Positions 1 to 64,000 of a DNA stretch of 64,000 nt are shown one piece after another. The translations under genes and the position numbers were made by a program. Origin of the DNA: Microbacterium azadirachtae (GTDB lineage: Bacteria; Actinomycetota; Actinomycetes; Actinomycetales; Microbacteriaceae); NCBI RefSeq assembly GCF_000956545.1, contig NZ_JYIT01000080.1, positions 1 to 64,000 of the forward strand. The letters are read 5' to 3'. The notes below the pieces were generated by a model. It did no database searches and was not told the DNA's origin. It saw only the letters and a program-made list of their open reading frames with translations. Positions within the stretch are counted from its first letter, which is position 1. Every line of letters starts with the position of its first letter.

Positions 1-16
1 CCGCAATCGGCGACCA
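1..16. repeat. Partial inverted copy of upstream palindromic repeat
   Basis: The first 16 bases (CCGCAATCGGCGACCA) read, on the opposite strand, like the left arm of the two fuller copies at 49-106 and 131-188 (1-base difference). The element is cut by the window edge, so its full length is unknown. Confidence 0.6.
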
Positions 17-40
17 GTGGACAGGAGCGGAGCCGCCATC

Positions 41-188
41 TGGTTCGGTGGTCGCAGATTGCGGGTTACACCGCTCCGAAACCGCAAAGCGCGACCAGCG
101 AACCGCACGAAGAGCACCCCCTCCGCCCCGTGGTCGCGGATTGCGGGTTACACCGCTCCGAACCCGCAAAGCGCGACCAGCGAACCGC
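41..188. repeat. Two direct copies of a palindromic extragenic repeat
   Basis: Positions 49-106 and 131-188 are 58-bp copies differing at only 2 bases, with an 82-bp period. Each is itself an imperfect palindrome: the arm starting TGGTCGC-GATTGCGGGTT pairs with the later AACCCGCAAAGCGCGACCA. In copy 1 the pairing extends left to about position 41. They lie upstream of the alpha-glucosidase gene and carry no credible ORF. They look like REP-type elements; whether they recur elsewhere in the genome cannot be seen here. Confidence 0.75.
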
Positions 189-199
189 GGCAGGGGGCG

Positions 200-254
200 G
201 GATCGAACCGATTCGATCCGCGAGTTTCCGCGAACAGCGCCGTCCCGGTACCCT
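200..254 (+). promoter_or_regulatory. Palindrome and -10 box upstream of alpha-glucosidase
   Basis: 200-219 is a palindrome (GGATCGAA, centre CCGA, TTCGATCC) with perfect 8-bp arms, a plausible operator for a sugar-responsive repressor. TACCCT at 249-254 lies exactly 6 nt before the ATG at 261, the usual geometry of an actinobacterial leaderless promoter. No Shine-Dalgarno sequence is visible. The regulator is not identifiable from this window. Confidence 0.45.
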
Positions 255-260
255 GATCGC

Positions 261-1922
261 ATGGCCGAGATCGAGCAGCAGTCCGCCCCCGGATCCGAGT
301 GGTGGCGCACCGCCGTCATCTACCAGATCTACCCGCGGTCCTTCGCGGACGCGAACGGCGACGGGATCGGCGACCTGCCGGGCATCACGTCGCGCCTCGA
401 CGCGCTCAGCGAGCTCGGCGTCGACGCGATCTGGCTGAGCCCGTTCATGCCGAGCCCGCAGAAGGATGCGGGCTACGACGTCTCCGACTACCGCGGCGTG
501 GATCCGCTGTTCGGCACGCTCGACGACTTCGACGCCATGCTCGCCGCGGCGCACGAGCGCGGGATCCGCGTGATCGTCGACCTCGTGCCGAACCACTCCT
601 CCGACCAGCACGCCTGGTTCCAGGAGGCCCTCGCCGCCGCCCCGGGGAGCCCGGAGCGCGCGCGCTACATCTTCCGCGACGGCCGAGGCGAGAACGGCGA
701 GCTGCCGCCGAACAACTGGCAGAGCGTGTTCGGCGGCGGCATGTGGACCCGCGTGACCGAGGCCGACGGCCGGCCGGGTCAGTGGTACCTGCACATCTTC
801 GACACCAGCCAGCCCGACTTCGACTGGACCAATGAAGAGGTGCGCGAGGAGTTCCGCGGCGTGCTGCGGTTCTGGCTCGACCGGGGCGTCGACGGATTCC
901 GCGTCGACGTCGCGCACGGGATGATCAAGAAGGCCGGGCTGCCCGACTACACGCCCGACGACGGCGCCGACTCGATGGGCGGCGACCAGGAGGACGTGCC
1001 CTACTGGGGCCAGCCGGGCGTGCACGAGATCTACCGCGAGTGGCACGAGGTCCTCGCCGCCTACGACGGCGACCGCGCGCTGTGCGCCGAGGCCTGGATG
1101 CCCACGCTCGACCAGATCGCGCTCTGGGTGCGCCCCGACGAGATGAACCAGGCGTTCAACTTCAACTACCTCATGACGCCGTGGAAGGCCGACGAGCTGC
1201 GCGACGTCATCCGCGATTCCCTCGACGCGTTCGGCGCGGTCGGGGCCCCGAGCACGTGGGTGCTGTCGAACCACGACGTGGTGCGGCACGCCTCGCGCCT
1301 CGCCCTCACCTGGGACAACCCGCAGGGCGAGGGCATCGGCCCGCGCGACGAGCCCAAGCCCGACCGCGCCGTCGGCCTCGCGCGCGCCCGCGCCGCGACG
1401 ACCGTGATGCTGTCGCTGCCCGGATCCGCCTACCTCTATCAGGGCGAGGAGCTGGGCCTGCCCGAGGCGATGGAGATCCCGGACGAGTTCCGGCAGGATC
1501 CCACCTGGTTCCGCACCGAGGGCGAGCGCTACGGCCGCGACGGCTGCCGCGTGCCGCTGCCGTGGGGCGGCACCACGCCGTCGTACGGCTTCAACGACAC
1601 GGGCGCCTCGTGGCTGCCGCAGCCGGCCGAGTGGGCCGAGTACGCCCGCGCGCTCCAGGAGCAGTCCGACGCCTCGACCCTGTCGCTGTACCGGGAGCTG
1701 CTGCGCCTGCGCCGCGCGCGCGGACTCGGAGCCGGCTCGCTGGTCTGGGAGGACCTGGGATCCGACGCGGTCGCGTTCCGCCGCGGCGAGCTGCACGTCG
1801 CGGCCAACCTCGGCACCGCGCCCCTCGCGCTGCCCGCCGGGGCGACGGTGGTCGTGCACAGCGCACCGGACGCCGGCGCCGTGCTGCCGCCCGACTCCGC
1901 CGCCTGGTACACGCTCGCCTGA
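261..1922 (+). CDS. GH13 alpha-glucosidase
   Basis: A 553-aa cytoplasmic glycoside hydrolase of family GH13 (oligo-1,6-/alpha-glucosidase group), expected to release glucose from the non-reducing end of alpha-glucosides such as maltose or isomaltose. The conserved GH13 regions are all visible: DLVPNHSS (region I), DGFRVDVAH with the nucleophile Asp216 (region II), AEAWM with acid/base Glu277 (region III) and SNHD with Asp339 (region IV). No signal peptide. The reading frame stays open upstream to position 48 through the repeats, but ATG 261 is chosen because it begins the family-typical WWRTAVIYQIYPRSF region after a short lead and has a -10 box 6 nt upstream. It is a single transcription unit, convergent with the MFS gene. 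Substrate choice between maltose, isomaltose and sucrose cannot be read from motifs alone. Confidence 0.93.
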   Translation: MAEIEQQSAPGSEWWRTAVIYQIYPRSFADANGDGIGDLPGITSRLDALSELGVDAIWLSPFMPSPQKDAGYDVSDYRGVDPLFGTLDDFDAMLAAAHERGIRVIVDLVPNHSSDQHAWFQEALAAAPGSPERARYIFRDGRGENGELPPNNWQSVFGGGMWTRVTEADGRPGQWYLHIFDTSQPDFDWTNEEVREEFRGVLRFWLDRGVDGFRVDVAHGMIKKAGLPDYTPDDGADSMGGDQEDVPYWGQPGVHEIYREWHEVLAAYDGDRALCAEAWMPTLDQIALWVRPDEMNQAFNFNYLMTPWKADELRDVIRDSLDAFGAVGAPSTWVLSNHDVVRHASRLALTWDNPQGEGIGPRDEPKPDRAVGLARARAATTVMLSLPGSAYLYQGEELGLPEAMEIPDEFRQDPTWFRTEGERYGRDGCRVPLPWGGTTPSYGFNDTGASWLPQPAEWAEYARALQEQSDASTLSLYRELLRLRRARGLGAGSLVWEDLGSDAVAFRRGELHVAANLGTAPLALPAGATVVVHSAPDAGAVLPPDSAAWYTLA

Positions 1923-1993
1923 GGCCGCCGCCGCGGCTCCGGCGTCCGGGATCCCCCCGCCCGCGGACGAGTCTGCGGAATTCCGGCGCGAGC

Positions 1994-2013
1994 GATCCCT
2001 CCGAGGAGGGATC
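1994..2013. terminator. Bidirectional terminator-like hairpin
   Basis: GATCCCTCC and GGAGGGATC form perfect 9-bp arms around a 2-nt centre, between the convergent alpha-glucosidase (ends 1922) and MFS gene (ends 2023). There is no U-tract on either strand, as is common for high-GC actinobacterial hairpins. Confidence 0.5.
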
Positions 2014-2022
2014 CGGATCCGC

Positions 2023-3279
2023 TCAGGCGGGCTCGACCGCCCCGAGCGGCGGCTCGGCGGCGCCGACCACGTCGGACGAGCGACGCCGCCGATGCGTCAC
2101 CGCCGTGGCGAGCTGCACCGCGAGGGTCACCGCCAGCACGACGCCCGACAGCGGCAGCAGCTGATCCGGCAGGGCGCCCGCGGCCAGGGCGACGCCGCCG
2201 AGGGCGCTTCCCAGCGCGCTGCCGAGCATCATGGCGCTGTTGTTCAGAGCGAGCACCAGCGCGGCGACCGCGGGCGGCACCATCGTCGCGAGGCGCGTCT
2301 GCGCTGCGACGCCGGATCCGCCGTTGAAGAAGGCGCAGGCGAGGAACCAGGCGAGCCCCGCGACGGCCCCCGCGATGCCGGGCAGCATCAGGCCCGCCCA
2401 GCCGAGCAGGGCGGCGGCGAGCACGGTGGCCACGATCACCGTGAGCACGGCGACCGGACCACGGCGGTCGGTCACGCGGCCCGACACGATGTTGCCGACC
2501 AGGCTCACGATGCCGTAGCCGAACAGGGCGCCGATCATCGGATACCCCTCGCCGATGCGCGGGCCGAGGATGAGCGTCGCGTAGGTGAAGCAGAGGTAGC
2601 TCGCGCACATGAGCCCCATGGGCACCACGAGGACGGCGAGGATCGCCGGCCGGGTGAGCGGGCTCAGCGCGGCGCGCAGCGAGAGCGGCGGGAGGTGCAG
2701 GCGCGGTACGCGCGCGAGGATGCCGATGAGCGCCGCGGTGCCGACGCCCACGACGAGGAACAGCGGGATCCGCCAGTCGGCCTGGCCGATCACCAGCCCG
2801 ATCGGCACACCGAGGGCCGTCGCGAACAGGAAGCCGCCCATCACGAGCGAGAGCGCGCGTCCGCGGTAGTGCTCGGGGGTGCGTGCGATCACGTAGGAGC
2901 CGATGACCGCGTTCAGCAGCGCGCCGCCCAGCGCCGAGACGACGCGGCCGGTCATCGCCCAGAAGTACGACGGCGCGAGGCCGACCAGCAGGTTGCCGAC
3001 CACGAAGACGGCCAGGGCGAGCACGATCGTGGCCTTGCGCTCCCAGCGTCCGGTGAGCGCGCCGAGCACCGGTCCGGCGATCGCCCCGGTCGCCGCGAAC
3101 ACGCTCATGAGCTGTCCGGCGGCGGCCGCGTCCACGCGCAGGTCGGTGGCGATCTGGGGCAGCAGCCCCGCCAGCACATAGCCGTCGATCCCCATCGAGA
3201 AGGTCGCGACGGCGAGCCAGATCAGGGCGCCGGCCCGGAAGCCGGTGTCGTCAGCAGTCGTTCGCACCACGTCATCCAA
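2023..3279 (-). CDS. MFS efflux transporter (AraJ/DHA1-like)
   Basis: A 418-aa integral membrane protein with the 12-helix pattern of the major facilitator superfamily. The N-terminal FSMGIDGYVLAGLLPQIA segment, the GRWERK loop between helices 2 and 3, and RGRALSLVMGG after helix 4 resemble the DHA1 drug/sugar efflux proteins (AraJ, Cmx type). The likely role is proton-driven export of a small molecule; the substrate is unknown. It lies 62 bp downstream of the GH3 gene on the same strand and could be co-transcribed with the transporter/beta-glucosidase operon. The C-terminus is Arg-rich, then acidic, and cytoplasmic. Confidence 0.88.
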   Translation of the reverse strand: MDDVVRTTADDTGFRAGALIWLAVATFSMGIDGYVLAGLLPQIATDLRVDAAAAGQLMSVFAATGAIAGPVLGALTGRWERKATIVLALAVFVVGNLLVGLAPSYFWAMTGRVVSALGGALLNAVIGSYVIARTPEHYRGRALSLVMGGFLFATALGVPIGLVIGQADWRIPLFLVVGVGTAALIGILARVPRLHLPPLSLRAALSPLTRPAILAVLVVPMGLMCASYLCFTYATLILGPRIGEGYPMIGALFGYGIVSLVGNIVSGRVTDRRGPVAVLTVIVATVLAAALLGWAGLMLPGIAGAVAGLAWFLACAFFNGGSGVAAQTRLATMVPPAVAALVLALNNSAMMLGSALGSALGGVALAAGALPDQLLPLSGVVLAVTLAVQLATAVTHRRRRSSDVVGAAEPPLGAVEPA

Positions 3280-3341
3280 GCAGAGCGGATCCGCCGCCCG
3301 GAAACTTTTGCGAGGATTCCGGACGAATTGTCGGATCCGGC

Positions 3342-5588
3342 TCAGCCCTGCACCTCGAAGCCGACCGCCAGCAGCGTCTCCTCACGGGACGACGGCCCCA
3401 CCAGGAGCTCGAACGCCCCCGGCTCGACCCGGCGGATCCCTGCGGCGTCGACGATCGTGCACGCGGCGACCGGCAGCTCCAGCCGAACCCGCGCCGACTC
3501 CCCCGCCGCGAGCTCGACCTGACGGAACCCCTTGAGCTCCTTGTCGGTCCAGCTCGCGCTCGTGACCACGTCGCGCACGTACGCCTGCACGGTCTCGCGC
3601 ACGGGACGGGATCCGGTGTTGGCGACGGTGACCTCGGCGACGATCGTGTCCTCCGTGCCGAGCGTCGCCGAGGCGAGCGCGAGGCCCGAGTACTCGACCG
3701 TCGTGTACGACCGGCCCTCGCCGAACGCCCAGGCGGGCGCCTGCGTGAGGTCGGCGTAGCGGGCGCCGTGCTGTCCGCGGATCTGGTTGTAGTAGGTCGG
3801 CTGCTGCCCGGCGTGCCGCGCGAACGAGATCGGCAGCCGTCCGGACGGCTCGATCGCCCCGGTGATCAGTTCGGCGATCGCCGCCCCGCCGCGCATCCCC
3901 GGGTTCGCCGCCCAGATCACGGCCGCGGCGTTCGCCACCGAGGCCGGCAGCACGAGCGGCTTGGAGGCCAGCAGCACCACGACGACGGGCGTGCCGGTCG
4001 CGATCACCGCGTCGAGCAGGGCTTGCTGGCCGCCGAGGAGCTCGAGCGTCGCCGTGGAACGCCCCTCGCCGACGACCTCGATCCGATCGCCGACCACCGC
4101 GACGACGACGTCCGCGGCCTCGGCGGCGGCCACCGCGTGCGCCCGCTGCGCATCGTCGATCGGGGCCGCCACCACCACCGGCGGTCGCGGCTGCCCGTCG
4201 GGGAACGTCGGCCCGAGCGGATCCTCCTCGAGCGTGAGGATGTCGGCGCCCTGCGCGTACTGCACGGCAAGGCCCTCGACGCCGCGGAGCCCGTCGAGCA
4301 CGGTGGTGATCATCTCGCGCGGCTGGCCCTCCAGCCATCCGGCCTGTCCCGAGCCGCCGGCCCAGTCGCCCAGCTGCGTCTGCGCGTCGTCGGCCAGTGG
4401 GCCCACGACGGCGACGCGGACCGGATCCGCCGTCCCGGCCGCGGGGCTCAGAGGGAGCGTGCCGTCGTTCTCGAGAAGGACGAGGGAGCGGCGGGCGACG
4501 TCGAGGTTGAGCACGGCGTGCGCGGAGGAACCGATGACGGTGTCGAGACGCTCGGACGGCAGGCGGGGATCCTCGAAGAGCCCGAGGTCGAACTTCAGGG
4601 TCAGGATCCGCGCGACGGCGGCATCGAAGGCATCGGGGGCGAGCATGCCGTTCTGCACGGCTTCGAGCGCGCCCTCGTAGAACCCCGGCGTGGTCATCAC
4701 CATGTCGTTGCCCGCCTTCACGGCGGCCGCGGCGGCGTGCGCGTGGTCGGGCTGCACCTTCTGCTCCCACACCATCCGGCCCACGTTGTCCCAGTCCGTG
4801 ATCAACGTGCCCGTGTATCCCCACTCACCGCGCAGCACCTCGCTGAGCAGCCAGTCGTTGACGGTGATCGGCACCCCGTCCATGCTCTGATACCCGAGCA
4901 TGAAGGTGCGGCATCCCTCCTTGGCGACCCGCTCGAACGGCGGCAGGAACCAGGACCGCAGCTTGCGGCGGGAGATGTCCGCCTCGGACGCGTCCCGCCC
5001 GCCCTGCGTCTCCGAGTACCCCGCGAAGTGCTTCGCCGTCGCGAGGATCGCGGTCGGATCCGCGAGCCCCTCGCCCTGATATCCACGCACCATCGCGCTG
5101 GCGAGCTCGCCGATCAGGAACGGGTCCTCCCCGAACGTCTCGCCCACCCGTCCCCACCGCAGATCCCGTGCGATGCAGAGCACCGGGGAGAACGTCCAAT
5201 GGATCCCCGTCGCCGAGACCTCCACCGCCGTCGCCCGCGCCACCTGCTCGATCAGTGCCGGATCCCAGGACGCGGCCATCCCCAGCTGGGTCGGGTAGAT
5301 CGTCGCCCCCTCCCAGAACGAATGCCCGTGGATGCAGTCCTCCGCCACCAGCAGCGGGATTCCGAGTCGAGTCTGCGCGGTGAGCCGGTTCGCCTCGACG
5401 ATCCGCTCCGGCGACGTGTGCAGGATCGACCCCGCATGCCGGCGCAGCACGTGATCGGCCAGGTCGTCGCGCGCATCCAGCTGCAGCATCTGACCCACCT
5501 TCTCCTCCACCGACATCCGGCCGAGGAGATCCGCCACGCGTTCGGCCGTGCTGAGTCGGGGGTCGCGGAAGGGCAGGGCGTCGCTCAT
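3342..5588 (-). CDS. GH3 beta-glucosidase
   Basis: A 748-aa family GH3 enzyme with the N-terminal TIM barrel (about residues 20-350), the alpha/beta sandwich domain (about 400-600) and a C-terminal fibronectin-III-like domain (about 660-740). The nucleophile is Asp265 in LITDWDNV; KHFAGY and the GRVGETFGEDP loop are further GH3 hallmarks. No signal peptide, so it acts in the cytoplasm on imported beta-glucosides. ATG 5588 overlaps the TGA of the upstream permease (ATGA), which makes it the last gene of the ABC-transporter operon apart from the possible MFS extension. The substrate is inferred from family and context: beta-linked gluco-oligosaccharides such as cellobiose, though beta-xyloside activity cannot be excluded. 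Confidence 0.94.
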   Translation of the reverse strand: MSDALPFRDPRLSTAERVADLLGRMSVEEKVGQMLQLDARDDLADHVLRRHAGSILHTSPERIVEANRLTAQTRLGIPLLVAEDCIHGHSFWEGATIYPTQLGMAASWDPALIEQVARATAVEVSATGIHWTFSPVLCIARDLRWGRVGETFGEDPFLIGELASAMVRGYQGEGLADPTAILATAKHFAGYSETQGGRDASEADISRRKLRSWFLPPFERVAKEGCRTFMLGYQSMDGVPITVNDWLLSEVLRGEWGYTGTLITDWDNVGRMVWEQKVQPDHAHAAAAAVKAGNDMVMTTPGFYEGALEAVQNGMLAPDAFDAAVARILTLKFDLGLFEDPRLPSERLDTVIGSSAHAVLNLDVARRSLVLLENDGTLPLSPAAGTADPVRVAVVGPLADDAQTQLGDWAGGSGQAGWLEGQPREMITTVLDGLRGVEGLAVQYAQGADILTLEEDPLGPTFPDGQPRPPVVVAAPIDDAQRAHAVAAAEAADVVVAVVGDRIEVVGEGRSTATLELLGGQQALLDAVIATGTPVVVVLLASKPLVLPASVANAAAVIWAANPGMRGGAAIAELITGAIEPSGRLPISFARHAGQQPTYYNQIRGQHGARYADLTQAPAWAFGEGRSYTTVEYSGLALASATLGTEDTIVAEVTVANTGSRPVRETVQAYVRDVVTSASWTDKELKGFRQVELAAGESARVRLELPVAACTIVDAAGIRRVEPGAFELLVGPSSREETLLAVGFEVQG

Positions 5589-6652
5589 GCAGTGGTGCTC
5601 TCTGTATCGGATCCGGTCTTCGCCGGGGAGGATTCGGTGCGCACCGCGGTCACGGCCGCGTTCGCGTCGATGCCGCGCTTCTTCAGGGCGCGGGCCCGCT
5701 CTCCGGCGGAGCGCAGGCGGGGGTTCACGTACTCGTCGATGCCGAAGTTGATCAGCGCGAGCGCGACCCCGAGGAGCGCGATGCAGAGGCCCGCGGGGAC
5801 GTACCACCACCAGTAGTCCGGGAACGCGCTGTTCTGCTGGGCCCAGAACAGGATGGTGCCCCAGTTGAGGTTCGACACCGGGATGACGCCGATGAACGCG
5901 AGGGTCGTGAGTCCGAGCACCGCGGCGGTCATGGTGCCCACGAAGCTCGACGCGATGATCGCCATGAGGTTCGGGAGCATCTCCACCAGGATGATCCGGT
6001 GCAGCGGCTCGCCGTTCGCGCGGGCCGCCTGGATGAAGTCTCGGTTGCGCAGCGACATCGTCTGCGCGCGCAGCACCCGCGCGCCCCACGCCCACCCGGT
6101 CAGGCCGAGCACCGCCGCGATGACGACGAGAGGCGGATCCTGGAACTGCGAGGCGATGATGATCATCAGCGGCAGGCCGGGCAGCACGAGGAACACGTTC
6201 GACAGCGCCGACAGCGACTCGCTCTTCCAGCCGCGCAGGTAGCCGGCGGTCACGCCGACCACGATCGCGACCACGGTCGCCATGATCGTGGCGAGGAAGC
6301 CGACCACGAGCACGCCGCGCGTGCCGTAGACGAGCTGGCTGAACACGTCCTCGCCGATGTGGGTCGTGCCGAGCAGGTGCTGCCAGGACGGCGGCTCCAG
6401 CGTCGCGTCGAGGTGCTGCGCGGTGGGGCTGTAGGGCGCGATCAGGGGTGCGAAGATCGCCACGAGCGTGAACACCCCGAGGATGATCAGCCCGGCGGCC
6501 GACTTGCGGTTGCCGAACATCGCGAGCGATGCGCGCAGCTGGGTCCAGAAGGTGCGCCGCGGCGCGGGTCGGCGCTCGGCGGCGAGCAGCGCCGCGGTCT
6601 CGGGCGCGCCGGCGGCCGGCTGCGCGAGCTCGGGGGGAACGGGAGTCGTCAT
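5585..6652 (-). CDS. ABC transporter permease, DppC/OppC type
   Basis: A 355-aa inner-membrane permease of the peptide/nickel ABC family. After an N-terminal cytoplasmic segment of about 50 residues comes the first helix (GLIILGVFTLVAIFAPLIAPYSP), typical of the OppC-type N-terminal domain, then a core with the cytoplasmic EAA-like loop (RAQTMSLRNRDFIQAARANGEP) that docks on the ATPase. It pairs with the DppB-type permease encoded 2 bp upstream, and its stop overlaps the GH3 start. The family carries peptides, but several members carry oligosaccharides; the neighbouring beta-glucosidase favours a sugar substrate here (inference). Confidence 0.93.
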   Translation of the reverse strand: MTTPVPPELAQPAAGAPETAALLAAERRPAPRRTFWTQLRASLAMFGNRKSAAGLIILGVFTLVAIFAPLIAPYSPTAQHLDATLEPPSWQHLLGTTHIGEDVFSQLVYGTRGVLVVGFLATIMATVVAIVVGVTAGYLRGWKSESLSALSNVFLVLPGLPLMIIIASQFQDPPLVVIAAVLGLTGWAWGARVLRAQTMSLRNRDFIQAARANGEPLHRIILVEMLPNLMAIIASSFVGTMTAAVLGLTTLAFIGVIPVSNLNWGTILFWAQQNSAFPDYWWWYVPAGLCIALLGVALALINFGIDEYVNPRLRSAGERARALKKRGIDANAAVTAVRTESSPAKTGSDTESTTA

Positions 6653-6654
6653 GA

Positions 6655-7758
6655 TCAGGCCTCCGTCTGCCGGGTGCGCGGGTCGAGGATGGCGTAGGCG
6701 ATGTCGGCGATGATGTTCGCCACGAGCACCGCCATCACGAGCACCAGGAAGATGCCCTGCATGAGCGCGTAGTCCTTCGCGTTCGTGGCGCCGAGCAGCA
6801 GCAGCCCGATGCCGGGGTAGGAGAACACCATCTCCATGACGATCGTGCCGCCCACGATGAAGCCGAGCGACAGGGCGAAGCTCTGGATCTGCGGCAGCAC
6901 CGCGTTGCGCGCCGCGTAGCGCCAGAGCACCCGGCGGTTGGGCATGCCCTTGGCCTGGGCGACGGTGATGTAGTCCTCGTCGAGCACGGTGAGCATCATG
7001 TTCCGCATGCCGAGCACCCAGCCGCCGAGCGAGGCGATCACGATCGTGATCACCGGCAGCGCGGCGTGCGAGAGCACCTGCCCGATGAACTCGGCGTTCC
7101 AGCCCGGATCCACGCCGACCTCGTAGGCGTGGCCGGCGGGGAACCAGCCGAGCAGCGTCGAGAACAGCGCGATGAAGATGAGCCCGAGCCAGAAGTAGGG
7201 CACGGTGCCGAGGAACGTCGTCACCGGCACGAGCACGTCCAGGCGTCCGCCGCGTCGCCACCCGATCACGGCGCCCAGCACCGTTCCGATGAGGAAGGAG
7301 ACGATCGTGGCGAAGCCGACCAGCCCCAGCGTCCACGGCAGGGCGGCGGCGATCGCGTCGCCGACCGGCGCCATGCCCGTCGAGATCGACACGCCGAGGT
7401 CGCCGCGCAGCAGCATCCCCCAGTAGTCGAGGTACTGCTGCCACAGCGGCACCGAGTGGTCGAGTCCGAACATGAGGCGCAGCGCCTTCTCGGCGTCGGG
7501 CGTGAGCTGGCCCTGGCTGCGCGCCATGTACGCGTCGACCGCGTCGCCCTTCATCAGCCGCGGGATGAAGAAGTTGATGGTGATCGCCGCCCATGCGGTG
7601 AACACGTAGAAGGCCGCCCTGCCCCCGATGAAGCGCCACGGCACGCGCATGCGTCCGCGCTCGGCGCGGGTCGCGGTGGTGCCGACGAGCGTCGGGTCCA
7701 CCGGTTCGGGCGCGCCGGGCGAGGCCTCGGTCGCAGGTGCGGACGTGTCGGCGCTCAT
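6655..7758 (-). CDS. ABC transporter permease, DppB/OppB type
   Basis: A 367-aa permease. The family hallmarks are the early FYVFTAWAAITINFFIPRLM helix, a long extracytoplasmic loop containing GLDHSVPLWQQYLDYWGMLLRGDLGVS, and the EAA-type loop DEDYITVAQAKGMPNRRVLWRY. The N-terminus has an unusual Ala/Pro/Thr-rich extension of about 40 residues before the first helix. Its ATG overlaps the stop of the upstream OppF-type ATPase gene (ATGA), so the genes are translationally coupled. Confidence 0.93.
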   Translation of the reverse strand: MSADTSAPATEASPGAPEPVDPTLVGTTATRAERGRMRVPWRFIGGRAAFYVFTAWAAITINFFIPRLMKGDAVDAYMARSQGQLTPDAEKALRLMFGLDHSVPLWQQYLDYWGMLLRGDLGVSISTGMAPVGDAIAAALPWTLGLVGFATIVSFLIGTVLGAVIGWRRGGRLDVLVPVTTFLGTVPYFWLGLIFIALFSTLLGWFPAGHAYEVGVDPGWNAEFIGQVLSHAALPVITIVIASLGGWVLGMRNMMLTVLDEDYITVAQAKGMPNRRVLWRYAARNAVLPQIQSFALSLGFIVGGTIVMEMVFSYPGIGLLLLGATNAKDYALMQGIFLVLVMAVLVANIIADIAYAILDPRTRQTEA

Positions 7759-8567
7759 CGCGCACCTCCCGTGGTCTGTGCCTCCCGGCGGCGGAAGAAC
7801 TCCTCCGGGTCGGGCGAAGCGGCGCGCAGCTCCCGCGTGTACGGGTCGCGCGGGCGCAGGATGACGTCGTCCGCGGGCCCTCGCTCCACGACCCGGCCCT
7901 GGTTGAGCACCAGGATCTCGTCGCTGAAGTGGCGTGCGGTCGCCAGGTCATGGGTGATGTAGAGCACGCCCAGCCCCTCCTCGCGCTGCAGATCGGCCAG
8001 CAGGTTGAGCACCCCGAGACGGATCGACACGTCCAGCATCGACACCGGCTCGTCCGCGACGAGCAGCGCCGGCCGAGACGCGAGCGCCCGCGCGATCGCG
8101 ACGCGCTGACGCTGGCCGCCGGAGAGCTCATGGGGCCGCCGCTCCATCACGGCGTCCGGATCCAGGCGCACGCGTTCGAGCAGGCGACGCACCTCGGCCT
8201 CGACCTGGTCGCGAGGGACGACGCGGTCCAGGCGCAGCGGGCGCTCCACGTGATGGCGGATCGAGTGGTACGGGTTCAGCGAGGCGAACGGATCCTGGAA
8301 CACCATGCGCAGCTGCTGCCGGTAGGTGCGCAGGCCCTTGCCCCGCCGCGGGATCGGCGCCCCGTCGAGCAGCACGTCTCCGCGCGTGGGGGTCTCGAGC
8401 TGGGTGAGGATCTTGGCGATCGTGGACTTGCCGCTGCCGGACTGGCCGACCAGTCCGATCGTCTGACGGGAGCTCAGGGTGAAGCTGACGTCGTCCAGGG
8501 CCTTCAGCTGGCCGGAGCCGCGGACGTTGTAGATCTTGGTGACGCCGCGGAACTCGAGCGTGGTCAT
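7755..8567 (-). CDS. ABC transporter ATPase, DppF/OppF type
   Basis: A 270-aa ATP-binding subunit. Walker A is GQSGSGKST, followed by the Q-loop (MVFQDPFASLNPYHSI, typical of the OppF/DppF group), the signature LSGGQRQRVAIARAL, Walker B LLVADEP and the switch ITHDL. The frame is open further upstream but ATG 8567 overlaps the TGA of the preceding ATPase gene (ATGA) and directly starts the MTTLEFRGV beta strand. It should pair with the OppD-type subunit to energise the importer. Confidence 0.94.
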   Translation of the reverse strand: MTTLEFRGVTKIYNVRGSGQLKALDDVSFTLSSRQTIGLVGQSGSGKSTIAKILTQLETPTRGDVLLDGAPIPRRGKGLRTYRQQLRMVFQDPFASLNPYHSIRHHVERPLRLDRVVPRDQVEAEVRRLLERVRLDPDAVMERRPHELSGGQRQRVAIARALASRPALLVADEPVSMLDVSIRLGVLNLLADLQREEGLGVLYITHDLATARHFSDEILVLNQGRVVERGPADDVILRPRDPYTRELRAASPDPEEFFRRREAQTTGGAR

Positions 8568-9388
8568 CGCACCACCACCCCCCGCTCGCCGGTCAGGCGC
8601 GGAAACGAGCGCAGCAGATCGCGCGTGTACTCGTGCTGCGGATCCGTCCACAGCCGCTCGGCGTCGGCGAGCTCGACGATCTCGCCCTCGCGCATCACCG
8701 CGATGCGGTCGCTGATCTCCAGCAGCAGCGGCAGGTCGTGGGTGATGAACACGACCGAGAAGCCGAACTCGTGGCGCAGCTGGGAGATCTGCTTCAGGAT
8801 CTCGCGCTGCACCAGCACGTCCAGCGCCGTGGTGGGCTCGTCCATGACCATGAGCTGCGGCCGGAGCGCGAGGGCCATCGCGATCATCACGCGCTGACGC
8901 ATGCCGCCGGACAGCTCGTGCGGGTAGGACCGGATCCGCTGGCCGCCGACCTTCACGATCTCGAGCAGGTCGACGACCTCCGCGCGCCGCTGCGCACGGC
9001 TCATGCCCGGGCGGTGCACACGGAACACGTCGTCGAGCTGCGCGCCGATCGTCGCCACGGGGTTCAGGGCGTTCATCGCGCCCTGGAACACCATCGACAC
9101 CTTGTCCCAGCGGAACCGGCGCATCTGCTCGGTGTCGAGGGCGTGCAGGTCGACGTCCGTGCCGTCGGCGTCGTGGAAGACCACGCTGCCGCCGGTGATC
9201 ACGGCCGGCGGCTTGAGCAGCCGCTGCACACCGTACGCGAGCGTGGTCTTGCCGCTGCCGCTCTCGCCGGCGAGGCCGACGATCTCACCGCGACGGATGT
9301 CGATCGTGACGTTCTTCACCGCCCGCACGGGCGGATCCACGTCGTACACGACGGAGAAGTCGCGCACGGAGAGAAGGGTGTCTGTCAT
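8564..9388 (-). CDS. ABC transporter ATPase, DppD/OppD type
   Basis: A 274-aa ATP-binding subunit with Walker A GESGSGKTT, Q-loop VFQGAMNALNPVATI, signature LSGGMRQRVMIAMAL, Walker B LMVMDEPTTALD and switch FITHDL. The Q-loop phrase AMNALNP and the C-terminal HEYTRDLLRSFPRL segment are typical of OppD/DppD. ATG 9388 is the first start after the palindromic element at 9407-9472 that separates it from the binding-protein gene. Confidence 0.94.
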   Translation of the reverse strand: MTDTLLSVRDFSVVYDVDPPVRAVKNVTIDIRRGEIVGLAGESGSGKTTLAYGVQRLLKPPAVITGGSVVFHDADGTDVDLHALDTEQMRRFRWDKVSMVFQGAMNALNPVATIGAQLDDVFRVHRPGMSRAQRRAEVVDLLEIVKVGGQRIRSYPHELSGGMRQRVMIAMALALRPQLMVMDEPTTALDVLVQREILKQISQLRHEFGFSVVFITHDLPLLLEISDRIAVMREGEIVELADAERLWTDPQHEYTRDLLRSFPRLTGERGVVVR

Positions 9389-9406
9389 GAGGGCATGCTC
9401 CGGTAG

Positions 9407-9472
9407 CGGTCGTTGAGCGAGGCCGCGCGCAGCGCGACTGAGACGAAACGCGGGGCGCTCGCTCAACGACCG
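9407..9472. repeat. Palindromic element inside the ABC operon
   Basis: Perfect 15-nt inverted arms, CGGTCGTTGAGCGAG at 9407-9421 and CTCGCTCAACGACCG at 9458-9472, flank a 36-nt GC-rich centre containing GACTGAGACGAAACGC. The TCGTTGAGCGAG...GAGACGAAACG wording matches a class of short intergenic repeats I recall as common in Microbacteriaceae genomes (from memory, not checked). It sits between the binding-protein gene and the first ATPase gene, where a hairpin could lower downstream expression relative to the binding protein. Confidence 0.7.
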
Positions 9473-9486
9473 AGAGGGATGGACGG

Positions 9487-11160
9487 TTACTTGCCGGCCG
9501 GCTTCAGGTTCATGATGACCTGGACGGCCGAGGGCTGCGTCGGGTCGGCGGTCGCGTACTGGTCCTTCTCGCTCGGCCACCCCGTGAAGGTCCGGGTGTT
9601 GTACTCGCCGAGCTGGGGGTGCGTGCCGATCGGGATCGCGGGGACGTCCTCGACGAAGATCTTCTGGATCTTGTTGAGCGCGTCGGTGCGGGTCGCGTCG
9701 TCGGACGCCTGCGCGTACTGCTTGAGCAGCGCCGTCGCCTCCGGGTTGCTGTAGCGGCCGAAGTTGTCCGAGACCTTGCCGTCGGCCGCCTGCTCCAGGT
9801 ACGCCCCGTTCATCACGTCGTCGTAGATGTGCCACGGGTTGGAGCCGGAACCCGACCAGTGCAGCGCGGCGTCGAAGTTCCCCGTCGCCATGTTGGTGAA
9901 CCAGGTGTCGGCGTCCGGCGTGGCCACCTTGGCGTCCGCGCCCAGCGTGCTCTTGACCTGCGTCGCGACGAGCTGGATCCCGGTGACGTAGTCGTTCCAG
10001 CCCTGCGGATCCTGCAGCGTGAACGACACGGGGTTGCCGGACGGGTCGATCAGCGCGCCGTCCTTCCAGGTGTAGCCCGCGTCGGTGAGCACCTTCTTGG
10101 CGCCGTCGACGTCGATCGAGAAGGTCTTGTCCTTGTACTCGGGCGCGATGTACTGGTCGCCCGTGGGCTGCGGGATGCCGGTGACGCTGGTGAGCTCGGG
10201 GCCGGCGTTGCTGCGTGCCTTCTCCGCGTGCGCCTTGCGGTCGACGACCATGTTCACGGCCTTGCGGAAGGCGACGTCGTTGAACGGCGCCTTCGTGGTG
10301 TTGACCAGGACCATGTCCGGGCTCAGCACGTTCGCCCCCCAGAACACGTTGTGCTTCGGATCCTTGTCGACGTAGTTCTTCTGGTAGTCGGTGATGAAGA
10401 TCTGCGCCCAGTCGGCCTCCTTGCTCTGCAGCGCGCGCAGGAGTCCCGTGTTGTCGTTGTACTCGAGGTACTTGAGCTGGCCGACCGGCACCTTGCCGCC
10501 CCAGTAGTCGGTGCGCGCTTTCAGCACCACACCCTGCGAGGAGAAGCTCTTGATCGTGTAGGGGCCGGTGCCGACCGCGTCCTTGACCGGATCCTTGGAC
10601 GGGTCGGAGATGCTCTTCCACTGGTGCTCGGGGACGATGGTGACCTGCAGCACGTCGCCCTGCTTGACGAACTTCGACTCGCTGAACGAGAGCACGACGT
10701 TCCCGCCGTCCTTCTTGACGTCGGCGAGCTTGAGGCCGGCGAGGTCGAGGGCGGGCGTGTTCTTGATCATCGTGTAGGTGAAGACGATGTCGTCGGCGGT
10801 GAACGGCTTGCCGTCGCTCCATTTCACGCCGCTGCGCGGAGTGACGGTGAGCTGGGTGTAGTCGGCGTTCCACTCGACCTTGGAGGCGAGCCACGGGGTG
10901 GTCTCGTTCTTGCCGACCGGGTTCACGATCGCGAGGGGCTCGTAGATCATCCGGTCGTATCCGAGCGACATCCCCGACCCCGTGGAGATGAAGGGGTTGT
11001 TGGTCTGGGTCGACAGGATCGCGGCGCCGTCCGGCTTGGCGACGGTGAGCGAGCCGCCGCCGGACGCGCCGGCGGTGGAGCCCGACGAGCAGCCGGTCAG
11101 CGCGACGGCGCTGAGGGCCGCGATCGCCGAGACGACGAGCAGGGTCTTGGTGAGCCTCAT
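9487..11160 (-). CDS. Family 5 ABC substrate-binding lipoprotein
   Basis: A 557-aa extracytoplasmic solute-binding protein of the peptide/nickel/oligosaccharide family 5. It begins with a lipoprotein signal peptide (lipobox L-T-G-C, lipidated Cys24). Family-typical stretches include SKVEWNADYTQLTVTPRSGVKWSDGKPFTADDIVF, FNDVAFRKAVNMVVDR and a late VPAIPIGTHPQL segment. It is anchored outside the membrane and delivers ligand to the two permeases. AAGGAG lies 6 nt before the ATG. First gene of the operon, divergent from the TetR gene; the operator at 11225-11248 lies just upstream. The ligand is inferred to be a beta-glucoside or related oligosaccharide because the operon ends in a GH3 gene. Confidence 0.93.
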   Translation of the reverse strand: MRLTKTLLVVSAIAALSAVALTGCSSGSTAGASGGGSLTVAKPDGAAILSTQTNNPFISTGSGMSLGYDRMIYEPLAIVNPVGKNETTPWLASKVEWNADYTQLTVTPRSGVKWSDGKPFTADDIVFTYTMIKNTPALDLAGLKLADVKKDGGNVVLSFSESKFVKQGDVLQVTIVPEHQWKSISDPSKDPVKDAVGTGPYTIKSFSSQGVVLKARTDYWGGKVPVGQLKYLEYNDNTGLLRALQSKEADWAQIFITDYQKNYVDKDPKHNVFWGANVLSPDMVLVNTTKAPFNDVAFRKAVNMVVDRKAHAEKARSNAGPELTSVTGIPQPTGDQYIAPEYKDKTFSIDVDGAKKVLTDAGYTWKDGALIDPSGNPVSFTLQDPQGWNDYVTGIQLVATQVKSTLGADAKVATPDADTWFTNMATGNFDAALHWSGSGSNPWHIYDDVMNGAYLEQAADGKVSDNFGRYSNPEATALLKQYAQASDDATRTDALNKIQKIFVEDVPAIPIGTHPQLGEYNTRTFTGWPSEKDQYATADPTQPSAVQVIMNLKPAGK

Positions 11161-11224
11161 TGCTTCTCCTTCTGGGGCACGGCCATCGTGCGCCACCTGG
11201 TGCGGGGTCTCGCTTCCGGAACTT

Positions 11225-11248
11225 TACTTACTAGCGAGAAAGTAAGTA
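11225..11248. promoter_or_regulatory. Palindromic operator between SBP and TetR genes
   Basis: TACTTACT (11225-11232) and AGTAAGTA (11241-11248) are perfect 8-bp inverted arms with an 8-bp spacer. The site lies in the divergent promoter region between the transporter operon and the TetR gene, the expected position for TetR binding that would control both. Its AT-rich arms stand out from the surrounding GC-rich DNA. Confidence 0.65.
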
Positions 11249-11300
11249 GATGTGAGGTTACCGACGAGTAAGCTGGATGACAAGCGGCGAAGGGGACGAA

Positions 11301-11948
11301 ATGGTCACGACGACGTCGGCGCGCGTGAAATCACGCCCCGAGACCGAGCGCAAGCGCACCGAGATCCTGGACGCGGCGATCGAGATCTTCGGCGCGAAAG
11401 GATCCACCAACGGCACCCTCGCCGACATCGCCGAGCAGGTCGGCATGACGCACGCCGGGGTGCTGCACCATTTCGGGTCGAAGCAGAAGCTCCTGCTCGA
11501 GGTGCTCGACTACCGGGACAAGAGCGACGTCGCCGAGCTCGCCGATCAGCACATCCCCGACGGCCCCGAGCTGTTCCTGCACCTGGTGAAGACGGCGTTC
11601 GCCAACGAGCATCGTCCGGGCATCGTGCAGACGTACACCGTGCTGTCCAACGAGTCGGTGACGGACGGCCATCCCGCGCGCGGCTTCTTCGAGCACCGCT
11701 ACGAGAAGCTCCGCACCGAGGTGTCCGCCGCGTTCCGCGAGCTGTGCGCGCAGGAGGGCGTGACCGACACCGCCGCGATCGGCACGGCGTCGGCGTCGAT
11801 CCTCGCGGTCATGGACGGACTGCAGCTGCAGTGGCTGCTGGATCCCTCCGCCGTCGGGCTCGCCGAGGCCAGCGCGTTCGCCATCCGGGCGATCGTGAAC
11901 GGCGTGCTGCACCCCGGGCCCGCACTCGAGACCTACGCAGGACGCTGA
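11301..11948 (+). CDS. TetR family regulator of the transporter/GH3 operon
   Basis: A 215-aa TetR-type repressor. The N-terminal helix-turn-helix (about residues 15-60) contains the canonical EILDAAIEIFGAKGSTNGTLADIAEQVG and THAGVLHHFGSKQKLL recognition region; the rest is an all-helical ligand-binding domain. ATG 11301 is preferred over the in-frame ATG at 11277 because GAAGGGG lies a proper distance upstream. It is divergent from the family 5 binding-protein gene with a strong palindrome between them, so it probably represses the operon and itself, with a sugar or its metabolite as inducer (inference). Confidence 0.9.
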   Translation: MVTTTSARVKSRPETERKRTEILDAAIEIFGAKGSTNGTLADIAEQVGMTHAGVLHHFGSKQKLLLEVLDYRDKSDVAELADQHIPDGPELFLHLVKTAFANEHRPGIVQTYTVLSNESVTDGHPARGFFEHRYEKLRTEVSAAFRELCAQEGVTDTAAIGTASASILAVMDGLQLQWLLDPSAVGLAEASAFAIRAIVNGVLHPGPALETYAGR

Positions 11949-11985
11949 CACGGGCCCGCCGCCGGATCCGCGTAGGCTCAGCCCT

Positions 11986-13281
11986 ATGACGATCGACCTC
12001 GAAGCGCTCTTCATCGACCTGCACCGCAACCCCGAGCTCTCGTTCCAGGAGGTGCGCACCGCGGGCATCGCCGCCGGTCACCTGCGCGATCTGGGGTTCG
12101 AGGTCACCGAGGGGGTCGGACGGACGGGCGTCGTCGGCGTGCTGCGCAACCCTTCGAGAACCTCAGGGACCCCTTCGAGAACCTCAGGGACCCCTTCGAG
12201 AACCTCAGGGACCCCTTCGAGAGCCTCAGAGGCCCCGGGGCCCGTCGTGTGGGCGCGGGCCGACATGGACGCCCTCCCCGTCGTCGAGGAGTCGGGGCTG
12301 CCCTATGCCAGCACTGCCAAGGGCGTCGACGCCGAAGGGCACGAGGTCGGCATCATGCACGCGTGCGGCCATGACATGCACGTGACCGCCATGATCGGCG
12401 CCGCCGAGGAGCTCGTCCGCACCCGCGACGAATGGTCCGGCACCCTGGTCGTCGTCATCCAGCCCGCCGAGGAGTTCGGCGCCGGTGCCCGCGCGATGCT
12501 CGACGACGGGGCGCTGGACCGCTTCCCGCGTCCCGACATCGTCATCGGGCAGCACGTGACGCCGTTCCCCGCCGGCGTGATCGGCGTGCGGCCCGGGCCT
12601 CAGATGTCGGCCTCCGACGGTCTGCACGTGGTGCTGCACGGCCGGGGCGGACACGGATCCCGGCCGCACTCCACGATCGACCCGGTGGTCATGGCGGCCG
12701 CCACGGTGATGCGCCTGCAGACGGTGGTCTCGCGCGAAGTGGATCCGCATGACCTGGCCGTGGTCACGGTGGGCGCCATCCACGCCGGCACCAAGAACAA
12801 CATCATCCCGGCCGAGGCCACGCTCGATCTCAGCCTGCGCTACCCCGACGACGTCCTGCGCTCCCGGGTGCTGGCGAAGGTCGAGCGCGTGATCAAGGCC
12901 GAGGCGATGGCGAGCGGCGCGACCGTCGACCCGACCATCGAGACCCTGCACACGCTGCCCGCCACGATCAACGACGACGCGGCGACCGAGCGCGCGACCG
13001 CGGCCTTCCGCGCCGCGTTCGGCGAGGAGAACGTGATCGATCCCGGCCTCTTCACCGGCAGCGAGGACGTGTCGTGGTTCGCCCGCGATGCCGGCGTGCC
13101 GCTGGTGTTCTGGTTCTGGGGCGGCATCGCGCCCGCCCGCTACGCCGCCGCGGTGGCGCAGGGCACGGTCGACAGCGAGATCGCCACCAACCACTCCCCG
13201 TTCTTCGCGGTCGAGATCCACCCGACGATCGAGGTGGGCGTCCAGGCTCTCACCGTCGCCGCGCGCGAATTCCTGGACTGA
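11986..13281 (+). CDS. M20 family amidohydrolase (with in-frame repeat insert)
   Basis: A 431-aa M20 metallohydrolase of the amidohydrolase group (hippurate/IAA-amino acid hydrolase and N-acyl-amino acid deacylase relatives), expected to hydrolyse an N-acyl or peptide-like amide. Metal-ligand motifs are intact: ARADMDALP, MHACGHDMH, PAEEFGAGA, IGQHVTPF and the late NHSPFF. A central dimerisation domain (about residues 195-310) interrupts the catalytic domain. Residues about 55-82 are a repetitive Pro-Ser-Arg-Thr-Ser-Gly insert encoded by a 21-bp tandem repeat (12149-12232), placed between two beta strands where relatives have a short turn. TAGGCT at 11973-11978, 7 nt before the ATG, suggests a leaderless mRNA. 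It is convergent with the sortase gene, only 10 bp apart. Confidence 0.91.
   Translation: MTIDLEALFIDLHRNPELSFQEVRTAGIAAGHLRDLGFEVTEGVGRTGVVGVLRNPSRTSGTPSRTSGTPSRTSGTPSRASEAPGPVVWARADMDALPVVEESGLPYASTAKGVDAEGHEVGIMHACGHDMHVTAMIGAAEELVRTRDEWSGTLVVVIQPAEEFGAGARAMLDDGALDRFPRPDIVIGQHVTPFPAGVIGVRPGPQMSASDGLHVVLHGRGGHGSRPHSTIDPVVMAAATVMRLQTVVSREVDPHDLAVVTVGAIHAGTKNNIIPAEATLDLSLRYPDDVLRSRVLAKVERVIKAEAMASGATVDPTIETLHTLPATINDDAATERATAAFRAAFGEENVIDPGLFTGSEDVSWFARDAGVPLVFWFWGGIAPARYAAAVAQGTVDSEIATNHSPFFAVEIHPTIEVGVQALTVAAREFLD
12149..12232 (+). repeat. Four-copy 21-bp tandem repeat inside the M20 gene
   Basis: Four 21-bp units begin at 12149, 12170, 12191 and 12212; the shared core is CCCTTCGAGAACCTCAGGGA, with the last copy diverged. 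Because 21 is a multiple of 3 the array stays in frame and encodes a Pro-Ser-Arg-Thr-Ser-Gly-Thr heptad. The core matches the palindromic repeat CCTTCGACAGGCTCAGGGACC found in KdpB at 34380-34400, so this is probably an extragenic-type repeat that entered and expanded in a coding region. Confidence 0.9.
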
Positions 13282-13291
13282 CGGGCGACGG

Positions 13292-14263
13292 TCACACGCC
13301 GATCGGCGCGTCCGTCTCCGGGTCGTCCGATCCCGGCATCGCGACGGGCGCCTCGGCATTGCGGGCGGCGTCGCGACGCGGGCGCCCTGCGGCCACGACG
13401 ACGCCGGCCAGCACGAGGAACGCCCCGCCGAGCACGATGGTCCACCAGGGGAAGCCGGGGATGTCCGGCGCCGCACCGGCGGCGTCCAGATCCTTCTGCG
13501 GGGTCGGCGTCACGCGCTCGCCCGTGACCAGGATCCGGTGGGTGTTGATGCCGAGCGGGGTGCAGGTCACGAGCGTGACGAGGTCTTCACCCGGCTGGGC
13601 GCTCAGCGCCTGCGTCTCCTCGGGGAGGACCACCTTGGTGTCGCGCACCCGATAGGTCAGCACCTGGCCGAACACCTCGACGGTGAACGTGTCCCCGACC
13701 TTCAGCTGATCGAGGTTGTCGAACAGCGTCGCGCCGGCGAGGCCGCGATGCGCGGTGAGCACGGAGTGCTGATCGACGCCGCCGATGGGGAGGGACGTGC
13801 CCTCGAGATGCCCGACGCCCTTGGTCAGGGTGCTGTCGGAGGTGCCGTGGTAGATCGGCAGGTCGACGCCGATCGCGGCGATGCGCAGCCGGCCCATGAC
13901 GCCGTCGGCATCGGCCTTGAGCATGCGGGAGTAGTCGAAGCCGGGCGCGGCCGCAGTGCTGGTGGGGACGCGCGATCCCGGCGCGACGAGCGCTCCGCCG
14001 ACGAGGGCCCGGTTGTACGCCCGCGCCTCGTCGAGCGCCTTCTGCCGCGCATCGGGCGCGGAGCCGCCGACCTCGGAGTCCACCTTCACGATCAGCTGCG
14101 ACTGGTTGTACTGCGACCACCAGCTCGCCACCGTCGGATACATCAGGACCAGGACGCCGACGAAGGCGACCGCGGCGAGCATCGCGGTCGCCCAGGGCAT
14201 CCGCCACCGCGCAGGCGGCGCGGGCCTCACGTCCCGACGACGAAGCGGAGCGGTCTGCGTCAC
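13292..14263 (-). CDS. Class C (pilin-polymerising) sortase
   Basis: A 323-aa membrane-anchored transpeptidase. One N-terminal helix (about residues 25-47) and a second near the C-terminus (about 275-297) are typical of class C sortases. Catalytic residues are His172 (TAHRG), Cys234 (TLVTCTPLG) and Arg243 (NTHRILV). Class C enzymes cleave LPxTG motifs and join the threonine to a lysine of the next pilin, building covalent pili. The region before the catalytic core (about residues 90-115) may hold the lid; a DPF/DPW-type lid motif was not seen. Third gene of the pilus operon, 172 bp after the shaft pilin and separated from it by three hairpins. Confidence 0.93.
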   Translation of the reverse strand: MTQTAPLRRRDVRPAPPARWRMPWATAMLAAVAFVGVLVLMYPTVASWWSQYNQSQLIVKVDSEVGGSAPDARQKALDEARAYNRALVGGALVAPGSRVPTSTAAAPGFDYSRMLKADADGVMGRLRIAAIGVDLPIYHGTSDSTLTKGVGHLEGTSLPIGGVDQHSVLTAHRGLAGATLFDNLDQLKVGDTFTVEVFGQVLTYRVRDTKVVLPEETQALSAQPGEDLVTLVTCTPLGINTHRILVTGERVTPTPQKDLDAAGAAPDIPGFPWWTIVLGGAFLVLAGVVVAAGRPRRDAARNAEAPVAMPGSDDPETDAPIGV

Positions 14264-14303
14264 GACGGCTCCTCTCTCGGCCTCGGTGGATTGACGTGAA
14301 GGG

Positions 14304-14424
14304 TCCCGTGATCCCGGGCGCGCGACGCGAGCGGGATCACGGGAATGGGGGGAGGAGGGCAGGAGCTCTGGGGGCTCTGCCCTCCTCGGGCCCGTCGGCG
14401 ACCCCTGCGTGAGGAGTCACCGAC
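14304..14424 (-). terminator. Cluster of three hairpins between shaft pilin and sortase
   Basis: Three inverted repeats follow the pilin stop codon. In transcript order they are 14416-14424/14394-14402 (GTCGGTGAC-type, 1 mismatch), 14377-14387/14352-14362 (perfect 11 bp, GAGGAGGGCAG) and 14332-14344/14304-14316 (perfect 13 bp, TCCCGTGATCCCG). They can act as partial terminators or 3-prime stabilisers so that pilin mRNA exceeds sortase mRNA, a ratio that pilus assembly needs (inference). Confidence 0.6.
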
Positions 14425-14435
14425 GGACGAGGGTT

Positions 14436-15842
14436 TCAGTGGCGACGAGCGCGCACGCGGCGCACCAGGATCGCACTGACACCGGCCACGACCAGCAGTC
14501 CGCCGATGACGGCGAACAGGGTGCTGCCCGCACCACCGGTCAGGGGCAGGTTGGGACCGACCTGCTGGGTGTTGGAGATGGTGATGCTGGTCGGGTTGGC
14601 CGAGCCGTTCGCGGTCACCGTGACCTGGGTCCACGGGTCGGCGGGCAGCACGTAGCCGGCCGGGGCCTGGACCTCCTTGAGCCAGTAGTCCTTGCTCTTC
14701 ACATCGTTGTTGCCGACCCACAGGCCGTCGACCAGGATCTGGCCGTTCGCGTCGGTCGTGACGGGGCCGGCGACCTTGGTGCCGTTCTTGGCGTCGTAGA
14801 CCTCGAAGATCGCGCCCTGCAGCGTGTTCTTCGTGTTGCCGTCCTGCTTGACGACCTTGAGCGGGCCCCAGTTGGTCTGCGGCGTGTTGGTGGTGCGGTC
14901 GGATCCGTTGGTGTTGACGACGGCGGTGTTCAGGATCTGGCCGTCGGCGCCGAGCGAGGTCACGGTCGTGGTGATGTCCGCGGTCACCGCGGTCTTGCCG
15001 GCGAGCTTGCCGAGGCCGGTCGCAGTGAAGGTGATCACGGTGTTGCCGGAGACGGTGTAGTCCGTGCCCTCGGTGAGGGTGGTGCCGTCGACCTTGACCA
15101 CGGCGCCGACGTAGGTCAGGCGCGGGTCGAGGTTGTCCGTGATGGAGAAGCTGCGGTAGGTGTCACCCGCGGCCAGGGCGGGGATCGGGGCGTTGACCGT
15201 CCACACGATCTGCGAGCCCAGCACCGGCGCCTTCGGGTCGGCGACGGTCTTCGTCGGCTCCGTCGAGTTCAGCTTGTTCTTCGGGTAGACGTGGACGTTG
15301 TAGAGCCACGTGCCCTGGTTCGGGTAGGGCACCGAGACCAGGAACGGCTGCACCGGCGAGACGATGGGGTTCGCGCCGGGGCTGGTCTCCGTCACGAGGT
15401 ACAGGCCGTACGGCAGGTTCGAGACCACGGCCTGCCCGGAGGCGTCGGTGGTCGCGGTGGTGCCGGTGCCGAGCGAGAACGGCGCCGACGACACGTTCGC
15501 GGGGGTCGCGCTCTTCGCCTGGTCCCAGCCGGCAGCGGTGGTGAGGTCGATCGGGGTGCCGTTCGCGCTCACGCGCTGGACGCTGAACTGAACGCCCTCG
15601 AGGCCCTGACCGAGCGCGGCGATCTTCGCCGGGTCGGTGATCTGGGTGCCGTCGCCCGCGGCGCCGGGGTCACCGGCGTGCTTGTGGATGGTGAGGGTGC
15701 CCGTGGTGCCCGTGATGTTCGACGGGCTCAGGGTGTCGGCGGCGTTGGCGGCCGGCGACACCGCGAGGGCGCCGAGGGCGGCGAGGGCCGCGACTCCGAG
15801 CCCGGCTGCGAGCTTGCGCAGCCCGAGAGACCTGCTGGTCAT
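14436..15842 (-). CDS. Major (shaft) pilin, LPLTG-anchored, SpaA type
   Basis: A 468-aa secreted protein with a signal peptide (cleavage near ANA-AD, residue about 34), a pilin motif ending in YPKN with candidate linking Lys188, an internal isopeptide-type fold (about 190-330), an E-box-like region (YWLKEVQAPAGYVLP), and a C-terminal sorting signal: LPLTG at 432-436, hydrophobic helix and an Arg-rich tail. These are the parts needed for sortase-linked polymerisation, as in corynebacterial SpaA/SpaH pilins. It lies between the large LPLTG protein and the class C sortase on the same strand, so it is the likely shaft subunit. A GGAA-type ribosome binding site precedes the ATG. Confidence 0.92.
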   Translation of the reverse strand: MTSRSLGLRKLAAGLGVAALAALGALAVSPAANAADTLSPSNITGTTGTLTIHKHAGDPGAAGDGTQITDPAKIAALGQGLEGVQFSVQRVSANGTPIDLTTAAGWDQAKSATPANVSSAPFSLGTGTTATTDASGQAVVSNLPYGLYLVTETSPGANPIVSPVQPFLVSVPYPNQGTWLYNVHVYPKNKLNSTEPTKTVADPKAPVLGSQIVWTVNAPIPALAAGDTYRSFSITDNLDPRLTYVGAVVKVDGTTLTEGTDYTVSGNTVITFTATGLGKLAGKTAVTADITTTVTSLGADGQILNTAVVNTNGSDRTTNTPQTNWGPLKVVKQDGNTKNTLQGAIFEVYDAKNGTKVAGPVTTDANGQILVDGLWVGNNDVKSKDYWLKEVQAPAGYVLPADPWTQVTVTANGSANPTSITISNTQQVGPNLPLTGGAGSTLFAVIGGLLVVAGVSAILVRRVRARRH

Positions 15843-15887
15843 TTCCGTTCCTGCTTTCTTTGTGGTTCGTCGACCGACACCCGTCGG

Positions 15888-15909
15888 CCGACAGTTGTCG
15901 TGCTGTCGG
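15888..15909 (-). other. Hairpin between the two pilin genes
   Basis: CCGACAG (15888-15894) and CTGTCGG (15903-15909) are perfect arms in the 84-bp gap between the tip-like gene and the shaft pilin, with a second weaker pairing (CGACCGAC/GTCGGCCG) just after it in the transcript. Possibly an RNA-processing or stability element; no function is proven. Confidence 0.35.
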
Positions 15910-15926
15910 TTGAGGTGGGTGAGGGG

Positions 15927-18302
15927 TCAGGAGGCGCGGCGCGAGGTGCGGCGGAGTCGGAGGAATCCGAGGAGCGCGAGGGCGGCGAACACGATCGCGC
16001 CGCCCGCAAGGAGGAACGCATCGCTTCCGATGCCGCCGGTCAGCGGCAGCACCGCGCCGGGCTGCTGCTCGTTCGGCTGGGCGCCGATGTCGAGCGTGGT
16101 GCCGGCGTTGGCCGCGCTCACCGTGAAGGTGAACGATCCGGCCGCGATGTAGCCGGCGGGAGCCAGCGTCTCCTTCGCCGAGTAGGTCCCCCAGGCGAGC
16201 TTGTCCAGGCGGAAGGCGCCCGGCGCCGGGTCGAGGTCGGGGCCGGCGCAGGGAGCCGCGGTGCAGTCCTTGACGACGAGTCCCTGGGCGGGCAGGCCGG
16301 GGCCGGTGAGGGTCCACTCGGATCCGGCGAGCTGGCCGCCGGTCGCCTTGGACGTCTTGGTCCAGACGACGGATCCGGGCTTGCTCGCGTTGGTGATCGT
16401 GCAGACCGCCTTCGCGTTCGCCGCGACGGTGACGGAGGATCCGCTCACGGTCGCGCCGGTGCAGGTCCACGCACCCGCGGCGTAGCCCGCCGGACTGCCG
16501 CTCTCGGACAGCGCGTAGGTCCCCGGGGACACGATCGCGCCCGTCACGCTCGCGTCGCCGGTCTTGCCGGTGATCGTCTGCGTGCCCGTCGCGGTGAGCG
16601 TCCAGTCGGAGATCGTGGACGTGCCGCCGTAGGTGTTGTCGACCTGCTTCTTGAGGGTCAGGTTCGCCGCGGAGGGCTTGTTCGTGATGGTGCAGGCCAC
16701 CGCGTCACCGGGGGCCACGCCGGTGATGTCCGCACCGGCGGCGCCGGGCAGGGTCACGGAGCGCTGCGCGCCGCCGAGCGAGGTGACGGTGCAGCTGCCG
16801 CTGACGAAGTCCCACCCGCTCTTCTGCGTCTCGGAGACTCGCACGGTCGCCCGCGAGGTCGTCTTGTCGAACGCGACGGTCCAGTTCGCGTCGCCCGAGG
16901 CCGGGGTCGTCTGCGTGGTCGCGGCCGGCGTCGAGGTGGCGGTCCCGGTGGTCGCGGTGGTCGCCGCGCCGAGGGTCCAGCCGGAGCCCGGCGCCGGGTT
17001 GTTGCCGGCGATGTCGAGCACGGTCTTGTGCACTGCGACGGTCGCCAGCAGCGGCGCGTTCGTGATGGTGCAGACGACGCTGGCGCCCGAGCGGTTCGGG
17101 ATCGTGAGCTGGCCGGCGGCGTTGGTCGGCACGGTCGCACCGAGGTCGTCGACGCAGGCGAGCGAGCTCGCGTAGTCGGCCAGCGTGCCGGGCGATCCGG
17201 CGGCGATCGCCTCGGACACCGTGTAGGTGTTGTTCTGGATCACCGGCAGCGGGCCGATCTGCGCGGTCTGGATCCCGGTGGCGGCCCCGGTGGTCGTCGC
17301 GGTCGCGGACTCGGTCGTGCCGCTCTTGACAGACAGGCGGAACTGGTCGCCGACGTGGGCGCGGGCGACGACGTTCTTCTTGACCGTCAGGTTCGCGGGC
17401 GAGTTGCAGCTCGCCAGATCCGTGCTGGAGAGGCTGTTGGTGACGTCGCCGCCGATCTGGGCGCCGGTCGACGCGTTGTACTCGCGGACGGTCGAGGCGT
17501 TGCCGAGGTACATCGACCCGGTCGTGTTGAACGCCATGCCGTTGATGTTGGAGAACCCGGCCGGTGTGAAGGAGAACGACGGCGACGACGCGAGCTGCCC
17601 GCCGGTGCCCGCGGCGAGCGCGGCGGCGGTGACGGAGTAGACGGTCGTCGTGGACGCGCTGCCGACCACGTACAGGTTGCCGTTGGCGTCGAACGCCATG
17701 TCGCCGTTGGTGCCGCCGGCAGCCGAGGTGTCGATCGTGCCGACGAGCGAGAAGGCGCCGGTGCTCAGCACGTACTTGTAGATGTAGAAGCTGCCCGACG
17801 CGAACCCGCCGAAGAAGTAGTCGCCCGTCTTGAGGTCGATCGCACCGGCGATGAGCGTCGCGGACGTGGTGTAGCTGTCCCCCGTGGACTTCCACGTGGA
17901 TCCGTCGAAGTACCAGATGGTCGCGGTGCGGCTGTTGTTCGTCCGCTCGTACGCGATCGCGGTGGAGCCGTTCGCGCCGATGCCGAGGCCGTTGAACGAC
18001 GAGACCCCGAGCGCCGGCGTGCCGACGGACGTGACGGCGCCGTTCGCGACGCGCTGCAGCTGGCCGGTGCCCGACAGCGCGTAGAACGTTCCGGTCGCGC
18101 AGACGAGGCCGGCACTCGTGGCCGGTGCGGTGCGCGCCGCGAGCGGGCCCAGCGCGGCAGAGTGCACCGAGGTCGTCGCCGGCGATCCGCTCAGCGAGAG
18201 CGATGCGGGTGCGGCCTGCGCGGCGGGCGTTGCGACGAATGCCAGCGCGATGCTCGCCCCCAGCGCCACGACGGCGCGCGCAAAGTGGTCCCCAAGCTTC
18301 AT
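15927..18302 (-). CDS. Large LPLTG surface protein, probable pilus tip adhesin
   Basis: A 791-aa secreted protein: signal peptide (about residues 1-29), an N-terminal beta-rich domain of about 250 residues with repeated blade-like strands (GTFYALSGTGQLQRV, TGDYFFGGFASGSFYIYKY, NGNLYVVGSAST) resembling a partial beta-propeller, then about four prealbumin/SpaA-like repeats each ending in a Cys-Thr-Ile-Thr-Asn phrase (about 300-640), a final SpaA domain, and a sorting signal with LPLTG at 752-756, a helix and a basic tail. First gene of the pilus operon, so a tip or ancillary pilin is likely. The start at 18302 has GGGGAG about 5 nt upstream and begins the signal peptide; the open frame upstream is not needed. 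The propeller reading is from pattern only. Confidence 0.87.
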   Translation of the reverse strand: MKLGDHFARAVVALGASIALAFVATPAAQAAPASLSLSGSPATTSVHSAALGPLAARTAPATSAGLVCATGTFYALSGTGQLQRVANGAVTSVGTPALGVSSFNGLGIGANGSTAIAYERTNNSRTATIWYFDGSTWKSTGDSYTTSATLIAGAIDLKTGDYFFGGFASGSFYIYKYVLSTGAFSLVGTIDTSAAGGTNGDMAFDANGNLYVVGSASTTTVYSVTAAALAAGTGGQLASSPSFSFTPAGFSNINGMAFNTTGSMYLGNASTVREYNASTGAQIGGDVTNSLSSTDLASCNSPANLTVKKNVVARAHVGDQFRLSVKSGTTESATATTTGAATGIQTAQIGPLPVIQNNTYTVSEAIAAGSPGTLADYASSLACVDDLGATVPTNAAGQLTIPNRSGASVVCTITNAPLLATVAVHKTVLDIAGNNPAPGSGWTLGAATTATTGTATSTPAATTQTTPASGDANWTVAFDKTTSRATVRVSETQKSGWDFVSGSCTVTSLGGAQRSVTLPGAAGADITGVAPGDAVACTITNKPSAANLTLKKQVDNTYGGTSTISDWTLTATGTQTITGKTGDASVTGAIVSPGTYALSESGSPAGYAAGAWTCTGATVSGSSVTVAANAKAVCTITNASKPGSVVWTKTSKATGGQLAGSEWTLTGPGLPAQGLVVKDCTAAPCAGPDLDPAPGAFRLDKLAWGTYSAKETLAPAGYIAAGSFTFTVSAANAGTTLDIGAQPNEQQPGAVLPLTGGIGSDAFLLAGGAIVFAALALLGFLRLRRTSRRAS

Positions 18303-18749
18303 TGTGCTCCCCAGCCACAGAAGAAGGGCGTCCGCTCCCCGCGGAACGTCCTTCACGAGAGCCGATCACTCGGCTCTCTCCTCCCCATCGGACCATCCCC
18401 TGGCCCGCTGTCGGGAACCCATTTCCCGTGAGTCCCCTACGGCCGCCAATCCCCTGGCGACCTGGATCCCTTCCTCGCCCGCATCCGGCCCCAGGGACGG
18501 ATGCACTACCGCGCGCGGACAGTGGATCTGTTCAAGACGCTACGACACGTGCGGGTGATTCACAAAATCGACGCCGGTACGTCGCATTTTGGTGCGCGTT
18601 CGTCGGAGCGTTCTGGTAGCGGATCCGCGACCCGGCTCGACCCGCGACAGCCGGACCACCCTCGCCGTGGTGTCCGGGTTCCAGATCGTGGCTCTGTTCC
18701 AGCGCCTCGCCAGCTCCGCATCCCGCCGCTCGCGCCTCTCCGTCCACGC
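18303..18749. other. Pilus operon leader/promoter region (no gene)
   Basis: No credible ORF here. On the minus strand, just upstream of the tip gene, lie two adjacent hairpins: 18357-18378 (GAGAGCCGA / TCGGCTCTC, perfect) and 18323-18354 (GAAGGGCGTCCGC / GCGGAACGTCCTTC, two mismatches). Further out, the octamer TCCCCT plus two bases occurs at 18396, 18433 and 18450. The hairpins would be in the mRNA leader and suggest post-transcriptional or attenuation control; the promoter is probably within 18380-18620 but I cannot place it. The 3-prime end of the lipoprotein gene borders the region. Confidence 0.45.
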
Positions 18750-19814
18750 TCACTGCCCTCCCGAGTCGCACGTCCGCGCCGGTGCGATGCCGTGGATCGT
18801 CGCCCACTGGACCTGCAGCTCGTCGCCGAACTGGGGCGCAGGGCCGGGGAGCTCCGGCGTGCATCCGGAGGTGCTGAACCCCCCGATGACCTGCCCGGGG
18901 CGAGCGGTGAGGGTGACGGTGTAGACGTCGCCGCCGGGCGCGGCGTTCTCGAGAACCGTGCGGATGGCCGGCCACCCGGGCGCATCCGTGAGCGCGAGAT
19001 CCGACGGGAGCGCCGGCGCCGCCGATGTCGGGATCCTCACGGAGAGCCGCGGCGGCCCACTCGGGAACACGTCGACGGCGAACCGCAGCTCGTGGTCAGG
19101 ATCGGCCGCGGCGAAGCCGCGGTAGCCGGCGTCGAAACCTCGCAGGATCGCCCCCAGCGACGCAGGAACAGGCGACTCGATGGTGGAGTCCTCGCCGAGC
19201 GAGAGGGTCAGTCGATCGGTGCGCGTCTGCATCGAGAACTCGTCGAGCAGCGCGGCCTGCGCCGAGGGCGAGAGCCGTTCGTCGGCGATCCGCAGGGCGC
19301 GGCCGTCGCCGACGGATCCGGAGAGCGGGATTCCGCGTTCCGCCCGGCTGAGCCATTCGCCGACGAAACGGACCCCGGGCGGCGGAGAGCCGGGGGCCAC
19401 GGTGAACGACGCCTCGGCGACAGCCTCCAGCGCGAGGTGCAGCGATCGTGCACGTGAGCCTGGGATCCCGTACTCGGCACCTCCGCCGCCCTTCGCGGAC
19501 AGCCAGGTCGTGATCACGCGATGCGCCTCGCCGGCCGTGACGCCGCGCTCGAGCCGGACGTCCGTGTCCCGGGCGATCCCCGCATCGAACCCGCCGTCGT
19601 CCACGACGCACTTCGCCGAGGCGACCCCGGGCAACGATTTCAGTGCCTCGCAGGTCGCAGCGGCGGCGCGCTCAGCCTCCCTGACGTCCCCCGGCGCCGA
19701 GCACGCGGTGAGGGCGCCCAGCAGTGTCAGCACAGTGAGGGCGGCTGTCGCACGGCGGGCCCCTGCGCCGCCCTGCCGAAGACCGCCCCCTCGCCCTCCC
19801 CGGTGCCGTCGCAT
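18750..19814 (-). CDS. Hypothetical lipoprotein
   Basis: A 354-aa predicted lipoprotein of unknown function: basic N-terminus, hydrophobic segment and lipobox L-T-A-C with Cys38. The mature part is mixed alpha/beta with no motif I recognise; it contains two further cysteines near the N-terminus of the mature part (ATCEALKSL and SAKCVVDD) and two near the end. The start ATG 19814 is chosen over GTG 19820 because TAGGCT sits 8 nt upstream of it (leaderless pattern) and is too close to the GTG. It is followed by the pilus leader but has no evident link to the pili. Confidence 0.78.
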   Translation of the reverse strand: MRRHRGGRGGGLRQGGAGARRATAALTVLTLLGALTACSAPGDVREAERAAAATCEALKSLPGVASAKCVVDDGGFDAGIARDTDVRLERGVTAGEAHRVITTWLSAKGGGGAEYGIPGSRARSLHLALEAVAEASFTVAPGSPPPGVRFVGEWLSRAERGIPLSGSVGDGRALRIADERLSPSAQAALLDEFSMQTRTDRLTLSLGEDSTIESPVPASLGAILRGFDAGYRGFAAADPDHELRFAVDVFPSGPPRLSVRIPTSAAPALPSDLALTDAPGWPAIRTVLENAAPGGDVYTVTLTARPGQVIGGFSTSGCTPELPGPAPQFGDELQVQWATIHGIAPARTCDSGGQ

Positions 19815-19895
19815 AGGCACAGAGCCTACCGATCAACTGAATGCCTGTTCAATGCATTCCGGCCCGATTGCCGTCGACCGGCGAGGCGTCGTCGT

Positions 19896-20210
19896 TCAGG
19901 CGAGTGTGAGGAAGAGCTTCTCCAGTTCCTCCGCACTCGGGGACCCCGCGGCATCGGGGTCGGTCAGACACTCGCGCAGCGCCGTGGAGATCACCAGGAA
20001 ACCGGCGCGGTCCAGCGCCTTTGTGACCGCGGAGAGCTGCTGCACGATCGCGCGGCAGTCCTCGCCTCCCTCCACCGCGGCGATCACCGCCGCAAGCTGA
20101 CCGTGCGCACGTCGCAACCGGTTCGCGATCTTGCGCACCGCGTCCGGATCGTGCCCCGCTGCGCGCGTCTCGTCGTCTGCGATGCCCTGAGTCGTCTCCC
20201 TGCTGACCAT
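19896..20210 (-). CDS. CsoR-family repressor, CstR-like (persulfide sensor)
   Basis: A 104-aa all-helical DUF156/CsoR-family DNA-binding repressor, seen from RLRRAHGQL, the EDCRAIVQQLSAV helix and the ALRECL end. Relative to M. tuberculosis CsoR the two cysteines are kept with exact spacing (Cys52 and Cys81, 29 apart) but the copper-ligand His, 25 residues after the first Cys, is Ala77. A Cys-Cys pair without the His is the CstR arrangement, which senses persulfides or polysulfide, not Cu(I). It is divergent from the Cys-rich peptide and rhodanese-reductase genes with two operators between, which fits control of sulfane-sulfur detoxification. A -10 box TATAGT lies 7 nt before its ATG, so it is probably leaderless and autoregulated. 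Confidence 0.88.
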   Translation of the reverse strand: MVSRETTQGIADDETRAAGHDPDAVRKIANRLRRAHGQLAAVIAAVEGGEDCRAIVQQLSAVTKALDRAGFLVISTALRECLTDPDAAGSPSAEELEKLFLTLA

Positions 20211-20217
20211 GGAGCCA

Positions 20218-20261
20218 ACTATACCCCGGGGAGTATGTTACGGTGATACTCCCGGGAGTAT
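20218..20261. promoter_or_regulatory. Two CsoR/CstR operators in the divergent promoter
   Basis: ATACCCCGGGGAGTAT (20221-20236, 1 mismatched pair) and ATACTCCCGGGAGTAT (20246-20261, perfect) are spaced 25 bp centre to centre. Flanking ATAC/GTAT with a G/C tract is the known style of CsoR/CstR operators. The first overlaps the minus-strand -10 box (TATAGT, 20218-20223) of the repressor gene itself; the second lies upstream of the Cys-rich peptide gene. Confidence 0.8.
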
Positions 20262-20289
20262 TCGACCATGCCGGGATGAAGGAGCAGAG

Positions 20290-20475
20290 ATGTGCCGTGC
20301 AGTGACGTGCAAGACGTGCGGGAAGACCACCTGGGCCGGGTGCGGCCAGCACGTGTCCGAGGTGAAGCGCTCCGTGCCGGCGGCACAGTGGTGCGACGGC
20401 CGGCACACACAGGCGCAGATCGACGCGACCAGCCCCGCTCGGAGTGGTCTACTGTCCCGGATCCTCGGTCGATGA
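20290..20475 (+). CDS. Small Cys-rich protein, unknown function
   Basis: A 61-aa protein beginning MCRAVTCKTCGKTTWAGCG, with five cysteines in the first 18 residues plus one at about residue 37 (QWCDGRH); a CxxC pair is present. The pattern suggests a small zinc ribbon or a thiol carrier. AAGGAG lies 6 nt before the ATG, an unusually clear ribosome binding site, and the TGA overlaps the ATG of the reductase (ATGA), so the two are translationally coupled. The longer frame from 20209 crosses the operators and is rejected. Similar small proteins exist in other actinobacteria, to my memory, without assigned function. Context suggests a role in persulfide handling (inference). Confidence 0.85.
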   Translation: MCRAVTCKTCGKTTWAGCGQHVSEVKRSVPAAQWCDGRHTQAQIDATSPARSGLLSRILGR

Positions 20476-22169
20476 GCGCGGCCACGACGCCGCCGCGCCG
20501 GATCGTGATCGTGGGTGGCGTGGCGGCCGGGATGAGCGCCGCCGCCCGGGCACGCCGCCTGGACGAGGACGCCGAGATCATCGTCCTCGAGCGGGGCGAG
20601 CACGTCTCGTTCGCCAACTGCGGGCTTCCCTACTACGTCGGCGGCGAGATCCAGGATGAGGCCGCGCTGCTCGTGCAGACGCCGGCGAAGCTGCGCGACG
20701 CCCTCGACCTCGATGTGCGCGTGCGTCACGATGTCATCGCCCTCGACCCCGCCCGCCGGACAGTGGCCGTACGAGGACCTCAGGGCGAGAAGCAGCTGCG
20801 GTATGACGCGCTCATCCTCGCGCCGGGCGCGGCCGCCGTGCGCCCCCCGCTACCCGGACTCGACTCGCCGCGGGTGAGCACCCTGCGGACCGTCGAGGAT
20901 GCGGTGCGTCTGCGAGCGCGCATCGACGCGCAGGCTTCCCGCCCCGCACGACGCGCCGTCGTGCTCGGCGCCGGCTTCATCGGCCTGGAGGCCGCGGAGG
21001 CTCTGAGCCGCCAGGGCCTCGAGGTCGATCTCGTCGAGCTCGCCCCGCATGTCCTCCCGCCTCTGGAAGCCGAGATGGCCGCCCCCGTGACGACCGAGCT
21101 GAAGCGGCTCGGGATCTCCGTGCACGCGGGCGTCGCGGCACAGGCCGTGGAGCAGCACGAAGGACACGACACCCTGGTGCTCGCGGACGGGCGACGAATC
21201 GAGGCCGATCTCATCCTGCTCTCCGTCGGCGTCCGCCCCGACACCGCGGTCTTCGAGACGGCCGGCGTCGCGTGCGAGCGCGGTGCGATCCTCGTCGACG
21301 AACACGGCCGCACGAACGTCCCGCACGTGTATGCCGCGGGAGACGCGGTCCTGTCCGCCGATGCCGTCACGGGACTGCGTCGGCCGGTGGCTCTCGCCGG
21401 CCCTGCGAACCGGGCGGGGCGCGGGATCGCCGACCACATCCTCCGCCCCGCATCGGCTCGCCCGCTCCCTGCCCCCGTCGGCACGGCGATCCTGCGCGTC
21501 GGCGAGATCACCGCGGCGCTCACCGGGGCGAATGCGGATGCGCTGCGCGCCTCCGGCATCCACACCGACACCCTTCACCTGCACCCCACCCAGCACGCCG
21601 GCTACTTCCCGGGAGCGACACAGATGGCGCTCGTCGTCCACATCCGCCGCGGCGACGGTCTCCTGCTGGGCGCGCAGGCGGTCGGCCGCGAGGGCGTGGA
21701 CAAGAGGATCGACGTGCTCGCGACGGCCATCCGAGCGGGGCTCACCGCGGCCGACCTCATCGACCTCGACCTCGCCTACTCCCCCGTCTACGGCAGCGCG
21801 AAGGATCCGGTGAATCTCGTCGGCATGGTGGGCGCGAACGTCACCGACGGCACCCTCGCGCTGTGGTATGCCCAGGACTGGGAGCGGCTCCGGGGCGAGA
21901 CGCTGGTCCTCGATGTCCGCAGCGCGGCGGAGTACGCCGCAGGGCACCTGCCGGGCGCCCTGCACATCCCGCACACCGAGCTGCGGGGCCGTCTCGACGA
22001 GGTGCGCGCCGCCGCCGCGGGCCGCCCGGTGCGAGTGCTGTGCGGCTCCGGCGTGCGGTCGCACATCGCCCACCGGCTCCTCACGCAGTCGGGCTTCGAC
22101 TCCGCGTCGCTGTCGGGCGGGATGCTCACGGCCCGGGCGGTGCTCGGCGACGAGGTCCTCGTGGCCTGA
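20472..22169 (+). CDS. CoA-disulfide reductase-like FAD enzyme with rhodanese domain
   Basis: A 565-aa pyridine nucleotide-disulfide oxidoreductase of the CoADR-RHD type. It has the FAD-binding GxGxxA-like start (IVIVGGVAAGMSAA), redox Cys50 in SFANCGLPYYVGG, an NAD(P)-binding VVLGAGFIGLEAAEAL, an FAD-contact YAAGDAV, a dimerisation domain (about 340-450) and a C-terminal rhodanese domain (about 475-560) with active-site Cys524 in CGSGVRS. Such enzymes reduce CoA-persulfide or polysulfide with NAD(P)H. Coupled to the Cys-rich peptide gene and controlled by the CstR-like repressor, it completes a sulfane-sulfur detoxification module. Confidence 0.92.
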   Translation: MSAATTPPRRIVIVGGVAAGMSAAARARRLDEDAEIIVLERGEHVSFANCGLPYYVGGEIQDEAALLVQTPAKLRDALDLDVRVRHDVIALDPARRTVAVRGPQGEKQLRYDALILAPGAAAVRPPLPGLDSPRVSTLRTVEDAVRLRARIDAQASRPARRAVVLGAGFIGLEAAEALSRQGLEVDLVELAPHVLPPLEAEMAAPVTTELKRLGISVHAGVAAQAVEQHEGHDTLVLADGRRIEADLILLSVGVRPDTAVFETAGVACERGAILVDEHGRTNVPHVYAAGDAVLSADAVTGLRRPVALAGPANRAGRGIADHILRPASARPLPAPVGTAILRVGEITAALTGANADALRASGIHTDTLHLHPTQHAGYFPGATQMALVVHIRRGDGLLLGAQAVGREGVDKRIDVLATAIRAGLTAADLIDLDLAYSPVYGSAKDPVNLVGMVGANVTDGTLALWYAQDWERLRGETLVLDVRSAAEYAAGHLPGALHIPHTELRGRLDEVRAAAAGRPVRVLCGSGVRSHIAHRLLTQSGFDSASLSGGMLTARAVLGDEVLVA

Positions 22170-22198
22170 CGTCGCGCCGGGTCCGGATCAGGGCAGCA

Positions 22199-23146
22199 CT
22201 ACGGTCTCGACGCCCTCCCCGCCGGTTCTCCTGCATCCGTCGTCTCGTCGAGGGGCTCACGGCGGCCCACCGGCGCGCCCGACCCTCCGGCCGGGAGCGC
22301 GAACCGGGATGCCCCGGTGAAGGCGGATGGCTCCGCGCCCGTGTGGCGCCGGGTCTGCACCACGAACAGGACGATGCCGAGCGCGACGGCGGCGAGCGAC
22401 GCCCATACGTTGGCGGGGACGCCCAGGAAGCCGATGCTCGAAGGATCGATGCGGATCGATTCGAGGTAGCTGCGGCCCGCGCCGTACCAGATCAGGTACA
22501 GCGCGAGCACCTTGCCCCATTGCAACGCGAAACGGCGCTCGGCCCAGAGGATCACGGCGAAACCGAGCAGGTTCCAGACGATCTCGTAGAGGAACAGCGG
22601 CTGGAACAGGGTGCCCGCCGGCAGCCCGGGCGGGAACTTGGAGTTCGTCGCCTCGATCTCAAGGCCCCAGGGCAGCGTGGTCGGCAACCCGAAGAGCTCG
22701 TGGTTGAAGTAGTTGCCGAGTCGGCCGAGAGACTGGGCGACCAGCAGCGCCGGCGCGAGGGCGTCCGCCACGCTCCAGAACCGCACCCGAGCGCGGCGGC
22801 AGGCGATGGCGATGCCGACGGTGCCGCCGATCAGGGAGCCGTAGAGGGCGTTGCCCCCATCCCAGATCGCGAACACGTTCCACAGGTCGTCCCCGGGAGC
22901 GAAGTAGTCGCCCACGTGCGTGAACACATGGTAGAAACGCGCGCACACGATCCCGAGGGGCACCGACCAGAGGGCGATGTCGATCGCGAATCCCGGCTCG
23001 ATGTCGCGCCTCCTCAGACGCCTGCCGAGGATGAGGGTCGCCGCGATGATGCCGGCGATGATGCACAGCGCGTACGCATGGATCGTCAGCGGACCGACCT
23101 GGAACTGCGCCCATTGCTCAGGAGGGCTGGGGATGCTCGTTCTCAT
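22199..23146 (-). CDS. lgt: Prolipoprotein diacylglyceryl transferase
   Basis: A 315-aa seven-helix membrane enzyme that transfers diacylglycerol from phosphatidylglycerol to the Cys of prolipoproteins. The Lgt signature GRLGNYFNHELFG and the conserved GGNALYGSLIGG and RFYHVF elements are visible. The C-terminal 40 residues are a variable hydrophilic tail. ATG 23146 is chosen because GAAAGG lies 7 nt upstream; the longer frame from 23188 lacks this. It is convergent with the rhodanese-reductase gene. Whether this is the only Lgt gene of the genome cannot be told from here. Confidence 0.93.
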   Translation of the reverse strand: MRTSIPSPPEQWAQFQVGPLTIHAYALCIIAGIIAATLILGRRLRRRDIEPGFAIDIALWSVPLGIVCARFYHVFTHVGDYFAPGDDLWNVFAIWDGGNALYGSLIGGTVGIAIACRRARVRFWSVADALAPALLVAQSLGRLGNYFNHELFGLPTTLPWGLEIEATNSKFPPGLPAGTLFQPLFLYEIVWNLLGFAVILWAERRFALQWGKVLALYLIWYGAGRSYLESIRIDPSSIGFLGVPANVWASLAAVALGIVLFVVQTRRHTGAEPSAFTGASRFALPAGGSGAPVGRREPLDETTDAGEPAGRASRP

Positions 23147-23233
23147 TCGATCGCCTTTCGGAGACGGGCACGGCATGAGCCACGCCAAGGGGCGGGTCGC
23201 GGAGGCGGCTGTGAACGGCGCAGCAGCCCCGCC

Positions 23234-23926
23234 TCAGACGTCTCGAGGCACCGTCGGGAGGGCGGCGAGCGGGGCGTGCGCCTCGTGGTGCAGCCGCTCC
23301 ATGCGGCCGTCGAGCTCGCTGGCGGCATCGGCGGCCGCGGTGAGATCGTCGACGAGGTGCGCGGGCACCTGACCCTGGAACTTGTAGTGGATCTTGTGCT
23401 CCAGGCTGGCCCAGAAGTCCATGGCGATCGTGCGGAACTGCACCTCGACCGGCACCATGATCGGCCCGGAGGACAGGAAGACGGGTACCTCGAGGATCGC
23501 GTGCAGGCTGCGATAGCCGTTGGCCTTCGGCGTCGCGATGTAGTCCTTCACGATGCGCACCGTGATGTCGTCCTGCGCGGTGAGCAGGTCGAACAGGCGG
23601 TAGACGTCGGCCACGAAGCTGCAGGTCACCCGCACCCCGGCGATGTCGGTGATGTGCTGCCGGATCGACGCGAAGTCGGGCTCGACGCCGCGCCGCGCTA
23701 CCTTCTCCACGATGCTGTCGGGCGACTTCACCCGGCTCTTCACATGCTCGATCGGGTTGTAGGAGTGGTGGTGGGTGAACTCGTCCCGGAGGATCGAGAT
23801 CTTGGTCTCGATCTCCCGCATCCCGAACTCGTACTCGTGCAGGAAGCGCTGGAACTCGTCGCGCAGCTCCCGCGCCTCCGAGAGGGTCTGATTCAGCGCG
23901 TCGTCGTCGAGGGGGACCGTGCTCAT
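23234..23926 (-). CDS. Small alarmone synthetase (RelA/SpoT synthetase domain only)
   Basis: A 230-aa GTP pyrophosphokinase of the small alarmone synthetase class (RelQ/YjbM type), lacking hydrolase, TGS and ACT domains. Synthetase motifs are present: KSRVKSPDSIVEKV, DIAGVRVTCSF, the G-loop DYIATPKANGYRSLH and VEVQFRTIAMDFWASLEHK with the catalytic Glu. It makes (p)ppGpp from ATP and GTP/GDP. The start 23926 has TAGCGT 7 nt upstream (leaderless pattern), which decides against the longer frame. It is divergent from the KimA-like gene. Confidence 0.9.
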   Translation of the reverse strand: MSTVPLDDDALNQTLSEARELRDEFQRFLHEYEFGMREIETKISILRDEFTHHHSYNPIEHVKSRVKSPDSIVEKVARRGVEPDFASIRQHITDIAGVRVTCSFVADVYRLFDLLTAQDDITVRIVKDYIATPKANGYRSLHAILEVPVFLSSGPIMVPVEVQFRTIAMDFWASLEHKIHYKFQGQVPAHLVDDLTAAADAASELDGRMERLHHEAHAPLAALPTVPRDV

Positions 23927-24134
23927 GACTGCGACGCTACGCAACGGGCGTTCGGATCTCCTGTGTGTTCGTTCTGAGCGGATCCGGGAGCGACGAGACG
24001 CACCGGAGAACGCTCTCCCATAACGCTCCGGGACACGCCCGGCGCCGGACCGGGGCAAAGAGTGATGGAACAGTGATGCAACAACGCGCGCGCGAAATTG
24101 CATCGGCCCCGTTCCAGGCGTAATTTAGCCGCTC

Positions 24135-26222
24135 GTGGCAAATGACAGCCGTGAGAGCGCCGACGCCCCGCAGGTAGCCAAACGCATCCTGCTCGGCGAG
24201 CCGCTCAGCACAGAGAAGGCGAACGAGCAGCTCCTCCCGAAGCGGATGGCGTTGCCGATCTTCGCATCCGACGCGCTCTCCTCCGTGGCCTACGGCCCCC
24301 AGGAGATGCTGATGACTCTGGGCATCGGCGGGCTGGCGTTCCTCGCGTTCGCCCCGTGGGTCGCGGCAGCCGTCGTGCTGCTGCTGATCGTGATCGTGCT
24401 GAGCTACCGCAAGCTCATCCAGGCCTACCCCTCCGGCGGAGGCGACTACGAGGTCGCTTCGAAGAACCTCGGTGAGATCCCCGGCGTCGTCGTGGCCGCC
24501 GCACTGCTGGTGGACTACATCCTCACCGTGTCGGTGTCGATCGCCTCGGGCGTCGACAACATCATCTCCGCGGTCCCCCAGCTCGATCCCTTCCGCGTCG
24601 AGCTCGCCGTGGGCTTCGTGATCCTCATTGTGATCGTGAACCTGCGCGGCGTGCGCGAGGCGTCGACGTTCTTCGCGGTGCCGACCTACATCTTCATCGG
24701 ATCCGTCGCCGTGATGATCGTCACGGGTCTCGTGCGCACCTTCCTCGGCGATGTGCCGATCGCCGAGAGCTCGCAGTACGCGATGCACGGCGATCAGCTC
24801 GCGAACGCCGCCGTGATCCTGCTGGTGCTGCGCGCCTTCTCGAGCGGCTGCTCCGCCCTGACCGGCGTCGAGGCCGTGTCGAACGGCGTGCAGGCGTTCC
24901 GGATCCCGAAGATCGGCAACGCGCAGGCGACGCTCGCCATGATGGGCGGCATCGCGATCCTGCTGTTCACCGGCCTCACCGCGCTCGGCCTCATCACGCA
25001 GGTGCACTACGCGGAGGACCCGTGCCGCGACCTCGTCGGCTACGCGTGCGGCCAGCCGCAGCAGAGCCTCATGGCCCAGATCGCGTCGGCCGTGTTCGGC
25101 GGCGGCTCCCTGCCCTTCTTCATCATCCAGGCGGCGACCGCGTGCGTCCTGCTGCTCGCGGCCAACACCGCGTTCAACGGCTTCCCGCTGCTCGGCGCCG
25201 TGCTCGCGCGCGACGGCTACGCCCCCAAGGCGCTGAACACGCGCGGCGACCGCCTCGTCTTCTCCAACGGCATGATCGTGCTCGGCATCGCCGCGATCGG
25301 CGTGCTGGTGCTGTTCCAGGCGAACCTGACGAACCTCATCCAGCTGTACATCATCGGCGTGTTCGTGTCGTTCTCGCTGGGCCAGGTCGGCATGGTGAGG
25401 CACTGGAAGGCGCTGCTGCGCAGCACCAAGTCGATGAGCGTGAAGGATGCGCTGCCCGTGCGGCGCACGGCGTACACGGGCCTCGTGATCAACTCGCTCG
25501 GCGCCTCGCTGACGATCGCCGTGCTCGTGATCGTCACGATCACGAAGTTCACCCACGGCGCGTGGATGGTCTTCATCGCGATCCCGCTCCTCGCCCTGCT
25601 CATGATGGGCGTGAAGCGCTACTACCGCGACGTCGAGCACGAGATCGCGATCGACGACACGACCCACTTCGGATCCGAGGGCGACGTCGCGATCATCCTC
25701 GTCAACCGCCTGCAGAAGCCGGTGATCAAGGCGATCGACTACGCGATCGCGGCGAAGCACCAGAAGACGATCGCCCTGCACGTGGCCGCCAACCCGGAGG
25801 ACGGCGTGCAGCTGCAGAAGGACTGGCAGGAGCACCGGATCCCGATCCCGCTCGTGATCGTGGAGTCGCCCTTCCGCCACTATGCGGCGCCCGTGGAGGC
25901 GTACATCAACAAGTACCGGCAGAAGCACGGCCCCGCCGTGGTCACCGTGTACCTGCCGCAGTACATCGTCGGCCACTGGTGGGAGTCGATCCTGCACAAC
26001 CGCCGCGCCCGCCGTGTGGCGAACCAGCTGATGCTCGTGCACGGCGTGACGATCACGCTCGTCCCGTGGCTGCTCGACTCGTCCGAGCTCATCTACGGCC
26101 GCCGGTCGCGCCCGGTGCCCGGCCAGCAGCGTGCAGGCCGCCCTGTGCCGCTCTACGGCGGCGAGGACTCCAAGGCCGCCCGCCGCGTGCAGCGCCCCGC
26201 CGGACCGCCCGAGAAGGGCTGA
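24135..26222 (+). CDS. kimA: KimA-like potassium importer (APC superfamily)
   Basis: A 695-aa membrane protein: N-terminal cytoplasmic stretch, about 12 helices (residues 40-490) with APC features (SDALSSVAYGPQEM, PSGGGDYEVASKNLGE), and a C-terminal cytoplasmic domain of about 200 residues. B. subtilis KimA (YdaO), which this resembles in length and layout, is a high-affinity K+/H+ symporter inhibited by c-di-AMP. GTG 24135 is preceded by TAATTT 8 nt upstream, suggesting a leaderless mRNA. K+ transport is inferred from family resemblance and from the nearby kdp locus; an amino-acid substrate remains possible. Confidence 0.83.
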   Translation: MANDSRESADAPQVAKRILLGEPLSTEKANEQLLPKRMALPIFASDALSSVAYGPQEMLMTLGIGGLAFLAFAPWVAAAVVLLLIVIVLSYRKLIQAYPSGGGDYEVASKNLGEIPGVVVAAALLVDYILTVSVSIASGVDNIISAVPQLDPFRVELAVGFVILIVIVNLRGVREASTFFAVPTYIFIGSVAVMIVTGLVRTFLGDVPIAESSQYAMHGDQLANAAVILLVLRAFSSGCSALTGVEAVSNGVQAFRIPKIGNAQATLAMMGGIAILLFTGLTALGLITQVHYAEDPCRDLVGYACGQPQQSLMAQIASAVFGGGSLPFFIIQAATACVLLLAANTAFNGFPLLGAVLARDGYAPKALNTRGDRLVFSNGMIVLGIAAIGVLVLFQANLTNLIQLYIIGVFVSFSLGQVGMVRHWKALLRSTKSMSVKDALPVRRTAYTGLVINSLGASLTIAVLVIVTITKFTHGAWMVFIAIPLLALLMMGVKRYYRDVEHEIAIDDTTHFGSEGDVAIILVNRLQKPVIKAIDYAIAAKHQKTIALHVAANPEDGVQLQKDWQEHRIPIPLVIVESPFRHYAAPVEAYINKYRQKHGPAVVTVYLPQYIVGHWWESILHNRRARRVANQLMLVHGVTITLVPWLLDSSELIYGRRSRPVPGQQRAGRPVPLYGGEDSKAARRVQRPAGPPEKG

Positions 26223-26242
26223 GCGCCCGCCCGGGTCGGCCG

Positions 26243-26272
26243 TTGACATGACGCCCCGCCCGGCGGGACACT
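26243..26272 (+). promoter_or_regulatory. Possible promoter of the glutamate dehydrogenase gene
   Basis: A consensus -35 TTGACA (26243-26248) is followed 18 bp later by a weak -10 GACACT (26267-26272), in the 96-bp gap between the KimA-like and GDH genes. It suggests that GDH can be expressed independently of the transporter. The -10 match is poor. Confidence 0.35.
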
Positions 26273-26318
26273 CGGGCTGACCGCGGGTGAACGACCACCG
26301 CGCGGCGGCGGAAGGACG

Positions 26319-29300
26319 ATGATGCCCGAGACCAGTGCCCTGATCGACCGGCTCCGCAGCAGGCTCCCGCAGGACGGGCTGGAGGACCGGGATCCCCGCG
26401 ACGTCACCGGGGCCCTGAGCGCGATGATCGACCTCGCCGAGGGCCGCCGTGCCGGCGAGACGCGCGTGGCCGTGTTCACGCCGACCGTCGCGGAGAACGG
26501 CTGGACGTCGCGCCGGACGATCGTGCAGATCTGCACCGACGACGTGCCCTTCCTGGTCGACTCGGTCGCCGCCGCCGTCGCCGAGGAGGGCCCGACCGTC
26601 CACCTGCTCCTGCATCCGGTGGTGGCCGTCCGCCGCGACGACGAGGGCGGGATCCTCGAGGTCGGCGGCCTGGGCGGCCGGTCCGAGTCGTGGATGCACC
26701 TCGAGACCGACCGGATCCCGACGGCCGAGCAGCGCGAGGCGCTGCGCTCCCGGATCCTCTCCGTCGTCGCCGACGTGCACGCCGCGGTCGCCGACTGGGG
26801 CGTACTGCGACGCACCTGCCTCGACATCGTCACCGCGCTGCGCACGTCCCCGCCGCCGACCGCCGCTCCCGCGGAGATCGCCCGCAGCACGGAGTTCCTG
26901 AGTTGGCTCGCCGACGACCACTTCACGTTCCTCGGCTACCGCGCCTACGCGCTCGACGCGATCGACGGGGAGGACGTGCTCCGCCCCATCGACGACACCG
27001 GCCTCGGCATCCTCCGCGACGCGCCGAGCCGCGTCGTCCATCTGCGGCCCGAGGCCCGCGCGACCGCGCACGAGCCGCGGATCCTGACCATCACGAAGGC
27101 CAACTCCCGATCCACCGTGCACCGGCCCGTATACCTCGACTACATCGGTGTGCGCTCGTTCGACGAGGCGGGGAACGTGACCGGGGAGCACCGCTTCCTG
27201 GGGCTGTTCACGTCCATCACCTACGCCTCCTCCGTGACCGCGCTGCCGATCGTCGCCGCGAAGGTGACCGCGGTGCTGGCGGCCTCCGGGCACGCGCCGG
27301 GGTCGCACTCGGCCAAGGAGCTGGAGCAGATCCTCGAGGACTACCCCCGCGACGAGCTGTTCCAGGACTCGCCGGAGCACCTGCTCGCCGTCGCCACCCG
27401 GATCGGCCGGCTGCGCGAACGCCGGGGCGCGGCGATCTTCGCGCGTAGCGACGAGTTCGGCCGGTTCGTGTCGGCGCTGGTCCTGCTGCCGCGCGACCGC
27501 TACAACACCCCCGTGCGGCTGCGGATCGAGGCGCTGCTGAAGGACGCCTACGGCGTCGACGCCCTCGAGTACACGGCGAAGGTGGGCGAGTCGCCGCTCG
27601 CTCAGCTGCACGTGGTGATGCGGATGCCGAAGGATCGCGATATCCCGGCGGTCGATCCCGCCGACCTCGACGCGCGCCTCGCGGCCGCCCTGCGCACCTG
27701 GGACTCGGAGTTCGTCGACGCCCTGCACAGCGCGTACGACGAGGAGACCGCCGGGAGCCTGCACGCCCGCTACAGCGCGGCGTTCCCGGAGTCGTACAAG
27801 GAGTTCGCGACTCCCGAGGAGGCCGTCGGCGACGTGGAGCGCCTGGAGCGGCTCGACGCGTCCGGCGGGGTCGCCGTGCACCTGTACGCGGAGGGCGACG
27901 ACCCGGCGCAGCGCTTCCTGACCGTTGTCAGCGTGGATCCGCGCCCGCTCGCCGAGGTGCTGCCCATGCTCACCGCGCTCGGCGTCGAGGTCGTCGACGA
28001 CCGCCCGCACACCGTCTCCCTCGCGGACGGCAGCCGGCGGCACATCTCCGACTTCGGCCTGCGGCTGCCTGACGCGTCTCTGTGGGGCGACGAGAGGCGG
28101 GCGGCGCAGTTCGAGGACGCGTTCCTGGCGATCTGGACGGGCGCCGCGGAGAACGACAACCTCAACGCCCTGGTCGTGCACGCCGGCCTGGACTGGCGCG
28201 ACATCGTCATCCTGCGCGCGATCGGCGGCTACCTGCAGCAGATCGGATCCGCGTTCTCGACGGGCTACATCGATCAGGCCCTGATCACGAACCCGGCCAT
28301 CGCGGTGTCGCTGGTGCAGCTGTTCGCCGCGCGCTTCGACCCCGACACGGCCGACCCTGCCGCGGAGGCGCGCATCCGCGAGGGCGTGCTCCAGGGGCTG
28401 GACGGTGTCGCGAGCCTCGACCAGGACCGCATCCTGCGCGCGTTCCTCGGCGTGATCGACGCGACCCTGCGCACCAACTTCTTCCAGCGCGACGCCGAGG
28501 GGCATCCGAAGCCGTGGGTGTCGATGAAGCTGGACAGCAAGCGGGTGCCGGATCTTCCGGCGCCGCGGCCGATGGTCGAGATCTGGGTCTACTCCCCCGA
28601 GGTCGAGGGCGTGCATCTGCGCTTCGGCGCGGTCGCCCGCGGCGGCCTGCGCTGGAGCGACCGACGCGAGGACTTCCGCACCGAGGTGCTCGGGCTGGTC
28701 AAGGCGCAGATGGTCAAGAACGCCGTGATCGTGCCGACCGGTTCGAAGGGCGGGTTCGTCGGCAAGCGGCTGCCCGACCCGGCCGCCGACCGCGGGGCCT
28801 GGCTGGAGGCGGGCAAGGCCGCATACCGGACCTTCATCCGCGGGCTGCTGGACCTCACCGACAACCGCATCGGAGCCGGGATCGTCGCGCCCGATCGCGT
28901 CGTGCGCAAGGACGGCGACGACCCGTATCTCGTCGTGGCCGCCGACAAGGGCACCGCCACGTTCTCGGACATCGCGAACGGCATCTCCCAGGAGTACGGC
29001 TTCTGGCTCGACGACGCCTTCGCCTCGGGCGGCTCCGTCGGCTACGACCACAAGGCGATGGGCATCACGGCCCGCGGCGCGTGGGAGTCGGTGAAACGGC
29101 ACTTCCGGGAGCTGGGCCACGACACGCAGACCGAGGACTTCACCGTCGTCGGCATCGGCGACATGTCCGGCGACGTGTTCGGCAACGGCATGCTGCTCTC
29201 CGAGCACATCCGCCTCATCGCGGCGTTCGACCATCGTCACGTCTTCGTCGACCCGGATCCGGATCCCGCCGCGTCCTTCGCGGAGAGGCTGCGGCTGTTC

Positions 29301-31037
29301 CGGCTGCCCGGCTCGTCCTGGGGCGACTACGACCCCGCGCTGATCTCCGCGGGAGGCGGCGCCTTCCCGCTCAGCGCCAAGTCGATCCCGGTGTCGCCGC
29401 AGCTGCGCGCGGCGCTCGGGCTCGATGACGCCGTGGTGGCGCTCACCCCGAACGAGCTCAAGCGCGCCGTGCTGCTCGCCCCGGTGGATCTGCTGTGGAA
29501 CGGCGGCATCGGCACCTACGTGAAGGCCTCGACCGAGTCGCACGCGGAGATCGGCGACCGGGCGAACGACGCGATCCGCGTCGACGGACGCGACCTCCGG
29601 GTGCGGGTGGTCGGGGAGGGCGGCAACCTCGGCGTCAGCCAGCGGGGCCGCATCGAGGCGGCACATGCGGGCGTGCAGATCAACACCGACGCCATCGACA
29701 ACTCCGCCGGCGTGGGCACCTCCGACCGCGAGGTCAACATCAAGATCCTCCTCGGCGCGCTCGTGCGCGAGGGCGTGCTGAGCATCGAGGACCGCAACGC
29801 CCTGCTCGCGTCGATGACCGACGAGGTGGCGGTGCAGGTGCTGCGCGACAACTACGAGCAGAACGTGCTGCTCGGCAACTCCCGCGCCAACGCCGCGATC
29901 ATGCTGCCCGTGCACGAGCGGCTGATGGAGAGCCTGGAGGCGCGCGACGAACTCGACCGCGACATCGAGTTCCTGCCGGACCGGCTCGCTGTCCAGGAGC
30001 GTGTGGAGGCCGGCGAGGGCCTGACCCGTCCGGAGTTCGCGGTGCTCGTCGCGTACGCCAAGCTCGCGCTCAAGACGGACCTGGCCGCGACCGACCTCGC
30101 GGACGACCCGTGGTTCGCCGGAACGCTCGCGGAGTACTTCCCGAGCGCCCTGCGCGAGCGGTTCGCCGAGCGGCTCGCCGAGCATCCGCTGCGCCGCGAG
30201 ATCATCGTGAACACGGTCGTGAACTCGATGGTCAACCGCGGCGGGATCACGTTCGCCGACCGCGCGGCCGCCGAGACCGGCGCCACCGCCGAGCAGATCG
30301 CCCGGGCCTACGTCGCGGCACGGGAGATCTTCGACCTTCGCGGATTCGTCGTCGCCGTCGAGGCCACCGACAACCTCGTCGACACCGCCACCCAGACCCG
30401 GCTGTACCTGGACTTCCGGCGACTGCTCGACCGTGCGGCGCGCTGGTTCGTGCAGCACCGCTCGGAGGGCGTCGACATCGGTGCGGAGATCGCCCGGTTC
30501 GCCGAGCCGGTGCGGATCCTGTCCGAACGGCTCGCCGGGTTCTTCCACGGAGACGAGGCGGCTCAGTTCGCGGCACGGCAGGCGGCGCTCGCCGCCGCGG
30601 GAGTGCCCGAGGATCTCGCGCATCGCGGCGCCCGGCTGCTCGAGGCGCTGCGACTGCTCGACGTGATCGAGCTCGCCCAGGCCAGGAGGTGGGATCTCGA
30701 GGACGTCGCGCGCACCTACTTCCTGCTCTCCGGGGAGATCCGGTTCGACGACCTGCTCACCAGCGTCTCGGAGCTCCCGCAGGACGACAGCTGGCAGTCG
30801 ATGGCCCGCGCGTCCCTGCGCGACGACCTGTACGCCGTGCTCGTGGACCTGACCGCCTCGGTGCAGACCCATGCGGGCGACGTCGAGCTCGACCGGCGGT
30901 ACGCCCGGTGGCTCGAAGGCGGCGGCAGCACGGCGCAGCGGGCCGCCGCCGCGCTCGCGGCGGCCTCCGCGGTCCCCCACCCCGGCATCGCCGTGCTGTC
31001 CGTCGCGCTGCGGCGGCTGCGCTCGCTCGTGCGCTGA
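26319..31037 (+). CDS. gdh: NAD-specific glutamate dehydrogenase, 180-kDa class
   Basis: A 1572-aa large NAD-dependent glutamate dehydrogenase (glutamate to 2-oxoglutarate and ammonium). The N-terminal half holds the ACT-like regulatory segments of this class (RRTIVQICTDDVPFLVDSVAAAV near residue 65). The catalytic domain (about 700-1250) includes GAVARGGLRWSDRREDFRTEVLGLVKAQMVKNAVI, TGSKGGFVGK and GIGDMSGDVFGNGML. The C-terminal helical domain (about 1250-1572) is class-typical. GGAAGG precedes the tandem ATG ATG; 26319 is used, 26322 is equally possible. The gene is full length with no frameshift. It lies between two potassium uptake systems, relevant because glutamate is the main counter-ion for K+. 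Confidence 0.94.
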   Translation: MMPETSALIDRLRSRLPQDGLEDRDPRDVTGALSAMIDLAEGRRAGETRVAVFTPTVAENGWTSRRTIVQICTDDVPFLVDSVAAAVAEEGPTVHLLLHPVVAVRRDDEGGILEVGGLGGRSESWMHLETDRIPTAEQREALRSRILSVVADVHAAVADWGVLRRTCLDIVTALRTSPPPTAAPAEIARSTEFLSWLADDHFTFLGYRAYALDAIDGEDVLRPIDDTGLGILRDAPSRVVHLRPEARATAHEPRILTITKANSRSTVHRPVYLDYIGVRSFDEAGNVTGEHRFLGLFTSITYASSVTALPIVAAKVTAVLAASGHAPGSHSAKELEQILEDYPRDELFQDSPEHLLAVATRIGRLRERRGAAIFARSDEFGRFVSALVLLPRDRYNTPVRLRIEALLKDAYGVDALEYTAKVGESPLAQLHVVMRMPKDRDIPAVDPADLDARLAAALRTWDSEFVDALHSAYDEETAGSLHARYSAAFPESYKEFATPEEAVGDVERLERLDASGGVAVHLYAEGDDPAQRFLTVVSVDPRPLAEVLPMLTALGVEVVDDRPHTVSLADGSRRHISDFGLRLPDASLWGDERRAAQFEDAFLAIWTGAAENDNLNALVVHAGLDWRDIVILRAIGGYLQQIGSAFSTGYIDQALITNPAIAVSLVQLFAARFDPDTADPAAEARIREGVLQGLDGVASLDQDRILRAFLGVIDATLRTNFFQRDAEGHPKPWVSMKLDSKRVPDLPAPRPMVEIWVYSPEVEGVHLRFGAVARGGLRWSDRREDFRTEVLGLVKAQMVKNAVIVPTGSKGGFVGKRLPDPAADRGAWLEAGKAAYRTFIRGLLDLTDNRIGAGIVAPDRVVRKDGDDPYLVVAADKGTATFSDIANGISQEYGFWLDDAFASGGSVGYDHKAMGITARGAWESVKRHFRELGHDTQTEDFTVVGIGDMSGDVFGNGMLLSEHIRLIAAFDHRHVFVDPDPDPAASFAERLRLFRLPGSSWGDYDPALISAGGGAFPLSAKSIPVSPQLRAALGLDDAVVALTPNELKRAVLLAPVDLLWNGGIGTYVKASTESHAEIGDRANDAIRVDGRDLRVRVVGEGGNLGVSQRGRIEAAHAGVQINTDAIDNSAGVGTSDREVNIKILLGALVREGVLSIEDRNALLASMTDEVAVQVLRDNYEQNVLLGNSRANAAIMLPVHERLMESLEARDELDRDIEFLPDRLAVQERVEAGEGLTRPEFAVLVAYAKLALKTDLAATDLADDPWFAGTLAEYFPSALRERFAERLAEHPLRREIIVNTVVNSMVNRGGITFADRAAAETGATAEQIARAYVAAREIFDLRGFVVAVEATDNLVDTATQTRLYLDFRRLLDRAARWFVQHRSEGVDIGAEIARFAEPVRILSERLAGFFHGDEAAQFAARQAALAAAGVPEDLAHRGARLLEALRLLDVIELAQARRWDLEDVARTYFLLSGEIRFDDLLTSVSELPQDDSWQSMARASLRDDLYAVLVDLTASVQTHAGDVELDRRYARWLEGGGSTAQRAAAALAAASAVPHPGIAVLSVALRRLRSLVR

Positions 31038-31164
31038 CGGCATCGGCGTTTCGCGGGCCGCTCCCGCCCGCGTCCGTCGGCAGGCCGTATGGATCCGGCG
31101 GGGAGCCGTAGGGAATCCGTGAGGACGCCGTTCCCGCGGTGACGGACCCGGTTCGATCGGATCC

Positions 31165-31248
31165 GTGCTCGACATCATCTACGTCGCGGGAACGCTCGCG
31201 CTGTTCGCCCTGGTCGCGCTGATCGCCCGAGGGGTGGAGAAGCTGTGA
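31165..31248 (+). CDS. 27-aa membrane peptide preceding kdpF
   Basis: GTG 31165 opens a 28-codon frame encoding a single hydrophobic helix ([20 protein letters not shown]) and a basic tail ending Glu-Lys-Leu. Its TGA overlaps the GTG of kdpF (GTGA), so translation is coupled. It has the size and layout of KdpF-type peptides but lacks the PEKF end of true KdpF. No clear ribosome binding site or TANNNT box is visible. It may be an extra small Kdp subunit or a leader peptide. It is too short for routine gene finding. Confidence 0.6.
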
Positions 31249-31334
31249 TCGTCATCGAGATCATCGCGGCCGCCCTCGCGGTCGTCGCGATCGGCTACCT
31301 CGTGGTCGCCCTCGTCGCCCCGGAGAAGTTCTGA
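31245..31334 (+). CDS. kdpF: Potassium-transporting ATPase small subunit KdpF
   Basis: A 29-aa single-helix peptide ([21 protein letters not shown]) ending in APEKF, the family-typical end of KdpF, which stabilises the KdpFABC complex in the membrane. GTG start overlapping the previous TGA; its own TGA overlaps the ATG of kdpA (TGATG). Position and sequence make the call firm despite the length. Confidence 0.85.
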
Positions 31335-33019
31335 TGGGCGCCGCGGACATCTGGCTGGGCGTGCTCCAGGCCGCCACCCTCATCGCCGTCCTCGTGCTCC
31401 TGTACCGCCCGCTCGGCGACTACATGGCACGGGTCTACACCGGGGCCAGGGATCTGCGCGTGGAGCGCGGCCTCTACCGCCTCATCGGCGTGGATCCGTC
31501 GTCGGAGCAGACCTGGCGCGCCTACGCCCGCAGCGTCCTCGCGTTCTCCGTGGTCGGCCTGCTGCTGCTGTACCTGCTGCAGCGCGTGCAGCAGGTACTC
31601 CCGCTCTCGCTGGGCCTGCCCGCGGTGCCCGAGGGGCTCGCGTTCAACACGGCCGCGTCGTTCGTCGCCAACACCAACTGGCAGTCGTACTCGCCCGAGC
31701 AGACCATGGGCCACCTCGTGCAGCTCGCGGGCCTCGCCGTGCAGAACTTCACCTCGGCCGCGGTCGGCATCGCGATCGCGATCGCCCTCGTGCGCGGCTT
31801 CGCCCGTCGCGGCAGCGCCACGATCGGCAACTTCTGGGTCGACCTCATCCGCGGCCTGATCCGCCTGCTGCTTCCCCTCGCGGTGCTCTCGGCACTCGCC
31901 CTCATCGCGGGCGGAGCGGTGCAGAGCCTGTCCGGCTTCACCGAGGTGCACACGCTCGCCGGTACGGCGCAGTCGATCCCCGGCGGGCCCGTCGCCTCGC
32001 AGGAGGCGATCAAGCTGCTCGGCACCAACGGCGGAGGGTTCTACAACGCCAACTCGGCCCACCCTTTCGAGAACCCGACGCCGTGGACCAACCTGCTCGA
32101 GATCGTCCTCATCCTCGCGATCCCGTTCGCCCTGCCGCGCACGTTCGGCCGCATGGTCGGCGACCACCGCCAGGGCTACGCGATCGCCGCGGTGATGGGC
32201 ACGATCTTCCTCGTGTCGCTCGTGGCCCTCAGCGCCCTGGAGCTCGGCGGCGGCGGCACCGCCACGCAGCTGGCGGGCTCGGCCATGGAGGGCAAGGAGC
32301 AACGGTTCGGGATCCTCGGATCCACGCTCTTCGGCACCGCGTCCACGCTCACGTCCACGGGCGCCGTCAACGCGATGCACGACTCGTTCACGCCTCTGGG
32401 CGGCATGATGCCGATGATCAACATGATGCTCGGCGAGGTCGCCCCGGGCGGCGTCGGATCCGGCCTGTACGGCATGCTCATCCTCGCCGTGATCGCCGTG
32501 TTCGTCGGCGGGCTGCTCGTCGGGCGCACCCCGGAGTACCTGGGCAAGCGCCTCGGCCCGCGCGAGATCAAGCTCGCCAGCCTGTACATCCTGGTGACGC
32601 CGACCCTCGTGCTCGCCGGCACCGCCCTGAGCTTCGCGATCCCCGGCATCCGCAGCGACGTCGAGAAGACGTCGATCCTGAACCCGGGCCCGCACGGACT
32701 GAGCGAGGTGCTCTACGCCTTCACCTCGGCGGCCAACAACAACGGATCCGCCTTCGCCGGGCTCACCGCGAACACGCCGTGGCTCAACACGGCGCTCGGC
32801 GCGGCGATGCTGCTCGGACGCTTCGTCCCGATCGTGTTCGTGCTGGCCCTGGCCGGATCCCTGGCCCAGCAGCAGCACGTGCCCGAGACCGCGGGCACGC
32901 TCCCCACCCACCGCCCGCAGTTCGTCGGGCTTCTCATCGCGGTCTCCGTCGTGGTCACCGCCCTCACCTACTTCCCCGTGCTCACGCTCGGGCCGCTCGC
33001 AGAAGGACTCGTCCGATGA
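31334..33019 (+). CDS. kdpA: Potassium-transporting ATPase, channel subunit KdpA
   Basis: A 561-aa membrane subunit with the four-fold M-P-M layout of the superfamily of K+ transporters. Selectivity-filter-like segments are visible: [52 protein letters not shown] and [14 protein letters not shown]. It selects and conducts K+, coupled to KdpB ATP hydrolysis. Its stop overlaps the kdpB start (ATGA), so subunit production is coupled. Confidence 0.97.
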
Positions 33020-35295
33020 ACGCCCTGTTCAAGACCACCCCGGCCCCGGAACCCACCCCGTTCCCCGAGGATCTCGAAGGGACGAACGCCGGGCCGGCCG
33101 CTTCGAGAGCCTCAGCGACCGAGCGCCCGCAGCGCGCCTTCGGCTGGAGCCAGCTCGTGCAGGCGCTCCCCGGCGCACTGCGCAGGCTGAACCCGGCGAC
33201 GCTGCTGCGCAACCCCGTGATCCTGCTCGTCTGGGCCGGCGCCGCGCTCACCACGGTGCTCGCGATCGCCGAGCCGTTCCTCGGCCCGGGCGCCGCCGCA
33301 TCCGGCGGCACCCCCGCGCCGAGCGGATTCACCTGGTCGATCGCGGTCTGGCTCTGGCTCACGGTGCTCTTCGCGAACCTCGCCGAGTCGGTCGCGGAGG
33401 GACGCGGCAAGGCGCAGGCGGCGACGCTGCGCAAGACGCGCACCAGCACGATGGCCCGGCGCGTGGTCGGCTACGACCCCGCCGCCGACCCGGATGCGGT
33501 CCGCGCCGCGACCGAGGAGGTCGCCTCGAGCGAACTGCACCGCGACGACGTCGTGCTCGTCGCGGCGGGCGAGCCGATCCCCGGCGACGGCGACATCATC
33601 GCCGGCATCGCCACGGTCGACGAGTCCGCGATCACCGGCGAGAGCGCCCCGGTGGTGCGCGAATCGGGCGGCGACCGCAGTGCCGTCACCGGTGGCACCC
33701 GGGTGCTGTCGGATCGCATCGTGGTGCGCATCACGTCGAAGCCGGGCGAGACCTTCGTCGACCGCATGATCGCCCTCGTCGAGGGCGCGGACCGGCAGCG
33801 CACCCCCAATGAGATCGCGCTCAACATCCTGCTCGCGAGCCTGTCGATCGTCTTCCTCGTGGTCGTGCTGGCGCTGAATCCGATCGCGTCGTATTCCGCG
33901 TCCCCCGTGAGCGTCCCCGTGCTCATCGCCCTGCTCGTGTGCCTCATCCCGACCACGATCGGCGCGCTGCTCAGCGCGATCGGCATCGCGGGCATGGACC
34001 GGCTCGTGCAGCGCAACGTGCTCGCGATGTCCGGCCGTGCGGTCGAGGCGGCGGGCGACGTCACCACGCTCCTGCTCGACAAGACCGGCACCATCACGTA
34101 CGGCAACCGGCGCGCGACCGACGTGCGCCCGGTCGAGGGCGTCACCGCCGACGAGCTGCTGCACGCGGCGGCCCTGTCGTCGCTCGCTGACCCCACACCG
34201 GAGGGCGCCTCGATCGTCGAGCTCGCCGCGGGCCGCGGCATCGTGGTCGCCGCTCCCGAGGGCGCCGAGACCGTGCCGTTCACCGCGCAGACCCGCATGA
34301 GCGGGGTGGATCTCGCCGACGGGACGCAGATCCGCAAGGGGGCAGGATCCGCGATCCGCGCCTGGATCGAGTCGGAGGGCCCTTCGACAGGCTCAGGGAC
34401 CGGCGCGGGGGCCTCAGGGACCGGCGCGGCGGCCTCAGGGACCGGCGCGGCGGCCGCCGCCGAGGCCGCGCGCTTCGCCGACGAGATCGCCGCGTCGGGC
34501 GGCACTCCGCTCATGGTGGCGGTCAGCGCCCCGAGGTCGTCGACCGAGGGAGGCACCCGGATCCTCGGCGTCGTGCACCTCAAGGACGTCGTGAAGGAGG
34601 GCCTGTCCGAGCGCTTCCAGGAGCTGCGCAGCATGGGCATCCGCACCGTGATGATCACGGGCGACAACCCGCTCACGGCGAAGGCCATCGCCGCCGAGGC
34701 CGGGGTCGACGACTACCTCGCCGAGGCCACGCCCGAGGACAAGCTCGCCCTCATCCGGCGCGAGCAGGAGGGCGGCCGCCTCGTCGCGATGACGGGCGAC
34801 GGCACGAACGACGCCCCGGCGCTCGCGCAGGCCGACGTCGGCGTCGCGATGAACACCGGCACCTCGGCCGCCAAAGAGGCCGGGAACATGGTCGACCTCG
34901 ACTCGGATCCGACCAAGCTGATCGACATCGTGCGGATCGGCAAGCAGCTGCTGATCACCCGCGGGGCGCTCACGACGTTCTCGCTCGCGAACGACATCGC
35001 CAAGTACTTCGCGATCATCCCCGCGATGTTCATGGGCGCGTTCCCCGGCCTCGCCGCGCTGAACATCATGCAGCTGCACTCCCCCGCGTCCGCCGTCACG
35101 AGCGCGATCGTCTTCAACGCGATCGTGATCGTCTTCCTCATCCCGCTCGCTCTGCGGGGCGTCGCCTACAGGCCGGCGAGCGCCGCGCAGATCCTGCAGC
35201 GCAACCTGCTGATCTACGGGATCGGCGGCGTCATCCTGCCGTTCGTCGGCATCAAGATCATCGACCTCTTCGTCGCCCTGATCCCCGGCTTCTGA
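33016..35295 (+). CDS. kdpB: Potassium-transporting P-type ATPase KdpB
   Basis: A 759-aa P-type ATPase. The phosphorylated Asp355 is in [13 protein letters not shown]; the actuator loop has ITGES, the P domain [14 protein letters not shown] and [21 protein letters not shown]. Two low-complexity inserts derive from palindromic repeats: near the N-terminus (about residues 29-35, DNA 33101-33120), and in the nucleotide-binding domain (residues about 455-480, only Gly, Ala, Ser, Thr and one Pro, DNA 34378-34455). Relatives are near 680-700 aa, so most of the extra length is explained by the extended N-terminus and these inserts. The catalytic motifs are intact and the pump is probably functional. 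Confidence 0.96.
33101..33120 (+). repeat. Palindromic repeat unit in the kdpB 5-prime end
   Basis: CTTCGAGAGCCTCAGCGACC matches the repeat core in the M20 gene (CTTCGAGAGCCTCAG at 12216-12230) and the canonical CTTCGACAGGCTCAGGGACC at 34382 with few changes. It is in frame in the variable cytoplasmic N-terminus of KdpB. Confidence 0.7.
34379..34441 (+). repeat. Palindromic repeat and 21-bp expansion in kdpB
   Basis: A full canonical unit, CCCTTCGACAGGCTCAGGGA (34380-34399), is followed by two partial units sharing CTCAGGGACCGGCGCGG with a 21-bp period (CTCAGGGA at 34392, 34413, 34434). The 21-bp step keeps the frame and yields Gly/Ser/Thr/Ala residues in the N domain. Confidence 0.88.
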
Positions 35296-35329
35296 GCCGG
35301 TCCGGCGGCCCTCCCGAAAGGCACCTCCC

Positions 35330-35971
35330 ATGTCGAACCTCCGCGGCACCGTCCGCGTCACCGGCGTCGCCGTCCGCGCGATGCTCGTGCTCACCCTCGT
35401 CCTCGGCGTCGGCTACGCGCTCGTGGTCACGGGCATCGGCCAGCTCGCCCTGCCCTGGCAGGCGAACGGCTCGCTCGTCGACGCCAAGGGCGCGCCGACC
35501 GGCGGATGGACCGGCGGCTCCGCCCCGGTCGGCAGCACCCTCGTCGGCCAGTCGTTCACCGATTCTAAGGGCGATGCCCTGCCGCAGTACTTCCAGCCGC
35601 GGCCCTCGGCGGCCGGCAAGGACGGCTACGACCCGACCGCGTCCGGGGGCAGCAACCTCGGACCGAACAACCCCGATCTGGTGAAGGGGATCTCCGAGCG
35701 CCGTGCGGCGATCGCGGCCCGCGAGCACGTCGCCGAATCGGCGGTGCCCGCCGACGCCGTCACCGCATCGGGCTCCGGACTGGATCCGCAGATCAGCCCG
35801 GCCTACGCCCTGCTGCAGGTGAACCGGGTCGCCGAGGCGCGCGGCCTCGATGCGTCCGCCGTGCGCCGCCTGGTGGAGTCTAGGATTCAGACGCGCGACC
35901 TCGGCTTCCTGGGCACGGCGCGGGTGAACGTCCTCGAGCTGAACCAGGCGCTGGACGCCCTGCCGCGATGA
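35330..35971 (+). CDS. kdpC: Potassium-transporting ATPase subunit KdpC
   Basis: A 213-aa single-pass membrane subunit. An N-terminal helix (about residues 12-36) is followed by an extracytoplasmic domain with family motifs VGQSFT, YFQPRPSAAG, SGGSNLGPNNPDL and ASGSGLDPQISPAYA. KdpC holds KdpA and KdpB together. It starts 34 bp after kdpB with AAAGG about 10 nt upstream of the ATG. Confidence 0.96.
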   Translation: MSNLRGTVRVTGVAVRAMLVLTLVLGVGYALVVTGIGQLALPWQANGSLVDAKGAPTGGWTGGSAPVGSTLVGQSFTDSKGDALPQYFQPRPSAAGKDGYDPTASGGSNLGPNNPDLVKGISERRAAIAAREHVAESAVPADAVTASGSGLDPQISPAYALLQVNRVAEARGLDASAVRRLVESRIQTRDLGFLGTARVNVLELNQALDALPR

Positions 35972-36011
35972 GGATCCGGGTCGATGCGCGAGGGTCGGTG
36001 AGCAGGCCGGC

Positions 36012-38783
36012 ATGTCGGTGAGCGAAGGGGTGTCGGCGATGGCCGAGCGGCGGCGAGAGGGCGGGTCCGCGCGGGGACGCCTGCGCGTGCTGCTCGGCGC
36101 CGCGCCCGGCGTGGGCAAGACCTACGAGATGCTCGGCGAGGGCAGGCGTCTGGACGAGCTCGGACGCGACGTCGTGATCGGCGTCGTGGAGACGCACGGC
36201 CGCGCCGCGACTCTCGCGCAGACGCAGGGCATCGAGCAGGTGCCGCGCCGGATCGTGTCGCACCGCGGCGTGCAGCTCGACGAGCTCGATCTCGACGCCG
36301 TGCTGGCCCGCCGCCCCGAGCTCGCCCTGATCGACGAGATGGCGCACACGAACGCACCCGGATCCCGCAACGCCAAGCGCTGGCAGGACGTGCAGGAGCT
36401 GCTCGACGCGGGCATCGACGTGATCACCACGGTGAACGTGCAGCACATCGAGTCGCTGAACGCGGTCGTGGAGAAGATCACCGGCGTCGTGCAGCAGGAG
36501 ACCGTGCCCGACGAGGTGATCCGCGACGCCGACGAGGTGGAGGTCGTCGACCTCGCCCCGCAGACCCTGCGCGACCGGCTCTCCGCCGGGCAGGTGTATC
36601 CGGCCGAGCGGATCGACGCGGCCCTGTCGAACTACTTCCGTCTGGGGAACCTCACCGCCCTCCGCGAGCTCGCCCTGCTCTGGCTCGCCGACGAGGTCGA
36701 CAGCGCCCTGCGCAGCTACCGCAGCCAGCACGGCATCGACAGTGCCTGGCAGACCCGCGAACGCGTGGTCGTCGCCCTCACCGGAGGGCCGGAGGGCGAG
36801 ACGCTGCTGCGTCGCGGCGCGCGGATCGCGGCCCGCTCGGCCGGCGGCGAGCTGCTCGCGGTGCACGTCACCACGCAGGACGGCCTGCGCGGCGACCGTC
36901 CCGGCGCCCTCACGCAGCAGCGCGGTCTCGTGGAGTCGCTCGGCGGCAGCTACCACCAGCTCGTCGGCGACGACGTGGCCGGCACGCTCGTCGAGTTCGC
37001 GCAGTCGGTCGACGCCAGCCAGCTCGTCATCGGCGTCAGCCGGCGCAGTCGCCTCTCGGCCGCGCTCACCGGGCCGGGCATCGGCGCCGAGATCATCCGC
37101 CGCTCCGGCGACATCGACGTGCACATCGTCACCCACTCGGCGGCGGGCCGGCGCGGGCCGCTCCCGACGATCCGCGGCGGCGCCCTGGGCTGGCGGCGCC
37201 AGCTCATCGGCTTCGCGGTCGCGCTCATCGGCGGGCCGCTGCTGTCCTGGCTGCTGTTCTCGCTCAAAGCACCGGGATCCATCACCTCCGACGTGCTCAG
37301 CTACCAGCTGCTCGTCGTCGTGGTCGCGCTCATCGGCGGCCTGCGGCCCGCGCTGTTCGCGGCGGTGCTGAGCGGATTCACCCTCGACTTCCTCTTCGTC
37401 GAGCCGCTGTTCACGGTGACGATCGCGGATCCGCTGCACGCCCTCGCACTCGTCCTCTACGTCGTGATCGCGGTGCTCGTGAGCATCGTCGTGGACCAGG
37501 CCGCCCGACGTGCCCGCGCCGCGCAGCGCGCCTCGGGCGAGGCCGAGCTGCTCGCCGCCGTGGCCGGCAACGTGCTCCGCGGCGACAGTGCCCCGACGGC
37601 GCTCGTCGCCCGCGCGCGCGAGGCGTTCGGACTGAGCGGGATCCGGCTGCTCTCCCCCGACGGCGACGTGCTCGCGGTCGACGGCGAACCCCTCGGCGGC
37701 AACGTCCCCGGAGGAGACCCGGAGCACGCGGCGCACGACGCGCACGGGCCGGAGGCGCGGACGACCACCGCGACGGCGGGCGCGTCCGCGACGGCGGACG
37801 GAGCCCAGCCCCCGCGGCCGCCGCGTGTGGAGACCGTGCCGGTCGGCACCGCTGCGGACGGGCGCCCGCGGGCGATCCTCGAGCTGCACGGCGGAGACCT
37901 CGACGCCGCGGGCCGGCGCCTGCTCGACGCGATCGTCGCGCAGCTCGCCGCGGCGATCGAGCACACCGACCTGCGCGAGACGGCGAAGGAGGCCGCCGTG
38001 CTCGCCGAGACCGACCAGGTGCGCAGCGCCCTGCTCTCGGCGCTCAGCCACGATCTGCGCCGTCCCCTGGCCGCGGCCGTCGCCGCCGTCGGCGGGCTGC
38101 GCGGCGCCCACCGGCTCTCCGCCGAGGACCGCGCGGAACTCGTCGAGACCGCCGACGAGAGCCTCGCCACGCTGTCGCGCCTCGTCACCGATCTGCTCGA
38201 TGTGAGCCGCGTGCAGGCCGGCGTGCTGGCGGTCTCGCTCGGTCGGGTCGACGCGGGCGGCGGCGTCGTGTCGGCGCTCGACGAGCTGTCCCTGGGCCCC
38301 GACGAGGTCGAGCTCGCCCTGGACCCGGCGCTCCCGCCGCTGCGCGCGGATCCGGTGCTCCTGCAGCGCGTGCTGGTGAACCTGCTGACCAACGCCGTGC
38401 GGCACTCGCCGGCCGGCGACCGCGTGATCGTGTCGACGAGCCGGCTCGGCGAGCGGGCCGAGATCCGCGTGGCCGATCGCGGCGAGGGCATCCCGGAGGA
38501 TCAGCGCGAGAGCGCGTTCCTGCCGTTCCAGAGGCACGGCGACACCGACAACACCACCGGCCTGGGCCTGGGCCTGGCCCTCTCCCGCGGTTTCGCCGAA
38601 GGCATGGGCGGTACGCTGACCGCCGAGGACACGCCCGGCGGAGGCCTGACCATGGTGGTGTCGCTGCCTCTGGACGATGCTGGTCTCGACGTGAGTACTC
38701 GGCCGGATCCGGGCGCCGAGTACGACACTCTGCGCACTTCGCACCGGGAGCCGCGCTCCGACGACGAGGGAGGGACCCGATGA
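36012..38783 (+). CDS. kdpD: Osmosensitive K+ channel sensor histidine kinase KdpD
   Basis: A 923-aa sensor kinase. The KdpD domain (about residues 20-230) carries LGAAPGVGKTYEML and EMAHTNAPGSRNAKRWQDV; then a universal-stress-like domain (about 250-370), four helices (about 395-495), a GAF-like region, and a histidine kinase core with phospho-acceptor His680 (LSHDLRRPL) and an ATP-binding GLGLGLAL. It phosphorylates KdpE in response to low K+ or turgor. An in-frame ATG at 36039 has the stronger ribosome binding site (GAAGGGG), so the protein may start 9 residues later. The stop overlaps kdpE (ATGA). Confidence 0.95.
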   Translation: MSVSEGVSAMAERRREGGSARGRLRVLLGAAPGVGKTYEMLGEGRRLDELGRDVVIGVVETHGRAATLAQTQGIEQVPRRIVSHRGVQLDELDLDAVLARRPELALIDEMAHTNAPGSRNAKRWQDVQELLDAGIDVITTVNVQHIESLNAVVEKITGVVQQETVPDEVIRDADEVEVVDLAPQTLRDRLSAGQVYPAERIDAALSNYFRLGNLTALRELALLWLADEVDSALRSYRSQHGIDSAWQTRERVVVALTGGPEGETLLRRGARIAARSAGGELLAVHVTTQDGLRGDRPGALTQQRGLVESLGGSYHQLVGDDVAGTLVEFAQSVDASQLVIGVSRRSRLSAALTGPGIGAEIIRRSGDIDVHIVTHSAAGRRGPLPTIRGGALGWRRQLIGFAVALIGGPLLSWLLFSLKAPGSITSDVLSYQLLVVVVALIGGLRPALFAAVLSGFTLDFLFVEPLFTVTIADPLHALALVLYVVIAVLVSIVVDQAARRARAAQRASGEAELLAAVAGNVLRGDSAPTALVARAREAFGLSGIRLLSPDGDVLAVDGEPLGGNVPGGDPEHAAHDAHGPEARTTTATAGASATADGAQPPRPPRVETVPVGTAADGRPRAILELHGGDLDAAGRRLLDAIVAQLAAAIEHTDLRETAKEAAVLAETDQVRSALLSALSHDLRRPLAAAVAAVGGLRGAHRLSAEDRAELVETADESLATLSRLVTDLLDVSRVQAGVLAVSLGRVDAGGGVVSALDELSLGPDEVELALDPALPPLRADPVLLQRVLVNLLTNAVRHSPAGDRVIVSTSRLGERAEIRVADRGEGIPEDQRESAFLPFQRHGDTDNTTGLGLGLALSRGFAEGMGGTLTAEDTPGGGLTMVVSLPLDDAGLDVSTRPDPGAEYDTLRTSHREPRSDDEGGTR

Positions 38784-39460
38784 AACTGCTCGTCGCCGAC
38801 GACGATCCGCAGCTCGTGCGCGCGCTGCGGATCACCCTCGCCGCCCACGGCTACGACGTCATCGCCGCTCCCGACGGGGCCGCCGCGATCGCGATGGCCG
38901 CGCAGGCGCACCCCGACATCGTGCTGCTGGACCTCGGCATGCCCAAGCTCGACGGGATCGCCGTGATCGAGGCCCTGCGGGGATGGAGCGACGTGCCGAT
39001 CCTCGTCGTCTCAGGGCGCACCGGGTCCGCCGACAAGGTCGAGGCGCTCGACGCCGGCGCCGACGACTACGTCACCAAGCCGTTCCAGGTGGACGAGCTG
39101 CTGGCACGGCTGCGCGCCCTCGCCCGCCGTCGCGGCGGCGCACCGTCCGAGTCGTCCGTCTCGTTCGGCGACGTCGAGGTGGATCTGGCCGCGAAGGCCG
39201 TCACGCGGGACGGATCCCGGGTGCACCTGACCCCCACCGAGTGGCAGATCCTGGAGCACCTCGCCCGCCACCCCGGGGCGCTCGTGACCCGGCAGGAGCT
39301 GCTCCGGGAGATCTGGGGCACGGAGCAGGTCACCGACACCGGCTACCTGCGTCTGTACCTGTCGCAGCTGCGCAAGAAGCTCGAGCGCACCCCCAGCGCT
39401 CCGGAGCATCTGCTCACCGAGCAGGGCATGGGATACCGTCTGGTGCTGGATCCGGCCTGA
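38780..39460 (+). CDS. kdpE: Response regulator KdpE
   Basis: A 226-aa OmpR-family regulator: receiver domain with phospho-accepting Asp51 (VLLDLGMP), acidic cluster ADDD at 6-9 and Lys in VTKPF, then a winged-helix DNA-binding domain (about 125-226) with HLTPTEWQILEHLARHPG and RLYLSQLRKKLE. It activates the kdp genes when phosphorylated by KdpD. Its start overlaps the kdpD stop. Last gene of the locus. Confidence 0.96.
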   Translation: MKLLVADDDPQLVRALRITLAAHGYDVIAAPDGAAAIAMAAQAHPDIVLLDLGMPKLDGIAVIEALRGWSDVPILVVSGRTGSADKVEALDAGADDYVTKPFQVDELLARLRALARRRGGAPSESSVSFGDVEVDLAAKAVTRDGSRVHLTPTEWQILEHLARHPGALVTRQELLREIWGTEQVTDTGYLRLYLSQLRKKLERTPSAPEHLLTEQGMGYRLVLDPA

Positions 39461-39481
39461 CCCCCGGGCGAGCCGCCCCTT

Positions 39482-39556
39482 CCCTTCCGTCTGTTTGCGC
39501 CGATCCGTGGCGTTCGGGGCCTGAAACCCACCGTTTGACGCAAACAGACGGAAGGG
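39482..39556. terminator. Large palindromic element between convergent kdpE and iron permease
   Basis: Perfect 18-bp arms, CCCTTCCGTCTGTTTGCG (39482-39499) and CGCAAACAGACGGAAGGG (39539-39556), flank a 39-nt centre that can pair further (GTGG...CCAC). It lies between convergent genes and would terminate transcription from both sides. The arms are unusually long and lower in GC than the context, so it could also be a dispersed repeat. Confidence 0.6.
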
Positions 39557-39586
39557 GCCGGAGGGCAGGCGCTTCGGATCCCGAGG

Positions 39587-41674
39587 TCACGCGCGGGAGC
39601 GCCAGAGCAGCCACACGAAGTAGGGCGCGCCGAGGAGCGCCACCACGAGCCCCGCCGGCAGCTGCGCGGGGGCGATCACGGTGCGGCCCACGGCGTCGGC
39701 GGCCCCGACCATCACCGCGCCGAGCAGCACCGCCACCGGTACGACCCTGGCGTGACGCGCGCCGACGAGCGCACGGGCGGCGTGCGGGGCGACCAGGCCC
39801 ACGAACCCGATCACGCCGACCTCCACCACGCTGAACGCCGCGAGCACGGCGGCCACCGCGAGGATCAGCAGCCGGGAGCGCTCCAGGCGCACGCCGAGCA
39901 GGCGCGGGGTGTCCTCGTCGAGCGCGAGCAGATCCAGCTCCCGCGCCCGCAGGAGCACGACCGGCAGCGCGATCGCGAGCACCACCGCCAGCGGGACGAC
40001 CTGCTCCCAGATCCGCCCGTAGGTGGTGCCGCTCAGCCAGGTGTAGATCTTCGGGGTGTCGAACGGGCTCGCCCGCAGCAGCACGAACGACGTGAGGGCG
40101 ACCGCGGCGGAGGAGACGCCGATCCCGATCAGGAGGAAGCGGTCGGCGCCCAGCCCGCCCCGCCAGGAGAGCAGGTACACGAGGGCGAAGGCGCTGAGCG
40201 CCCCCACGACGGCCGCCACGAGCATGCCCGCGGTCGTCGCCGCCGCGCTGGTCACCACGAGCACGGCGCCCAGTCCCGCGCCGCCGGTGATGCCGAGAAG
40301 ACCGGGATCCGCCAGCGGATTGCGGCTGACGGCCTGCGTGAGACATCCGGCGAGAGCGAGGGCCGCTCCCGCCGTGACCGCGGCGAGCACGCGCGGCGCG
40401 CGCTCGTCCAGGGCGAAGGCGATCTGCGGAGGCGCCTGACCCTGCAGCCACAGCAGCACGTCGCCGGAGAGCAGCCGGGTCGCGCCCAGCAGCAGGCCCG
40501 CGAGCACGGCAGCCCCCAGCAGCACGGCCGCGACCGCCAGCACGATCGCGAAGCGCCGTCGTCCGCGCACACCGAACCGGATCGACGGCGGACGGCGTGT
40601 GGGTCCGGAGTCGCGCAGTCGCCGCGCCATCGCCACGAGCACCCCCGCGCCGAGCAGCGTCGTGGCGACCCCGGTGGGCACGGCGATCGCGCCCTCCGCG
40701 CCGATGATGAGCCGCAGGAGCGCGTCGGAGAGGATCACCACGAGCGCGCCGAGGAGACCGGAGGTTGGCAGCAGCAGCGCGTGCCGGCCGAGTCCGGGCA
40801 CGACACGCACCAGGAGCCGGGCCAGAACCGGCGCGCACAGCCCGACGAAGCCGAGCGGGCCGGCCAGCGTCACCGCGGTCGCCGTGAGCACCACCGACAG
40901 CACGATCCCGAGCATCCGCGTGGACCGGATCGGCACGCCGAGGCTCGAAGCCAGGTCGTCGCCGAGGGCGAGCACGTCGAGTCGCCGGGCGAGCAGGAGC
41001 GCGGCGGCGGCCGCCACGACGACCACCGGCGCAGCCCGCAGGAACGCCTCGACCCCGAGCTGCGACAGGCTCCCGCTGCCCCAGGCGAGCAGGCCCTTGG
41101 TCTGCTCGCTGAACAGGATGAGCAGCGCCGAGGTCGCGGCCTGGAAGGCCAGTGCCAGAGCGGATCCGGCGAGCACCAGGCGGGTCGTCGAGGATCCGGA
41201 TCCGCCGGCGAGGCCCAGCACGATGACGGCGGCGGCGAGGCCGCCCGCGAAGGCGACGACGCCCGATGCCCAGAACGGCAGCGAGATCCCGAAGGCGGCG
41301 ACGACGGTGATCGCGAGATAGGCGCCCGCCGTGACGCCGAGCGTGTCGGGGGAGGCGAGCGCGTTGCGGGCGAGCGACTGCATGAGCAGGCCAGCCATGC
41401 CCAGGGCGATGCCGACGGCGATGCCCGCGGCGAGGCGCGGCACGCGTGCGCCGAGCAGGATCTCGGGCTCCGCCCAGACCGCCCCGCTCGTACCCTGGGT
41501 GAGGTGCCAGCCCGCGGACGCGACGAGGGCGAGAGCGAGCACGACGAGCACGCCGACGACGCCGAGGCGGGCGCGGACCCCGGTCGCCGGGCTCGTGCCC
41601 GGTTCTCCGGTCGTCCGCGGATCCGCCCCCGCCTCGGCCGCCTCCGTCGTCCCCGCCGTCCGCATCGCGCTCAT
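39587..41674 (-). CDS. Fused FecCD-type iron-siderophore ABC permease
   Basis: A 695-aa protein made of two FecCD permease domains in tandem (about residues 40-360 and 375-690), as in FhuB, with about 20 helices in total. Each half has the family phrase for helix entry (RVPRLAAGIAVGIALGMAGLLMQ; RAPRVLAAVTAGAALALAGCLTQ) and the coupling-loop glycine region (GPLGFVGLCAPVLAR; GVIGFVGLVAPHAAR). It imports ferric siderophores with the lipoprotein and ATPase encoded upstream. Start 41674 lies 10 nt after the binding-protein stop; an ATG at 41707 inside that gene is less likely. Confidence 0.92.
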   Translation of the reverse strand: MSAMRTAGTTEAAEAGADPRTTGEPGTSPATGVRARLGVVGVLVVLALALVASAGWHLTQGTSGAVWAEPEILLGARVPRLAAGIAVGIALGMAGLLMQSLARNALASPDTLGVTAGAYLAITVVAAFGISLPFWASGVVAFAGGLAAAVIVLGLAGGSGSSTTRLVLAGSALALAFQAATSALLILFSEQTKGLLAWGSGSLSQLGVEAFLRAAPVVVVAAAAALLLARRLDVLALGDDLASSLGVPIRSTRMLGIVLSVVLTATAVTLAGPLGFVGLCAPVLARLLVRVVPGLGRHALLLPTSGLLGALVVILSDALLRLIIGAEGAIAVPTGVATTLLGAGVLVAMARRLRDSGPTRRPPSIRFGVRGRRRFAIVLAVAAVLLGAAVLAGLLLGATRLLSGDVLLWLQGQAPPQIAFALDERAPRVLAAVTAGAALALAGCLTQAVSRNPLADPGLLGITGGAGLGAVLVVTSAAATTAGMLVAAVVGALSAFALVYLLSWRGGLGADRFLLIGIGVSSAAVALTSFVLLRASPFDTPKIYTWLSGTTYGRIWEQVVPLAVVLAIALPVVLLRARELDLLALDEDTPRLLGVRLERSRLLILAVAAVLAAFSVVEVGVIGFVGLVAPHAARALVGARHARVVPVAVLLGAVMVGAADAVGRTVIAPAQLPAGLVVALLGAPYFVWLLWRSRA

Positions 41675-41684
41675 CGGATCCGGG

Positions 41685-42704
41685 TCACTTGCCGAACACG
41701 TCGACATAGGCGTCGGCGATGCGCTCCGCCGAACGCGGGCCGCCGAACGTCCAGATCCCGGTGGGGAACGCGTGGACGCGCTTCTCCTTCACGGCCGGGA
41801 TCGTGGTCCAGGCCGGGTTCTTCTCCGCGGCGGCGATGAAGCTCGTGCTGTCGGGGTCGTCCGTCCCGGTGTGCAGCAGGGTCGCGGACCCGATCGTGGT
41901 CATGCCCTCGATGTCGGTGCTGCCCAGGCCGTACGCGGGATCGGTCTCGCCCTTCCAGACGTTGGTGAGGCCGAGCTCGGCGCCGATCGCCCCGATCAGC
42001 GACCCGGATCCGAACCGCCGCAGCGACACCGTGCCGGCGTCGACCCAGCCGTCGATGTAGACGAAGTCGGTGCTCGCGGGCTTCGCCGCGGCGATCGTCT
42101 GCTTCGCCGTCTCGAGATGCGCGTTCAGCTCGGCGGTCACCGCCTCGGCACGTTCGGTGCGGCCCGTCGCCTGCGCGATCAGGTCGAACGTCGCGCGCAG
42201 CTGCCGGAGCGGATCCTTCGCGTCGGCGCCGACCGTCACGAGCACGGGCACGCCGTACTTCTCCAGCTGCCCGATGATCGCGTCGTCGCGGGTCTGCGCC
42301 TCGACGATGACGAGATCCGGCTTGGTGGCGAACAGCGCGTCGAGATTGGGCTCCTGGCGCTTGCCGACATCGGCGACCCCGTCGGGGAGCGCGATCGACG
42401 TGTCCCACTGCCGGTAGCCGGCGGCGTCCGCGACGGCGACGGGCGTCACGCAGAGGGTGAGCGCATCCTCGACCTGCTGCCACTCCAGCACGGCGACGCG
42501 CTCGGCGGGCTTGTCGAGCTTCACGGTGCGGCCGATCGCGTCGGTCAGGGTGACGGGTCCGGTGGCCGTCTTCGTGTCGGCGGCGCACTCCGCGGTCGTC
42601 GCGGTGGTACCGCCGCGGGGTTCTGCGACGGAGGTCGTGCCGCAGCCGGCGAGGACGAGCGCCGTCACGGCGAGCAGCGGGGCGAGGACGAGGGGCTTGC
42701 GCAT
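41685..42704 (-). CDS. Iron-siderophore binding lipoprotein
   Basis: A 339-aa binding protein of the TroA/FecB-like class III fold. It has a lipoprotein signal with lipobox L-A-G-C (Cys21), then TDAIGRTVKLDKPAERVAVLEWQQVEDALTL, the typical start of the ligand-binding domain, and a second lobe ending in IADAYVDVFGK. It captures ferric siderophore outside the membrane and hands it to the fused permease. It is in one operon with the ATPase gene (67 bp upstream) and the permease gene. Confidence 0.93.
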   Translation of the reverse strand: MRKPLVLAPLLAVTALVLAGCGTTSVAEPRGGTTATTAECAADTKTATGPVTLTDAIGRTVKLDKPAERVAVLEWQQVEDALTLCVTPVAVADAAGYRQWDTSIALPDGVADVGKRQEPNLDALFATKPDLVIVEAQTRDDAIIGQLEKYGVPVLVTVGADAKDPLRQLRATFDLIAQATGRTERAEAVTAELNAHLETAKQTIAAAKPASTDFVYIDGWVDAGTVSLRRFGSGSLIGAIGAELGLTNVWKGETDPAYGLGSTDIEGMTTIGSATLLHTGTDDPDSTSFIAAAEKNPAWTTIPAVKEKRVHAFPTGIWTFGGPRSAERIADAYVDVFGK

Positions 42705-42771
42705 GGTTCTCCAGGGTCGGGATCGATCGAGGGCAGGGATCCGGTCGGGCCGGTCGACGTCGGGGGCGAAA

Positions 42772-43632
42772 TCAGGCGGGCTGCGGGATGACGCGACGCA
42801 CGCCGTGCCGTCCGCGCGGGATCACGCGCACGCGCCCGTCGTCATCGATCGCGGTGTCGATGGGCAGCCCGTAGGCCGCCGACAGGTGCTCGCCGGTGAG
42901 CACCTCGGCCGGGGTGCCGTCGGCACGCACCCGTCCGTCGTGCAACAGCACGATCCGGTCGGCGATCGCGGCGGCGTGGTCCAGGTCGTGCAGCACGACG
43001 CCCAGGGCGGTGCCGGCATCGGCGAGATCGCGGATGAGGTCGAGCGTGGAGATCTGGTAGCGCAGATCGAGGTGGTTGGTGGGCTCGTCCAGCAGCAGGA
43101 TCGGCGTGGCCTGCGCGAGCGCGGTGGCCAGCCAGACGCGCTGCAGCTCGCCGCCGGAGAGCTCGTCCACGGGCCGCGCGCCCATCGCGGTCAGGCCCGT
43201 GACGTCGAGCGCGCGGTCGATCGCCGCCCGGTCCTCGTCGCGCAGGCCGCTGAACCGTCCGCGGTGCGGGTGACGCCCGAACGCGACGACGTCGCGCACC
43301 TCGAGGCCCGACGGGTGCGGGCGCGACTGCGAGAGCATCGCCACGGTGCGGGCGAACTCGCGGGCATCGAGCGCGGCGGCGTCCTGCTCGCGTCCGGACG
43401 GGCCGAGCCGCACAGTGCCGGACCGCATCCTATGGAGCCGGGCGATGGCGCGGAGGGCTGTGGACTTGCCGCTCCCGTTGGGGCCGATGAGGGCCGTCAC
43501 CTCACCGGGGACCAGCGTCAGCGCGACGTCGTGCACGACGGGCGTGCGGCCGTAGTCGAGGGCCAGACCGTGCGCCACGAGCCCCGTCGGACGGGTCGGC
43601 GCAGGCCGGGCGGATTGTCTGCGATTCGTCAT
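42772..43632 (-). CDS. Iron-siderophore ABC transporter ATPase
   Basis: A 286-aa FecE/FepC-type ATPase with Walker A GPNGSGKST, Q-loop MLSQSRPHPSGL, signature LSGGELQRVWLATAL, Walker B LLLDEPTNHLD and switch VLHDLDHAA. First gene of the minus-strand siderophore operon. An IdeR/DtxR-type box begins two bases upstream of its ATG, so the operon should be repressed by iron. Confidence 0.94.
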   Translation of the reverse strand: MTNRRQSARPAPTRPTGLVAHGLALDYGRTPVVHDVALTLVPGEVTALIGPNGSGKSTALRAIARLHRMRSGTVRLGPSGREQDAAALDAREFARTVAMLSQSRPHPSGLEVRDVVAFGRHPHRGRFSGLRDEDRAAIDRALDVTGLTAMGARPVDELSGGELQRVWLATALAQATPILLLDEPTNHLDLRYQISTLDLIRDLADAGTALGVVLHDLDHAAAIADRIVLLHDGRVRADGTPAEVLTGEHLSAAYGLPIDTAIDDDGRVRVIPRGRHGVRRVIPQPA

Positions 43633-43633
43633 G

Positions 43634-43652
43634 TTAGGGGAGCCTAACCTAT
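43634..43652. promoter_or_regulatory. IdeR/DtxR iron box
   Basis: TTAGGGGAGCCTAACCTAT matches the 19-bp consensus TTAGGTTAGGCTAACCTAA at 15 positions. It sits between the divergent ATPase and siderophore-interacting protein genes and overlaps the presumed -10 (TATCCT, 43650-43655) of the latter, whose GTG start follows 6 nt later (leaderless pattern). Binding of Fe-IdeR would repress both directions. Confidence 0.85.
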
Positions 43653-43661
43653 CCTGGACGA

Positions 43662-44573
43662 GTGCCCCACCATCCTTACCGGACCTACCGGACCACCGTC
43701 GCCCGTCGCGAGCAGCTGTCGCCGAACTTCCTGCGCCTGACGCTGACCGGCCCCGACCTCGTCCATTTCGGCACCGCCGGACTCGATCAGCGCATCAAAC
43801 TCGTGCTGCCGCTCCCCGACGGATCCTTCACCGACGTCGGCCAGTTCGACGAGTCGGTCGGGATGATGCAGTGGTACCGCCGCTGGCGAGAACTCCCGGA
43901 TGAGAAGCGCAATCCGATCCGCACGTACACGATCCGCGCGGTGCGGCCGGAGGCCCGCGAGATCGACGTCGACTTCGTGCTGCACGGCACAGAGGGCCCC
44001 GCGTCGGCGTGGGCGTCGTCCGCGACGCCGGGCGCGCCACTGGTGGTCGTCGGCCCGGACGCCCGCTCCGACGAGACCGGGGGTCTGGAGTGGAATCCCG
44101 GCGACGCCGGATCCGTGCTCATCGCGGGCGACGAGACCGCCGTGCCCGCGATCTGCGCGATCGTCGAATCGCTGCCCGCCCACCTCACCGGGTCCGTCTA
44201 CATCGAGGTGCCCACCGAGGCCGACGCCCTCCCGCTCGCAGCTCCGGCGGGCGTCGCCGTCACCTGGCTGGCCCGCGGGGGCACTCCGCACGGGCTGCGC
44301 CTGAGCGCCGCCGTGCACGCGTGGGGCGAGACGCGGGCCGCGCAGGCCGCCCCGCACGCGAACGCAGCGCTCGTCGACCTCGCCGACCCGCACGAGGACG
44401 AGGTGCTGTGGGAGGTGCCGGAGGCCGCGAGTGGATCCTGCTACGCCTGGCTCGCCGGCGAGGCGTCCACGATCACGGCGCTGCGCCGACACCTCGTGCG
44501 CGACCTGGGGATCGACCGCCGCTCGATCGCGTTCATGGGCTATTGGCGCCGCGGACGGGCCGAAGCAGCCTGA
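43662..44573 (+). CDS. Siderophore-interacting protein (ferric-siderophore reductase)
   Basis: A 303-aa FAD-dependent reductase of the SIP family (ViuB/YqjH-like). The FAD-binding RTYTIRAVRPEAREIDVDFVLHG, the substrate-site ASAWASSATPG and the late CYAWLAGEASTITALRRHL with YWRRGRAE at the end are family marks. It reduces Fe(III)-siderophore in the cytoplasm to release iron. GTG start at 43662, divergent from the transporter operon and under the same iron box. Confidence 0.94.
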   Translation: MPHHPYRTYRTTVARREQLSPNFLRLTLTGPDLVHFGTAGLDQRIKLVLPLPDGSFTDVGQFDESVGMMQWYRRWRELPDEKRNPIRTYTIRAVRPEAREIDVDFVLHGTEGPASAWASSATPGAPLVVVGPDARSDETGGLEWNPGDAGSVLIAGDETAVPAICAIVESLPAHLTGSVYIEVPTEADALPLAAPAGVAVTWLARGGTPHGLRLSAAVHAWGETRAAQAAPHANAALVDLADPHEDEVLWEVPEAASGSCYAWLAGEASTITALRRHLVRDLGIDRRSIAFMGYWRRGRAEAA

Positions 44574-44585
44574 GCCGCCGCGCGC

Positions 44586-45818
44586 TCACGCCGAGGCGGC
44601 CGCGACCACGAGCGACACGTTCTGCCCGCCGAAGCCGAAGGAGTTGCTGAGCACCGCTCCCTGCGGGGCCTCGCGCCGATCGGTGACGACGTCGAGGCCG
44701 ATCTCCGGATCGACGGTCTCGGGCGTGAGGTTGCGCGTCGGCGGGATCACGCCGTGCTCCACGCTGAGCACGGCGATGAGCGCCTCGATCGCCCCCGCCG
44801 CACCGAAGAGGTGTCCGAGGGACGCCTTGGGGGCGGTCACCGGCACGCGTCCGAACACCTCGCGGATCGCGCGCGACTCCGCGGCGTCGCCGACGGACGT
44901 ACCGGTGGCGTGCGCATTGACGTGCGCGATCTCCGCCGGCGACAGGCGCGCCTGCGCCAGTGCCTTGCGCATGGCCGAGGCCTGCCCCGAGCCGTCCGGC
45001 GCGGGCGCGGTCAGATGATGGGCGTCCGCCGCGATCCCCGCGCCCGCGACCACCGCGTGGACCCGGGCCCCTCGGGCGGCCGCATGCCGGGCGCTCTCGA
45101 GCACCAGGATCGCCGCCCCTTCGGCGAGCACGAATCCGCTCCGATCGCTCGCGAACGGCCGCGAGGCCGAGGCAGGGTCGCCGGCATGGTGCGACAGCGA
45201 GCGGGCCTGGCGGAAGCCGGCGATCGTGAGAGGCGTGATCGCCGCCTCGGTGCCTCCGGCGATCACCACGTCGGCCTCCCCGGCCCGGATCAGCCGCGCG
45301 CCCAGCGCGATCGCCTCGGCACCCGACGAGCAGGCGGAGACGGGGGTGTACGAACCGGCCCTGGCCCCGTAGGCGATGCTCAGGAGGGCCGCCGCGGCGT
45401 TCGGCATGAGCATCGGCACGGTGCGCGGAGAAACACGGCGCGCGCCGGACCGCTCCCGCACATCGTCCTCGCTCAGGAGGGTGCCCACCCCGCCGATGCC
45501 GGTGCCCACCGCGGCAGCGAGCCGCTCCGGGTCGACGACCGGAGCACCCGCGTCCGCCCACGCCTCCGCGGCGGCCGCCAGCGCGGCCTGCTGCGAGCGA
45601 TCCAGCCGCTTGGCCTGCACCGCGGGGAGAAGGCCCGCCGGATCGACGGCCATCGTGCCGGCCGCCACCCCGGACAGCACCGGATCCTCCGTCCCGGCGA
45701 GCACGTCGCCGCGGATCCCGGAGCGCCCGTCCAGGAGCGCCTCCCAGGTCGATCGCACGTCACCCCCGAGCGGCGTGATCGCTCCGAGCCCCGTCACGAC
45801 GACGTCGATCCCACTCAT
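44586..45818 (-). CDS. fabF: Beta-ketoacyl-ACP synthase II (FabF-like)
   Basis: A 410-aa condensing enzyme with the complete Cys-His-His triad: Cys163 in VSACSSGAEA, His in NAHATGTSVGD and His in SLGHLFGAAG. The SNSFGFGGQN end is typical of FabF/KasA. It extends acyl-ACP by two carbons. It stands alone, not in a fab cluster, and is divergent from a TetR gene with two operators between, so this copy is probably regulated separately, perhaps by acyl chains (inference). Start ATG 45818 has AAGGAGG about 8 nt upstream. It is convergent with the SIP gene, 12 bp apart. Confidence 0.93.
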   Translation of the reverse strand: MSGIDVVVTGLGAITPLGGDVRSTWEALLDGRSGIRGDVLAGTEDPVLSGVAAGTMAVDPAGLLPAVQAKRLDRSQQAALAAAAEAWADAGAPVVDPERLAAAVGTGIGGVGTLLSEDDVRERSGARRVSPRTVPMLMPNAAAALLSIAYGARAGSYTPVSACSSGAEAIALGARLIRAGEADVVIAGGTEAAITPLTIAGFRQARSLSHHAGDPASASRPFASDRSGFVLAEGAAILVLESARHAAARGARVHAVVAGAGIAADAHHLTAPAPDGSGQASAMRKALAQARLSPAEIAHVNAHATGTSVGDAAESRAIREVFGRVPVTAPKASLGHLFGAAGAIEALIAVLSVEHGVIPPTRNLTPETVDPEIGLDVVTDRREAPQGAVLSNSFGFGGQNVSLVVAAASA

Positions 45819-45833
45819 GCGCGCTCCTCCTTC

Positions 45834-45876
45834 TTGTATGCGATACAAACAACGGATCTATTTGTATCACATACAA
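45834..45876. promoter_or_regulatory. Two TetR operators between fabF-like and TetR genes
   Basis: TTGTATGCGATACAA (45834-45848) and TTGTATCACATACAA (45862-45876) share perfect TTGTAT/ATACAA arms with a 3-bp centre, 28 bp apart centre to centre. The second overlaps a -10 box TACAAT (45872-45877) lying 6 nt before the TetR ATG, so binding should shut off the regulator gene; the first lies beside the fabF-like ribosome binding site. Confidence 0.85.
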
Positions 45877-45883
45877 TCGAGGG

Positions 45884-46498
45884 ATGGCGCGGAAGGCGAT
45901 GACGGGCGACACGTCGACTCCACGGACCGAGCGCACGCGCTCCACCCGGCAGACGATCATCGAGGCCGCCGCACGGCTGGGCCGGGAGCGATCCGGGGGC
46001 CAGCCGAGCGTCGCCGAGATCGCGGAGGCCGCCGGCGTCTTCCCCAACCAGATCACCTACCACTTCGGCTCCAAGGACTCGCTCCTCGTGCACGCGGCGT
46101 TCCTCGCGCTGCTCCACGACACTCGCCGGGTCGAGCGGGTCGGACGTCAGGCCGCCGATCCCGAGGCGTTCCGCCGCGGCATCGCCCGCGTGGTGCTCGC
46201 CCTCCCGTCACTGCCCCTCGTCGCAGGGGCGCTCGCCCTCGGCATCGGGCGGAGCGAGCTCGCCCCCGTCATCGACCGCCATCTGCAGCTGCTGTTCCGC
46301 CAGTCGGAGCGATACCTGCACACCATCCTCGACAGCCGCGGCTGGACCGCCGACCGACCGATCGCACAGGAGGCCCGGACCTTCTGGAGCGCGGCCCTGG
46401 GCGGCGCCCTGCTCGCGCAGGCTGGGGTGCAGGGCTCGGCGGCCGATCTCGATCTCGCCGGCACGCTGACAGTCAGAGGCGCATCCGAGATTGACTGA
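45884..46498 (+). CDS. TetR family regulator of the fabF-like gene
   Basis: A 204-aa TetR-type repressor. The helix-turn-helix (about residues 22-68) includes TRQTIIEAAARLGRERSGGQPSVAEIAEAAGVFPNQITYHFGSKDSL. The C-terminal domain is helical. The TetR fold and the paired palindromes immediately upstream support autoregulation and control of the divergent condensing enzyme; an acyl-CoA or fatty acid effector is a guess from the neighbour. Leaderless by the -10 position. Confidence 0.9.
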   Translation: MARKAMTGDTSTPRTERTRSTRQTIIEAAARLGRERSGGQPSVAEIAEAAGVFPNQITYHFGSKDSLLVHAAFLALLHDTRRVERVGRQAADPEAFRRGIARVVLALPSLPLVAGALALGIGRSELAPVIDRHLQLLFRQSERYLHTILDSRGWTADRPIAQEARTFWSAALGGALLAQAGVQGSAADLDLAGTLTVRGASEID

Positions 46499-46511
46499 AT
46501 GACGATTCAGT
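46494..46511. promoter_or_regulatory. Palindrome at the end of the TetR gene
   Basis: ACTGAAT (46494-46500) and ATTCAGT (46505-46511) are perfect arms with a 4-bp centre GACG. The site overlaps the TetR stop codon and lies just upstream of the -10 box (TAGCGT, 46518-46523) of the next gene, so it could be an operator for it or a weak terminator. Confidence 0.45.
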
Positions 46512-46530
46512 TCATGGTAGCGTGCGGGTC

Positions 46531-47166
46531 GTGGACGATGACACCGGGATCCTGATCTTCCTCGCAGCGGGCGTGCTGGTGCTCATCGGCATCGTCGTCT
46601 TCGGCGTGCTGAGCTCTCGTCGCAAGCGCTCCGCGACGAAGCGCACCTTCACCGTGCGCCAGGGGTGGATCGGCGATCAGCCGTTCCTCGAGAGCTCCGA
46701 TCTCGACGCCTCCGACACGCGCCAGGAGGAGCTGTTCCGCCTCACGTATCCCGTCGGCGGCAGCATCGTGGTGAGCGGCGCGGACGCCGAGGGGGAGCCG
46801 ATCGAGCGGGAGCTCCACGTCTCGCGGATCGGTCGCAGCCTCCGCGCCGGCTGGCCGCAGGCGAAGCTCGGCCTCTCGGTGTACTTCCAGGAGTGGGAGC
46901 ACAGCGAGTTCCCTGCGCGCTTCGTCGTCACGGGGACCGACGGAGCGACGAGCATCGACCTGGACGCGTCGGGCGCCCGCGCCGTCGACCGCGCCGAGAA
47001 CGTCGTGTGGTCGGCGCCCTGGGAGAAGCTGACCTTCTCGAACGGCAACGACATCGTCCTGGGGAACGGATCCTCGAAGACGATCCGGATCGAGATCCCC
47101 GACGGCGACCCGGACCTCGAGGAGATCCTCATCAAGTACGGCACCTTCCGTCAGATGCACTTCTGA
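46531..47166 (+). CDS. Membrane-anchored protein of unknown function
   Basis: About 211 aa: one N-terminal helix (ILIFLAAGVLVLIGIVVFGVL, about residues 6-26), a basic stop-transfer (SSRRKRS), then a soluble beta-rich domain of about 165 residues without motifs I recognise, ending in an acidic segment. Topology is probably N-out with the domain in the cytoplasm. GTG 46531 is preferred to GTG 46522 because TAGCGT lies 7 nt upstream (leaderless pattern). No assigned function; it sits alone between two regulated gene pairs. Confidence 0.75.
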   Translation: MDDDTGILIFLAAGVLVLIGIVVFGVLSSRRKRSATKRTFTVRQGWIGDQPFLESSDLDASDTRQEELFRLTYPVGGSIVVSGADAEGEPIERELHVSRIGRSLRAGWPQAKLGLSVYFQEWEHSEFPARFVVTGTDGATSIDLDASGARAVDRAENVVWSAPWEKLTFSNGNDIVLGNGSSKTIRIEIPDGDPDLEEILIKYGTFRQMHF

Positions 47167-47208
47167 CGGAGGGCCCGACGGCGACCGCGGCCCTCTTCGC
47201 CCGGCGGG

Positions 47209-48045
47209 TCAGGCCCCGCCGCCCACCGCGCGCTGGATGAGGAGGTCGAAGACGCGCGCGGGCAGGATCCGGTGTGCGAGCACGAGCGGCTTCGCGCCGA
47301 ATCCGATCCGGTAGCGGGTGCGCGGTCGCCGCGCCGTCGCGGCCCGCACGATCGCCCGCGCGACGACCGCGGGCGAGGACGTCAGCCGGGCGTCGGGTCG
47401 CGAGCTGTTGCCGAGCGCGTTGGCGACCGCCGCGGCCTGCTCCCGGTACGGGCCGTCGCCCGAGGTCTCGAGCACCTTGGCCGCGGCGATGGCACCCCAC
47501 TCGCTGCGGATGGATCCGGGCTGCACGACCACCACGTCGATGCCGAACGGCGCGAGCTCCATGCGCAGCGCGTCGCTGATCGCCTCGACCGCGTACTTGC
47601 TGGCGTGGTACCAGGCGCCGAGCGGCGTCGTGAAGTTGCCGCCCATGGAGGAGATGTTGACGATCCTGCCGCTGCGCTGCGCGCGCAGGTGCGGTGTCAC
47701 GAGCCGCGTCATCCGGGCCAGGCCCAGCACGTTCACGTCGAGCTGCGCCTGCGCCTCGGTGAGAGGCACGTCTTCCAGCGCGCCGTACGATCCGTATCCC
47801 GCGTTGTTGACCAGGACGTCGATGCGCCCCTGCTCGGCGAGGATCTGCTCGACCGCCACACGCGCCGAGTCGTCGTCGGTCACGTCCAGCGCGATCGTAT
47901 GGATCCCGACGGCGCGCAGCTGCGCCATCCGGTCCACCCTTCGCGCCGCCGCGTAGACGGTGAACCCGGCGTCGCGCAGGTGTCGCGCAGCCGCCTCCCC
48001 GATGCCGGAGGAGGCCCCCGTGACCAATGCGACCTTCGCTGCCAT
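47209..48045 (-). CDS. Short-chain dehydrogenase/reductase
   Basis: A 278-aa classical SDR: coenzyme-binding TGASSGIG near residue 10, NNAG near 85, catalytic Ser in VNISSMGG and the YHASK active-site pair. The first strand is followed by AARRVDRM, which favours NADP(H). The substrate is unknown. ATG 48045 is chosen because GGGAGA precedes it and the fold begins immediately. It is divergent from a TetR gene with three palindromes between, so its expression is probably induced by a substrate-like ligand. Confidence 0.92.
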   Translation of the reverse strand: MAAKVALVTGASSGIGEAAARHLRDAGFTVYAAARRVDRMAQLRAVGIHTIALDVTDDDSARVAVEQILAEQGRIDVLVNNAGYGSYGALEDVPLTEAQAQLDVNVLGLARMTRLVTPHLRAQRSGRIVNISSMGGNFTTPLGAWYHASKYAVEAISDALRMELAPFGIDVVVVQPGSIRSEWGAIAAAKVLETSGDGPYREQAAAVANALGNSSRPDARLTSSPAVVARAIVRAATARRPRTRYRIGFGAKPLVLAHRILPARVFDLLIQRAVGGGA

Positions 48046-48084
48046 GTCCGTCTCTCCCGCTCTCGTCTTATCCACGTCCTTATC

Positions 48085-48142
48085 GGACCAGTGGTCTCTA
48101 AGTTAAAGAACCGATGGTCCTTTGTCAAGAGACCGGCAGTCT
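48085..48142. promoter_or_regulatory. Three phased palindromes between SDR and TetR genes
   Basis: GGACCAGTGGTCT (48085-48097), GAACCGATGGTCC (48108-48120) and AGACCGGCAGTCT (48130-48142) are related 13-bp palindromes starting 23 and 22 bp apart, about two helical turns, so three dimers could bind one DNA face. The second and third bracket a -35 (TTGTCA, 48122-48127); the -10 (TAGAGT, 48144-48149) lies 6 nt before the TetR ATG. Confidence 0.75.
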
Positions 48143-48155
48143 GTAGAGTGAGGGC

Positions 48156-48824
48156 ATGACCACGTTCCAGCGCGCGCGCACCGAGGAGCAGCGCGAGGTC
48201 CGCCGGCGAGCGATCCTCGACACGGCCGCCGCGATGCTGACGGAGCTGCCCGTGGCCGAAGTGAGCCTCAACGAACTGAGCCGCCGCGTGGGCCTGGCCA
48301 AGTCGAACGTGCTGCGCTACTTCGAATCGCGGGAGGCGGTGCTGCTCGACCTGCTCGGCGAGCAGGCCGAGGTGCTCTTCACCGAGGTGCACGTGAGCCT
48401 CCCCGCGGAGATCCCGACCGACGGCGACGTGAGACGGCGCGTGGCGGCCACCGCCGCATCCCTCGCGTCGGCCTTCGCGCGGCACGAGATGCTCTGCGAG
48501 CTCATCGCCGCCCAGGCCGGGGTCCTCGAGCACAACGTCTCCGTGGAGACGATCACGCGCTTCAAGCGGAACGGATACGAGGCCCTCGATCGCTTCGGCG
48601 CGCTGCTGCGTCAGGTCGTCCCGGAGCTGACACCGGCGCAGGCGGGCGACGCGGCCCGGTCGATCCTGATCGCCGTCGGCGCCTACTGGACGCACACGCA
48701 TCCCCCGCAGGCCGTTCAGGACGCGTATGCCCTCGACCCGTCGCTGATCTTCCTCCCGGAGCGGTTCGAGGGATCCTCCGCGCGTGCGATCGAGGTGATC
48801 CTGCTCGGCACGCTCGCGCTCTGA
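48156..48824 (+). CDS. TetR family regulator of the SDR gene
   Basis: A 222-aa TetR-type repressor with the helix-turn-helix at about residues 15-62 (RRRAILDTAAAMLTELPVAEVSLNELSRRVGLAKSNVLRYFESREAV). The C-terminal half is helical and contains an unusual THTHPP segment. Divergent from the SDR, with the operator array covering its own promoter. Probably leaderless. The effector is unknown. Confidence 0.9.
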   Translation: MTTFQRARTEEQREVRRRAILDTAAAMLTELPVAEVSLNELSRRVGLAKSNVLRYFESREAVLLDLLGEQAEVLFTEVHVSLPAEIPTDGDVRRRVAATAASLASAFARHEMLCELIAAQAGVLEHNVSVETITRFKRNGYEALDRFGALLRQVVPELTPAQAGDAARSILIAVGAYWTHTHPPQAVQDAYALDPSLIFLPERFEGSSARAIEVILLGTLAL

Positions 48825-48840
48825 CCGGCGGCGCCCGGTC

Positions 48841-51684
48841 TCAGCGGGCGCGCTGGGCCACGGCGGCCTCGGTGCGCGAGGAGACGCCGAGCTTGCGCAG
48901 GATCGCGGACACGTGCACGCTCGCGGTCTTGCCGCTGATGAACAGCCGCTCGCCGATCTGGCGGTTGCTGAGACCCTCCGCGATGAGGTCGAGCACCTGC
49001 TGCTCGCGGGCGGTGAGCTCCACGCTCTCCGCGACATGCGCACCCCGGGACGACGTCCGGCTCAGGCCCGCCGCGTCGATGAACTCCGCCGTGCGGCGCC
49101 GCAGCCGATCGTGGCCGAGCGCCTCCGCCACCGCGGCGGCCTCGGCCGCGGCATCGAGCGCCGCCGCACGGTCGCCCGCCGCCACCAGCGCCCTCGCGCG
49201 CTCGAGGCGCACGACCGCGCGGAACACGGCGGGTACGTCGTCGCCGTCCGCCGCGGGCACGGCCGTCTGCAGCCGATCCGCATCGCCGTCGAGCACCGCG
49301 CCGAGCACGGTGCCCCACTGCGGATGCTGCAGCTCGACCGGCAGGGAGTCCCACCGGGCGCGCACCAGCTCCGCCGTGGAGTGCGCGAGCGCATCGTGGC
49401 CGTCGGCGCGCAGATCCGCCACGACCCGGCCGCCTTCGAGCAGGATCCGCCCCAGCAGGGCCAGCCGCGGACCCGGATCCTCGATCACGACGCGCAGCTC
49501 TGCGGCCGCGCGCACGGGGTCGCCCTGCCCGAGCGCGATCAGGATCTCGACGTCGTGCAGCGAGTACCAGACCTGCCGCTCGACCGCGGCCACGCCCTCG
49601 GCGATCGAGCGCCACTCGCGCAGCACGCGGACCGCCTCGTCCATCTCGCCGCGCCACGTGAGAGCCCGGATACGCGACATCGTCGAGTACATCCGGAACA
49701 CCTGCAGAGTGCGCACCGCGAGGTCCCGCGCGGAGATCTCCTCCACACGGTCGATCTCGCCGAGCTCGAGGAGCGGCTCGACCATGTTGTGCGACAGGAT
49801 GGCGCCCGTCGATCGCTCGACGCCGAGCGTGCGCGAGTGCGCGACCCCCGCCTCGGCGACCTCGACCGCCTCGCGGAAGCGGCCGAGCATGTTGAGACTG
49901 TCGGCGTAGTTCACCCGGTAGCGCAGCTGGGCGTCGTGGTCGACCGCATGCTCCCAGGAGAGACGGAAGTCGGCGAGACCGGCCTCGACCTCGCCGAGGT
50001 GGATCCTGCTGCAGCCGCGCAGGTTCGCCGCCACCGACATCACGTTGTCGAAGCCGATCGACTCCGCCATCCGGTATGCCTCGTCGGCGGTCGCGACGGC
50101 CTCTTCGAGCCGGGCGCCGATGAGATAACGACCTGCGAGATAGCCGAGCAGAGCGGCGCGCAGCCGCTCCTGCCCCGGCTCGTCCTCGATGATCGCGAGC
50201 GCTTCGAGGAAGAGATCGACGGATCCGCCCCGGCCCAGGTTCTGCAGGTACAGGGCCTTGTCGCGCAGCAGCCGCGCGTGCACCGAGCGGTCCTCCGTCG
50301 CCGGGTCGATCTCGGCGAGCGCGAGCGAGACGACGGCGAGCGCGCGCTCCCCGTCGCCGCCGTTGCGCAGGATCGAGCCGACCTGGGCGAGGAGGGGGAT
50401 CCGCTCGACGCCCGCGACCTCTGCCGCGTCCGGCACCTGATCCCACAGCTCGAGCGCCAGCTCGCCGAACCGCGCCGCGGTGGAGAACGCGTAGCTGTTC
50501 TTCGCCTCCTGCATGGCGCTGACCGCGGCGGCCAGCGCGCGCGGGTAGTCGTGCGAGCGGTGCCAGTGGAAGGCCAGCGTCGACGGCGCTCCCCCTGCCG
50601 TCTCCAGCGCATCGGCGTACGCCCAGTGCAGGCGCGCCCGCTCGCCCGGGAGCAGGTCGTCGTGCACCGCCTCGCGCAGCAGCGCGTGCCGGAATCCGTA
50701 GCTCTCCCGATCCGACACCCCGATGATCCCGGCGCCCATCGCCTCGCGCAGAGCCTCGTCGAGCCGCTCGTCGCCGAAACCCGCCAGCGCGGCGAGCAGG
50801 TCGTGCGCGATCGCGCCGTCGGATCCCGAGGCCACCCGCACCACGCGCTTGGCGTCGTCGCCGAGGGCGTCGAACCGGGCGAGCAGCACGTCGCGCAGCG
50901 TGTCGGGCATGGGGCCCTGCACGTTGCACAGCAGCTCCTCGATGAAGAACGGCACGCCCTCGCTGCGCTCCATGAGCCGCGCGAGGGCGGCGTCGTCGAC
51001 GGCGCCGCGCAGCCCGAGCACCAGATCGCGCACCGCGATCGCGTCGAGGCGCTCGAGCGTGACCCTGTCGAGCAGGCGCGCCCGCTCGGCCTCCGCGAGG
51101 AACGTGCGCACGGCGCCGCCGCGGCGCACCTCGTCGATGCGGCAGGTCAAGAGGAACAGCACACGGCGGCCGGCGAGGGCGCGCAGCAGGAACGACAGCA
51201 TCGACAGCGTCGCCGCGTCGGCCCAGTGCAGGTCTTCCACGATCACGACCACGGGCCGGATCGCAGCGGCGGCCTCGAGCAGGTTCGCGATCGTCTCGCG
51301 CAGGCCCTCGGGGCGGATCGCAGAGCGGTCGACCGGAGCCGTCGCACGCTCGGGAAGGAGAAGCTGCAGCGCGTCGCGCCCCGGACCCGCGGCTTCGTCA
51401 GCCCGGTCGCCGAGCTCGTCGATCACAGCGCGCAGGATCGCCGGCAGCGGACCGAAGGGCGCCGGCGTGGAGCCGTAGTCGAGGCACCACCCGGTGAGCA
51501 CGGCCGCCTCGTCGGCCACGCGACGACGGAACTCCGCCGTCAGCCGGGACTTGCCGATCCCCGCCTCGCCGCCGACGAGCACCGAGGCGCTCTCGCCGTC
51601 GACGGCGCGGCGCAGGGCCGTGTCGAGGAGGGCGAGTTCGGCATCGCGCCCGACCATGGCGGCCGACGTGGTGGCGAGGGACAT
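48841..51684 (-). CDS. Large ATP-binding LuxR-type transcriptional regulator
   Basis: A 947-aa regulator of the LAL (MalT-like) group: N-terminal AAA/NACHT-like ATPase with Walker A GGEAGIGKS (about residue 40) and Walker B VVVIVEDLHWAD, a long helical TPR-like middle (about 380-850) and a C-terminal LuxR helix-turn-helix (LTAREQQVLDLIAEGLSNRQIGERL, about 880-940). Such proteins bind an inducer in the TPR domain and activate transcription when ATP-bound. The target is not obvious: the neighbours are a TetR gene (convergent) and a small coiled-coil gene upstream. The start 51684 precedes MVGRDAEL by 9 residues; the frame upstream is shadow. Confidence 0.9.
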   Translation of the reverse strand: MSLATTSAAMVGRDAELALLDTALRRAVDGESASVLVGGEAGIGKSRLTAEFRRRVADEAAVLTGWCLDYGSTPAPFGPLPAILRAVIDELGDRADEAAGPGRDALQLLLPERATAPVDRSAIRPEGLRETIANLLEAAAAIRPVVVIVEDLHWADAATLSMLSFLLRALAGRRVLFLLTCRIDEVRRGGAVRTFLAEAERARLLDRVTLERLDAIAVRDLVLGLRGAVDDAALARLMERSEGVPFFIEELLCNVQGPMPDTLRDVLLARFDALGDDAKRVVRVASGSDGAIAHDLLAALAGFGDERLDEALREAMGAGIIGVSDRESYGFRHALLREAVHDDLLPGERARLHWAYADALETAGGAPSTLAFHWHRSHDYPRALAAAVSAMQEAKNSYAFSTAARFGELALELWDQVPDAAEVAGVERIPLLAQVGSILRNGGDGERALAVVSLALAEIDPATEDRSVHARLLRDKALYLQNLGRGGSVDLFLEALAIIEDEPGQERLRAALLGYLAGRYLIGARLEEAVATADEAYRMAESIGFDNVMSVAANLRGCSRIHLGEVEAGLADFRLSWEHAVDHDAQLRYRVNYADSLNMLGRFREAVEVAEAGVAHSRTLGVERSTGAILSHNMVEPLLELGEIDRVEEISARDLAVRTLQVFRMYSTMSRIRALTWRGEMDEAVRVLREWRSIAEGVAAVERQVWYSLHDVEILIALGQGDPVRAAAELRVVIEDPGPRLALLGRILLEGGRVVADLRADGHDALAHSTAELVRARWDSLPVELQHPQWGTVLGAVLDGDADRLQTAVPAADGDDVPAVFRAVVRLERARALVAAGDRAAALDAAAEAAAVAEALGHDRLRRRTAEFIDAAGLSRTSSRGAHVAESVELTAREQQVLDLIAEGLSNRQIGERLFISGKTASVHVSAILRKLGVSSRTEAAVAQRAR

Positions 51685-51811
51685 GTCTTCATCGTGCCAC
51701 CTGCCACCGACATCGGGCGCCCCCGGAAGCCTCTCGCCGCTGTCGGCAGAGACATCGGCGGAGGAGGCCTCGGAGGAGACGGTCGAGGGCGCGATCATGG
51801 GCAGCGCGGCA

Positions 51812-51865
51812 GAAGAGCCTCCCGGGGCCGGATCCGGGATCGGATCCAACGTCGGGAGGCTCTTC
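51812..51865 (-). terminator. Strong hairpin after the small coiled-coil gene
   Basis: GAAGAGCCTCCCG (51812-51824) and CGGGAGGCTCTTC (51853-51865) are perfect 13-bp arms with a 28-nt loop. It lies 50 bp past the stop of the small gene and upstream of the LuxR-type gene on the same strand, so the regulator gene probably has its own promoter between 51685 and 51811. Confidence 0.65.
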
Positions 51866-51914
51866 GGTGCGAGGGTGCGGGCGGGCGGTGCGACGTGCCC
51901 GTCGGCGGCGCCGG

Positions 51915-52265
51915 TCACGCGGCGTGCGGGGCGCAGCCGACCAGCTCGCGGTCGCGCGCCGCGCCCGCCGTCGACGCCTCGACGGTCGCCGACGCGAGCT
52001 CCGCGACGGGCGCCGCGGGGACGGGTGCCGACACGGTCGCGGGGGCGGGCGCCTCGGCCACGGCCGTCGCCGGGACGGCCGGGCGCACGGCGGTCGCCGT
52101 CGCGCGGCTGTTCTGCAGGAGGCGCAGTGCGCGACGCAGGATCCCGTCGCGGCGCACGATCTGGTCGGCGTGCTCGGCGGCGATCCGCGCGCGCTCGGCG
52201 CGGATCGCGGCCTGCTCGATCTCGAGCGTCGTGATGCGGTAGCTCATCGAGGGGTGCATGGTCAT
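51915..52265 (-). CDS. Small coiled-coil protein, unknown function
   Basis: A 116-aa protein. Residues 1-55 are charged and helical (ITTLEIEQAAIRAERARIAAEHADQIVRRDG), likely a coiled coil; the rest is Ala/Pro/Val-rich and probably disordered. AAGGAG lies 6 nt before ATG 52265, a clear ribosome binding site. No signal peptide or helix. It is followed by a strong terminator, so it is monocistronic. I recognise no family. Confidence 0.7.
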   Translation of the reverse strand: MTMHPSMSYRITTLEIEQAAIRAERARIAAEHADQIVRRDGILRRALRLLQNSRATATAVRPAVPATAVAEAPAPATVSAPVPAAPVAELASATVEASTAGAARDRELVGCAPHAA

Positions 52266-52576
52266 GATCTCTCCTTCTCCGGTACTCATACACTCGTCGC
52301 TAAGGCACCCCTCCCCCATCGGGCAGATGCCCTATCTTCGGCAGCACCCACCTCAGATCCCGGCCCGAACCGCAGCAGCCCTCGAACACGACGCAGGAGT
52401 GCACTCTCGAGTCGGCGTCTGCGGCGGCCAGGATCCGCGGAATCCCCAGACTCGCTCCTGGTGCGTCCGCAGCAATTCCTGCGTTGTGTTCGGTCGCCCC
52501 GGCACTGCGCGCACGAACCGACCCCGCCGACCCCGCAGCTCGCGCGCCGGGCGGAGGGGCGGACTACCGTGGAAGC
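52266..52576. other. Intergenic region between divergent small protein and FUSC genes
   Basis: 311 bp with no supported gene. It must contain the promoter of the small coiled-coil gene (minus) and that of the FUSC gene (plus). A short palindrome GGGCAGATGCCC lies at 52321-52332. For the plus gene, TACCGT at 52565-52570 is 6 nt before its ATG (leaderless pattern). Nothing else stands out. Confidence 0.5.
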
Positions 52577-53614
52577 ATGCGTCCGCTCGCCGCCCTCCGT
52601 GCCGCCCGGCGCGCGCCGCTGCTGCAGGTCGCGAAGTCGGCGGCCGCGACGATCGCGGCCTGGCTCGTCGCCGGCTGGCTCGTGCCGGGGCATCTTCCCG
52701 TGTTCGCGGCGATCGCGGCGCTGCTCGTGGTGCAGCCGAGCGTGAACCAGTCGTTCGCCAAGGCCGTCGAGCGCAGCATCGGCGTCATCGCCGGCGTCGT
52801 GATCGCGGTGCTGCTGAGCCTCGCGCTCGGAGGACTCAGCTGGGTCGTGCTGCTCGCGGTCGTCGTGGCCATGGTGGTGGCGTGGTCGTTCAAGGCGACG
52901 CCGGGAACCGCGAACCAGGTCGCGATCTCGGCGATGCTCGTGCTCGCGCTCGGCTCCGCGAGCCCCGACTACGCCGTGGACCGGATCCTGGAGACGCTCA
53001 TCGGCGCCGCCATCGGCTTAGTGGTCAACGTGGCCGTGGTGCCGCCCGTGCTGGTCGACCCGGTGCGCCGCGATCTGGCGCTCCTCGGTGCCGAGCTCGC
53101 CGCGACGCTCGACCGCCTCGGCGACGCGATCACCGAGGACCAGAGCCAGGCGCACCTGCAGGAGCTCATGCTGAAGGCGCGCCTGCTCCGCCCCATGAAG
53201 GAGGCTGCGGACGCGTCCCTCGGCGCGGGCGAGGAGTCGCTCACCCTGAACCCGCGCGGATCCCGGCACCGCACGGAGCTCGCCGCCATGGGCGCCCTGC
53301 TCGAGAGGCTCGGGCCGATCGTCACCCAGGTGATCGGGATGACCCGCGCCTATGTCGACCAGTACGACACGACGCTGCCCGCCGAGCCGGCGGTCCCCGC
53401 GATCGCGGAGCAGCTGCACCGGGCGGGCCACGACGTGCGCCTCGCCGTGCAGGTCGCCGAGGTGGTCCCCGAGCCCGAGGCGCTCACGTCCGCGATCCCG
53501 GCGCTCACCTCGCCGCTCGAGATCCGCCCGCCGTCGTCGCGCAACTGGGTGCTCATCGGCTCGCTCACGGAAGACCTGCGCCGCATCCGCGCAGGGCTCC
53601 GCGACGAGGCCTGA
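52577..53614 (+). CDS. FUSC/aromatic acid exporter-like membrane protein
   Basis: A 345-aa protein with an N-terminal membrane block of about four to six helices (residues 15-160, including IAAWLVAGWLVPGHLPVFAAIAALLVVQPS, typical of FUSC/ArAE proteins) and a cytoplasmic helical region (about 165-345). The family includes aromatic acid exporters and half-size versions like this one. The substrate is unknown. Start ATG 52577 fits the leaderless pattern and begins the first amphipathic segment. Confidence 0.82.
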   Translation: MRPLAALRAARRAPLLQVAKSAAATIAAWLVAGWLVPGHLPVFAAIAALLVVQPSVNQSFAKAVERSIGVIAGVVIAVLLSLALGGLSWVVLLAVVVAMVVAWSFKATPGTANQVAISAMLVLALGSASPDYAVDRILETLIGAAIGLVVNVAVVPPVLVDPVRRDLALLGAELAATLDRLGDAITEDQSQAHLQELMLKARLLRPMKEAADASLGAGEESLTLNPRGSRHRTELAAMGALLERLGPIVTQVIGMTRAYVDQYDTTLPAEPAVPAIAEQLHRAGHDVRLAVQVAEVVPEPEALTSAIPALTSPLEIRPPSSRNWVLIGSLTEDLRRIRAGLRDEA

Positions 53615-53647
53615 GGGCCGGAGCCCCCGCCGTCGCGGCCGGTGCGC

Positions 53648-55408
53648 TCAGGATCCGATGAACTCCTCGACCGGGCCGAAGTCGGGCTCCTCGCGGATCT
53701 CCACGGCGGATCCGAGCGCGTCGGTGTCGAGCACGCGGATCTCGTTCCGCCCGGTGCGCCACAGCGGAGCGGGCGCGTACAGGGTGACCTGCGGTCCGAC
53801 CGCCCGGTACCGGCCGAGCAGGAAGCCGTTCAGCCAGACCAGGGCGTTGGCGGATCCGGGGAAGGCCAGCCACGCGTCGGCGGGATCGGCGACGTCGAAC
53901 ACGGCGACGCCGAGACCGTCGGCCGCCGCCGGCGCGACCGCGTCGGCACCCGCCCCCACGGGGGCATCGAGCGGCAGGACGCGGTGGGTCCACCCGTGCG
54001 CGAAGCGGCGGCCGATGCGGACACCGTCCAGGATGCCCTTGCGCTCCCCCGTGTGCGTGCCGTAGTTCACGCGACCCTGGCTCTCCACGACCAGCGTGAG
54101 CAGGCCGGATCCGCCGTCCGCCGGCAGCACGAGCGAGCGCTCGCCGTCGCGCTCCAGCACGCCCAGGCGCTCGCCGTCGAGGAACACCACGGCGCGATCG
54201 TGCAGCACGTCGACGCTCAGCACCGCCCCGGGCTCGTAGGACACCTCCGCCTCGTACGCGACCAGCCCGTCTTCGGCGCCGAGCTCCTCGAACGACAGCG
54301 GCATCGGCGCGGTGCGCGCAGCGGGCACCGCGCGCACGACGTCGAGCAGCGTCCCGATCGGCGTCAGCGCAGCCGTGGCCGCCGCCTGCCGACGGGGCGC
54401 CTCGGGGACCGGCGGCAGGTCGCCCGCGTGGAACGGCGCGAACGCGGCGCGCAGCGCGTGGAACTTGGCGTTCAGGGATCCGTCCTCGCCGATCGGCGCA
54501 TCCGAGTCGTAGGAAGTGACCGTCGGCTGCAGTGCGCCGTCGTGGTTGGCGCCCGCCCAGAGTCCGAAGTTCGTGCCGCCGTGCGCCATGTACAGGCTCA
54601 CGGATCCGCCCGCGGCCAGCAGCTCCTCGACCGTGCCGATCATGCTCGCGGCCGAGCGCACGTGGTGCTGCTCGCCCCAGTGGTCGAACCAGCCGCCCCA
54701 CAGCTCGGCGCACAGCAGCGCGTCGCCGGGCTTGCGGAGCTTCTCGGCGAGCGCCACCCCGGTGCCGAAGGTGAACGAGCCCATCGCCCCGTCGACGCTG
54801 CCGTTGCGCACCATGTCGGCCGTCGTGCCATCGGCCGTGGTCAGCAGTTCGACCATGCCGCGTGCGCGCAGTCCGTCCCGCAGGTGCACGAGGTAGTCGT
54901 GGTCGCTGCCGAAGGATCCGTACTCGTTCTCGATCTGGACAGCCGTGATGGGTCCGCCGTGCGCGGCCTGCAGAGGCGCGAGCCGCGGGACCAGCGCGTC
55001 GTACCAAGCGTCGACCGCGGCGAGGAAGACGGGGTCGCTCGTGCGCAGCGCACGCGTGCGAGCGCTCAGCCAGGACGGGATCCCGCCGTTCGACCACTCC
55101 GCGCAGATGTACGGGCTCGGACGCACGAACACGTCGAGGCCGACGTCGCCGGCCAGCCGGATGAACCGCTCCACGTCACGCCAGCCGGTGAAGTCGACGT
55201 CACCCTCGGCACGTTCGTGGAAGTTCCACGGGACGTACGTGTCGACGGTGTTCGCGCCCATCGCCGCGAGACGGCGCAGCCGGTCCTCCCACTGGTCGGG
55301 GTGGATGCGGAAGTAGTGCACGGCCCCCGACAGCATCCGGAAAGGCGTGCCGTGCCGCAGCAGCACGCCGTCCTCGTGGGTGAGCGCGGCGCGCGGGGTC
55401 TCGGTCAT
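53648..55408 (-). CDS. GH35 beta-galactosidase
   Basis: A 586-aa family GH35 enzyme: TIM barrel (about residues 10-330) with FRMLSGAVHYFRI, acid/base Glu162 in QIENEYGSFG and nucleophile Glu235 in CAELWGGWFDHWG, followed by two beta-jelly-roll domains (about 370-580). No signal peptide, so it is cytoplasmic. It removes terminal beta-galactose from galactosides or galactan fragments. AGGAG precedes the ATG. Convergent with the FUSC gene. Confidence 0.94.
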   Translation of the reverse strand: MTETPRAALTHEDGVLLRHGTPFRMLSGAVHYFRIHPDQWEDRLRRLAAMGANTVDTYVPWNFHERAEGDVDFTGWRDVERFIRLAGDVGLDVFVRPSPYICAEWSNGGIPSWLSARTRALRTSDPVFLAAVDAWYDALVPRLAPLQAAHGGPITAVQIENEYGSFGSDHDYLVHLRDGLRARGMVELLTTADGTTADMVRNGSVDGAMGSFTFGTGVALAEKLRKPGDALLCAELWGGWFDHWGEQHHVRSAASMIGTVEELLAAGGSVSLYMAHGGTNFGLWAGANHDGALQPTVTSYDSDAPIGEDGSLNAKFHALRAAFAPFHAGDLPPVPEAPRRQAAATAALTPIGTLLDVVRAVPAARTAPMPLSFEELGAEDGLVAYEAEVSYEPGAVLSVDVLHDRAVVFLDGERLGVLERDGERSLVLPADGGSGLLTLVVESQGRVNYGTHTGERKGILDGVRIGRRFAHGWTHRVLPLDAPVGAGADAVAPAAADGLGVAVFDVADPADAWLAFPGSANALVWLNGFLLGRYRAVGPQVTLYAPAPLWRTGRNEIRVLDTDALGSAVEIREEPDFGPVEEFIGS

Positions 55409-55597
55409 GGCTCTCCTGGCGTGCCGTGGGTCATGTTTGCGTCACCATTCTGGCGCACTCGACGGGTGCGCGCACTCTTCCGCGCACAACGCAGGAGATT
55501 CCGCCTCTTCCGCAGGCAAGAGCACCCGCGGGCGGGGGCGGCCCACCGGCGGGCGGGAACACCTGCCGACCGGATCCGCCCGCCGTAGGCTGGCGGC

Positions 55598-56260
55598 ATG
55601 CCGACCACCCTGCCCGAGGCCCTCGCCGAACTCGCCGCGCTCGAGGACCCGAAGGCCCGCGCGATCAACGAGCGGCACGGCGATGCCCACGGCGTGAACC
55701 TCACGAAGCTGCGCGGCCTCGCCAAGAAGATCGGCACCGACCCGGATCTCGCCCGCGAACTCTGGGCCTCCGGCGACGTCGCCGGGCAGCTGCTGGGGAT
55801 CCTGCTCGCGAAGCCGCGCGCGTTCGACGCCGACGAGCTCGACGCCATGATCCGCGCCACGGAGAGCGCCAAGGCGCACGACTGGCTCGTCGCGTACGTC
55901 GTGAAGAAGTCGCCGCTCGCCGAGGAGCTGCGCCGGCGCTGGATCGACGACGCGGATCCGAACGCGCGCGCCGCCGCGTGGTCGCTCACGAGCGCCCGGG
56001 TCGCGAAGAACCCCGACGGTCTCGACCTCGACGCGCTGCTGGACCGGATCGAGCGCGAGCTGGCGGACGCCCCGTCGCGCGAGCAGTGGGCGATGAACGA
56101 GACCCTCGCCACCATCGGGATCCACCATCCCGCGCTGCGCGATCGGGCGATCGCGATCGGCGAGCGCCTGCAGGTGCTCGCCGACTATCCGGTGCCGCCG
56201 AACTGCACGTCGCCGTTCGCGCCGCTGTGGATCGCCGAGATGGTGCGCCGCCAGGGATGA
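55598..56260 (+). CDS. AlkD-like DNA alkylation repair protein
   Basis: A 220-aa all-helical HEAT-like protein resembling the DNA alkylation repair (AlkC/AlkD-like) family, with repeat signals KLRGLAKKIGTDPDLARELWASGD, WLVAYVVKKSPLAEELRRRWIDD and RAAAWSLTSARV. AlkD enzymes excise positively charged alkylated bases; enzymatic activity is not provable from motifs here. TAGGCT lies 6 nt before the ATG (leaderless pattern). The last codons and following bases are duplicated 31 bp downstream. Confidence 0.8.
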   Translation: MPTTLPEALAELAALEDPKARAINERHGDAHGVNLTKLRGLAKKIGTDPDLARELWASGDVAGQLLGILLAKPRAFDADELDAMIRATESAKAHDWLVAYVVKKSPLAEELRRRWIDDADPNARAAAWSLTSARVAKNPDGLDLDALLDRIERELADAPSREQWAMNETLATIGIHHPALRDRAIAIGERLQVLADYPVPPNCTSPFAPLWIAEMVRRQG

Positions 56261-56295
56261 GCCCCCTGTCCGCGTGCGCCGCCAGGGATGAGCCC
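56243..56295 (+). repeat. 22-bp direct repeat over the 3-prime end of the AlkD-like gene
   Basis: The 22 bases at 56243-56264, covering the last codons and stop, recur exactly at 56274-56295, a 31-bp period (both contain GCCGCCAGGGATGAGCCC). It looks like a local duplication by slippage; the second copy is non-coding. Confidence 0.85.
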
Positions 56296-56378
56296 GCCCC
56301 GCGCGCACGACGACGCAGGATCCCCGCGCATCTGCGCGCTGCGTCGCGGCCGCTCGAGGCGCCGCATACGCTGAGCGC

Positions 56379-57092
56379 ATGAGCACCCACATCGCCGCCG
56401 CCCCCGGCCAGATCGCCCCCGTCGTCCTGTTCCCCGGGGATCCGCTGCGCGCGAAGTGGATCGCGGAGAACTTCCTCGACGACGCGGAGCTGTACTCCGA
56501 GGTGCGCGGGATGCTCGGCTTCACGGGCACCTGGCGGGGGCACCGCGTGTCGGTGCAGGGCTCGGGCATGGGGCAGCCGTCGATGTCCATCTACGCGAAC
56601 GAGCTGTTCCGCGAGTACGACGTGCAGACGATCGTGCGGGTGGGATCCTGCGGCGCGCTCACGGAGAAGGTGGGGATGCGCGACATCATCATCGCGAACG
56701 GCGCGTGCACCGACTCCGGGATCAACCGGATCCGCTTCCACGGCCAGGACTACGCCCCGGTCGCCGACTTCAGCCTGCTGCGCCGCGCCGTCGAGGCGAG
56801 CGAGCGGATGGATCTGGAGCACGCCGTGCACGTGGGCCTGCTGTTCTCCGGCGACCAGTTCTACAACACGCGCCCGGAGCTGACGGACCCGCTGGTGCAG
56901 CACGGCGCTCTCGCCGTCGAGATGGAGACCAGCGCGCTCTACACGCTCGCCGCCTTCTTCGGCCGGCGTGCGCTGAGCATCTGCACGGTGTCCGATCACC
57001 TGGTCACGCACGAGGAGACGACCTCCCTGGAGCGCGAGCAGAGCTTCGGCGACATGGTGCGCATCGCGCTCGAGGCCGCGACCGCTGCCTGA
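56379..57092 (+). CDS. deoD: Purine nucleoside phosphorylase, DeoD type
   Basis: A 237-aa hexameric-type NP-I phosphorylase that cleaves purine (deoxy)ribonucleosides with phosphate. The signature GSGMGQPSMSIYANELF is present, with VLFPGDPLRAKWIA at the phosphate site and VEMETSALY plus VSDHL at the base site. Length is normal. TACGCT 6 nt before ATG 56379 suggests a leaderless mRNA. Confidence 0.96.
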   Translation: MSTHIAAAPGQIAPVVLFPGDPLRAKWIAENFLDDAELYSEVRGMLGFTGTWRGHRVSVQGSGMGQPSMSIYANELFREYDVQTIVRVGSCGALTEKVGMRDIIIANGACTDSGINRIRFHGQDYAPVADFSLLRRAVEASERMDLEHAVHVGLLFSGDQFYNTRPELTDPLVQHGALAVEMETSALYTLAAFFGRRALSICTVSDHLVTHEETTSLEREQSFGDMVRIALEAATAA

Positions 57093-57139
57093 CCCGGCGT
57101 GGCCGCGCCCGCACCGGGCGGTGGGATGATCGACACATC

Positions 57140-59686
57140 ATGTCTGCGCGCCTCGATCCGTCCGTCGTCCGCCCGGCCGCGGGGGATCCGGATCCCGACG
57201 CGGTCTATCTCGCGTTCGTGGAATGGGTCGAGCAGAGCGGGATCACGCTCTATCCCGCGCAGGACGAGGCGGTCATCGAGATCGTGTCGGGGCAGAACCT
57301 GATCCTCAGCACCCCGACCGGGACGGGCAAGTCGCTGGTCGCCGTGGCGGCCCACTTCGCGGCCCTCGCCGACGGACGGCGCACCTATTACACGGCCCCG
57401 ATCAAGGCCCTCGTGAGCGAGAAGTTCTTCAGTCTCGTCGAGGTGTTCGGTGCGGAGAACGTGGGCATGGTCACGGGCGACTCCGCCGTGAACGCGGATG
57501 CGCCGATCGTCTGCTGCACGGCGGAGATCCTGGCGAACCTGGCGCTGCGCGAGGGGCCGGACGCCGAGGTCGGCCAGGTGGTCATGGACGAGTTCCACTT
57601 CTACGGGGACCCGGATCGCGGCTGGGCGTGGCAGGTTCCGCTGCTCACCCTGCCTCAGGCGCAGTTCGTGCTCATGTCTGCGACCCTCGGCGACGTCACC
57701 GCACTGGCCGCAGACCTCACCCGGCGCACCGGCCGGGGCACCGCGGTCGTCACCGGGGTCGAGCGCCCGGTGCCGCTGCACTTCTTCTACGAGACCACGC
57801 CGATCCACGAGACGATCGAGGATCTGCTGCAGACCGACCGCGCGCCCGTCTACATCGTGCACTTCTCCCAGGCGGCGGCCATGGAGCGCGCCCAGGCCCT
57901 CGCGAGCGCGAAGGTCGCCACGCGCGAGCAGCGTGACGAGATCGCCGAGCTCATCGGCGGCTTCCGCTTCACGACCTCCTTCGGCAAGACGCTGGCACGG
58001 CTGCTGCGGATGGGCATCGGGGTGCATCACGCCGGCATGCTGCCGAAGTACCGCCGTCTCGTCGAGCAGCTCGCGCAGCGGGGTCTGCTGCGCGTGATCT
58101 GCGGCACCGACACCCTCGGCGTCGGCATCAACGTGCCGATCCGCACCGTGCTGCTGACGGCTCTGACGAAGTTCGACGGCACGCGGATGCGCCAGCTCAA
58201 CGCCCGGGAGTTCCATCAGATCGCCGGGCGGGCGGGCCGCGCGGGATTCGACACCGCGGGCACGGTCGTCGCACAGGCGCCGGAGCACGAGACGGAGAAC
58301 CTCGCCGCGATCCGCAAGGCGGGAGACGACCCGAAGAAGAAGCGCAAGATCATCCGCAAGAAGGCCCCCGACGGATTCGTCTCCTGGGGTGAGCCCTCCT
58401 TCCAGAAGCTCATCGCCGCCGAGCCCGAGACGCTGACCTCGCACATGCAGATCACGAGCGCGATGATGCTCAACGTGATCGGGCGGGGCGGCGACGTCTT
58501 CGCGAATATGCGCGCCTTGGTATATGACAACCACGAGCCGCGCGCCCGGCAGCGGATCCTGGCATTGCGGGCGCTGGGGATCTACCGGACCCTGCGGGAG
58601 TCCGGGATCGTCGAGCGAGCCCCTGACGGCACGGTCCGGCTCACGGTGGACCTGCAGCCGAACTTCGCGCTGAACCAGCCGCTGTCGCCGTTCGCGCTGG
58701 CCGCGTTCGAGCTGCTGGATCCGGATCCTTCGTCGGGCACGGGGAGCGGCGCCTACGCCCTGGACATGCTGTCGATCGTGGAGGCGACGCTGGACGACCC
58801 GCGCGCCGTGCTCAGCCAGCAGGAGTTCCTGGCACGCGGCGAGGCCGTGGCGGCCATGAAGCGCGAGGGCATGGAGTACGAGGAGCGCATGGAGGCGCTC
58901 GAGGAGATCACGTACCCGAAGCCGCTCGACGAGCTGCTGACCGCCGCGTTCGAGACCTTCGGGGCCGCGCAGCCGTGGATCCGCGACTTCGAGCTGCACC
59001 CGAAATCCGTGGTGCGCGACATGTACGAACGGGCCATGTCGTTCGGGGAATACGTCGCCCTCTACAAGATCGCCCGGTCGGAGGGCGTGGTGCTGCGCTA
59101 CCTCTCCGACGCCTATCGGGCGGCGTCGCAGACCATCCCGGAGCACCTGAAGACCGAAGAGCTGCGCGACCTCATAGAGTGGCTCGGCGAGCTCGTCCGC
59201 CAGGTCGACTCCTCCCTGCTCGACGAGTGGGAGGAACTCGTCTCCGGGCACCCCGTCGCCCACGACGACGAGCCCGTGGTGCCCCCCGCGCCCCAGCGCC
59301 TCACCACGAACGTCCGGGCGTTCCGCATCCTGGTGCGCAACGAGCTGTTCCGGCGCGTGCAGCTCGCCGCCCGCGAGGATCTCGACGCCCTCGCCGCGCT
59401 CGATCCCGAGTTCGGCGCCGAGGGCTGGGACGCGGCGCTGGACGCGTACTTCGCCGAGCACGACGAGATCCGCACGGGCCCGGACGCCCGCAGTGCGGCG
59501 CTGCTCATCATCGACGAGACCGGCGGTCCCGACCAGGAGCGGCCGGCGCGGGCGTGGTCGGTGCAGCAGATCCTCGACGATCCGGCGGGCGACCACGATT
59601 GGCGGATCACCGCGACGGTCGATCTCGACGCCTCCGACGAGGCGGGGGAAGCGGTCGTCGTCGTGAAGGCTGTGGACCGCCTGTAG
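57140..59686 (+). CDS. Ski2-like DEAD/DEAH helicase
   Basis: An 848-aa superfamily 2 helicase: motif I TPTGTGKS, motif II MDEFHFYG, motif III LMSATLG, motif IV region VYIVHFSQ, motif VI HQIAGRAGRAGFD. The C-terminal half (about 420-848) is the DUF3516-type extension found with actinobacterial helicases of this group. A basic loop KKKRKIIRKK at about 400 may contact nucleic acid. An RNA helicase role is likely but untested. The segment DPDPSSGTGSGAYAL (DNA 58721-58760) is a low-complexity loop that may derive from the repeat seen in kdpB. Confidence 0.92.
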   Translation: MSARLDPSVVRPAAGDPDPDAVYLAFVEWVEQSGITLYPAQDEAVIEIVSGQNLILSTPTGTGKSLVAVAAHFAALADGRRTYYTAPIKALVSEKFFSLVEVFGAENVGMVTGDSAVNADAPIVCCTAEILANLALREGPDAEVGQVVMDEFHFYGDPDRGWAWQVPLLTLPQAQFVLMSATLGDVTALAADLTRRTGRGTAVVTGVERPVPLHFFYETTPIHETIEDLLQTDRAPVYIVHFSQAAAMERAQALASAKVATREQRDEIAELIGGFRFTTSFGKTLARLLRMGIGVHHAGMLPKYRRLVEQLAQRGLLRVICGTDTLGVGINVPIRTVLLTALTKFDGTRMRQLNAREFHQIAGRAGRAGFDTAGTVVAQAPEHETENLAAIRKAGDDPKKKRKIIRKKAPDGFVSWGEPSFQKLIAAEPETLTSHMQITSAMMLNVIGRGGDVFANMRALVYDNHEPRARQRILALRALGIYRTLRESGIVERAPDGTVRLTVDLQPNFALNQPLSPFALAAFELLDPDPSSGTGSGAYALDMLSIVEATLDDPRAVLSQQEFLARGEAVAAMKREGMEYEERMEALEEITYPKPLDELLTAAFETFGAAQPWIRDFELHPKSVVRDMYERAMSFGEYVALYKIARSEGVVLRYLSDAYRAASQTIPEHLKTEELRDLIEWLGELVRQVDSSLLDEWEELVSGHPVAHDDEPVVPPAPQRLTTNVRAFRILVRNELFRRVQLAAREDLDALAALDPEFGAEGWDAALDAYFAEHDEIRTGPDARSAALLIIDETGGPDQERPARAWSVQQILDDPAGDHDWRITATVDLDASDEAGEAVVVVKAVDRL

Positions 59687-59750
59687 AACCGGTGCCGGTG
59701 TCGGCGACCCGGCGTAGGGTCGAAGACACCCAGCGATCGGAGGCCCGCCA

Positions 59751-60848
59751 ATGACCATTCACGAACGCGAACCAGCATCGGCACGGCCCCTGCTGCATCA
59801 GGGGATCATCCCGTCCTACCTTCTGGCGAAGCTGGCGGAGTCGGAGCGCTACACGCAGGCGGCGGAGGCGGCGCGGCAGACGCTCATCGCGCCGACGCCC
59901 GCGGCCCATCGGTCCCAGCTCCGTCTGTCGATCGACGAGAACGGATCCCTCGTCGCGACGGTCGAAGCCGCGCCGAACCGCACCATCAGCGACGCGCACG
60001 GCACCGAGAGCCTTCCCGGCACGGTCGTGCGCACCGAGGACGAGCCGACCGTCGCCGATGTCGCCGTCAACCAGGCCTTCGACGGGCTGGGGGCGACCTT
60101 CCAGCTGCTGCTCGACGCGTTCCAGCGCAACTCCGTCGACGGCAAGGGTCTCGCGCTCGACGCGACGGTGCACTACGGATCCGGATACGACAACGCCTTC
60201 TGGAACGGCGAGCGGATGGTGTTCGGCGACGGCGACGGCCAGGTGTTCCAGGGCTTCACCGCCTCGACCACGGTGATCGGGCACGAGCTCGGACACGGCG
60301 TGGTCCAGTACACCGCCGGTCTGGAGTACCAGGGGCAGCCCGGCGCGCTGAACGAGTCGATCGCCGACGTGTTCGGGGCGCTCACCGAGCAGCATCTCCT
60401 CGACCAGACGGCCGACGAGGCGACCTGGCTGATCGGCGCGGGCATCTTCACACCGGCCGTGCACGGCAAGGCGCTCCGGTCGATGCTCCATCCGGGCACC
60501 GCCTATGACGACCCCGAGCTCGGCAAGGATCCGCAGCCGGCCGACATGAGCGGCTACGTGACCACCACCGACGACAACGGCGGGGTGCACATCAACTCGG
60601 GCATCCCCAACAGGGCGTTCGCGCTCTTCGCGGTGGAGCTCGGGGGCAACGCCTGGGAGACAGCGGGCTCCGTCTGGTACCGCGCGCTGTCGGGCGGCCT
60701 GCCGGCGTCGTCGACGTTCGCGCAGTTCGCCCGCGCGACCATCGCGGAGGCCGACAAGGTCAGCCGAGCGACAGGCGATGCGGCGCGCATGGCCTGGGCG
60801 TCGGTGGGAGTGATCAAGGCGACGGGCGATGGGCGCTCCGCCGGCTGA
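59751..60848 (+). CDS. M4 (thermolysin-like) metallopeptidase, protealysin type
   Basis: A 365-aa M4 peptidase: short propeptide of protealysin type (about residues 1-45, with the motif-like LLHQGIIPSYLL), then the catalytic domain with zinc site HELGH (178-182) and Glu202 in NESIADVFG, and the acid His in DNGGVHINSGIPN. No Sec signal peptide; protealysins are known to work or leave the cell without one. GGAGG about 9 nt upstream of ATG. Its 3-prime end overlaps the inhibitor gene by 20 nt in another frame. Confidence 0.94.
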   Translation: MTIHEREPASARPLLHQGIIPSYLLAKLAESERYTQAAEAARQTLIAPTPAAHRSQLRLSIDENGSLVATVEAAPNRTISDAHGTESLPGTVVRTEDEPTVADVAVNQAFDGLGATFQLLLDAFQRNSVDGKGLALDATVHYGSGYDNAFWNGERMVFGDGDGQVFQGFTASTTVIGHELGHGVVQYTAGLEYQGQPGALNESIADVFGALTEQHLLDQTADEATWLIGAGIFTPAVHGKALRSMLHPGTAYDDPELGKDPQPADMSGYVTTTDDNGGVHINSGIPNRAFALFAVELGGNAWETAGSVWYRALSGGLPASSTFAQFARATIAEADKVSRATGDAARMAWASVGVIKATGDGRSAG

Positions 60849-61182
60849 CCCGCCTGTCGGGATCCCGTCCGACGCCGATGACGACGACGGCGTCGCGATC
60901 CGTGTCGCGCGCAGCGGAGGCATCGCGGGGATGACGCGGCGGTGGAGCGTGCAGCCCGCCGGCGACGACAGGGAGCAGTGGCTGCTGCTCGTCGACCGCT
61001 GCCCGTGGGATGAGAAGCCGCCGTCCGGCTCCGGCGCCGATCGCTTCGTATGGCGCATCGAAGCCCGCGTCCGCCGTGTGCGGCGCGAGCAGGTGATCCC
61101 GGAGGAGCATCTCTCCGGCCCCTGGCGTGAGCTCGTCGATGCCGTGCGCGCCGCCGACGGCGGAGGCGCCCCGCAGCGGTGA
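60829..61182 (+). CDS. Emfourin-like protease inhibitor
   Basis: A 117-aa protein. VARSGGIAGMTRRWSV followed by a strand-rich domain matches emfourin, the inhibitor gene found next to protealysin-type M4 peptidases. It starts at ATG 60829 inside the protease gene (20-nt overlap), so the pair is translationally linked. The N-terminal 20 residues are acidic and Pro-rich. It probably binds the active site of the adjacent peptidase in the cytoplasm, keeping it off. Family call from pattern memory; structure comparison would confirm. Confidence 0.82.
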   Translation: MGAPPADPPVGIPSDADDDDGVAIRVARSGGIAGMTRRWSVQPAGDDREQWLLLVDRCPWDEKPPSGSGADRFVWRIEARVRRVRREQVIPEEHLSGPWRELVDAVRAADGGGAPQR

Positions 61183-61185
61183 GCA

Positions 61186-61222
61186 CGTTCGGCTCGGCCG
61201 TTCGGAACGACCGAGCCGAGCG
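61186..61222. terminator. Hairpin terminator after the inhibitor gene
   Basis: CGGCTCGGCCGTTC (61190-61203) pairs with GAACGACCGAGCCG (61205-61218) with one wobble, extended by four more pairs to 61186-61222. It lies 4 bp past the inhibitor stop and before the convergent YCII gene, so it probably stops both. Confidence 0.65.
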
Positions 61223-61238
61223 CGGTGCCGGCAGCGGT

Positions 61239-61559
61239 TCACATACCGGGGATCTCCAGCAGCTCCAGCGCCTCGATCGTGCCGCCCCAGGCGAGGTGCG
61301 GGTGGCCGTCGAAGATCGCCGTGAGCGCGTCGAGCGACTCCGCCTGGACGATGGAATATCCGCCGATGAAGGAGGTGGCGCCCGGGTCGGCGCCGTCGAC
61401 GGTCTGCGTCGGCGAGCCGAGGTCGACGATCGCGTCACCCGCTCGCTGCGCCCACTCCATCCACGCCTTCATGCTCTCGGCGCCCGCCTCAGGATCCGCA
61501 TTCTGCATCTGCTCGGCGGCCGACACGTTCGACCGGTACAGCACCAGGTACTTGCTCAT
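61239..61559 (-). CDS. YCII-domain protein
   Basis: A 106-aa alpha/beta protein of the YCII family (KYLVLYRS start, GGYSIVQAESLDALTAIFDGHPHL middle, IEALELLEIPGM end). Members are small enzyme-like proteins often found near sigma factors; the function is unknown. ATG 61559 is chosen because GGGG lies a normal distance upstream and the fold starts there. Confidence 0.85.
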   Translation of the reverse strand: MSKYLVLYRSNVSAAEQMQNADPEAGAESMKAWMEWAQRAGDAIVDLGSPTQTVDGADPGATSFIGGYSIVQAESLDALTAIFDGHPHLAWGGTIEALELLEIPGM

Positions 61560-61671
61560 GTGATTCCCCAATCTCGTCCACGCCGGCACGGCTGGTCCGT
61601 GCCAGCCGGCGACCAATGTCCCCGCGGGGGATCGTGACGCATGAACCTATGAACGGGCCTGCCGTCGCGGT

Positions 61672-61706
61672 GTGGGACGAGACGCCGCCGTCCGGCTCCG
61701 GGGCCG
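61672..61706 (+). repeat. Short duplicate of an inhibitor-gene segment
   Basis: These 35 bases match 61005-61039 inside the inhibitor gene at 32 positions (shared run GCCGCCGTCCGGCTCCGG) and run into a GGGGCC-type triplet-of-units tract to 61719. No gene is supported between the YCII start (61559) and the AraC end (61781). Confidence 0.7.
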
Positions 61707-61780
61707 GGGCCGGGGCCGGGCGCACCGTGTCGTCCGGCGATGCGACCCCGCGACGCGTCACGGAGGATCGCCGCCGGACG

Positions 61781-62887
61781 TCATCCGCGCACGCCGGTCT
61801 CGGACCGGCCGGTTCCGCCGCGGCTCGTGCTCGTCGACGTCGGCCCGAGCGGTCTCGCGCCGGAGGTGCTGCCGGGACCTTGCCACGGCCACTCCGACTG
61901 CTTGCCCCTCTGGCGGTCTCTTCTCTCGAGGCGCTGTGCCCGGGCGTTCCTGCGCACCTCGGACGGACTCATCCCCGTCGTCGCCGTGACGGCTCGCCTC
62001 ATCGAGCGCAGGCTGGAGAATCCGGCCGACGTCGAGATGGACTCCAGCCCGACGGACCGCAGACGGGGATCCCGAAGCGCCTCCAACGCCAGGCTCGTGC
62101 GCTGGAAGCGGATCTCCTCCGCGATGGTGCGCGTATGCCCTTCGAAGAGGTGGTGCATGTGTCCGAGTGAGTAGTTCAGACGAGCGGCGATCGCCGACGG
62201 CGTGGTCTCGACGAGGTTCGCCGTCTCGCGTATCGCGGCCAAGGCCCGCGCAAGCGAGCCGTCCGGCGGGTGGTCGTCGGGTTCGCCTGCCGCTCCGCCG
62301 CGCTTCACCAGCGAGTTGAACATGTACGAGGCGATGTCGTCGGCGGCCGCGACGGTCTCCGGATCCTGCTCCCGGGCGTGAAGGTCCGCCGACTTCGTCA
62401 GCGATTCGAGGAAGGCCACATACGCGTCGCCGAGAGGCGAGACGTAGGCAAGGACATCGGCGCCCCCTCCCGGCCCGGCGGCCACCGGCTTGTCAGCGAG
62501 GCTCGCCATGAGGAAGATCCCTCGAAAGCCGTCGTCGAACTCATAGGTCACCCGGTGATCGGCGGGAATGTTCGGCTCGACGTGGATGACGTCGCCGACG
62601 CCGGCATCCACGTGCCGGCTCTCGTCGGAATATCTCATCGCGCCGGCGGTCACGATGCACAGGACGTTCGGATAGGAATCGCGCATCGCCCCGCCGCTCA
62701 AGCGCACGGCCAGCGCGTCGGTCGCCATCTCGACGATCGCGACTTTCGGCATGATCAAGGCGCTCACCGAGAGCGTCGAGCGATCCGGTGCGCGCAGCAG
62801 CTCGGCGGCACCGAAGGCATGGCGGAGCGAGTCGGCGCCCAGCCTGCGCTCCGGCACGGCGAGCAGGGCTCGATGGGTGAATGGCAC
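61781..62887 (-). CDS. AraC family transcriptional regulator
   Basis: A 368-aa regulator: N-terminal cupin-like sensing region of the AraC-binding-like type (about residues 1-180), linker, and two helix-turn-helix units (about 215-315, ending TATTGMSPSEVRRNAR). GTG 62887 is chosen because AAGGA lies 7 nt upstream. The protein continues about 50 residues after the normal family end, with a low-complexity Arg/Gly/Ser/Thr/Pro tail, probably from loss of the original stop. It is divergent from the secreted repeat protein, which it probably controls. Confidence 0.82.
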   Translation of the reverse strand: MPFTHRALLAVPERRLGADSLRHAFGAAELLRAPDRSTLSVSALIMPKVAIVEMATDALAVRLSGGAMRDSYPNVLCIVTAGAMRYSDESRHVDAGVGDVIHVEPNIPADHRVTYEFDDGFRGIFLMASLADKPVAAGPGGGADVLAYVSPLGDAYVAFLESLTKSADLHAREQDPETVAAADDIASYMFNSLVKRGGAAGEPDDHPPDGSLARALAAIRETANLVETTPSAIAARLNYSLGHMHHLFEGHTRTIAEEIRFQRTSLALEALRDPRLRSVGLESISTSAGFSSLRSMRRAVTATTGMSPSEVRRNARAQRLERRDRQRGKQSEWPWQGPGSTSGARPLGPTSTSTSRGGTGRSETGVRG

Positions 62888-62949
62888 AACGACATCCTTC
62901 GTGCGGGCATTGCGGCGTCTCCCTCGTCTGGATATCGAGATAACGCACT

Positions 62950-62989
62950 GTCCGGCATGCCGGACGCAATGACCCACATATCAATATGT
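62950..62989. promoter_or_regulatory. Two palindromes in the AraC/secreted-protein intergenic region
   Basis: GTCCGGCATGCCGGAC (62950-62965, perfect 16 bp) and ACATATCAATATGT (62976-62989, perfect 6-bp arms, CA centre) lie within the 260-bp divergent region, which is distinctly AT-richer than the rest of the window. They are candidates for regulator binding and promoter elements; AraC proteins more often bind direct repeats, so another factor may use the palindromes. Confidence 0.5.
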
Positions 62990-63147
62990 TTAAGAATTCC
63001 GGGAAAATGCGCGGAGTAGCATCGGCTGGGCCACACCTCGGAATGCTTTTCGAATCGCACTCTCTTGTGCAATTCCCGCTCCGGGTGGGATCCAATCATC
63101 GAGAATGCGCGTCGCGCTTTCCGTCCTTTTCATGACGGGGGAGAGAA

Positions 63148-64000
63148 ATGAACAACGAGATCAACGGAAATGTCGGAGGCGCTGCGTTTCCGATCAAGAG
63201 GAGGACGATCGTCAAAGGGGTGGGCTGGTCGATCCCGGTGATCGCGGCGTCCGCGGCCATGCCGCTTGCCTCCGCATCGGGAATCACCACCCTCTCCTTC
63301 ACCGCGGCCGTCTACGCCGCGAGCGCGTGCGGAACCATGACCGCGACGATCCAGGCGATGAACGGCGCCTCCCCCTCCGCCAACGCCGCGGTGACGGTGT
63401 CGCTGCCCGACGGCCTGATGTGGCCCGACGGGACCACGGGGCCGAAGAGCTTCACGACGGACTCCGCCGGTCAGGTGAGCCTGACCCTGAAGGCGCCCGC
63501 GAACAACGGCACGTACGCGATCATCGCCGCGGCGGGCGCGACCACGGCCACCGCGAGCGTCACCGTGACGGGAAGCACGACGACCACCTACGTGTGGCAG
63601 AACTACAACAACACCACGAGCGATCGCAGCACCACCTACGCGAACATTCCAGCCTCGGCGACGCCCCTCGGCAACAACTTCTTCCTGGCCGACGGCGCCG
63701 TCTGGTGGGGGAACAGCACCAACAAGGGCGGCAAGATCGTCGCATCCGGCGTCACCCAGGCCGTCGCCTTCCACTCCGACAGCAACGGCCACGACGCCGA
63801 CTGGGTGACGATGCTGGTCAACGGCACGTGGACCAGCTTCTACGGCACCACGGGATCCAACGGCACCTACGCGACCTACCCCGCGGTGCCCGCGACGGCG
63901 ACGGCGCTCCAGAACTTCTACTTCCTGGACGGGACCACCCTCTACTACGGCAACACCCCTGTGCTGTCGAACGTGACCGATGCCTTCGGTTCGTACGGCG
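63148..64000 (+). CDS. Secreted repetitive surface protein (3-prime end outside window)
   Basis: ATG 63148, with GGGGAGAG just upstream, opens a frame still open at the window end (284 codons seen). The signal has twin arginines: KRRTIVKGVGWSIPVIAAS followed by AMPLASASG, a layout common in actinobacterial surface proteins. Mature part: an Ig-like beta domain (about residues 55-145, strand phrases VTVSLPDGLMWPDG, GQVSLTLKAP), then tandem units of about 70 residues sharing TYA-x-x-P-A...N-F-x-F-L-x-D-G and G-N; two are visible and more probably follow. Function unknown; adhesion or polymer binding is a guess. Confidence 0.8.
   Translation, partial: MNNEINGNVGGAAFPIKRRTIVKGVGWSIPVIAASAAMPLASASGITTLSFTAAVYAASACGTMTATIQAMNGASPSANAAVTVSLPDGLMWPDGTTGPKSFTTDSAGQVSLTLKAPANNGTYAIIAAAGATTATASVTVTGSTTTTYVWQNYNNTTSDRSTTYANIPASATPLGNNFFLADGAVWWGNSTNKGGKIVASGVTQAVAFHSDSNGHDADWVTMLVNGTWTSFYGTTGSNGTYATYPAVPATATALQNFYFLDGTTLYYGNTPVLSNVTDAFGSYG

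Follow-up and report, generated by a model that had tools for sequence, protein, structure and literature searches.

The window, a stretch of 64,000 nucleotides from Microbacterium azadirachtae (contig NZ_JYIT01000080.1), carries near its end two overlapping genes on the + strand: a protealysin-type M4 protease gene (59751..60848; 365 aa) and a gene for a predicted emfourin-family inhibitor (60829..61182; 117 aa). The original prediction had described a 20-nt overlap between a signal-less M4 protease and an emfourin-family gene, and the ORF coordinates reproduce the overlap exactly, at 60829-60848 (+), where one strand is read in two different frames. The inhibitor ATG at 60829 is the earliest start in its frame and the sole start upstream of the conserved domain. 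Pfam analysis of the 4.04-Mb genome revealed a single Peptidase_M4_C match and a single Emfourin match, and the two adjoin; together with the recurrence of the overlap across the genus, described below, this indicates that the pairing exceeds chance. PADLOC defence models gave 0 families at E 0.1 for either window protein.

The protease cleared the Pfam cut-offs of Peptidase_M4 (22.4) with 87 bits and of Peptidase_M4_C (24.4) with 159 bits, and its best relative in a phmmer search of PDB sequences was the protealysin precursor 2vqx (328.6 bits, E 5e-97, residues 18-354), far above the thermolysins. Both M4 catalytic motifs, HExxH and NExxxD, lie within the M4 domains: the zinc-binding HELGH at residues 178-182 (60282..60296, +), with HExxH present in 129/129 genus loci, and NESIAD (60351..60368, +), whose pattern NE[S]-x-[SAG]-D likewise recurs in 129/129 genus loci and which contains Glu202, presumably the third zinc ligand as in other M4 proteases. 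A short N-terminal propeptide-like region with an IIPSYLL motif (59751..59978, +) is suggested by the 2vqx alignment, which begins at residue 18; its end was set by eye. The Pfam propeptide model PLN_propep (PF16485) found no match in the protease even at E 10. Residues 1-45 showed no strongly hydrophobic stretch in a crude test (top 12-residue Kyte-Doolittle mean of 1.33, and 2.44 for the control, one made-up signal-like sequence), in agreement with the description of the protease as signal-less. As a signal peptide is not evident, the protease probably stays inside the cell.

The second gene product matched Emfourin (PF20242) at 36.5 bits, above the curated cut-off of 27, bearing out the predicted family. 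Searched alone against PDB sequences, the window inhibitor found no relative; the inhibitor family profile A3 reached the solved emfourin 6zyg (E 0.00016), entitled 'Protealysin-associated protein' / emfourin (M4in) in the PDB, its GG and Asp columns in register with those of 6zyg. In the loop RSGGIAG (residues 28-34; 60910..60930, +), R28, G30, G31 and G34 are invariant over the 62 rows of alignment A1, and Asp71 (61039..61041, +), a candidate zinc-coordinating residue, is invariant in both A1 and A3. G30, G31 and D71 are invariant over all 38 rows of A3, which takes in fused and proteobacterial inhibitors, and all 127 of 127 unfused genus inhibitors contain both R[STA]GG and D-x-[FY]-x-[WY]. 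This role is assigned to Asp71 by analogy with structure studies of emfourin, which reportedly show an Asp bound to the zinc of the active site and the substrate site filled by a hydrophobic loop; the RSGG loop and the invariant D71 would fit such a mode of inhibition.

Structure prediction gave an inhibitor model with a pLDDT of 82.9 and a pTM of 0.67, which matched 6zyg weakly (Z 4.9, 76 aligned residues, rmsd 5.5, 22% identity) and was outscored by Mago nashi proteins (up to Z 7.9), all rows having Z < 8; a Foldseek search with the model returned nothing at E 0.001. The fold evidence is weak, and emfourin membership is assigned by sequence. The SSI family (Streptomyces subtilisin inhibitor, sermetstatin) also consists of small protease inhibitors, and its fold match was weak (Z ~4); the window inhibitor differs in having no sequence match to solved SSI, and a Z < 8 may reflect a common arrangement only.

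Upstream of the operon lies a promoter-like element, TGTCGG-N10-TAGGGT (59699..59720, +), found by pattern match in genus upstream regions, where nGTCG[GC]-N10-TANNNT was present in 107 of 128. The extended pattern GTCGG-N10-TANNNT-N6/7-ATG occurs in 26 copies in the genome from which the window comes, against 0 for the reversed-pattern control, suggesting a general leaderless-type promoter, and 9 to 61 times per genome in eight genus genomes (control, 0 or 1); a protease-specific promoter was rejected because the motif is widespread across the genome. Of 129 genus loci, 67 have an ABC-transporter ATPase gene on one side and a gene that is uracil-DNA-glycosylase-like on the other, both named by eye, and 53 have neither, in some cases for short flank. 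The window locus sits after a DUF3516 helicase gene, a context common to four other genomes. The locus thus occupies a few stable sites, and with one context on both sides of 67/129 loci the pair looks stably inherited.

To examine the linkage across the genus, we analyzed 149 genomes, of which 129 had a Pfam match to M4_C and 101 one to Emfourin. A genus emfourin profile was built up from the window inhibitor with the downstream ORFs and then scored on those same ORFs. It matched at the main M4 gene in every one of the 129 M4_C genomes, most weakly for a fusion in G032 (32.5 bits, E 4e-9), so the 28 genomes missed by Pfam Emfourin seem to reflect limits of that model. Emfourin was directly downstream of, or fused to, 129 of 130 protealysin-type M4 genes, and Pfam Emfourin had 0 matches in the 20 genomes lacking M4_C. 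Six extra M4 genes (in G049, G087, G092, G100, G101 and G129) had no emfourin by the genus profile. Five of these are long ORFs with far lower scores, 45-85 bits, against the window protease. Thermolysin-type M4 proteases, among them thermolysin, aureolysin and pseudolysin, share the M4 catalytic domain with the window protease and are secreted, with long FTP-type propeptides; L074, the one of the five long ORFs put through Pfam, is of this type, with an FTP match just below the cut-off, and differs from the window locus in that no emfourin was found. The sixth, the second M4 gene of G100 (L147; 329 bits), is protealysin-like with a tachylectin domain, and emfourin was not found beside it.

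Three candidate orphan inhibitors were rejected: a second partial match in G125, whose frame overlies a gene that is ComF-like by eye; a match in G061 that sits in a 2943-aa open frame; and, from the phylum sample described below, G333, with a partial match only and no M4 gene.

The overlap itself recurs. Across the 127 unfused genus pairs, the nearest inhibitor start fell within the protease gene 123 times and the longest start three times more, leaving one gap only; 125/127 had the nearest starts in the common phase. Such an overlap is an ordinary feature in the genus, and its recurrence would fit translational coupling. In one locus (L098, G051) the inhibitor is in the frame of the protease with a stop and a gap between them, which could represent a step from one arrangement, separate or fused, to the other.

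In a phylum sample of 246 genomes, emfourin matched in 17, 16 times beside an M4 gene and once, in G333, partially and without M4. Among the M4 loci fetched (at most 30) there were at least 20 protealysin-type pairs, the window included; the inhibitors of G343, G384 (14.6 bits) and G385 were detected solely in a looser scan. In G373 the emfourin gene is 1.2 kb from the M4 gene. At one protealysin-type locus (L267, G287) the inhibitor was not found, and the N-terminus of the protease looks truncated by eye. A membrane-protein-like gene lies between protease and emfourin in L190 (5064-6149) and in L262 (G373), from Agromyces and a genome of the same family; the intervening proteins are alike by eye, and the L190 copy has no clear Pfam family.

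Protease and inhibitor are also found as one protein. Two genus genomes, G032 and G038, encode both in one ORF, and the G038 protein has a 100% identical counterpart in M. barkeri VKM Ac-1020. A scan of named genomes, for which this M. barkeri fusion served as query, covered the best 80 of 576 relatives, a sample biased towards the query, and placed the inhibitor within the protease ORF at 29 loci and in a separate gene at 48. Further scans recovered the inhibitor in L226 and L227, leaving L210 (Metallococcus carri), a protealysin-type protease with HExxH intact, as the only one of the 80 without it. Stand-alone matches were weak (13-19 bits) in L179, L202, L208, L212, L216 and the fused L153, and the inhibitor lay 1.1 kb away in L190 and 3.1 kb away in L219. 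The inhibitor is thus no strict requirement for the protease, as L210 and L147 are protealysin-type without detected emfourin.

The fusions (L149, L150, L151, L152, L153, L164, L176 and 22 further loci) come mainly from Intrasporangiaceae, together with M. barkeri and M. oryzae. All 29 retain HExxH, NExxxD, RxGG and the D-x-x-x-[YW] Asp motif, and 21 have the exact DNGGVH; the linkers span 10-54 residues, about two thirds of them Ala, Pro, Gly and Ser. The three fusions put through Pfam all had M4, M4_C and Emfourin above cut-off. The M. barkeri fusion was modelled with a pLDDT of 87.9 and a pTM of 0.75, and the model matched 2vqx at Z 48.9 (320 residues, rmsd 1.3); its fold search returned solely metallopeptidase entries among the 50 matches listed, which says nothing on the emfourin fold. 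A quick tree of 160 catalytic domains, thinned by similarity from 225 and with G038 omitted as a copy of L149, required two changes for the fused rows without phages and three with phages. The starred branches force at least two, so there was probably more than one fusion or fission event. The M. barkeri and M. oryzae rows cluster with an Agrococcus MAG, away from the remaining Microbacterium, and L210 forks with three fused rows, which suggests that it lost its inhibitor part.

Homologues of the window protease were also found in viruses. There were 16 phage records with M4 homologues, seven of them Streptomyces phages in which the gene is annotated metalloprotease, and IMG/VR added 29 loci. 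Of the latter, 26 (L313-L338) were kept; L311 and L312, where the contig ends at the gene, and the fragment L339 were omitted. The set contains many near copies, and host DNA in the contigs is possible. HExxH was present in 26/26, and emfourin was detectable beside the protease in 1/26 (L316). Sixteen of the 26 are of the short, ~300-aa protealysin type, none of them with emfourin. A second emfourin profile had no match on the viral-contig loci and missed L316 as well, so divergent viral inhibitors may escape detection. Searched in full, the phage records of Frankenweenie and Satis gave 0 matches to the emfourin alignment, though this search had no positive control.

Emfourin was undetected for the short (~300-aa) protealysins of L306 (Frankenweenie), L307 (Satis), L320-L330, L332 and L334-L337, in which the catalytic motifs are intact and a PPH motif is present. 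In Satis a 95-aa gene with no Pfam match follows the protease with a 4-nt overlap, and in L313 the protealysin gene is followed by a gene that is baseplate-spike-like by eye. One might picture protealysin as a contested weapon between bacteria and phages, guarded in bacteria by an adjacent or fused emfourin, and carried by large actinobacterial phages as a stripped-down, catalytically intact ~300-aa form lacking a detectable inhibitor, which they would turn on host targets such as division or repair proteins, with emfourin doubling as immunity against phage protealysin; we regard this as a long shot. Neither a fused protealysin-emfourin nor a phage protealysin appeared in the titles or abstract openings among the literature matches listed, in a search with subscription journals mostly outside it.

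The closest known system is the pln-m4in operon of Serratia proteamaculans. According to a published account (PMC9505478), Serratia protealysin and emfourin genes share one operon, and emfourin binds protealysin 1:1 in the active-site region. The window pair resembles that operon in being a protease-inhibitor operon with a protealysin-type M4 enzyme and the emfourin GG and Asp columns, and differs in its diverged, actinobacterial inhibitor, whose domain is preceded by ~20 residues and which has a CPW motif, in its 20-nt overlap, and in the lack of a Pfam propeptide match. Taking together the observed families, linkage, overlap, conserved motifs and fusion homologues, we consider it highly likely that the pair is a protealysin-emfourin operon whose inhibitor keeps the protease silent in the producer, and we infer its binding, Asp-zinc contact, translational coupling and regulation as follows. 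The protease would be made without an evident signal peptide, probably as an intracellular zymogen with a short propeptide, and the inhibitor would come from the same message, probably through ribosomes that complete the protease gene and reach the overlapping start. The inhibitor would then bind the protease 1:1 at the active site, its RSGG-[hydrophobic]-x-G loop filling the substrate cleft and its invariant Asp71 extending to the catalytic zinc, and the protease would remain silent in the producer until parted from its inhibitor by release, lysis or inhibitor turnover.

The pairing might in principle be fortuitous, the small gene having no action on the protease, given that an overlap by itself is no proof and that the pair is known here from sequence; the 129/130 linkage in the genus and the in-frame fusions make this hardly credible, and chance pairing was rejected on the genus linkage. 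Another proposal has the protease acting, after delivery, inside other bacteria, with emfourin shielding the producer and its sisters. Enzyme and inhibitor share an operon, the genome has two WXG100 matches (both on other contigs), and, in the Serratia account (PMC9505478), interbacterial and host roles are proposed for protealysin, which cuts FtsZ and RecA. However, the protease shows M4 domains only, none of the seven neighbouring ORFs scanned in Pfam is a secretion gene, synteny is stable across much of the genus, and the fused relatives would arrive pre-inhibited. We therefore consider delivery unlikely, and a self-latent protease fits the natural fusions better than an effector with a separate immunity protein.

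The arrangement had also been likened to a toxin-antitoxin pair; in such a module a labile emfourin would release a self-harming protease under stress. The likeness stands as far as the genes overlap, and no convincing orphan inhibitor was found in the genus sample; deletion of emfourin alone in Serratia, as reported in PMC9505478, makes the optical density fall earlier, and a 19-kb Pseudomonas plasmid has a partial inhibitor match immediately behind a protease match. It is weak in gene order, since the inhibitor gene follows that of the enzyme, in the synteny, stable at 67/129 loci, and in the covalent fusions, which a releasable antitoxin would not need. Apart from the Pseudomonas plasmid, the inhibitor query matched none of 72,556 plasmid records, yet 26 plasmid records have M4 homologues at E 1e-30. 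We accordingly hold an antitoxin role to be improbable. One-protein fusions with intact catalytic and inhibitor motifs argue instead that the primary job of emfourin is to restrain its own enzyme molecule, other roles being possible in unfused lineages.

Collectively, the window pair is well supported by sequence as a new case, from an actinobacterium, of the protealysin-emfourin operon already published, and as such represents known biology; it extends a Gram-negative protease-inhibitor operon to a genus in which most sampled species have one. The fusions and the inhibitor-less viral copies are interesting by-products beyond this pair. The one-protein fusions let the inhibition model be tested on a single polypeptide and constrain the effector-immunity and antitoxin ideas, and the inhibitor-less phage copies offer a natural experiment on free protealysin in cells.
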